Positions 1 to 29,623 of a DNA stretch of 29,623 nucleotides are shown here, in pieces. Made by a program: the position numbers and the translations under genes. Source of the stretch: a virus. Numbering within the stretch: the stretch's first letter is position 1; each line of letters opens with the position of its first letter. The notes below the pieces were generated by a model. It was not told the DNA's origin and searched no databases. It saw only the letters and a program-made list of their open reading frames with translations. Location of the stretch: positions 1-29,623 of the IMG/VR virus record IMGVR_UViG_3300030451_003850. The stretch is one strand, 5' to 3'.

Positions 1-270
1 CCTATCATTAATCATATGGGACAAGTCGTTGGATATAAAAAGAAATATTCTGATAAACTTTTAGAAGTTCAACTCAAAGCTTTAGATCCTGATAAGTATA
101 CAGATAAAAATAAATTCGATAACAAAGGTCTTGTTATTAATGTAGAAATGGGACTTCGAGAAAAGATAAAGACTGCAGATATTGTTGTTGAAGATGTAGA
201 GTTTACAGGTCTACAAAATATTAGAAAAAAATCTGATAATAATCTTGACTCTAGTTCTGAAAACCTATAG
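1..270 (+). CDS. 3' end of a probable terminase small subunit (5' truncated by window)
   Basis: The reading frame is open from base 1 to the TAG at 268-270, so the gene starts before the window; the internal ATG at 16 is probably not the true start. The visible 89 residues contain a YSDKLLEVQLKALDPDKY segment followed by a polar stretch. This resembles the region after the HTH domain in phage terminase small subunits and phBC6A51-type HTH proteins, which often read YSD-LL-FLLK-x-PEKY. Such proteins bind the packaging site and recruit the large subunit. The N-terminal DNA-binding domain lies outside the window, so the call rests on this one segment. The large terminase gene is about 5 kb downstream, beyond a block of leftward genes, which is an unusual distance. 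Another HTH-type DNA-binding protein is possible. Confidence 0.45.
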   Translation, partial: PIINHMGQVVGYKKKYSDKLLEVQLKALDPDKYTDKNKFDNKGLVINVEMGLREKIKTADIVVEDVEFTGLQNIRKKSDNNLDSSSENL

Positions 271-416
271 CTATATAGCAGTCAGCTGTGCTTCATGTAA
301 TTTTTCTTATTAAAAATTACCAGCTATATAGCTCACACTTTTATTCTTGACTGCATTAGCTACTTTTAATCAAGGTCGCATTACGCTCTGTTATTAATAA
401 ACAGATCACTATATAG
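271..416. repeat. Three CTATATAG palindromes
   Basis: Copies at 271-278, 324-331 and 409-416, often extended to AGCTATATAGC. Two more sit in the divergent region at 4154-4161 and 4464-4471. All five noticed copies are in noncoding DNA flanking the leftward gene block. Confidence 0.5.
297..320. repeat. Perfect 9-bp hairpin in a larger inverted repeat
   Basis: GTAATTTTT and AAAAATTAC form a perfect stem around a 6-nt loop. It is nested inside GCAGTCA (278-284) and TGACTGC (348-354), with a TGTG/CACA match between them. It lies just after the terminase-small-like gene and could end that transcript, but no clean U-tract follows the stem on the plus strand. Confidence 0.5.
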
Positions 417-574
417 CTGATAAAATCGATCTAACAATATTGGATCATATTGATCATTGACCTCGCCTGTTTTCCCCTACCATCTGAGACTGTAAACATT
501 TCAAATCAATGCAACTTTACACCTGGTTTGGCATATTTTTTTAACGAGAGCAGCGTACACACTCCAGACTAATT

Positions 575-611
575 AATGTTATCACCATTAAATGTTATCA
601 CTAATAACATT
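575..611. repeat. AATGTTAT cluster: two direct copies and one inverted
   Basis: AATGTTATCAC occurs twice in direct orientation (from 575 and from 591), followed by ATAACATT (604-611). The second copy and the inverted copy make an 8-bp stem with a 5-nt loop. The cluster lies immediately beyond the stop codon of the leftward gene at 610-891. It lacks the U-tract of a normal terminator, so a protein-binding site is as plausible. Confidence 0.45.
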
Positions 612-891
612 AGTTCTGAAAAGAGCTTGACCCAATGTATTTATCGTTGTGCTTTCGCTCGACTTCTACAGGTGTCAATGCTTTTCTCATGAACATTCTT
701 TCTTCTCTAGATAAGAAATCAAAAGCATAAAATCTTTCTACTTTTTTATTTTTGTTAAACTGCAAGCATCCTTGTAACATTTCCCATTGTGAAAAAGATA
801 CATGAAGGTACTCTGTTTTCCCCTCATGTTCTTTCTTGACTTTACAAGTTCCGTCTTCCATCTCAATCAATGTTATCTGCGGATAGATCAT
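610..891 (-). CDS. Hypothetical protein, 93 aa, last gene of the leftward operon
   Basis: I do not recognise this protein. It is a soluble, charged 93-residue product with no membrane segment or cysteine motif. Residues 1-35 look like beta strands (ITLIEMEDGTCKVKKEHEG) and the middle (SREERMFMRKAL) is probably helical. Its start overlaps the lysozyme gene by 29 nt, so translation is probably coupled. An internal ATG at residue 11 would shorten the overlap and cannot be excluded. It is the last gene before the convergent spacer. Confidence 0.6.
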   Translation of the reverse strand: MIYPQITLIEMEDGTCKVKKEHEGKTEYLHVSFSQWEMLQGCLQFNKNKKVERFYAFDFLSREERMFMRKALTPVEVERKHNDKYIGSSSFQN

Positions 892-1273
892 AGCCTAACT
901 CTTTACCAATTCTTTTAACTTTATTCCAATACTTGATAGTATTGTTTTTCTTGAACCCATTCGGACCACCATTCCAGATTCTTGCAGCAATCTCATTAAC
1001 GTTAATGGTTTGATCTTTTGGAAATTCAGTACAGACGTACGCTTTCCTAACCCAATAGTTAAGATAGTATTGGCAAATATCTTTGGAAGTCGATCTACTA
1101 TACCTATCTTCCTCCTTATAAGTAACCGTATATATTCTGTTAACATCTTCAATAACTCCTTTTTGTATCTGTAGACAACCTACAGAATCTCCATTATCTC
1201 CTATAGCTAAATCATTTCCAGATGATTCAACCATAATTAATACAGCAATCAGCGGTGAAAAATCAATCATCAT
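863..1273 (-). CDS. SLT-type lysozyme / transglycosylase-like endolysin
   Basis: Probable peptidoglycan-degrading enzyme of the soluble lytic transglycosylase (lysozyme-fold) type, likely the phage endolysin. The N-terminal helix ends in VESSGND with the expected catalytic glutamate (about residue 16). It is followed by AIGDNGDSVGCLQI, matching the family's G-x-x-Q substrate-binding motif, and near the C terminus by AARIWNGGPNG, which I recall from phage SLT-like enzymes. At 136 aa it is a single catalytic domain with no wall-binding module and no clear signal peptide, so a holin or other release route would be needed. The ATG at 1273 is preferred over the in-frame ATG at 1288 (adding MRRRR) because the purine-rich AGGAGGAGGAGA directly precedes it. 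It overlaps the gene upstream by 11 nt. Confidence 0.8.
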   Translation of the reverse strand: MMIDFSPLIAVLIMVESSGNDLAIGDNGDSVGCLQIQKGVIEDVNRIYTVTYKEEDRYSRSTSKDICQYYLNYWVRKAYVCTEFPKDQTINVNEIAARIWNGGPNGFKKNNTIKYWNKVKRIGKELGYDLSADNID

Positions 1274-1853
1274 TCTCCTCCTCCTCATATTCTTTTATTT
1301 CTTGTATCATTTCTTCTACAAACTCTTTACCGTATATATCTTCTATAATATCTTTACAGTTATCATCTTGTATATCATCACTAAATCTTTCTGATATTAA
1401 TTCACCGTTAAGATATATATCTTCTCCATATCCATTACCTATACATTCATCTACATATTGCAAATGAATTTTTATAGTTGGATTTAGTTCAGATATTTTA
1501 CGCCAGACAGGACAAGCTGGTTGCCATGCTGTTTGGCATGACATCTTCATAGGTTGATTCTTAAATGGTCCGCCTCTTTTCTTACCATGTTTACTTATTT
1601 CAGCGACATCCCATTTAGTTCCCCACTTTGCACAAGACCAGTCATACCAGTTACTAAAACCATACTTGTCTACCATAGCTTGATTAACTTTAAAGTCTGC
1701 TTTACTATTCTTTAACTCTTCTGGCATAGGTATAATATTGTTAAAGCTATATTTATTATCTTCTCCACGAAGACTATCCAATACAGGTTTAACAGATACT
1801 CGTTCATCATCTTCTGTAAAACATTCTATCGTTTGTGTACACCAGTTAGGCAT
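1263..1853 (-). CDS. DUF1281 / Api92-like (YubB ferredoxin-like) protein
   Basis: The 196-aa product begins MPNWC, has an IIPMPEEL segment near residue 40-47 and a WCDW-like SNWYDWSCAKWGTKWD block near residues 67-82. This pattern (MPNWC, F-x-x-I-x-PMP, W-x-x-x-x-WGTKWD) is the signature I know from the DUF1281/Api92 family, which has a YubB ferredoxin-like domain and is found on plasmids and phages. Its biochemical role is not known to me. The C terminus is very acidic, and the GAG codons of that tail double as the ribosome-binding site of the lysozyme gene. The start overlaps the small gene upstream by 8 nt. Confidence 0.75.
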   Translation of the reverse strand: MPNWCTQTIECFTEDDERVSVKPVLDSLRGEDNKYSFNNIIPMPEELKNSKADFKVNQAMVDKYGFSNWYDWSCAKWGTKWDVAEISKHGKKRGGPFKNQPMKMSCQTAWQPACPVWRKISELNPTIKIHLQYVDECIGNGYGEDIYLNGELISERFSDDIQDDNCKDIIEDIYGKEFVEEMIQEIKEYEEEENDD

Positions 1854-1980
1854 TGTTCACCTCTCTTTCTGGTCTCATAGCAGATAAACTTTTTAAAACT
1901 TCTATTACTTGTTTAGCTCTACTGCCATCATCACCTTCAATAATATTAATTGCTTCAATAACATCTTCTTCACTATACAT
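1846..1980 (-). CDS. Small hypothetical protein, 44 aa
   Basis: The ATG at 1980 is preceded by a strong GGAGGT ribosome-binding site eight bases upstream. The frame runs 44 codons, starting MYSEEDVIEAIN and ending VNNA. It overlaps the stop of the gene upstream by 8 nt and the start of the DUF1281-like gene by 8 nt, a fully interlocked arrangement that supports it as a real gene. The product is acidic at the N terminus and probably helical, with no membrane segment. No function can be assigned. Confidence 0.65.
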   Translation of the reverse strand: MYSEEDVIEAINIIEGDDGSRAKQVIEVLKSLSAMRPEREVNNA

Positions 1981-2137
1981 TCTCTACCTCCAGATCATCT
2001 ATGACAGCGCCTATGTATGATAGTATACGTTCTTTTTTGTCTATGAATTTTGCAATAGGTGAGTAAACAGATAAGCTTTTTAATTCATCTTTTGCATCTT
2101 GTAGTGCTTCTATTTTACAATCATGAATACCACTCAT
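1973..2137 (-). CDS. Small hypothetical protein, 54 aa, first gene of the operon
   Basis: The open frame extends upstream to 2227, but the start at 2137 (MSGIHDCK...) is chosen because AAGGAG lies just upstream at good spacing. The product is mostly helical by eye, with no recognised domain. It ends DDLEVENV, and its last codons overlap the next gene by 8 nt. It appears to be the first gene of the leftward operon 2137-610. The ribosome-binding site sits at the edge of a perfect 11-bp tandem repeat. Confidence 0.6.
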   Translation of the reverse strand: MSGIHDCKIEALQDAKDELKSLSVYSPIAKFIDKKERILSYIGAVIDDLEVENV

Positions 2138-2147
2138 AACTTTTCTC

Positions 2148-2169
2148 CTTGTTAATAACTTGTTAATAA
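2148..2169 (-). repeat. Perfect 11-bp tandem repeat at the ribosome-binding site
   Basis: CTTGTTAATAA is present twice without a gap (2148-2158 and 2159-2169). Read on the minus strand it is TTATTAACAAG twice, and the second copy leads directly into the GGAG of the ribosome-binding site for the 54-aa gene. It may be a simple duplication or a two-site operator. Confidence 0.6.
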
Positions 2170-2292
2170 AAGGTTTATGCCTGGCAGATAAGATAACATT
2201 ACGCAGGTTCAATGATTCAACTCGCAACTTGAGGTTACAATGCTACATATACTTTACTGCTCTTATCGTACAACCCAGGATTCATAAACCTG

Positions 2293-2340
2293 AAAAAAAA
2301 AATATAGCCATAGACTACCTTTGCTCATAACAAGGCATGG
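2293..2340 (-). terminator. Possible leftward terminator, imperfect stem with T10
   Basis: On the minus strand an imperfect stem (CCAT...ATGG outside, CCTT...AAGG inside, with bulges) is followed by TATA and ten T residues. It lies upstream of the 54-aa gene, so it would act as an attenuator of the leftward operon. The stem is asymmetric, which limits confidence. Confidence 0.35.
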
Positions 2341-2369
2341 TTCGTTTAACTACAGCTATAAAAAATGTG

Positions 2370-2406
2370 AGCTTGCTTCAGACTTCGTCTCCTTTTGGTG
2401 CAAGCT
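2370..2406. ncRNA. Compact multi-stem structure, function unknown
   Basis: AGCTTGC (2370-2376) pairs with GCAAGCT (2400-2406). Inside, AGAC-TTC-GTCT (2380-2390) makes a second stem and CC-TTTT-GG (2391-2398) a small third one, giving a three-way-junction-like fold. No known RNA family is recognised. It could be a structured element in the leader RNA or a DNA cruciform. Confidence 0.3.
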
Positions 2407-2533
2407 ATACCAATCCTATTATCTCCATCTAATAGTAAATGCTTATCTATCGTATTTTATTTGCTCCAGATAAGTTTGCAAGGTGTAGGTGGGATTAGAT
2501 TATACCCACAACTTTCGGACAAAGAATAATCTT

Positions 2534-2593
2534 TTATAACCTACTCGTACCAACCGCTCTTTGCTCATACATTTGTACATTGCTCAAGCCCAT
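2534..2593 (-). CDS. Possible 19-aa leader peptide
   Basis: AAGGAGG (2604-2610 on the minus strand) precedes an ATG at 2593 by ten bases, and the frame gives 19 residues, MGLSNVQMYEQRAVGTSRL, then TAA. The ribosome-binding site is among the best in the leftward region, yet no longer frame follows it. An inverted repeat (GTGGG/CCCAC) lies shortly downstream. A leader peptide is one explanation; chance is another. Confidence 0.3.
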   Translation of the reverse strand: MGLSNVQMYEQRAVGTSRL

Positions 2594-2637
2594 GTGCCTT
2601 ATTCCTCCTTTGCGTAGAATTATTCAGCCACTACTGA

Positions 2638-2703
2638 TTCATATTGCAATTATGAACCAATAAAGATTCGCTTGCTAGAGCATGAGCGAAGCTCTGCTCT
2701 AGC
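2638..2703 (-). promoter_or_regulatory. Element A: dyad hairpin plus promoter-like boxes
   Basis: Reading leftward: a dyad hairpin (2674-2703; GCTAGAGCA/TGCTCTAGC outer stem and GAGC/GCTC inner stem), the box AGCGAATCTTT (2662-2672), then TATGAA (2638-2643) 17 nt after TCTTTA. The same arrangement recurs at 3417-3481 and 4119-4183 with different hairpin sequences but a nearly identical box. It is best explained as a promoter with an upstream dyad, here driving the long leader and the operon 2137-610. Confidence 0.55.
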
Positions 2704-2716
2704 TTTATAGACTTGC

Positions 2717-2745
2717 AAAAAAAGAAAGTAGCCTTAAGCTACTTC
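2717..2745 (-). terminator. Intrinsic terminator of the 109-aa gene
   Basis: On the minus strand AAGTAGC and GCTACTT form a 7-bp stem with a 5-nt loop, followed by a run containing seven T residues. The stop codon of the gene at 2734-3063 lies inside the loop, so the terminator is fused to the coding end. Confidence 0.7.
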
Positions 2746-3063
2746 CCTTCTATGTGCTAACCACATTTGCTGTATGTCATCCAGATTAATTCCATCTGCA
2801 TCTATAGATCCATCGTTTACTTTCTGTATGTAATCCATCATAAAGTTCAGCTTATCATTAGCTATACGATAACTCTTTTCTGCAAACTCTGCTTTGTGTT
2901 CTAGTTCTGATTCTCTAACAGCAAGTACAGAATACAACTCACACAATCTATCAATACCTTTACTCTTATATATATCTTGTGCTATCTCATATTCTCTACG
3001 TTCTTCTAACTTTCTTTCGCCACGTTCATAGAACCCATCATCGTTTCTAAATACTTCTGACAT
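2734..3063 (-). CDS. Hypothetical protein, 109 aa, coiled-coil prone
   Basis: I do not recognise this protein. It is highly charged (GERKLEERREYEIAQDIYK) and looks almost wholly helical, with a likely coiled coil over residues 15-85. No cysteine motif or membrane segment is visible. AGGAG lies seven bases before the ATG. That ribosome-binding site abuts the T-tract of the terminator of the gene upstream, so it may be translated from read-through transcripts. Its own terminator overlaps its stop codon. It is the second gene of the unit that starts at element B. Confidence 0.6.
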   Translation of the reverse strand: MSEVFRNDDGFYERGERKLEERREYEIAQDIYKSKGIDRLCELYSVLAVRESELEHKAEFAEKSYRIANDKLNFMMDYIQKVNDGSIDADGINLDDIQQMWLAHRREVA

Positions 3064-3074
3064 TTCATTCTCCT

Positions 3075-3104
3075 AAAAAAAAGACTGCCAGGTTTCCCTG
3101 ACAG
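3075..3104 (-). terminator. Intrinsic terminator, GAAA loop, after the 91-aa paralogue
   Basis: On the minus strand CTGTCAGG and CCTGGCAG pair over 8 bp (one G-U) around a GAAA tetraloop, followed by eight T residues. It sits between the 91-aa gene and the 109-aa gene, so it would reduce expression of the second. Confidence 0.8.
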
Positions 3105-3118
3105 CCATACACTTTCTG

Positions 3119-3394
3119 TTAAGCAATCGGATTATCATCTTCCGTTGCTGCTCCTGTAGACTTGATATACTTTATCAATCCACCCTTTTCAGTTACAGAC
3201 AGAAAGCCTACAATTTCTCCAGAGTTAACACCTTCATTAATACTCTGTGCGTTGTAGCCTTCTGCTTTACCAAGCTTACCTAAACGTAATACGTCTAGTC
3301 TCTTGCCAATACCTGACTTGTTATTACTGGCAAACTGATAACCAATAACTTCAGGGTCTTCACTAACTTTAGTTAGTTTCTTCTTTGTAGCCAT
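3119..3394 (-). CDS. Small hypothetical protein, paralogue of the 89-aa gene
   Basis: The 91-aa product starts with a basic MATKKK tail, then DPEVIGYQF, LGKLGKAEGYNAQSIN and an SVTEKGGL segment. These line up in order with the 89-aa product of the gene at 3833-4102 (DPDCVGYRF, LGKKGIADGYNAQTIN, SITDKGGL), so the two are clear paralogues. The conserved GYNAQ-IN core suggests a small compact fold; I do not know the family. The GGAGG ribosome-binding site is well spaced. The gene is preceded by element B and followed by a strong terminator. Confidence 0.7.
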   Translation of the reverse strand: MATKKKLTKVSEDPEVIGYQFASNNKSGIGKRLDVLRLGKLGKAEGYNAQSINEGVNSGEIVGFLSVTEKGGLIKYIKSTGAATEDDNPIA

Positions 3395-3416
3395 AACTAC
3401 CTCCTTTTAGACATTC

Positions 3417-3481
3417 TGTATAACCATAATACAAAACCAAGAAAGACTCGCTTGAGAAAGCATAAGCTTTAGCTTTGCTTT
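3417..3481 (-). promoter_or_regulatory. Element B: dyad hairpin plus promoter-like boxes
   Basis: Leftward: a dyad hairpin (3457-3481; AAAGCA/TGCTTT and AAGC/GCTT around a 4-nt loop with one bulge), the box AGCGAGTCTTT (3442-3452), then TATACA (3417-3422) 18 nt after TCTTTC. It lies just upstream of the 91-aa paralogue gene and mirrors elements A and C. Confidence 0.55.
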
Positions 3482-3530
3482 TGATTCTATTTTTTAAATC
3501 GCCATACTCGTTTACAGAAACCATAGAACA

Positions 3531-3560
3531 ATAAAAGCAATCAACGTTTCCGCTGACTGC
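3531..3560 (-). terminator. Intrinsic terminator overlapping the zinc-ribbon gene end
   Basis: On the minus strand GCAGTCAGCG and CGTTGATTGC pair over 10 bp (with G-U pairs) around a GAAA loop, then TTTTATT. The left arm is coding sequence for the last residues and the stop codon of the 68-aa gene. Confidence 0.75.
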
Positions 3561-3747
3561 TCTTACTTATTCTCCATATTAAATCCTCCCAAATATCTAT
3601 TTCAGTAAAATCCCAATCACAATCTATACAAATGAATGACCACCAGCTATACTCTTTTTTATTATTGTATAACTTTGCCGAACACCTTGGACAATCATGA
3701 TGTGTTTTATCTTCCTCTGAATATTCATCTCCCCATATATCTTTCAT
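3541..3747 (-). CDS. Small zinc-ribbon protein, 68 aa
   Basis: Two CxxC pairs are visible: CPRC near residues 19-22 and CIDC near residues 40-43, the spacing of a zinc ribbon. Between them is a tryptophan- and aromatic-rich stretch (KKEYSWWSFI), and the C terminus is basic. Zinc ribbons of this kind often contact nucleic acid or act as small protein adaptors; which applies here is not known. The GGAGG ribosome-binding site is well placed. The gene is the second in the unit that starts at element C, behind a terminator, and its end is fused to its own terminator. Confidence 0.7.
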   Translation of the reverse strand: MKDIWGDEYSEEDKTHHDCPRCSAKLYNNKKEYSWWSFICIDCDWDFTEIDIWEDLIWRISKSSQRKR

Positions 3748-3791
3748 ATTAGCCTCCTTATCGCCACACTCTTTTACAATATCCTGATAAC

Positions 3792-3823
3792 AAATAAACC
3801 TGAATAGCTGTGAACTATCCAGG
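3792..3823 (-). terminator. Intrinsic terminator after the 89-aa paralogue
   Basis: On the minus strand CCTGGATAG and CTATTCAGG pair over 9 bp (one G-U) around a 7-nt loop, followed by TTTATTT. It lies ten bases beyond the stop codon of the gene at 3833-4102. Confidence 0.75.
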
Positions 3824-3832
3824 TCTATTGCA

Positions 3833-4102
3833 CTACGCTACCACTTCATCTGCATCAGATGTTGGTGTGCTATTCGAAGTTATTATCTTCTCAAGCCCTC
3901 CTTTGTCTGTGATAGAGATGAAGCTGACTAGCGTTTTGTCTTGCAAACCAGCATTAATGGTTTGAGCATTATAGCCGTCTGCAATACCTTTCTTCCCTAG
4001 CTTCAAAGAAGAACCTATAATGGTATTCTTTGTTCTAGTTAAGAAACGATAACCCACACAATCTGGGTCTACATTTACCGCAACATATTTCTTCTTTGCC
4101 AT
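3833..4102 (-). CDS. Small hypothetical protein, paralogue of the 91-aa gene
   Basis: The 89-aa product begins MAKKKY and contains DPDCVGYRF, LGKKGIADGYNAQTIN and SITDKGGL, aligning along most of its length with the 91-aa product at 3119-3394. The C-terminal tail is polar and acidic (STPTSDADEVVA). The family is unknown to me. The GGAGG ribosome-binding site is clear. It is the first leftward gene of the divergent region, downstream of element C and upstream of its own terminator. The divergence between the copies suggests an old duplication kept by selection. Confidence 0.7.
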   Translation of the reverse strand: MAKKKYVAVNVDPDCVGYRFLTRTKNTIIGSSLKLGKKGIADGYNAQTINAGLQDKTLVSFISITDKGGLEKIITSNSTPTSDADEVVA

Positions 4103-4118
4103 GATATTCCTCCTTATG

Positions 4119-4183
4119 GTTATAGTTAATTTATCATGTCCTAAAAAGATTCGCTATATAGCTACCATGCTTTGCTGGTAGCT
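4119..4183 (-). promoter_or_regulatory. Element C: dyad hairpin plus promoter-like boxes
   Basis: Leftward: a dyad hairpin (4160-4183; AGCTACCA/TGGTAGCT outer stem with a small GC-TTT-GC centre), the box AGCGAATCTTT (4145-4155), then TATAAC (4119-4124) 19 nt after TCTTTT. A CTATATAG palindrome overlaps the box. It precedes the 89-aa gene and matches elements A and B. Confidence 0.55.
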
Positions 4184-4200
4184 GTGATTATAATCGTGTC

Positions 4201-4308
4201 TGCAGGCATTGATTAGTCTCCGCTGAAAGAAAAATTCTACGCATACAGAGAGTGTATAACTACAGGGGGGATCCTTTTTGCCTGCATACCGATTATGTCT
4301 AGCCTGCA
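4201..4308. repeat. Three TGCAGGC/GCCTGCA heptamers
   Basis: TGCAGGC at 4201-4207, and the reverse complement GCCTGCA at 4280-4286 and 4302-4308. The spacing and inverted order could mark binding sites for a regulator of the divergent promoters. Confidence 0.35.
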
Positions 4309-4428
4309 ATTGGACAACAGCTATTTGGGTTTATTGTTATATAATATATAGCATATTCATCTACGGCTTGAGCTATTTATTTCGTACCTCGTAAAATTTT
4401 TTTACACATCTGAAAGGGTAGGGCTTAC

Positions 4429-4477
4429 TGTACTTGGTACAAAATTAGTTGACAGGATTACAGCTATATAGTAGAAC
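4429..4477 (+). promoter_or_regulatory. Candidate late promoter with upstream operator-like palindrome
   Basis: A perfect TTGACA (4449-4454) is followed after 17 nt by TAGAAC (4472-4477), a partial -10 match. Just upstream is the 5-3-5 inverted repeat TGTAC-TTG-GTACA (4429-4441), and the spacer contains a CTATATAG palindrome (4464-4471). The -10 is weak, so an activator may be needed if this promoter is used. Confidence 0.4.
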
Positions 4478-4482
4478 AGTAA

Positions 4483-4512
4483 TTGTCATTCAAAGATCTG
4501 CCATAATATAGA
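4483..4512 (+). promoter_or_regulatory. Second candidate late promoter
   Basis: TTGTCA (4483-4488) and TATAGA (4507-4512) are separated by 18 nt. Transcription would begin near 4518, exactly at the GGGGGA stem of the leader hairpin. Confidence 0.4.
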
Positions 4513-4517
4513 GTGAC

Positions 4518-4547
4518 GGGGGATGAGAGCGAGGAGCTGATTCCCCC
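4518..4547 (+). other. Hairpin at the head of the late transcript
   Basis: GGGGGA (4518-4523) pairs with TCCCCC (4542-4547); a short AGC/GCT stem can form inside. If the promoter at 4483-4512 is used, this would be the extreme 5' end of the late mRNA, which can protect against decay. The following ATGTTTGTTT is only weakly terminator-like. The gene's AAGGAG lies downstream, just before the ATG at 4573. Confidence 0.45.
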
Positions 4548-4572
4548 ATGTTTGTTTAAATAAGGAGACTAA

Positions 4573-5187
4573 ATGGAAAAAGAACATTACACGCTACACT
4601 TCCCATCTAAAGCCAATAAGACCTACGATATAGCTTTAATGGAGTTATACTTACCTAGATTAACAGGACTAGCTAAATTAGCTAATGTAGGCTTAGGTGG
4701 TATGTGTTTACAAGAAGATAGATATATGGGTACTCAAGAGATATTTGATATATTAAGACAACAAGTATCTCTTCCAGAACATCATCATAATGAATCTATG
4801 CCTCAGATAACAGAAGGTGGTAGTATTAAAACAATTATAGATATGGATCTGATTAATGAAGGTAGAGGTAATAAAACTCATTTAATTCTTCGTAATACTT
4901 ATTCAGAACTATTACATAAACCAGATGAAGGAGAAACTATGTATGAGTCAGCTGTAGCTGTAGTGCATACGCTATATGCTAATGGATGGTTACCATATAA
5001 AGAATTGTTTAAAGGTAGGTATCCAATGATGATAACTTCTGTAGCTATTAATCAAGCTGGTCCTACAGATATGTTTGTTGAGGTAGAGTTAATCTGCAAG
5101 AATAGATGCAAAGCTGACTTTGATATTCCAATGGATTCTGATTATATTCCAAAAATTGATGTAGTGGAGGATATGATTAATGGCTAG
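4573..5187 (+). CDS. Hypothetical late protein, 204 aa
   Basis: I do not recognise this protein. It is a soluble 204-residue product with no signal peptide, membrane segment or metal motif. An EHHH cluster sits near residue 69, and the C-terminal half looks beta-rich (MMITSVAINQAGPTDMFVEV). AAGGAG precedes the ATG. It is the first gene of the rightward operon and overlaps the next gene by 8 nt. Position just ahead of terminase suggests a role in early packaging or host takeover, but nothing in the sequence shows it. Confidence 0.65.
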   Translation: MEKEHYTLHFPSKANKTYDIALMELYLPRLTGLAKLANVGLGGMCLQEDRYMGTQEIFDILRQQVSLPEHHHNESMPQITEGGSIKTIIDMDLINEGRGNKTHLILRNTYSELLHKPDEGETMYESAVAVVHTLYANGWLPYKELFKGRYPMMITSVAINQAGPTDMFVEVELICKNRCKADFDIPMDSDYIPKIDVVEDMING

Positions 5188-5389
5188 AAAGTGGAAAAGT
5201 GAGACAGTTATTGAAATAAGAATGCCAGATGGAGGATGGGTTAAACATCCTAAAACTACAAAGATAGAGTTTAAAACAATGCCAGAAGCCCAGCAATGGA
5301 TCTCTGAGAGAATACAACCAGGAGAAACTATGCGTATAGCTAAAGTATCTGGGGAGTATTTTATTAAACAGGAGTTAGTTAAAAGATGA
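5180..5389 (+). CDS. Small hypothetical protein, 69 aa, upstream of terminase
   Basis: A basic 69-residue protein starting MARKWKSET. It has alternating beta-like segments (VIEIRMPDGGWVKHP, MRIAKVSGEYFIKQEL) around one helix (MPEAQQWISERI), so it is probably a small alpha/beta fold. GTGGAGG nine bases before the ATG supports the start. It overlaps the gene before by 8 nt and the terminase gene by 4 nt (ATGA), so the three are translationally coupled. Function unknown. Confidence 0.65.
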   Translation: MARKWKSETVIEIRMPDGGWVKHPKTTKIEFKTMPEAQQWISERIQPGETMRIAKVSGEYFIKQELVKR

Positions 5390-6900
5390 GTACACTAGAT
5401 ATAAGACCATATGTTCCAGAACCTACTGCTAAAAGATTTCATGTAGATAACTCTGATGTAAGAGGAATAATGGGACCTGTAGGAACAGGTAAAACCGTTA
5501 TATGCTGTATGGAGGCGTGGAGCAGGATGCTGGAGCAGAAGGTAGGAACCGATGGAGTAACAAGAAGATCTAGATGGGCATTCATTCGTAATACATATCC
5601 TGAGCTTATATCTACAACTATGAAAACATGGCAAGATTGGATACCTGATCAAATATGTCATATTAATATGTCACCTCCAATTACTGGCAAGATGAAGTTT
5701 GGGCTGGGAGATGGGACAAGAGTAGAAGCAGAACTAATCTTTATGGCTATTGATAGACCAGAAGATGTTAGAAAATTAAAATCTCTTGAGCTTACAGGGG
5801 CGTTTTTAAATGAGGCATCAGAGCTAGATGAGCAGGTAGTGGAGATGGCGCTGCAAAGAACAGGTCGTTATCCTGCAAAGATAGACGGAGGCACCTCCTG
5901 GTCAGGAGTAATAATGGATACTAACCCTCCGTCAGATGATCATTGGTGGCATACAAGAGCAGAACATAAGAAACCAATTAATCATAGATTTTTTAGACAA
6001 CCACCTGCTGTATTACCAGTATACGGTGAAGGTAATAATAGTGGAATACCAGATGATTATGTTGCTAATGAAGGACAAATAGATGGGATACCCCCAGCAG
6101 AAAATGTGAAATGGCAAGATCTAGGATATAACTATTGGCTACGTCAAGCACATGGAGCTGATCCTGAATGGATAAAAGTATATCTAATGGGAGAGTATGG
6201 TTCTATAATTAAAGGTAAACCTGTATATCCAGAATACAATGATGCTTCTCATTTTCATCAAGATGATATAGAGATATTTAGAGGATTACCTTTGATAATA
6301 GGTTGGGACTTTGGACTAACACCTGCTTGTGCATTTGTACAAGTATCTTCTAAAGGTGGAGTTTATGTAATAGATGAATGTGTATCTGAAGATATGGAGC
6401 TAAGACGTTTTGTAGAAGAGATAGTTAATCCTAAGATACGAGCTGAATATTTTGGACTACCGATTATATCGGTAGGCGATCCTGCTGGAAACGCAAGAAG
6501 CCAGACCGATGGGCAAACTTGTATGAATATGTTAGATGAGTTAGGAATAAGAACGGTACCATGTTCAACTAATAATCCAATAGCTAGACGGGATGCTGTA
6601 AAATATTATTTAACAAGAATGGCTCAAGGTTCACCTGCTTTTAAAATAGGTCCAAAGTGTCCTGTGTTAAGAAAAGGATTCTTAGGCGAATACAAGTTTA
6701 GAGAGATGAGAGTAGGTGGACAGGGCGGAAGAAAACGATACCATGAAGTTCCAGAAAAGAATTTTTATTCTCATATTAGTGATGCTTTACAGTATGCTTT
6801 TGTACATATTCGTGATGGTCTAATAGATCCAACTATTAAACCAACAGTTGACATGAATGTTAGAAATGTTATAAAAGCTGACATTGGAGCATGGACTTAA
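5386..6900 (+). CDS. Terminase large subunit
   Basis: ATP-driven DNA packaging motor with a nuclease that cuts the concatemer. The 504-aa product has the two-domain plan. The N-terminal ATPase carries a Walker A motif GPVGTGKT (residues 30-37), a Walker B-like GAFLNEASE (138-146, with the catalytic Glu after the Asn) and a coupling motif MDTNPP (177-182). The C-terminal RNase H-like nuclease shows three acidic positions in the expected order: WDFG (D308), GDPAG (D367) and HISDALQYA (D467). Length and motif order are normal for the family. AGGAG lies 11 nt upstream of the ATG. The portal gene follows after 15 nt, the usual order. Confidence 0.95.
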   Translation: MSTLDIRPYVPEPTAKRFHVDNSDVRGIMGPVGTGKTVICCMEAWSRMLEQKVGTDGVTRRSRWAFIRNTYPELISTTMKTWQDWIPDQICHINMSPPITGKMKFGLGDGTRVEAELIFMAIDRPEDVRKLKSLELTGAFLNEASELDEQVVEMALQRTGRYPAKIDGGTSWSGVIMDTNPPSDDHWWHTRAEHKKPINHRFFRQPPAVLPVYGEGNNSGIPDDYVANEGQIDGIPPAENVKWQDLGYNYWLRQAHGADPEWIKVYLMGEYGSIIKGKPVYPEYNDASHFHQDDIEIFRGLPLIIGWDFGLTPACAFVQVSSKGGVYVIDECVSEDMELRRFVEEIVNPKIRAEYFGLPIISVGDPAGNARSQTDGQTCMNMLDELGIRTVPCSTNNPIARRDAVKYYLTRMAQGSPAFKIGPKCPVLRKGFLGEYKFREMRVGGQGGRKRYHEVPEKNFYSHISDALQYAFVHIRDGLIDPTIKPTVDMNVRNVIKADIGAWT

Positions 6901-6915
6901 CCTAGGAAATTTATT

Positions 6916-9195
6916 ATGCATGAAGCTAGTCAGATAGGAAGATACGGATCTAATGGGATTACACAATTTGCGTCTAATTCAGATATAGAAAAATATGAAG
7001 ATAATTTAGAAGCAGAAGAAGAAGCATTAGAAGAACAAGAACGTGAAAGATATTTAAATAGTCTTGAAGGATATTTAGCTACTGAATTTGAAGATGCTAG
7101 AATGTGGAAAGAAGGAGAATCTGATATACAAGATACTATTATTGATTCTTTAAATAGACGTAATGGCAAATACAGTTCTGAAAAATTAGGTAAAATAAAA
7201 CAAGCAGGATCATCAGATGTTTTTATAGGTGTTACTGGAATTAAATGTAGAGCCTTTGAATCTTGGGTTCATGATATTTATACTAATGCAAAAAGAAAAA
7301 GAACTTGGTCTTTAAAACCTACTCCAATAGTTGATCTTCCAAAAAAAGATCAAACTAGAATTGCATCTACTGTAATGGAAAAATATGAACAAGCATTACA
7401 AAGTGGTGTAGAAATGACTGAAGCTCAAGCATATGATATGGCTTCACAAATGAGAACAGAAATTATTACAGCTGAATATAAAGAAGCACATAAAAAAGCT
7501 GATAGAATGTCTAGAGTTATTCATGATCAAATGATTGAAGGTGACTGGATAAAAGCTTTTGATGCAGCTATTATGGATTTATCTTCTTCCAAAGCCTGTA
7601 TTATTAAAGGTCCAATATTTAGAAAAAGAAAAATTAAAGTTGGATTTGAAAAGAAAGGCGGAGTAACTAAACCTAAATATGAAGATGAAATTATTCCTAC
7701 TTTTGAAAGAGTATCTCCATTAGATTTATTTCCTGGTCGTTCTTGTGAAAATGTAAATGATGGATTTATTGGAGAACGAATGGTTTTATCAAGGCATTCT
7801 TTATTAGCTAATAAAGATGAAGATGGTTATATAAAACATAATATAGAAAATGTTTTGATTAATGGAATTACTGGTACAAATATGTATACAGATTCATATA
7901 GAACAGAAAGAGATGAAGCTGAAAATAAAGATACTGATTATCCAACAGCAATGAAATCTACAGTTGAAGCAATTGAATACTGGTGTTTTGTTCCAGGTTC
8001 TATGCTTGCTGAATACGGAATAACAGAAGATGCTGAAGGAAATGAAATAGATCCATTAATGGATTATGATATTAATGCTATTACTGTTGGTGGATTAATT
8101 GTATATGTAAAATTAAATGACCATCCAGAACAAAAAAGACCTTATTCAGTTTATGGATATTCTAAAGAGATAGGTGGATTTTGGTATCAAGGTATTCCTG
8201 AGTTAATTAAAAATGAACAAGATATAACTAATGCTGCAGCTAGAGCTATGGTAAATAATTTAGGTATTGCATCTGGACCACAAGTAGTAATACCAGATAC
8301 TAATCGAATACCAGCAGGACAAGATATTGAATCAATGCATCCCTGGAAAATATGGCAAGGAACTAATATGGGTAATGTTACAGCACCTTTAGTAGATTTC
8401 TTTCAACCTGATTCTAGGTCAGCAGAAATGTTAGGTGTTATTTCTCAAGCAATGAAACTTACTGATACTACTTTAGAGATGCCAGCTTATAGCTATGGTT
8501 CTGATAAAGTAGCAGGAGCAGGTAGAACTGCTACGGGATTATCAATGTTAATGGGTAGTTCTAGCAAAGGTCTTAAAAGAGTTTTAATGGGATTAGATAG
8601 ATATGTATTTCAAGATATTGTAGAAAAACTATATGACTGGAATATGATGAATAGTGATGACGATAAAATTAAAGGTGATATGAATTTTATGTCTGAAGGA
8701 ATTATGTCTATCATAATGAAAGAGCAGTTATCTACTGCAAGATTAAATCTTCTACAAGCTACTAATAATGAATTTGATATGAAGATATTAGGATTAGATG
8801 GTCGTGCTAAAATATTATCTGATGCTATGGAATCATTAGAAAGTGATTATGATGATATAGCACCTAGTCATGAAAAAATAGAACGATTAATTGAAGAAGA
8901 GTCAATATTACAACAACAAAAGATACAACAAAATCAAATGGCTATACAAAAAGAACAAGCATTAATACAAAGAGAAAATGAAGTTGCTGCTGCTGAGTTA
9001 CAATTGAAAGCTCAAGAGTTAGAATTAAAAGCAACTCAAATTGAAATCAATCAACAAATTGATAATAGAGAACTTGATATTAGACAGAACAGATATACAC
9101 AACAAGTAAGTGCTGATATTATAAAAGCAAGGGAGGAAATGGATGCTAGACAAACCGACACAGGAGGAGGCGAAGGCAATAATCAGCCTAGCTAG
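6916..9195 (+). CDS. Portal protein
   Basis: Dodecameric ring at the packaging vertex, through which DNA enters and leaves the capsid. The 759-aa product sits between terminase and scaffold, the usual portal position. It contains stretches I associate with large podovirus-type portals: GIPELIKNEQDITNAAARAM (near 430-450) and GAGRTATGLSMLMGSSSKGL (near 535-555). The N-terminal 60 residues are very acidic. The C-terminal 100 residues are a glutamine- and glutamate-rich coiled coil, which could form the barrel extending into the head. AGGA lies upstream. The last 53 nt overlap the next gene in another frame. Confidence 0.9.
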   Translation: MHEASQIGRYGSNGITQFASNSDIEKYEDNLEAEEEALEEQERERYLNSLEGYLATEFEDARMWKEGESDIQDTIIDSLNRRNGKYSSEKLGKIKQAGSSDVFIGVTGIKCRAFESWVHDIYTNAKRKRTWSLKPTPIVDLPKKDQTRIASTVMEKYEQALQSGVEMTEAQAYDMASQMRTEIITAEYKEAHKKADRMSRVIHDQMIEGDWIKAFDAAIMDLSSSKACIIKGPIFRKRKIKVGFEKKGGVTKPKYEDEIIPTFERVSPLDLFPGRSCENVNDGFIGERMVLSRHSLLANKDEDGYIKHNIENVLINGITGTNMYTDSYRTERDEAENKDTDYPTAMKSTVEAIEYWCFVPGSMLAEYGITEDAEGNEIDPLMDYDINAITVGGLIVYVKLNDHPEQKRPYSVYGYSKEIGGFWYQGIPELIKNEQDITNAAARAMVNNLGIASGPQVVIPDTNRIPAGQDIESMHPWKIWQGTNMGNVTAPLVDFFQPDSRSAEMLGVISQAMKLTDTTLEMPAYSYGSDKVAGAGRTATGLSMLMGSSSKGLKRVLMGLDRYVFQDIVEKLYDWNMMNSDDDKIKGDMNFMSEGIMSIIMKEQLSTARLNLLQATNNEFDMKILGLDGRAKILSDAMESLESDYDDIAPSHEKIERLIEEESILQQQKIQQNQMAIQKEQALIQRENEVAAAELQLKAQELELKATQIEINQQIDNRELDIRQNRYTQQVSADIIKAREEMDARQTDTGGGEGNNQPS

Positions 9196-9364
9196 TAGAA
9201 GACAAATATTTAATAAATTTATTTCTTACTTGCGTAGAAATTTAAATTTAGTTAGAGAAGTTAATGATGATTTAGATATTAACGAAGTTCAAATAGGACA
9301 AGGTAAAGCTAAATTATTAAATAATTTAATTAAGATTTTAGAGGACTCATCGAAAGATGGGTAG
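9143..9364 (+). CDS. Small helical protein, 73 aa, overlapping the portal gene
   Basis: The ATG at 9143 lies inside the portal gene in another frame and is preceded by a strong GGAGG (9132-9136), which supports it as a real start. The product is basic and helical (RRQIFNKFISYLRRNLNLVREVN), with no membrane segment or known motif. The position between portal and scaffold suggests a head-assembly or chaperone role; this is inference only. Confidence 0.65.
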   Translation: MLDKPTQEEAKAIISLASRRQIFNKFISYLRRNLNLVREVNDDLDINEVQIGQGKAKLLNNLIKILEDSSKDG

Positions 9365-9374
9365 AATAATAATA

Positions 9375-9426
9375 GGGAACTCTGCAATAGCAGCCCCATA
9401 ATCGTACATTTCCCGAAAGGGCGTAC
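9375..9426 (+). other. Two adjacent small hairpins between the 73-aa gene and scaffold
   Basis: CTGC-AATA-GCAG with flanking GGG/CCC (9375-9396) is followed by CCC-GAAA-GGG with flanking GTAC/GTAC (9404-9426). No T-run follows, so this is not a standard terminator. It could set mRNA stability or be a processing site ahead of the highly expressed scaffold and capsid genes. Confidence 0.4.
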
Positions 9427-9446
9427 ACAATAAGGAGAAAGAAAAT

Positions 9447-10418
9447 ATGTCAATACCAAAGCAAGCAATTGAGCAATTAGAAAAAGCTGAAGCAGCCCTT
9501 GAGGAAGCATTGAATCCTAAGGATACTTCTCCAGTTGAAGAGATTGTAGAAATTGAAGAGGGTAATGATGAGTCTTTGTTGAGCCAAAATGAAAGTTCTG
9601 CGGAAGAAGTATCTCCTCAAATTAATGAGGCACTTGAACGTGAGCTTGAATTAGAAAAACAAAGAAACGCTTCCTTAAAAGGAAGAATCGATTCACAACT
9701 TAAACAAGCAAATAGTGAGAATAAAGAGTTAAAAAGTCAATTAGAAGAAATGAGATCTAAGATTGAGGAGCTAAGTAATACTAATAAAGTTCCTGGAGCT
9801 AAACGTCACATTTCTGAAAAGGAAGCTGAAGAACTTGGTGAAGATGTTCTTAATTTGCAAGAGAGAGTTATTAAAGGCACACTCGAAGAAGAGCTTGAAA
9901 GTGGAAAGATAAAAGAACTAGTTAATAGTTTAGTTGAACAAAGTATTAATTCTAGAACTAAAGTTAATACACAACAAAAACCAAATGTAGATCTTGGTGC
10001 ATTTTGGCAAACTGTTGAAAAGTATTATCCTGGTGCTAGAGATATTAATAGTAGTGATGCTGGATGGCATAGTTTTTTAAATCTTTACGATTCTAAAAGC
10101 GGATTAAAAAATAGGGATGTAGGAGCTAATGCAATTAATAATGCTGATGTAGCATCATTAGTTGATTTATTAGAAGCTTACAAACCACTAGGCTCAGTTT
10201 CAGTTAATAAGGCGAATGTTTCTCCTAAACCTGAAACTTCTGGAAATGCTAAGGCTGTTAATAAACAAGAAACTAAACCTCAGTTTACAAAAGCTGGAGT
10301 TGAATTGTTTTTTAAAGATTTAGCTGACGGAAAGTTTAGAGGTAAAAAGGGTAGAGAAGAAGCTGAAAAAATTGAAGCACAGATTATGGAGGCAGCTCAG
10401 GCTGGAAGAATTTATTAG
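9447..10418 (+). CDS. Probable capsid scaffolding protein
   Basis: Directs capsid assembly and is lost before or during DNA packaging. The evidence is its location directly before the major capsid gene and its composition: 323 aa, very rich in Glu and Lys, with an acidic N-terminal third, a long coiled coil (about residues 60-115) and a polar linker. The C terminus is helical and basic (FRGKKGREEAEKIEAQIMEA), the part that usually binds coat protein in scaffolds. Sequence similarity among scaffolds is low, so the call is positional and compositional. AAGGAG precedes the ATG. No protease domain is visible. Confidence 0.8.
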   Translation: MSIPKQAIEQLEKAEAALEEALNPKDTSPVEEIVEIEEGNDESLLSQNESSAEEVSPQINEALERELELEKQRNASLKGRIDSQLKQANSENKELKSQLEEMRSKIEELSNTNKVPGAKRHISEKEAEELGEDVLNLQERVIKGTLEEELESGKIKELVNSLVEQSINSRTKVNTQQKPNVDLGAFWQTVEKYYPGARDINSSDAGWHSFLNLYDSKSGLKNRDVGANAINNADVASLVDLLEAYKPLGSVSVNKANVSPKPETSGNAKAVNKQETKPQFTKAGVELFFKDLADGKFRGKKGREEAEKIEAQIMEAAQAGRIY

Positions 10419-10485
10419 ATAGATAATTTTTAACAACTGCTGCTGTCATTTAACTTAAAACTAAATTAATAGGAAGAGGTAAAAA

Positions 10486-11520
10486 ATGTCATATTCAAGA
10501 TATGGAATAGCAGCTGCAGCAGATGCGTATACAACTGGTGATTTTAGATCGCTGTCTGATACTACTCAAGCTTCATCTGCTCCTGATACTACCAAGTACA
10601 TTCCTACATTATATGCAGGAAAGCTACTTGTTAAGTTCTATGAAGCTTCTGTACTTAGTGCAATTGCAAATACTGAGTACGAAGGTCAAATTAAAAATCA
10701 AGGTGATGCGGTAATTATTCGTAAACTACCTACATTAACAATAGAAGACCACACTAAAGGTCTAAAGTTAACTCATCAAAACCCAGAAGTTGATTCTGTA
10801 ACATTAGAAATCAACAAGGGTAAGTATTGGGCATTCGTTACTGACGATGTTGATAATGTTCAAACTGACATTAAAAACTGGATCAGCGAGTGGACTACTG
10901 ATGCTGCTTATGAATTACGCAATACAATTGAAAAGGATGTTATCCAATCAGTTGTTGAAGATAGTACTATTGGTATTCATATTGGTGGCGGAAGTGATGG
11001 TAAAACTGTAACAACTGGTTCTTCTACTCAAGAAGCAACAGCATTTTACTTAAATGTATCAGGTGCTGATATTCTTGACTTAGTTATCGAAGCTGGACAA
11101 CAATTAGATGAAAATAATGTTCCTGATGATGGTCGTTATTTCTTAATGTCTCCAGCAATGATCAGTAAAGTTAAGAAGTCTGATCTTGCTGATGCTAACA
11201 AATCTGGAGATCCTGTCTCTATGAAGCGTAATGGACAAGTTGGTATTGTAGATAGATTTACTATTTATCGTACTAATAATCTAAGAGTTGATTCTGGTGA
11301 AGGAACTAGTGATAATGATAAGATTACTTATGCATTATTTGGTCATTCAGTTGGAATTACATTTGCAACTCAGTTAATTAAAAACGAAATGATTCCTAAT
11401 CCTGATGGATTTGGAATGTTACATCGTGGTCTTCAAGTTTATGGCTTTAAAGTTGTAAAACCTGAAGCTATTGGTGTTGCTTATGTCGCAGCTGAAGCAG
11501 CCGCAACTCAAGGTAGTTAA
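10486..11520 (+). CDS. Major capsid protein
   Basis: The 344-aa product follows the scaffold gene and precedes a terminator-like hairpin, as expected for an abundant coat protein. The N-terminal arm is Ala/Ser/Thr-rich. Next come an IPTLYAGKLLVKFYEASVL segment, an EGQIKNQGDAVIIRKLP strand pair and KGKYWAFVTDDVDNVQTDI, a pattern I know from HK97-fold coats of podovirus-type phages. The C-terminal third has YRTNNLRV and a hydrophobic core strand set, then an alanine-rich end. A purine-rich AGGAAGAGG precedes the ATG. Codon choice is less A/T-skewed at third positions than in neighbours by eye, fitting high expression. Confidence 0.9.
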   Translation: MSYSRYGIAAAADAYTTGDFRSLSDTTQASSAPDTTKYIPTLYAGKLLVKFYEASVLSAIANTEYEGQIKNQGDAVIIRKLPTLTIEDHTKGLKLTHQNPEVDSVTLEINKGKYWAFVTDDVDNVQTDIKNWISEWTTDAAYELRNTIEKDVIQSVVEDSTIGIHIGGGSDGKTVTTGSSTQEATAFYLNVSGADILDLVIEAGQQLDENNVPDDGRYFLMSPAMISKVKKSDLADANKSGDPVSMKRNGQVGIVDRFTIYRTNNLRVDSGEGTSDNDKITYALFGHSVGITFATQLIKNEMIPNPDGFGMLHRGLQVYGFKVVKPEAIGVAYVAAEAAATQGS

Positions 11521-11540
11521 GAATAACTTAATTAAACAAT

Positions 11541-11565
11541 GGGGGAGTTTTCTCCCCCTTTACAT
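11541..11565 (+). terminator. Terminator-like hairpin after the capsid gene
   Basis: GGGGGAG and CTCCCCC form a perfect 7-bp stem around TTTT, followed by TTTACATTTTATT. It lies 20 bases beyond the capsid stop and ends just before the start chosen for the next gene. Partial termination would give the capsid more mRNA than the genes downstream. Confidence 0.65.
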
Positions 11566-11571
11566 TTTATT

Positions 11572-11763
11572 ATGAGAGTTGGTAAGAAAAAATTTCCTTC
11601 TACTAGAGCAGGAATGTCTAAAGCTAAAGAGTATTCAAAACAAACTGGCGTGGGTATAACTGTAGGAGGTAAAGAAAAAGATGTAGGTTCTTCTAGTGTT
11701 AAAAAACCAATGAAGACTAAAGCTAGAAAGTCGACTAGAACTAGAAAAAAAAGAAGGTATTGA
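11572..11763 (+). CDS. Small very basic protein, 63 aa
   Basis: A 63-residue protein dominated by Lys, Arg, Ser and Gly, starting MRVGKKKF and ending in a run of Arg and Lys. It has no hydrophobic core of note and is probably disordered until it binds nucleic acid. The frame is open further up to 11539, but that start would place the terminator hairpin inside the coding sequence, so 11572 is preferred. No ribosome-binding site is visible before either start, which is odd for this compact operon. A packaged DNA-binding protein is a reasonable inference. Confidence 0.6.
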   Translation: MRVGKKKFPSTRAGMSKAKEYSKQTGVGITVGGKEKDVGSSSVKKPMKTKARKSTRTRKKRRY

Positions 11764-11764
11764 T

Positions 11765-12190
11765 ATGAGTGTAGAATTATTAGCGATGTTAGGTGGGTCC
11801 TTATCAGGATTCGTTATGAAACTTATTGCAGCACAAGCACAGTCACAAGCTGCACAATTAGAAGGTATGTTAAAAAAACAAGGTATGGCTGATGATAGCG
11901 CAGACAGAGCAGCTAATCGTGGTGGTCAAGCAGGTGCTATAGTAAGACGAGTAATAGCTATCTGTACATTGTTTGCAGTAATTTTTGCACCATTCATACT
12001 TGCGTTTTTTAATGAACCAGTAACTATAGAAGCAAATAAAGCAGGTGGTTTATTTGGATTTCTTTTTGGAGATATGTTTGCAAAAGGAAATGGTTGGATT
12101 GAATTACAAGGTTATGTATTACTTCCAGAAGTAAGACAAACTATGTTAGCTCTTGTAGGATTTTATTTTGGAAGTTCACAAGTTAAATAG
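11765..12190 (+). CDS. Holin-like membrane protein, 141 aa
   Basis: A hydrophobic N-terminal helix (residues 5-23), a glutamine/alanine-rich amphipathic middle, a strong membrane helix (about 61-83, after RRV), a short hydrophobic stretch (90-100) and a final membrane helix ending GFYFGSSQVK. The RRV-helix followed by a C-terminal GFYFG segment resembles the three-transmembrane phage/GTA holin family as I remember it. A holin would open the inner membrane and let the SLT-type enzyme out. Its place in the structural operon, far from the lysozyme gene, leaves open a structural or injection role. It starts one base after the stop of the preceding gene. Confidence 0.5.
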   Translation: MSVELLAMLGGSLSGFVMKLIAAQAQSQAAQLEGMLKKQGMADDSADRAANRGGQAGAIVRRVIAICTLFAVIFAPFILAFFNEPVTIEANKAGGLFGFLFGDMFAKGNGWIELQGYVLLPEVRQTMLALVGFYFGSSQVK

Positions 12191-12204
12191 AGAGAGGTAG
12201 TAAA

Positions 12205-12570
12205 ATGGGTAAAAATTTAGCAGCAGATATTGCAGCAAAAGCAGGCACAGCTTTTAGGATTATACCAGAACAATGTGAAAGTCTTGATGGGCAAATAAAA
12301 AGCACTTCTAAAGATTATGATAGGTTAGTTCAAGTAGTAACATTAGAAGGAGCGCATACACCAGATTCTAGTCAAGGAGCAAACGACAGCGTACTTTCTG
12401 AAGAAAGAACTTTCTTTATGATAGGTTTAGATTCTGAATTAGATGGATCAAATGCTGGATTTAATAATGATGTATACATTGGTCTTAACGGAAAATCAGA
12501 AATTTTTATATTGCCAGCTAATCATAAAATTAAAGCTAATAGACGAGTTACAATAATCGTATATGGATAA
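12205..12570 (+). CDS. Hypothetical protein, 121 aa, decoration-protein candidate
   Basis: A soluble 121-residue protein with a helical N terminus (LAADIAAKAGTAFRI) followed by beta-like segments ending in ANHKIKANRRVTIIVYG. Small beta-rich proteins after the capsid gene are often head decoration or head-fibre proteins; I do not recognise a family. A GAGAGAGG sequence precedes the ATG. The next gene starts 5 nt after its stop. Confidence 0.6.
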   Translation: MGKNLAADIAAKAGTAFRIIPEQCESLDGQIKSTSKDYDRLVQVVTLEGAHTPDSSQGANDSVLSEERTFFMIGLDSELDGSNAGFNNDVYIGLNGKSEIFILPANHKIKANRRVTIIVYG

Positions 12571-12575
12571 TTAAA

Positions 12576-13187
12576 GTGTCAAAAAAAGAATCAGGTGAAA
12601 AAATTATTATAGAAGGTATTCTCTATAAAGATGGAGAGAAAGTATCTTTTAATAAAGATGATATATATAACTCTGATGATAAAAAGAAACTTCCTAAATT
12701 TGATGCTAAAGGTTCGGAGGCAGTTGCTGGTGAAGCTGTTAGCCAAACTGCTAGTTCAGGAATCCAGGCTGTCGTTGCTCAAGTTCAGACTCAAGCGGCT
12801 AATCTCGGAGCTTCAGGATTAATAGCAGTAGGTTCTGCAGGTGCATTCCAAGTAGAACATATGCATGATAATTATATTGAAGCTTATGAAAAAGCAGAAC
12901 CTATAGTAATAGAACTAGTAGAAACAGGAACTATATCTGTAGAAACTATAGCTGTTGTTCTTCCTCCAGATTCTAAATTTCAAGGTAAAGAATTACCTGT
13001 AGCAGAAACAGTATTAGGTAAACCTGTTGGTGAATATAAAAAACAAGTTGATGCTGAAAAAAATAAATCAGATGAACAAAAAGCATTAGAAGAACAATTT
13101 AGAAAATCAGTTAGTCCTCCTACACCAGGTGATGAAAAAGATGGAAGTATGACTTCTGTTAGTGAAGAAGATAGGAGTATGACATGA
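12576..13187 (+). CDS. Hypothetical protein, 203 aa, GTG start
   Basis: The frame begins with GTG at 12576, five bases after the previous stop, with only a weak purine-rich stretch upstream. The N terminus is polar and charged. The centre is alanine-rich with a hydrophobic segment (residues 67-92) that could be an amphipathic or membrane-associated helix. The last 60 residues are low-complexity Glu/Lys/Ser, with the motif DGSMT/DRSMT repeated at the end. It overlaps the next gene by 4 nt. Function unknown; virion association is suggested only by position. Confidence 0.6.
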   Translation: MSKKESGEKIIIEGILYKDGEKVSFNKDDIYNSDDKKKLPKFDAKGSEAVAGEAVSQTASSGIQAVVAQVQTQAANLGASGLIAVGSAGAFQVEHMHDNYIEAYEKAEPIVIELVETGTISVETIAVVLPPDSKFQGKELPVAETVLGKPVGEYKKQVDAEKNKSDEQKALEEQFRKSVSPPTPGDEKDGSMTSVSEEDRSMT

Positions 13188-13333
13188 TTTATTTAGAAGT
13201 TATTTGGGAAGTTATTAAAGCTAATGTTATAGCTATATTAATTGGTTTGGGCGGGTTGATATGTACTATAAGTATATTCATACCCAAGAATAGTAAGATC
13301 TATAAAATTATAGACTGGTTTAAGAAAAAGTAG
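13184..13333 (+). CDS. Small single-pass membrane protein, 49 aa
   Basis: The ATG overlaps the previous stop (ATGA) and AGGAG lies 7 nt upstream. The 49-residue product has one membrane helix (about residues 11-31, NVIAILIGLGGLICTISIFI) flanked by a short N terminus and a lysine-rich C-terminal tail (IIDWFKKK), suggesting an inside-facing tail. It could be a pinholin, a holin partner or an inner-membrane spanin-like peptide. No lipobox is present. Confidence 0.65.
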   Translation: MIYLEVIWEVIKANVIAILIGLGGLICTISIFIPKNSKIYKIIDWFKKK

Positions 13334-13342
13334 AGGTGAAGA

Positions 13343-13531
13343 ATGCCAGGTAAAAAGAAAGCGAAGAGTAAAGTAAATGAAGCAGGTAATTATACAAAAC
13401 CTACAATGCGTAAAAGATTATTTAATAAAATCAAAGCTGGTAGTAAAGGCGGTAAGCCTGGTCAATGGAGTGCTAGAAAAGCTCAAATGTTGGCTAGAGA
13501 ATATAAAGCTGCTGGTGGCGGGTATAAATAA
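13343..13531 (+). CDS. Small basic protein with GQWSARKAQMLA motif, 62 aa
   Basis: A lysine-rich 62-residue protein: basic tail (MPGKKKAKSK), then NEAGNYTKPTMRKRLF, a glycine-rich KAGSKGG turn, GQWSARKAQMLAREYK and a GGGYK end. I recall nearly the same pattern in small proteins of many marine phages, of unknown role. The charge and helices suit DNA or RNA binding. GAGGTGA lies just upstream of the ATG. It is one of six basic proteins in this stretch. Confidence 0.75.
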   Translation: MPGKKKAKSKVNEAGNYTKPTMRKRLFNKIKAGSKGGKPGQWSARKAQMLAREYKAAGGGYK

Positions 13532-13554
13532 AAAATAAACTATGGGAGGTACAT

Positions 13555-13656
13555 ATGTACGGTAAGAAAAAATCCAAGGGTGGCTCTATGATGAAAAAAT
13601 CTAAGGGTGGACCTATGATGAAAAAGTCAAAAGCAAAGAAAAAGAAAAAGAAATAA
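13555..13656 (+). CDS. Tiny lysine-rich repeat protein, 33 aa
   Basis: GGGAGG lies upstream of the ATG. The 33-residue product consists of two near-identical nine-residue units (SKGGSMMKK, SKGGPMMKK), a partial third, and a run of lysines at the end. About half of its residues are lysine. The strong ribosome-binding site and the placement between other basic genes support a real gene. A nucleic-acid-condensing peptide is the natural guess. Confidence 0.6.
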   Translation: MYGKKKSKGGSMMKKSKGGPMMKKSKAKKKKKK

Positions 13657-13683
13657 ATTAGTATACTAAAAAGGAGAATATTT

Positions 13684-14355
13684 ATGTCACATCTAATAAG
13701 TAATATCCCACATTTTAAATGTTGGGTTCGTAGAGAGTTCACTTGCAATCATGAAAAATATCATAATGAGTATCTTCATGCACTTGCAATCGCAGTTAAT
13801 ACAATACCTGATAGATCATTAAGTTTCCAAGTAGTATTTACAGGATGCGAATCTGATTGTGAAGATAATGATGAAGGTAATATACATGGTGGTGCTATGT
13901 GGGCAAGAATGCCTATACAAGGATTAGTAGCAGATATACCTATGGAAGATTTTCCTGAACCTATGGAAGATCATTTAGCTCAACCTTGGGATTGTGAATC
14001 AAGAGATCATTCAGTTGTTATTATGGATAGAGTTAGTTCTTCTCCCTGGTTATGTAAAATAGGAGGAGAGTTTTTCAGAGGCAAATACTTATTTACTGTA
14101 GATTATACTAACAATAGTATTGCTGATGATCCAGCACAACACAAACAATCTCATGTTTTATATATAACTGAAGATTGCCAATGGAAAGGAAATATGGTTG
14201 CATTGCCAAATAATAGGGTAAGGGCAACAAGTCCAGCACTATGGGTTACTGGAGAAGGACCACCTGATTTTAAACCATCACAATGGTCACACTCTGCAGA
14301 AGGGCATGAAAGTTATCTTGATCCTTCTATAACATTTAATAACTTATATGAGTAA
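13684..14355 (+). CDS. Conserved-looking phage protein, 223 aa, function unknown
   Basis: A soluble acidic protein of 223 residues with six or so cysteines, including CESDCED near residue 58, and many aromatic residues. The first 60 residues (HFKCWVRREFTC, HALAIAVNTIPDRSLSFQV) read as a folded alpha/beta domain, and I have an impression of related proteins in marine phages, without a known function. AAGGAG precedes the ATG. It breaks the run of basic genes and may be a structural protein. The 3' end overlaps the next gene by 8 nt. Confidence 0.65.
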   Translation: MSHLISNIPHFKCWVRREFTCNHEKYHNEYLHALAIAVNTIPDRSLSFQVVFTGCESDCEDNDEGNIHGGAMWARMPIQGLVADIPMEDFPEPMEDHLAQPWDCESRDHSVVIMDRVSSSPWLCKIGGEFFRGKYLFTVDYTNNSIADDPAQHKQSHVLYITEDCQWKGNMVALPNNRVRATSPALWVTGEGPPDFKPSQWSHSAEGHESYLDPSITFNNLYE

Positions 14356-14653
14356 AAATATGAAAAAGAAACGAGATCCAAAGGTAGGAACGGGAAAAAA
14401 ACCGAAGGGTAGCGGTAGACGTTTATATACAGATGAAAACCCTAAAGATACTGTAAGTATTAAGTTTGCAACAGAAGCTGACGCTAGAGCAACAGTAGCA
14501 AAAGTAAAAAAAATAAATAAACCCTTTGCTAGAAAGATACAAATACTTACAGTATTAGAGCAGAGAGCTAAGGTACAGGGTAAAAATAAACAAGCGGCTA
14601 TAGCTAAAGCGGGTAAAGAAGCAATAAGAAAAGCTAGAGGTAAAAAGAAATGA
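14348..14653 (+). CDS. Small basic protein, 101 aa (KRDPKVGTGKKPKGSGRRLYTDENP type)
   Basis: A highly basic 101-aa protein. Residues 9-35 carry the pattern RDPKVGTGKKPKGSGRRLY then TDENPKD, followed by an alpha/beta segment (IKFATEADARATVAKVKKI) and a basic C-terminal helix. I recall this pattern from small proteins of marine phages listed as domains of unknown function. The ATG at 14348 has no clear ribosome-binding site and overlaps the previous gene; the ATG at 14360 would also fit, as the conserved part begins there. Confidence 0.75.
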   Translation: MSKNMKKKRDPKVGTGKKPKGSGRRLYTDENPKDTVSIKFATEADARATVAKVKKINKPFARKIQILTVLEQRAKVQGKNKQAAIAKAGKEAIRKARGKKK

Positions 14654-14886
14654 CATTAAAGAAAAGCCAAAAGTCATTAAAGAAGTGGACTAAACAAAAG
14701 TGGAGAACTTCTGATGGCAAGCCTAGTAAAGGCAAAAAAAGATATTTACCTGATGCTGCTTGGAAAGCTTTAACTCCTGCAGAAAAGAAAGCTACTAATA
14801 GAGCTAAAGCTGCTGGCAATAAAAAAGGTAAACAGTTTGTTAAACAACCTAAAAGTATTGCAAAGAAAACTAAGAGGTATAGATAA
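14650..14886 (+). CDS. Small basic protein, 78 aa (SLKKWTKQKWRT type)
   Basis: The ATG overlaps the previous stop by 4 nt, with AGAGG upstream. The 78-residue product has SLKKWTKQKWRTSDGKPS, a YLPDAAWKALTPAEKKAT segment and a KQFVKQPKSIAKKTKRYR end. The LTPAE-KKAT-RAK core and the KQPK-IAKKT end match a domain of unknown function (DUF5872-like, from memory) common in marine phages. It probably binds nucleic acid, and its neighbours on both sides are of similar kind. Confidence 0.75.
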   Translation: MTLKKSQKSLKKWTKQKWRTSDGKPSKGKKRYLPDAAWKALTPAEKKATNRAKAAGNKKGKQFVKQPKSIAKKTKRYR

Positions 14887-15173
14887 TGGCTAAGAAAAAA
14901 GATCCTAAGTTAACGAGGGCTGGAGTTAGTGGTTATAATAAACCTAAGCGTACTCCTAATCATAAAACTAAATCTCATGTTGTTGTTGCAAAGGTAGGAG
15001 ATAAAACAAAGTTAATTAGATTTGGTCAACAAGGTGTAAAAGGTGCAGGAAAGAATCCAACTTCTGCAAAAGATAAAGCTCGTAAAAGAAGTTACTACGC
15101 TAGACATAATGCACAAGATGCAAAGCCAAGTAAGTTAAGTGCGAGATATTGGTCACATAAGGTAAAGTGGTAA
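14886..15173 (+). CDS. Small basic protein, 95 aa (RFGQQGVKGAG type)
   Basis: The start overlaps the previous stop by one base (TAATG), with AGAGG upstream. The product has a basic N-terminal tail, HKTKSHVVVAKVGDKTKLIRFG forming likely beta strands, then QQGVKGAGK, KARKRSYYARH and a C-terminal SARYWSHKVKW. This ordered set (RFGQ-GVKGAG, RRxSYxARH, SAxYWxxKVKW) is familiar from marine phage genomes with no known function. It is the last of the basic group. Confidence 0.8.
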   Translation: MAKKKDPKLTRAGVSGYNKPKRTPNHKTKSHVVVAKVGDKTKLIRFGQQGVKGAGKNPTSAKDKARKRSYYARHNAQDAKPSKLSARYWSHKVKW

Positions 15174-15751
15174 TGAAACTTCAAGAATATCTAGCATTAG
15201 GTGGACTTTTAATTGTATTGCTTTTAGCAAGTACAGTTAGAGGTGATTTATATGAGTATGATTTACAAGCATTATTAACAGAATCTAATCCTGTTACTAT
15301 AGATCAAGAAACTCATTATTATGATATGTTTTATATTTATTCTGATGGACCAGCTGAATTAACATTTGATAATTATAATGCAAATCTTATATCTCCATAT
15401 GATAATGGAGAGTATAGCGATCCTTATTTATATCTTTATAATCTAGAAGAAACTTCTTTTCCAAACATTAATGGGTTTACTACATCTTATGTTTTATTTG
15501 CAGAAGATGATGATGGCAATGAAGATGTTGCAGAAGGTTTATTCTTTTATCTAGACAATATAGTAATGACAAATCATATGGTAGCAATGGTTACATCGTA
15601 TGATCCTAATACTACAGGTACTGTAGATTTTACTATTATAAGTGATTCAAACTTAACTATAGATACAATCCCAGAACCCTTGACAACTAGTTTAATATTT
15701 ACAGCTGGAACTTTACTTATTATATTGCGCAGAACAGGATTTATAAAATGA
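15173..15751 (+). CDS. Exported protein with PEP-CTERM-like sorting tail
   Basis: The 192-aa product has an N-terminal signal peptide (short Lys-containing start, hydrophobic LALGGLLIVLLLAST, likely cut near VRG-D) and an acidic, aromatic extracellular domain of beta type with features like a pre-peptidase C-terminal domain (FYIYSDGPAELTF, DPYLYLYN). Its C-terminal tail is IPEPLTT, a membrane helix, then RR. That tripartite tail is the PEP-CTERM signal recognised by exosortases in some Gram-negative bacteria, which cleave and attach proteins at the surface or in exopolysaccharide. A phage source is unusual. The ATG at 15173 is chosen over a GTG six bases upstream; it overlaps the previous stop by one base. 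The gene could alter the host surface or block superinfection. Confidence 0.65.
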   Translation: MKLQEYLALGGLLIVLLLASTVRGDLYEYDLQALLTESNPVTIDQETHYYDMFYIYSDGPAELTFDNYNANLISPYDNGEYSDPYLYLYNLEETSFPNINGFTTSYVLFAEDDDGNEDVAEGLFFYLDNIVMTNHMVAMVTSYDPNTTGTVDFTIISDSNLTIDTIPEPLTTSLIFTAGTLLIILRRTGFIK

Positions 15752-15951
15752 CAAAACAAGATGGTAATTTAAGCGTTAAAGAGAAGGAATGGTTAGAGAC
15801 TGCTGCTAAATATGTTAGTAGTAAACATCTGCCTGTATTGGGGAAAATGTTGAAGATAGTTGATGATGTATCTCTAACTGTTGGTAGAGCATTATTCTTT
15901 GGAATGATTGTTGCTACCTTAATAGTGTTAGGAGTAAAAATATTTAAATGA
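15748..15951 (+). CDS. Small C-terminal-anchored membrane protein, 67 aa
   Basis: The start overlaps the previous stop by 4 nt. The first 45 residues are polar and helical (KEKEWLETAAKYVSSKHLPVL), followed by one membrane helix (about 47-64, GRALFFGMIVATLIVLGVKI) and a short FK end, a tail-anchored layout. Residues before the helix could lie on the membrane surface. Candidates are a lysis regulator, an antiholin-like protein or a superinfection-exclusion protein; none is proven. Co-translation with the PEP-CTERM-like gene hints at a shared membrane role. Confidence 0.6.
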   Translation: MTKQDGNLSVKEKEWLETAAKYVSSKHLPVLGKMLKIVDDVSLTVGRALFFGMIVATLIVLGVKIFK

Positions 15952-15954
15952 TTT

Positions 15955-16012
15955 GACCTCCTAGATGTGGAAGAGTTTCCTCCTTTTACTCGCCCATCTA
16001 GCGTGGTCTTTT
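15955..16012 (+). terminator. Long interrupted hairpin followed by T4
   Basis: Outer GACC/GGTC (15955-15958, 16005-16008), then CTAGATG/CATCTAG (7 bp), GG/CC and GAGT/ACTC around an 11-nt pyrimidine loop, followed by TTTT and the next gene's ribosome-binding site. It fills almost the whole gap between the small-gene block and the adaptor/tail block, so a leaky terminator or an RNA-processing site is likely. Confidence 0.5.
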
Positions 16013-16022
16013 AGGAGTTGTT

Positions 16023-16400
16023 ATGGCTAATAGTATAACATTAGAAAACTTAAAGAATGTTGTTAGAGGATTTTGTGTAGACACAGTAGATTCTACTGGA
16101 AGTTATTCTACATTTTTTACAGACACTCAAATAACTAATGCTATTAATTTTGCTAAAGGAGATTTGTTTGCTAATAGACCTGAAGCATTTAATACTGATA
16201 CTACATCAAGTCATACTTTTGTTGTAAATGAACCAACTGATTTAGCTTCTGATTCAGATACATTATCTTTATTTGGATATGCACAAGTACCACTTTGTTA
16301 TAAAGCAGCATCTATTCTTTTATCACAAAAAGGTAAAGATGAATTTTATAGAAAAGCTGCAGATGAAATGTTGACTAAATATATACAAGGGATTTCATAA
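16023..16400 (+). CDS. Probable head-to-tail adaptor protein
   Basis: A 125-aa protein, mostly helical: an N-terminal helix with ITLENLKNVVRGFCVDT, the segment FTDTQITNAINFAKGDLFANRPEAF, and a C-terminal helical pair (LCYKAASILLSQKGKDEFYRKAADEML). The small four-helix layout with a T-D-x-x-I-x-x-A-I motif is typical of connector proteins that sit below the portal. AGGAG precedes the ATG. The giant tail gene starts at its stop codon (TAATG). Family identity is not certain. Confidence 0.6.
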   Translation: MANSITLENLKNVVRGFCVDTVDSTGSYSTFFTDTQITNAINFAKGDLFANRPEAFNTDTTSSHTFVVNEPTDLASDSDTLSLFGYAQVPLCYKAASILLSQKGKDEFYRKAADEMLTKYIQGIS

Positions 16401-19400
16401 TGGCATTTGAACAAGCAAAAAGGATATTAAGAAATGAAGACGCAAGATTGTTTAGATCCGAAGAAGGTATTTATGATGACAATGTTGTAATATTATTTTG
16501 GGATAATATAGAATCAAGATACATTGATGAATGTATTAGATATTTAAATGATAGTACTAATCGTGTACTAACTACACCATCTAGCGGAAATATAGAATTT
16601 TTTGATATATCATTTGGTCATGATTTATATCATCTTCATGCATACTATGAAGAAAGTAATCAACGTCTTTTCCGTGTATTAATGAAGTCTGCACTTACTT
16701 CTGCACCTCACGGATCATCAGATACTAAATGGAAACTTCAATCTGGAGAAACTTATAACTCAGGTACAAGTAATATTGTTCTTGCTGTATATAATGTTAG
16801 ATCTGAAAACATTCATGCATTAGAAACTGTTGGTTTAAATGAAACATATACTGATGCTATTTATTTATTAGATGGTACACAATTAACTGGCACTTGGTTT
16901 AATATTGCAAGAGAATCTGATTATAATGCAGATACTGGTTTATATGATTTACGATGGTATCTTTCTAAGTTTGATGCAAAAGAATATATATTCCATAGTA
17001 CAGCAACTAATGGATCAATTGTTGTAGATTTCTTTAAACATCACATGACAGCTAGTGCTATAACTAACTTTGAAAATAATTATTATTTTGATTCATCAGT
17101 TCCAGGTGATTATTATTATTCTACTGATGGAAGTAATTATACTAAAAAGAATGATGTTGCAGCATCTGGTTCATTGCCATCGACTGCTAAAAGAATAATA
17201 GATGATGCTGATGGCAGAATAGTTAAATATACTCAAAGACCTGACAGAGAAAGTGGAGAAATAGATGCAACTGTTCAGTTAGTATTTGCTAGATCTAGAG
17301 ATACTGTATTTGATACAGAAGATCTTGCAGATGGTGCAGGTTATAGTGAAACCATAACAAAAAAATATAATCAATCTTCTGCAGAAACTGTTAGTGGATC
17401 TGATCTTGCTGATGGAAGAAGTATTAGAGTTCAAAATACATTAAATGAAGATGGAACATATGATACAGTTGTAACTCAAAGAGATGAAGGGCAACGAACA
17501 GCTACATCTGGTATTGATAGTCCATTAACATCAACTAAAATAATTATTAGTGATAATCAAACTGCTGAGTTAGGCGAACCTTCCGAAAATATTACTTTTA
17601 ATGTTACAGGAGTAACTAGTAAAACTCCTTCTGTTTTTGCTGATCCAGATCAAGGTGTAAAAATTGTAAGCATAAACAGTCAAGTTTATGCTGAAAGTAT
17701 TACAATACCTTTAGGATCATCTAAATACTTTCAGTTATTAGATAACGGAACAAGCTATGAATTATTTGGAGCTACTCAATCTGATTTTTCAGATGAGGTA
17801 TCTTTATTTACTAAAGATAAAGCAACTATAGAAAGCGAGTCTACTAATCCAGCTTTAAGTGATACTACTCATCCTCATTATATAGCTAATAATGGAGTAT
17901 CTTTTTATAAATATTATTTTTTTAGTACTAGTACTTATAGTTCTTATAGTTATTTTAGAGTTAAAGTAACTACTGCTGAAACAGAAATTTTACCTAATCA
18001 ATTTTATTTTAAAACAGGTAGACATACAACTAATGATTTTGAAGGCTTGCGTGGTTTTAAATTTATAGGAACACCTTTTGGTTCAGGAGATGTTACAAAA
18101 TATTATTGGCAATTAACAAGAAATAATTTTTTTGCAAATTATACATTAACTAGCCATCCATTTGATACATTGGAAGAATTACACAGAAGTAACCCATTTG
18201 AGTTTGATTGGTCAAATGTAACAGGCACTCCTGATGTAGATATAAATGGAAATCCATATTTAGAAGGATTAGAATTTTCTAATATTTCTTATAAAACTAT
18301 TACACATGAATCTGAGCAGTTAACAAATGGATTATTTAGAAATAGAAAAACAATAACTGAATCTCATTCAAGAACTACTAAATCTATATCTTCTATGGGA
18401 GATACTTCTGTAGAAACTACTGATGTTATAAATTCAACTAATATGATTACTCCAAAAAGTAATATACAAATATCAGAAGGAGTTAGTGTTGAATTTGTTT
18501 CTAATGTAAATGCAGATGGATATTTTAATAATACTCAACAAATTACTAAAAAAGAATCAAATATAATTTATTGTTGTTATAATACAGATGTTGATAATAA
18601 AGAAATTAAACTTTATTTTTCTAATGTTAAAGCTTCTCAAAAAGAAAATATATTTAAATCAATCTATATTGATATAGTAAATAATCAATATGGTTCAAGT
18701 GTAGATTATTATTATCAAGATTATAATACAGGTAGCATTTATAAAAATAATTTAAACGCTGATAGTATACCTGAAACTGCAAAAAATTTAACTGAATTTC
18801 AAGAAGGAAGAGAAGTTGTTGTAAGATCAAGTTATGTAGAAGAATTTAAAGTTTATAATATGGAAGTTATTATTGCATCAGCTATAAGAAGTTCTGAGTT
18901 TTCTGCATCACCTAATAATACTGAAGATCGTTTTGTTACAAAAATTAATAATAAAACTACTTTAACAGTTGATGAAGGTTTTAATATTAGTAAAGAAGAA
19001 TTATCTTTTTTAAGAAAAACATATTACAATTCTCCAAGTAGTGGAGAAGTAATAGATTTTACTAAACAAAGATTAAGTAATGGTAATTATAATTATCGTG
19101 TAACAACAACAGTTAGAACAGGATATACTGCTGAATTTGTTATTAATCACAATTGTTATTATTATGGAATAGAATATCCTGTACCGCCAACTACAGATCC
19201 TTCAGCAGATCCTAATCAATATTATAAAATAGATATTACTTATAATAAAGATGTTCAAAGTTCTGTTAGTTATAATAATGATAATGATACTTGGAACTGG
19301 GTCTTTATAGAAAAGAAACCAGACCAAATTAGAGGAGAGCAATCAACTATAGTTTTAAACTATGCCGATGGTACTAAAGATGCTACAAGTGGAAATGAAT

Positions 19401-22400
19401 GGCATCCTAGTACAACTAATCCATTAGAATATTATTATGCAACATATAACAATGTTAATCCATCTGTACCAAATACTTCTTTATTTTATAACTTAGTTAA
19501 ACTAAAAGAAGGAATACCTGGATCATTAAAAGATTTTGAATTTGGATATGGAGATAATGATAGTTTAGGATTTGATACTTTTTATATTAGATTAAAAGAT
19601 AATGAAAACAGATACTCAGTAAATGCTGCAGATGGTTTAGAATTATCTTCTTTGGGGCAGGCAGGAAGTTTTGTTTCAATAGCTAATAAACAACTAACGA
19701 CTACTTTAGGTATTCCTATGCAGTCAGAAAGTGAAACATTATTAAATCCATATGGTCCAGTTTCTTTTAGAACTGGAAATAATACTGAAAACTTTGGTGA
19801 TAATGATACAAATGGTTTGCAAATATTATCTTTTAATTTTGATAATAGTACTTCTCGTAGAGGTCCAACTGGATCTGGATTAAGAAGTTTAGCATGGGCT
19901 ATACCTGCTTATCATGAAAATTTAGTAATAGGAAAAGGAAGAAGATTAGATCATTTAACTATTGTAGAATATCATGATACATTAGCAGATACTGGATCTG
20001 TATATGAAAATACTTATAATTATGTATTTAATAAACTGCAATCTCAAATAGCAACTCTTACTAAAAAACCTACATTTATACAGGTAGATAATGCAGTTGG
20101 TCCTACAGGAGGAAAATTTGTTGAAGGAGAATTAGTTACTGATGAATATGGAGTTCAATATCTTAGAGATCCATATACATTTTATTGGGGAGATTTAGAT
20201 AATCATGGTTTTAATACTATATATATTAGACTTCCTAAAGAACTTACTACGCAATCAGGATATAGCAGCAGAATAAATTTAGATTTAACTTATGATTTAT
20301 TGCCGTTACATAGAAGCCAAAATAATGAAAATAATAATTTATCTAAATTAGTTACATACGATTATCCTTCTTTTAATAATGATGATAATGATAATAAACT
20401 GTGGGGTAAAACTGATTATATTGCTAATGCATATACTACTCATCCTCCTATGTTTGCTTATACAGGGGTACTTGGATCTAAAAATATGTTTTTTGCTTTA
20501 GAACGAAGTGATCCTCAATATGAATGGAAAGGAAGTCAATTTTATAATGACTTACAAAATAGAATATCAGCACCAAGTTATGTAACTAAACCAAGTATTT
20601 TTTATTTAACAGATGGTAATGGTGAGCCTGTAAGATCAGGTAATGATCATTTAAAAATTACTGTTCCAGAAAACTTTATGTTTCCTAGATCATCTAAATT
20701 AACTGGTAATCAATTTCAAGGAGGAATACAATACACTAAACAGTCAGGAGTTGTTTATCCTCATGATACAAATAGTGGTACTTTTATAAATGATCTTGGT
20801 AGAGATGTGGGTGCAGAAAGACAACCCCATGTTGGAGGATCTAAAACAATTAAAATTTTTACTTATGAAGAAATGTTCGATATTGATACTGGTAAATGTA
20901 AAGATTATTTAAAAAGTATTTATAATGCTTCAAGTAATGAAGAGTGGGAATCAGTTGTAGGTCCAAGACATCATATACCAATTAATTCACAAACTTGTGA
21001 TATAGATATAAATCCTATAGTAGCAGGTGAAAGTTGGAATTGGAATAAGTTTGTAGCATGGTATGCAAAAGCAGATGCTCAATCTTCAAATGCAATATAT
21101 TTTACAGCATTAAATTGTAGCGATGTAGAATTATTTTGGGATGTTGCAGACAATCCTTTAACTAATGGAGTTGATAATCATTATGTAGATTTTTATCATT
21201 CAACTGGAGTAGGAAGTATAGCTAATTCTAGAGGTCTACCTCCTGTATACGGATCACAACTTTTACCAGCTATGTTTAATATTGATTTACCTATTATTTC
21301 TGGAAATAGATTAAGTGATGATGAAGGTTGGAGTGAAATAGCTTCAGAAGTTTATAGTAACTATCATAGATTTGAATACAAAACTTCAAATGGATTACCT
21401 ACATGGGCAAGTAAAGATTATGAACATTTGTTATTAACTACTAGTTACGAAAAAATTAAAGATAAAGTAGCTGTTATAACTAACGATAGAGTTCAGTTAA
21501 ATAATGGTCAGTTTAATGCAATTAATAATTCAATTACTACATTTAATGGAAATCCTTTATCAGGTAGATATTGGCATATAAAAAGATCTGATAATGGAGA
21601 TCCTAATTTAGAAAATGTAGAAGCATTATATATTAATGGAGTTAAGATAAATAAATCTTCTAGTGCTAGTGGAGCTAATCCTAGTTTCTTTATCGCAAAA
21701 CATGATAGTAATGCAGCATATTATAATGCTAATAGTTTAACATTTCCTACTATTTTTATAAAGATAGACGATAATGGAACTAAGGGAACAAGTCCTTTTG
21801 CAGAAGGTACAGTTGTTGAATTTGAAGAAGGAACTAAAGAAGCATTTCAATATGGAAATAAACAATTCTATAGAGGACAAATAGATGCTTATGGAAAACC
21901 TACATTATATGTAAAAGGATTTAGCAGTCAAGAAATTGAAAGTAATCTTTTCTATGGAATAGAATATAATGGTAATCGTTTTGCAAAAAGTAACTCTGGT
22001 TCTAATACTTATTATGTAACAGCTTCTGATGGTGGTAATCCTAATATAGATTTACCTAGATCAATTATTTTAAATAATATTGAACATAAAAGAGCAACTT
22101 TAGATCCTGCAAATTTAATTACTGATGCTCATACTTCTGATGTTAATTTTACTTTTCAATGGAGTTATGGAAAAATAGCTGCAGATAATTTATCTTTTGA
22201 TACAATATATTTTAATCTTCCATTATCAGGAATAACTACATTCTCTGTACTTGATAATATAATTAATCAATATCATTACTATGATGAAGTTAAATCAATT
22301 AATTATCTTAATGCAACAGAAAGTGAAAAAATAGCTCAAGCAAAAACAACAACTGATTTAATTGTTACTCCTGTTTATTATGGAGATTTTGCTAATGGAA

Positions 22401-23923
22401 ATGTAGGAGGTCTATATTTATTAGAAGCTGATGGAATATCACAATTAACTAGTAAACCTTCTGCAGTAGGTTTTGAAAATAATTTATTACCAGAATTAGC
22501 TATTAGCAATAATAATATATTTAATAGTCCAGGATATTATTTTGGTAATCTTACAGTTAAAAGAAATACTTTATCAAATTCTTCTGAAACTTTAACTAAC
22601 AAATTATTTATTAGATTACCTGGAATTGATTCTAATCCAACTGAGTTTTCTCAATACGGAGGTTTAAATCCAGAATTTACATCTACACCTATATTTGTAT
22701 ATCCATCTAGAGATCCTAATATTTTAAGTGAAAAGATTTTAAGTTATGAAAGTGTGAGTGGTAATGGAGCATTAGCTACATTTGGTGAACCATTTATTAA
22801 AAAAGAAGTTACTATATTTAGAAACTTAACTAAAGATGTTATACCTAGTGAGGGACAAGGAACAATAGCTGCTGATGGAAAATCATTAACACAAATAGAA
22901 TTAGTAACTAGATTAAATGAAGATACATTATTATATGATGTTGATCAGGTTAAAACAACTATTACCGCTCCTAGTGATACTACATCTAAAGATGGTTGGT
23001 TTTTATTAGGAGAATCAACTTCTTATGAAAGAGAAGTAAAACAAATGAGAACTGCTGGTTTAACTAATGATGGTAATCAATGGTACACATTCTCTCCTGG
23101 ATATACAACATTCCAAGATGCTCTTAATGGTGGTTGGTATGATATGAATTTCTATGGATTATATATGACTAGAAAAAGACCAGTAAGAGAAATGGCTCAT
23201 GTACATTATTTTGTAACACAGCCAACAAAAGCAATGATTGATGCTTTAACTGGAAGTTCTACTCCTACTTTTCAAACAGCAAAAACTATTGCTGGAATTT
23301 CTCAAGATTATTTAACAGAGTTTGCGACTACTCCAACGGATACACAATTAAATACAACTGTTAAATATGCTATTACAGGTGGCGGAACAAATTGGAAGTT
23401 AGTAAGAACAACTCTTATTAAAGGTTCTTGGACTTGGGATCCTAGTAATACTCCAGATTTAGAACACGCTAGACTTGAAAAATGTAAATATCATGTGCCA
23501 GGTGAAAATGGAGGATCTAATCATTCTGAAGCAGGAATGATTCCTTTAACTAACTATATACATTTACATACTGCAGATACTGATTTTAGTGATGGTCAAA
23601 ACCTTAGTTCAAATCCAAGATTATTTTCTGCTAATGCTAGATATACTGCATCAAAAACATTCTTCTGTGGATTAGGTGCAAATAGTGGTAGTAATCTTGG
23701 TCCTGTAGCAATATCAGATGTACCATTTCCTATTAGTAGTAATACTGATAATACATATGCTGGTTCAGATAGTGGAACTAGTGGTACCAGTCATATACAT
23801 AAATTTGATAAGCTTGGTAGCGAGTTTACATATTATAGTGATGGAGTCGCACAAGGTCATTATGGATTTATTAATGGTGTTAATGATTACTCAAAAGATC
23901 CAATTGATATAACGGAGATATAA
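16400..23923 (+). CDS. Giant repetitive tail/fibre-like protein, 2507 aa
   Basis: Probably a virion tail or host-recognition protein; its size, Asn/Tyr/Ser/Thr-rich beta composition and location argue for this. At least seven degenerate copies of a beta-hairpin motif are visible (G-x-x-V-x-x-x-x-x-x-N-x-D-G-x-Y-x-x-x-V-x-x), centred near residues 180, 285, 350, 705, 815, 895 and 2175. A second motif, FDTIYIRLP-like, recurs near 1060, 1275, 1785, 1935 and 2070. HxH pairs occur near residue 78 and at 2267, 2388 and 2465 in the C-terminal domain; in T4 gp12 such pairs bind metal in the fibre tip. No chaperone, lectin or hydrolase domain is recognised. It starts at the stop of the adaptor gene and ends at the start of the next gene, with one-base overlaps on both sides. 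Confidence 0.75.
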   Translation: MAFEQAKRILRNEDARLFRSEEGIYDDNVVILFWDNIESRYIDECIRYLNDSTNRVLTTPSSGNIEFFDISFGHDLYHLHAYYEESNQRLFRVLMKSALTSAPHGSSDTKWKLQSGETYNSGTSNIVLAVYNVRSENIHALETVGLNETYTDAIYLLDGTQLTGTWFNIARESDYNADTGLYDLRWYLSKFDAKEYIFHSTATNGSIVVDFFKHHMTASAITNFENNYYFDSSVPGDYYYSTDGSNYTKKNDVAASGSLPSTAKRIIDDADGRIVKYTQRPDRESGEIDATVQLVFARSRDTVFDTEDLADGAGYSETITKKYNQSSAETVSGSDLADGRSIRVQNTLNEDGTYDTVVTQRDEGQRTATSGIDSPLTSTKIIISDNQTAELGEPSENITFNVTGVTSKTPSVFADPDQGVKIVSINSQVYAESITIPLGSSKYFQLLDNGTSYELFGATQSDFSDEVSLFTKDKATIESESTNPALSDTTHPHYIANNGVSFYKYYFFSTSTYSSYSYFRVKVTTAETEILPNQFYFKTGRHTTNDFEGLRGFKFIGTPFGSGDVTKYYWQLTRNNFFANYTLTSHPFDTLEELHRSNPFEFDWSNVTGTPDVDINGNPYLEGLEFSNISYKTITHESEQLTNGLFRNRKTITESHSRTTKSISSMGDTSVETTDVINSTNMITPKSNIQISEGVSVEFVSNVNADGYFNNTQQITKKESNIIYCCYNTDVDNKEIKLYFSNVKASQKENIFKSIYIDIVNNQYGSSVDYYYQDYNTGSIYKNNLNADSIPETAKNLTEFQEGREVVVRSSYVEEFKVYNMEVIIASAIRSSEFSASPNNTEDRFVTKINNKTTLTVDEGFNISKEELSFLRKTYYNSPSSGEVIDFTKQRLSNGNYNYRVTTTVRTGYTAEFVINHNCYYYGIEYPVPPTTDPSADPNQYYKIDITYNKDVQSSVSYNNDNDTWNWVFIEKKPDQIRGEQSTIVLNYADGTKDATSGNEWHPSTTNPLEYYYATYNNVNPSVPNTSLFYNLVKLKEGIPGSLKDFEFGYGDNDSLGFDTFYIRLKDNENRYSVNAADGLELSSLGQAGSFVSIANKQLTTTLGIPMQSESETLLNPYGPVSFRTGNNTENFGDNDTNGLQILSFNFDNSTSRRGPTGSGLRSLAWAIPAYHENLVIGKGRRLDHLTIVEYHDTLADTGSVYENTYNYVFNKLQSQIATLTKKPTFIQVDNAVGPTGGKFVEGELVTDEYGVQYLRDPYTFYWGDLDNHGFNTIYIRLPKELTTQSGYSSRINLDLTYDLLPLHRSQNNENNNLSKLVTYDYPSFNNDDNDNKLWGKTDYIANAYTTHPPMFAYTGVLGSKNMFFALERSDPQYEWKGSQFYNDLQNRISAPSYVTKPSIFYLTDGNGEPVRSGNDHLKITVPENFMFPRSSKLTGNQFQGGIQYTKQSGVVYPHDTNSGTFINDLGRDVGAERQPHVGGSKTIKIFTYEEMFDIDTGKCKDYLKSIYNASSNEEWESVVGPRHHIPINSQTCDIDINPIVAGESWNWNKFVAWYAKADAQSSNAIYFTALNCSDVELFWDVADNPLTNGVDNHYVDFYHSTGVGSIANSRGLPPVYGSQLLPAMFNIDLPIISGNRLSDDEGWSEIASEVYSNYHRFEYKTSNGLPTWASKDYEHLLLTTSYEKIKDKVAVITNDRVQLNNGQFNAINNSITTFNGNPLSGRYWHIKRSDNGDPNLENVEALYINGVKINKSSSASGANPSFFIAKHDSNAAYYNANSLTFPTIFIKIDDNGTKGTSPFAEGTVVEFEEGTKEAFQYGNKQFYRGQIDAYGKPTLYVKGFSSQEIESNLFYGIEYNGNRFAKSNSGSNTYYVTASDGGNPNIDLPRSIILNNIEHKRATLDPANLITDAHTSDVNFTFQWSYGKIAADNLSFDTIYFNLPLSGITTFSVLDNIINQYHYYDEVKSINYLNATESEKIAQAKTTTDLIVTPVYYGDFANGNVGGLYLLEADGISQLTSKPSAVGFENNLLPELAISNNNIFNSPGYYFGNLTVKRNTLSNSSETLTNKLFIRLPGIDSNPTEFSQYGGLNPEFTSTPIFVYPSRDPNILSEKILSYESVSGNGALATFGEPFIKKEVTIFRNLTKDVIPSEGQGTIAADGKSLTQIELVTRLNEDTLLYDVDQVKTTITAPSDTTSKDGWFLLGESTSYEREVKQMRTAGLTNDGNQWYTFSPGYTTFQDALNGGWYDMNFYGLYMTRKRPVREMAHVHYFVTQPTKAMIDALTGSSTPTFQTAKTIAGISQDYLTEFATTPTDTQLNTTVKYAITGGGTNWKLVRTTLIKGSWTWDPSNTPDLEHARLEKCKYHVPGENGGSNHSEAGMIPLTNYIHLHTADTDFSDGQNLSSNPRLFSANARYTASKTFFCGLGANSGSNLGPVAISDVPFPISSNTDNTYAGSDSGTSGTSHIHKFDKLGSEFTYYSDGVAQGHYGFINGVNDYSKDPIDITEI

Positions 23924-24813
23924 TGGGAGAGAAATCAAAATCAGGACCAATTCATTGGAAGGGCGGAGGTTATAATAAAACCAGACAAATGGAAATTACT
24001 CCTATGTGGGCTTTAAATACAGCAGCACAAAATATGGATAGATTTGGAACATCTGATTTAGAATTAATACAATTGTTATTAGCAGAAGATGCAAGAAAAA
24101 CTTTAGAATCACAAGCTGCTGGCAATCCTTTTACCAAAGATAATGAAAGATCTATGATAATAGCACAAGCAATGAAAAATATTAAAAGATCTCCAGAAGA
24201 ATATAAAAAACTACAAAATAATTTAGATAAACTAGGAGAAGAAGGTCGTTTATCTAATGAAGATTTTGCTATTAAAATTCAAAAAGGATATATGCGAGCA
24301 GATGATTTTAATGATGTAACTTCAAGAAGAACTACAGGAGGAACTCAAAAAGAAAGACAAGCTGCTAAAGATGCAGGTGTTAATGTTCAAGAAATTCAAA
24401 GAGCAAAATTAGGGGAAGAAGCTAATGCACAAGATGATGCTAAAAAACAAGATGAAATTAAAAATATGGAAGCAAATAAAGCATTAGATCAAGAAAGCAG
24501 TATAATGTATTCTCCAGGTAATAAAATATCTAATAATAAAATTGGTATGACTAAACTAACAACACCTACAGAAGTAGATATGACAGATGAAATAAGTAAA
24601 ATAGATTCAACAAATTTTGAAATATCTGATAATGATTATAGTTTAGATGAATTAATTGCAGAGAATGATGATCAAGATTTAATAAATCAAGTTAAAGATG
24701 ATTTAAATGAATCATTACAATGGTATGTTGATGCTGTAGATATTCTTGGAGATTCTCCTAGATCAACTATTGGTGGTAGTGCTAGATCAAAAATACCAAG
24801 TATGTATAGTTAA
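23923..24813 (+). CDS. Hypothetical probable virion protein, 296 aa
   Basis: A hydrophilic 296-aa protein. The first 30 residues are basic and glycine-rich (GPIHWKGGGYNKTRQ). The middle is helical with many charged residues (ARKTLESQAAG, SPEEYKKLQNNLDKL), and the last 90 residues are acidic and low in complexity. No transmembrane segment is present. CGGAG lies upstream and the ATG overlaps the giant gene's stop by one base. The position suggests a tail or internal virion component. Confidence 0.6.
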   Translation: MGEKSKSGPIHWKGGGYNKTRQMEITPMWALNTAAQNMDRFGTSDLELIQLLLAEDARKTLESQAAGNPFTKDNERSMIIAQAMKNIKRSPEEYKKLQNNLDKLGEEGRLSNEDFAIKIQKGYMRADDFNDVTSRRTTGGTQKERQAAKDAGVNVQEIQRAKLGEEANAQDDAKKQDEIKNMEANKALDQESSIMYSPGNKISNNKIGMTKLTTPTEVDMTDEISKIDSTNFEISDNDYSLDELIAENDDQDLINQVKDDLNESLQWYVDAVDILGDSPRSTIGGSARSKIPSMYS

Positions 24814-24817
24814 AATT

Positions 24818-24997
24818 ATGTATAAAGAAAAAAATAAAGTTGATAAAATTGAAATAAATGAGTCAGATATATCATCTAGCTTGCTAATGTCAATTAATAA
24901 TGATAACAATTTTGAGCAGAGAAGAGTTAGAATAAGAGAAGAAATAGGATATTCACTTAACTATCCAAATGTTTATCCTGATAGGAGTGGGTTTTAA
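24818..24997 (+). CDS. Small hypothetical protein, 59 aa
   Basis: The frame is open further upstream (to 24746) inside the previous gene, but the ATG at 24818, four bases after that gene's stop, is the likelier start. No good ribosome-binding site is visible, so translation may be coupled. The product is polar and charged (INESDISSSLLM, FEQRRVRIREEIGYSLNYPN), with no known motif. The gene ends two bases before the next start. Confidence 0.45.
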   Translation: MYKEKNKVDKIEINESDISSSLLMSINNDNNFEQRRVRIREEIGYSLNYPNVYPDRSGF

Positions 24998-24999
24998 TT

Positions 25000-25698
25000 A
25001 TGATATTTTCAGCACAAGAAATTAAAAATGAATTAATTCTAGGTTTAGATGGTGGTGCAAGAATACCAGCTCCGTTATTAACTACTAGAATTGATAAAGC
25101 TATGATTAGAATATTTGATACTACAGCAATTATGAAATTGCCTAGATATTTTAATGAAACTTCTGGAGAATCTTTTTATCGTATTGCTGCTAGTGATTCT
25201 GGTGTTAGTTCTTTTCAACATCCACACGCATCAACAGACTTAAAAACTATTAGACCTTTATATTTAAATAGAGTCACTCATGTAGCTGGAACTACTACAC
25301 CTACAGTTAAAACAGTAGATGAAAGAACTAGAGTTCCTTTAAGTCAATATCATTTTGTTCATGCACCAGGAGGTTCTGCTGGTCAAGAAGTAGTATTAAG
25401 ATTAAGAAATAAACCAACTAAAACAGTTACATTTGGTTTTGAATTAGTGTGTGCTGTATCATCATGTAATGCTACATTTGTAGATGGAATCTTTGATCAA
25501 GACTTTAGAGATACATTATTGTCATATCTTAAAATGGAATTTATGATGGATACTGGTAAACCATACAGTAATCCAAATCAAGCTTTGTTACACAAACGAG
25601 AATATAATGAAGGATTAAATAGGTTAAGATTTAAAGCTGATACAGGATATACAGAAGGCACACGAACTGTATCTCCTAGTTACGGATTTATTATTTAG
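25000..25698 (+). CDS. Probable tail/neck structural protein, 232 aa
   Basis: A soluble 232-aa protein with an N-terminal helical part (FSAQEIKNELILGLDGG, TRIDKAMIRIFDT), a beta-rich centre (YHFVHAPGGSAGQEVVLRLR) and a helical C-terminal part (FRDTLLSYLKMEFM, LLHKREYNEGLNRLRFK). This helix-sandwich-helix plan resembles tail-tube or gatekeeper proteins of short-tailed phages, such as the T7 gp11 role, but similarity cannot be shown from sequence alone. AGGAG lies 13 bases before the ATG. It sits among other large probable virion genes. Confidence 0.55.
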   Translation: MIFSAQEIKNELILGLDGGARIPAPLLTTRIDKAMIRIFDTTAIMKLPRYFNETSGESFYRIAASDSGVSSFQHPHASTDLKTIRPLYLNRVTHVAGTTTPTVKTVDERTRVPLSQYHFVHAPGGSAGQEVVLRLRNKPTKTVTFGFELVCAVSSCNATFVDGIFDQDFRDTLLSYLKMEFMMDTGKPYSNPNQALLHKREYNEGLNRLRFKADTGYTEGTRTVSPSYGFII

Positions 25699-25709
25699 AG
25701 GAAAGTAAA

Positions 25710-28310
25710 ATGCCACATGAACCAGGTCATAAAGAAGAAAATGATTCAGTAACAGCTACTGGACTAGAAGATACTGCTGTAGGATCAAATGTTGATAAGA
25801 TACAAGATGCTGCTTTAGCGGGAGCTGGCGATAATATGTTGGAAGTAACAGGCAGTAGTGGATTAGGAGATAATTTTACAGGTAGTGTTACTAACTTTAT
25901 GAACTTTGCAGATATTCAATCTGGATTAGGAATTGATGTTGATCCAAATGTTGTTACAGGAGTTACTCCTGCACCTGCAGGATTTAGACCAGAACCTAAA
26001 GGTATGGATATGTTAGCAGCTGGTTATGGACTTGCTATGAATCAAGGAAGATTTGAAGATGCAGCAACTAAAATGTTTTATGCACCACAACAACCAGGTT
26101 ACTTTGAAAGATTTAATAAAAGACCAGGAGAAATATTTCCATCTAAAGATGATGATAATATAGTATTTGAAACAAGAGGCGCAGGTAAAGGTGGATTTAA
26201 TGTAGGATTAATAGGTAATTATGTTGATGGTGAATTAACTAGTGGTTATGAACTTCCAAAAGAATTTACAGATTTTATGAATGCACCTGTAGATCCAAAT
26301 AAAACTTCTATAGAAAAATTAAATGAAGCAGAAACTGCAATAGCAGCTTTACCAGATGTTGTTTCTACAAATCTTACAACTGAAGTTGTTGGAGATCCTC
26401 CTCCTGCTCCTCCTGGTTTTGAAAATGATGGTGAAGGAGGATTAAAAGCTAAGGAAACTGCAGTAACTACAACAACTACTACTGATGATACTCCTGTTGA
26501 TACTCTTTCTGATGATGCTACTACTACTACTGATGATACTATAGATACTTCTGTTGCAGAACCAAGAGGATTACAAGAACCTAGTCCAGGAGAAACTGTA
26601 GAAGATGAGGATATGGTTACTGAAGGTGATGAAAGTAGAAGAACAAGAGTTCAAAATCTTGTTAATAATGGAATGCCTAGAGAAGAAGCTGAAAGATTAA
26701 TTGATGATTCTATTAGGAGAGCATCAGGAGAACGTTTAAGTACAAAAGAACAGTTAATGAGAAATGGATTGTCAGCAGAAGAAGCAGATAATGTCATCGC
26801 TAGAAGTAATCAAAATTTACAAGTTGATACTAAGAAATCTGAAACCAGTCTTGCAGATGAAAATAGATTTGAAATAGCATCTCAATTAGCAGATAGAGCT
26901 GTAGTAGAAAAAGGTGCTAGAGATAAAGCTTTAGGTAGAATGAGTCCTAAACAATTAGCTAATAGAGTAAATGATCAACTTATTAAATATATTAATAGAG
27001 CGCAAACTGCTCCTGCTACTGACTTACAATCCAAAAGATATGGAGAAGTATCAATAGCAATAAGAGATGCATTACAAGAAGCTGAAGTATCACTTGGAGA
27101 TTTTGATAAACAAGAATTAGGTATGTTAAATAATATCTTTAAAAGATATAACTCAGCTAAATTTAATTCAGGAAGACAAGAAGTGCTTGATCAAATACCT
27201 TTATTAATAGAAAGAAATAGATCTAGAGTTGGTATTGAAGTTGCAAATACTCAACGATTGAAAGAAGAAAAAGCAAATTTAGATGCAAGTTCTGAACTTA
27301 CAATGTCAGAATACTCTAATTTAGAACAAAGAATTGCATCTGGAGAAGTAACAGACGATGAATCTATGCAAAAATATTTTGATGAAAGTAAAAGAAGAAT
27401 GTTTATTAGTAATACAATGAGTAAAGATGAACAAGGTAAAGCAATATTAAATGCTACTAGATTTCTTGACGCTGTAAATAGTTCAATACTTCCACAAATA
27501 AAAGATGCTCAAGCAAGATTAAAAGATAATCCTGCTGATAAAAGAATAATAGAAGAGATAAATGATTTACAAGGAAAAGTAAATATGTTTGTAAATTATG
27601 TTCAAAGTGTATATGCAGGCACTACTTATGAAGGAATATTTAATGATCCAGATGCATTAAAAAACTTTACAAGTCAAATGAGAGGGCAAGGATTACTAAA
27701 TACTAAATCTGTTCCTACATTAGAAATAACTGGCGGTGGTGATGCGGTGTCACCAACAACTCCAAAAGATAATATTTTAGATTTATCTGATGTACCTGGT
27801 CTTGAAGGTATGGAAACAGTCTTTAATAGAATATATAATGAATCAGAAATTGATGCTAGAATTGTTAAAGATGGCAAGGTTCAAAAGAATGAGCCTATAA
27901 CAACCAATTTAAGTTATGAAGGCATGATTAATAATCTAATAGAAACAGGTATTGGTGGAGATGATGATTATAAATCAGTAGCTTATTCTCCTTTCTTCTC
28001 TGAAAAAGAAGAAGATAATGATGATGTATTTAACGATGGTAAAAAAGCTACGTTTGAAGAAAACTTTACAAGATTAGTAAGAGGTGATTTTAATAAAAAT
28101 GAAGGTCAATTATTTACAAATACATATGTGTTAACAATTTTTGATCAACTAAGAAGATTACAACCATCATTTGTAAAAGCAGGACCAGGTGTAGAAGTAT
28201 CTAATACTAAAGCTCAAAAGAAATTAAACTACATATTAGGTGGTAGTTATAAATGGGGAAGCGATAAATTTAATAAGAGAATTGCAGAACTTAAATCCAA
28301 ATTAAAATAG
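25710..28310 (+). CDS. Large probable internal virion protein, 866 aa
   Basis: A hydrophilic 866-aa protein without membrane helices. The N-terminal 230 residues are moderately folded and Gly/Pro-rich. Residues about 247-285 form a Thr/Asp low-complexity linker (TTTTTTDDT). Residues about 313-370 hold two similar helical units (LVNNGMPREEAERLIDDS and LMRNGLSAEEADNVIA), like small UBA-type helix bundles. The rest is a long helical region. AGAGGAAAG precedes the ATG. Its place before another very large protein fits an ejected internal protein, but no enzymatic motif is visible. Confidence 0.55.
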   Translation: MPHEPGHKEENDSVTATGLEDTAVGSNVDKIQDAALAGAGDNMLEVTGSSGLGDNFTGSVTNFMNFADIQSGLGIDVDPNVVTGVTPAPAGFRPEPKGMDMLAAGYGLAMNQGRFEDAATKMFYAPQQPGYFERFNKRPGEIFPSKDDDNIVFETRGAGKGGFNVGLIGNYVDGELTSGYELPKEFTDFMNAPVDPNKTSIEKLNEAETAIAALPDVVSTNLTTEVVGDPPPAPPGFENDGEGGLKAKETAVTTTTTTDDTPVDTLSDDATTTTDDTIDTSVAEPRGLQEPSPGETVEDEDMVTEGDESRRTRVQNLVNNGMPREEAERLIDDSIRRASGERLSTKEQLMRNGLSAEEADNVIARSNQNLQVDTKKSETSLADENRFEIASQLADRAVVEKGARDKALGRMSPKQLANRVNDQLIKYINRAQTAPATDLQSKRYGEVSIAIRDALQEAEVSLGDFDKQELGMLNNIFKRYNSAKFNSGRQEVLDQIPLLIERNRSRVGIEVANTQRLKEEKANLDASSELTMSEYSNLEQRIASGEVTDDESMQKYFDESKRRMFISNTMSKDEQGKAILNATRFLDAVNSSILPQIKDAQARLKDNPADKRIIEEINDLQGKVNMFVNYVQSVYAGTTYEGIFNDPDALKNFTSQMRGQGLLNTKSVPTLEITGGGDAVSPTTPKDNILDLSDVPGLEGMETVFNRIYNESEIDARIVKDGKVQKNEPITTNLSYEGMINNLIETGIGGDDDYKSVAYSPFFSEKEEDNDDVFNDGKKATFEENFTRLVRGDFNKNEGQLFTNTYVLTIFDQLRRLQPSFVKAGPGVEVSNTKAQKKLNYILGGSYKWGSDKFNKRIAELKSKLK

Positions 28311-28319
28311 GTAAATATT

Positions 28320-29623
28320 ATGATTAATGTTCCACTCGGAGAAGAACAAAATAATGAACTTGATACATCTTTAGTAGAAAACTTTTCAACTAAATTAGAA
28401 ATAGATCCTGTTCTTGATGTTCAATCACAATTCAAACTTCAATTAAATAATTTAAATGTTTTACACGCACAAATATTTGATGATGGAAATGTAGATGATT
28501 TTACTGATAGATATAATACTAAGTTAACATCTCAAAATGAAAATAGTTATCTTTTATGGAAAGATTCTAATCAAATAACTAATGAAAATGATTATGACTA
28601 TCGTGGTTTATTTCAAGAAACTCAAGGCGCACAATTATCAGGACAGTTAGATCCTAGATTTAGAAAACCAAATCACAAAAGATTCACTACAGATTCTATA
28701 TATGATAAAGTTGATGGATATGCAGGCGGTACATTTACAGCAGATGGAAAATATATAGTAGGAGAAACTAATTTACATTCTGGTGAGTCATTAACTAGAG
28801 AATTTCAAAATACTCCATATCAATTAGTAGACAAAAGAGGAATATCAGATCAAACTTTTGGACTACAACAAGCCTTGCGTGATGATGATTATGATTATTC
28901 ATATGTATTATCAGATATGGAAGCATATCAAAAAGCTCAACAAATGGGTGACAAAGGATATGGTGAAGTAATTAAAGAAGCATTTGATCCTACTGGAACT
29001 AATGCTGCTTTTAGAACAATAGGTACAGTTGGTGGAGCTTATATAGGTGGAGCAGTAGCATTAGGAGTTGCAAGTGCATTAACGGGTGGAGCAGCCTTAC
29101 CTCTATTAGGTGCATTCTTAATTGGTGGTGCTGGCGCTATGATTGGTGGTGCTAGTGGAGATCAAGCAGCTATATGGTTTTCAGAATCTGATGAAAGAGA
29201 TATAGAAGAAAAACTTTTAAAGTTAGAAGCTGGTACTTATGCAACTGATGAAGAAAGAGAAGCTGCAGAAATGTCTGTGGCTGATTGGTATAATAAATCT
29301 AACATAGAAAAATATAGACAGAATGGTGGAATAGGCGTAACTGCTGTAGATATGTTCCTTGAAAACCTACCTTATATAGCATCATTTGCTGCACCAGGTG
29401 GCGCTACAGTTAGAGGTACAATGGGTTTAACAGGTGTAGGTGGTAAGAGTTTAAAATTAGCTAATACTCTTAGATTAAAACCAAATAGACCAGGATTTAG
29501 ACAAGAATTAGAAACAATAGCTAAAAGTAAAGATGGACTATCTCCTTTTAGAATAACAAAAGAACAAGCTATAAAAATCTTAGAAGAAGCAGATGCAACA
29601 TATGCACCTAAAAGCAAAGCTAA
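28320..29623 (+). CDS. Start of a large virion protein with a glycine-rich membrane segment (3' truncated)
   Basis: The ATG at 28320 lies nine bases after the previous stop and the frame stays open to the window end (434 codons). The N-terminal 100 residues are acidic and polar. A YDYRGLFQ...DPRFRKPNHKRF region follows. Residues about 231-285 are a glycine- and alanine-rich hydrophobic double segment of glycine-zipper type, typical of proteins that insert in membranes. Two further hydrophobic stretches appear near residues 345-375. This suits an ejection protein that forms a channel across the host envelope. The upstream purine stretch TAGGTAAAT is a weak ribosome-binding site. The rest is outside the window. 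Confidence 0.65.
   Translation, partial: MINVPLGEEQNNELDTSLVENFSTKLEIDPVLDVQSQFKLQLNNLNVLHAQIFDDGNVDDFTDRYNTKLTSQNENSYLLWKDSNQITNENDYDYRGLFQETQGAQLSGQLDPRFRKPNHKRFTTDSIYDKVDGYAGGTFTADGKYIVGETNLHSGESLTREFQNTPYQLVDKRGISDQTFGLQQALRDDDYDYSYVLSDMEAYQKAQQMGDKGYGEVIKEAFDPTGTNAAFRTIGTVGGAYIGGAVALGVASALTGGAALPLLGAFLIGGAGAMIGGASGDQAAIWFSESDERDIEEKLLKLEAGTYATDEEREAAEMSVADWYNKSNIEKYRQNGGIGVTAVDMFLENLPYIASFAAPGGATVRGTMGLTGVGGKSLKLANTLRLKPNRPGFRQELETIAKSKDGLSPFRITKEQAIKILEEADATYAPKSKA

Follow-up and report, generated by a model that had tools for sequence, protein, structure and literature searches.

A family of marine phages encodes its own PEP-CTERM-tagged protein, always as part of one small gene module. 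This suggests that late in infection the phages make use of the surface-sorting machinery of their hosts. The member analysed here lies in a stretch of viral DNA of 29,623 nucleotides (IMG/VR record IMGVR_UViG_3300030451_003850; hereafter the window). In published models, Sec exports a PEP-CTERM protein, the tail retains it, and it moves outward once an exosortase has processed it (PMC1569441, PMC12188702). The ectodomains of these proteins are poor in basic residues and Cys (PMC1569441), and the proteins are located at the surface or in exopolysaccharide (PMC12188702). The action of exosortases on their substrates is still poorly understood. The features of the window that bear on the phage protein are the following.

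11765–12190, plus strand: 141-aa membrane protein, encoded close to the module in many relatives; among named phages, Verrucomicrobia phage P8625 has the closest match
12576–13187, plus strand: module gene 1, 203 aa, of no known family; occurs together with the PEP-CTERM gene in every uncut locus
13184–13333, plus strand: module gene 2, 49 aa, with one transmembrane (TM) helix and a basic C-terminus; overlaps module gene 1 (ATGA) and is conserved in every uncut locus
15173–15751, plus strand: PEP-CTERM protein gene, 192 aa, from the open reading frame (ORF) and the family alignment
15173–15244, plus strand: signal peptide of the Sec type; the sequence and the alignment of the family predict cleavage behind residue 24 (V-R-G↓D)
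15245–15667, plus strand: acidic ectodomain lacking Lys, Arg and Cys, a beta-sandwich by predicted fold
15503–15526, plus strand: invariant acidic motif EDDDGNED, putatively Ca-binding, from a 13-sequence alignment
15668–15748, plus strand: PEP-CTERM tail with IPEP, TM helix and RR (TIGR02595 13.3 bits, cut-off 16; homologues above cut-off)
15748–15951, plus strand: 67-aa protein with one TM helix, encoded immediately downstream; only its size and topology are holin-like

The original prediction had placed an ORF with a three-part layout at 15173–15751, and the sequence confirms both the coordinates and the layout. The ATG shares bases with the upstream stop codon (TAATG) and the TGA with the downstream ATG (ATGA); these overlaps at both ends thus place the gene inside an operon of late genes. 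The proposed N-terminal signal peptide can be read from the sequence as a hydrophobic core followed by V-R-G↓D, and its cleavage site is conserved, with A or G at −1 and D at +1 in 13 of 13 aligned homologues. The 141-aa ectodomain has 0% Lys+Arg, 0% Cys and 19% Asp+Glu and is modelled by AlphaFold as a beta-sandwich (mean pLDDT 74 for the protein, with a low-scoring tail), in line with the acidic, beta-type domain first described. The C-terminal tail of the window protein, IPEPLTTSLIFTAGTLLIILRRTGFIK, carries the predicted IPEP motif, membrane helix and RR cluster.

The assignment to the PEP-CTERM class is firmer for the family than for this copy. Against TIGR02595 (NCBIfam; cut-off 16 bits), the window protein scores 13.3 bits, with E = 0.11 over 18,950 models or about 6e-6 for one model named in advance, and neither Pfam (up to E 10) nor PHROGs nor a named-phage collection holds a match for it. 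Homologues on other IMG/VR contigs score 22.9, 20.8, 20.1, 19.6 and 18.4 bits; above the cut-off are L002 (22.9), L010 (20.1), L011 (19.6) and the proteins of L093 and L104. The same model has no match in any of 14 control genomes. The earlier claim of a phage-encoded PEP-CTERM-type protein among late genes therefore stands at the level of the family, whereas the window copy alone stays below the cut-off. A profile built from seven verrucomicrobial PEP-CTERM tails and run against 3121 phage ORFs had members of the phage family as all of its best 20 matches (15 distinct loci, E 1.8e-7 to 0.05), with the next phage ORF outside the family at E 1.1 and the best shuffled ORF at E 0.33; there is a slight circularity in that L033, one of the seven tails, had come from a search with the phage family's alignment. 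With this profile, the window copy reaches only 5.2 bits. Judged by sequence, the family does carry a PEP-CTERM tag, and the tag of the window copy is a weak one.

Homologues were found on viral contigs only, at 14 loci in the first viral-contig search and later at 21, and those aligned are 48–66% identical to the window protein; BFVD adds a single viral protein, 46% identical, with no name attached. The I-P-E of the tail, the Asp after the cleavage site and the EDDDGNED motif, which possibly binds Ca, are invariant in the 13 aligned sequences, and I-P-E is kept although the TM sequence varies. The nearest folds to the ectodomain model are a calpain C2-like domain (Z 10.3), the Tk-SP C-domain (Z 10.0), LipL32 (Z 8.6) and the PPC domain 5sv5 (Z 8.1), at 8–16% identity. 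The domain resembles PPC and C2-like beta-sandwiches and LipL32 in predicted fold but has no sequence match to any Pfam family, and a modelled beta-sandwich is a common fold that says little about function. At fourfold sites, the window and L010/L012 are 80–90% identical in the flanking genes 13684, 14348 and 15748 and 36–41% identical in the PEP-CTERM gene. The region 13684–15951 is a recombination mosaic in this comparison, with flanks exchanged recently and the PEP-CTERM gene at background divergence. Diversifying selection on the PEP-CTERM gene was dropped as a candidate; its raised divergence relative to the conserved flanks is mosaic.

The PEP-CTERM gene is the third member of a module, after a gene of about 200 aa, whose product is without an export signal, and the 49-aa one-TM gene, which was missed in the initial ORF list because it fell under the size limit. 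A search with module gene 1 returned 34 loci, one of which (L102) is cut inside the PEP-CTERM gene; all three genes are present in 33 of the 33 loci with uncut sequence. The PEP-CTERM protein profile matches 29 of these 33, and the other four have only the tail. Small genes separate module genes 2 and 3 in the window, while all three adjoin in many relatives. The AlphaFold model of module gene 1 is unusable (mean pLDDT 43).

The module occurs in at least three virion backgrounds: a P22-coat-like head protein with a portal matching a head-tail adaptor family (window), a T7-type terminase (L103), and a major tail protein with a tape measure (L002). The PEP-CTERM gene lies between two tail genes in long-tailed relatives, and an endolysin gene lies two genes on from it in L097. 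Proteins of 50 or 67 aa with one TM helix follow it in many loci; the 67-aa protein of the window has no family match, one of these small proteins has a weak PHROG holin match (E 0.013), and the group can be called holin-like on size and topology. In a heuristic export scan, which missed two known family members and is not sensitive, the PEP-CTERM protein was the only Sec-like export candidate of relative G006 and the only one in the window besides an SLT-type lysozyme, and the scan found no obvious o-spanin or lipoprotein spanin in either. A lipobox Cys near the cleavage site is absent in the window copy and most homologues; the single exception is the L013/L014 type. The probable lysozyme of the window phage (863–1288, minus strand), a weak match to the SLT transglycosylase domain, is encoded far from the module.

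Several loci depart from the common layout. IPEA replaces IPEP in L005 (9989–10564), L006 (20–604) and L106 (4659–5288), the proteins being otherwise intact, and in L098, which still matches the protein profile, a short unrelated middle part stands between the retained signal peptide and tail. The four tail-only ORFs (L097, 3457–3753; L099, 4437–4742; L103, 3342–3650; L108, 4001–4306) encode 98–102 aa with no signal peptide or ectodomain. Their first 71 codons overprint the end of module gene 1 and the 49-aa gene in another frame, which continues in frame into the PEP-CTERM tail. This frame is free of stops in 4 of the 27 loci tested and has 2–9 stops in the other 23. A domain swap for the soluble N-terminal parts was ruled out, since these parts overprint the 49-aa gene. 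Two of the three tail-only ORFs scanned exceed the TIGR02595 cut-off (16.8 and 17.1 bits). The topology of these variants is unexplained, and they count against a simple reading of the protein as an exported substrate.

The explanation we prefer, with about an even chance of being correct, is that the phage PEP-CTERM module borrows the host exosortase route late and acts on the envelope, most likely at egress. Late in infection, the phage would make a small envelope module of three proteins, of which the 49-aa protein would sit in the inner membrane. The signal peptide would carry the PEP-CTERM protein over the inner membrane via Sec, and the tail would anchor it there, its PEP motif facing the periplasm. 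An exosortase of the host would then recognise the tail and send the protein outward, in the direction of the outer surface or the exopolysaccharide layer. At the end of the cycle, the protein would act on the envelope, most likely in egress as a lysis step of the outer layer and less likely in receptor masking. We infer the processing by exosortase, the host, the timing of expression and the final action of the protein. An envelope task at egress is favoured because of the late position, the neighbours and the absence of an obvious lipoprotein spanin in the heuristic scan, with masking or exclusion possible. The scores of the window copy and the IPEA loci speak against this explanation, as do the absence of a prophage or spacer match in the genomes searched and the G+C difference from P8625, and the four relatives with a tail-only ORF speak against an exported substrate. 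A tentative alternative, which we consider unlikely, is that the constant output of the late module, shared by phages with unrelated virions, is the tail itself, using, occupying or blocking the host exosortase. In some phages the tail would be joined to an N-terminal part that arose by overprinting of the adjacent membrane-protein gene, so that selection would keep the tail and not an exported domain.

The tail could also be a mere PEP-CTERM-like membrane anchor, in which case the protein would stay in the inner membrane, on its periplasmic side, and work with its 49-aa partner, for instance in a lysis step of the spanin kind in which no exosortase takes part. We find this doubtful. The sub-threshold score of the window copy, the IPEA variants and the tail-only variants would all suit it. 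Unimolecular spanins have an N-terminal export signal and a C-terminal TM helix, and a lipobox Cys serves for the outer membrane. The phage protein recalls them in its export signal, its beta-rich part (periplasmic in spanins), its C-terminal TM helix and, in some relatives, its lysis-type neighbours. However, the missing lipobox in the window copy and most relatives leaves these members with no second spanin-type anchor, and the protein has a PEP-CTERM tail instead; moreover, several homologues pass a curated model that is silent in the control genomes, and I-P-E is invariant over a varying TM sequence.

Superinfection exclusion or receptor masking, in which the protein displayed by exosortase would keep other phages from adsorbing, or progeny from adsorbing to spent cells, seems rather improbable to us. 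The export signal, sorting tail and beta-sandwich suit display, as does the location of known PEP-CTERM proteins at the surface or in exopolysaccharide (PMC12188702). Yet the gene lies among late structural genes, beside lysis-type genes in some relatives, and its neighbours fit a role in the lysis stage or egress at least as well as surface remodelling or exclusion. No temperate phase is apparent, and the raised divergence relative to the flanks, being due to the mosaic, lends exclusion no support. Finally, the position among structural genes, between two tail genes in the long-tailed relatives, could indicate a tail or head component of the virion whose membrane features are incidental. This is very improbable: a component of a virion that assembles in the cytoplasm would hardly be expected to have a signal peptide, and the same module accompanies unrelated virion types.

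In comparison with the PEP-CTERM/EpsH system, the phage family shares the signal peptide, the ectodomain poor in Cys and basic residues, the PEP motif, the TM helix and the basic end; it differs in that each phage has one such gene and no exosortase of its own (in nine related viral records), in that the window copy falls below the cut-off and in that some members have IPEA. With the superinfection-exclusion envelope proteins of phages it shares the general notion that a phage puts one of its proteins into the host envelope. We know of no such exclusion protein with an exosortase tag. A literature search covering titles and abstracts and a few full texts, with most subscription journals outside it, returned no report of a phage-encoded PEP-CTERM protein. 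If the preferred reading is correct, a phage that brings its own exosortase substrate within a compact gene module would offer a natural way to probe the pathway. It would also link these uncultured marine phages to hosts that have an exosortase, and it would give phages an additional route to the host surface.

An EpsH-family exosortase gene was not found in the nine related viral records, a set that does not include the window record, and a host enzyme would therefore be needed. Verrucomicrobiota are a lead for the host rather than a result, the links being weak. The only named phages with a match to gene 11765 are Verrucomicrobia phage P8625 (host Puniceicoccales) and phage C75C1, and the best genome match of the gene is an Opitutae MAG, which encodes ten PEP-CTERM proteins and an EpsH homologue below the cut-off (66.7 bits). 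Of the 87 genomes in the order of this MAG, Opitutales, 63 have an EpsH homologue, which scores over the cut-off in seven. Against this lead, the gene also has matches in MAG contigs of Rhodobacteraceae, Rickettsiales, Sneathiella and one further bacterium, and weakly of Segetibacter, which are possibly mis-binned, and the G+C content is 32% in the window phage versus 51% in P8625.

A scan of 85,000 genomes with the PEP-CTERM alignment, by two peptide patterns only, found no relative, and a search of 289 Verrucomicrobiota for the ectodomain gave nothing but one match to a tail. Against 388 Verrucomicrobiota, the window DNA gave no spacer-like match and one distant prophage, and the module gene 1 alignment, in a search with no positive control, gave nothing. 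Neither the 85,000-genome nor the 388-genome search revealed a prophage with the module, which also counts against the Verrucomicrobiota lead, and no tRNAs were found. A low-GC Verrucomicrobiota chromosome, with no EpsH or PEP-CTERM match, contains a distant prophage-like portal (27%) and head protein (38%) at L064 (4802–8791).

Other genes were rejected as guides to the host. At about 40% identity or less, the terminase and head protein resemble those of phages with many different hosts, the matches of gene 14886 spread over roseophages, a SAR116 phage and cyanophages, and those of gene 13684 are weak and point to cyanophages and pelagiphages. The 223-aa protein of the latter (13684–14355) matches a PHROG named 'ferredoxin', a doubtful name, and cyanophage genes beside purM. 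A run of small Lys/Arg-rich proteins (13343–15173) is at least 90% conserved between otherwise diverged phages, and gene 14886–15173 within it has an 83% identical match in roseophage CRP-345.
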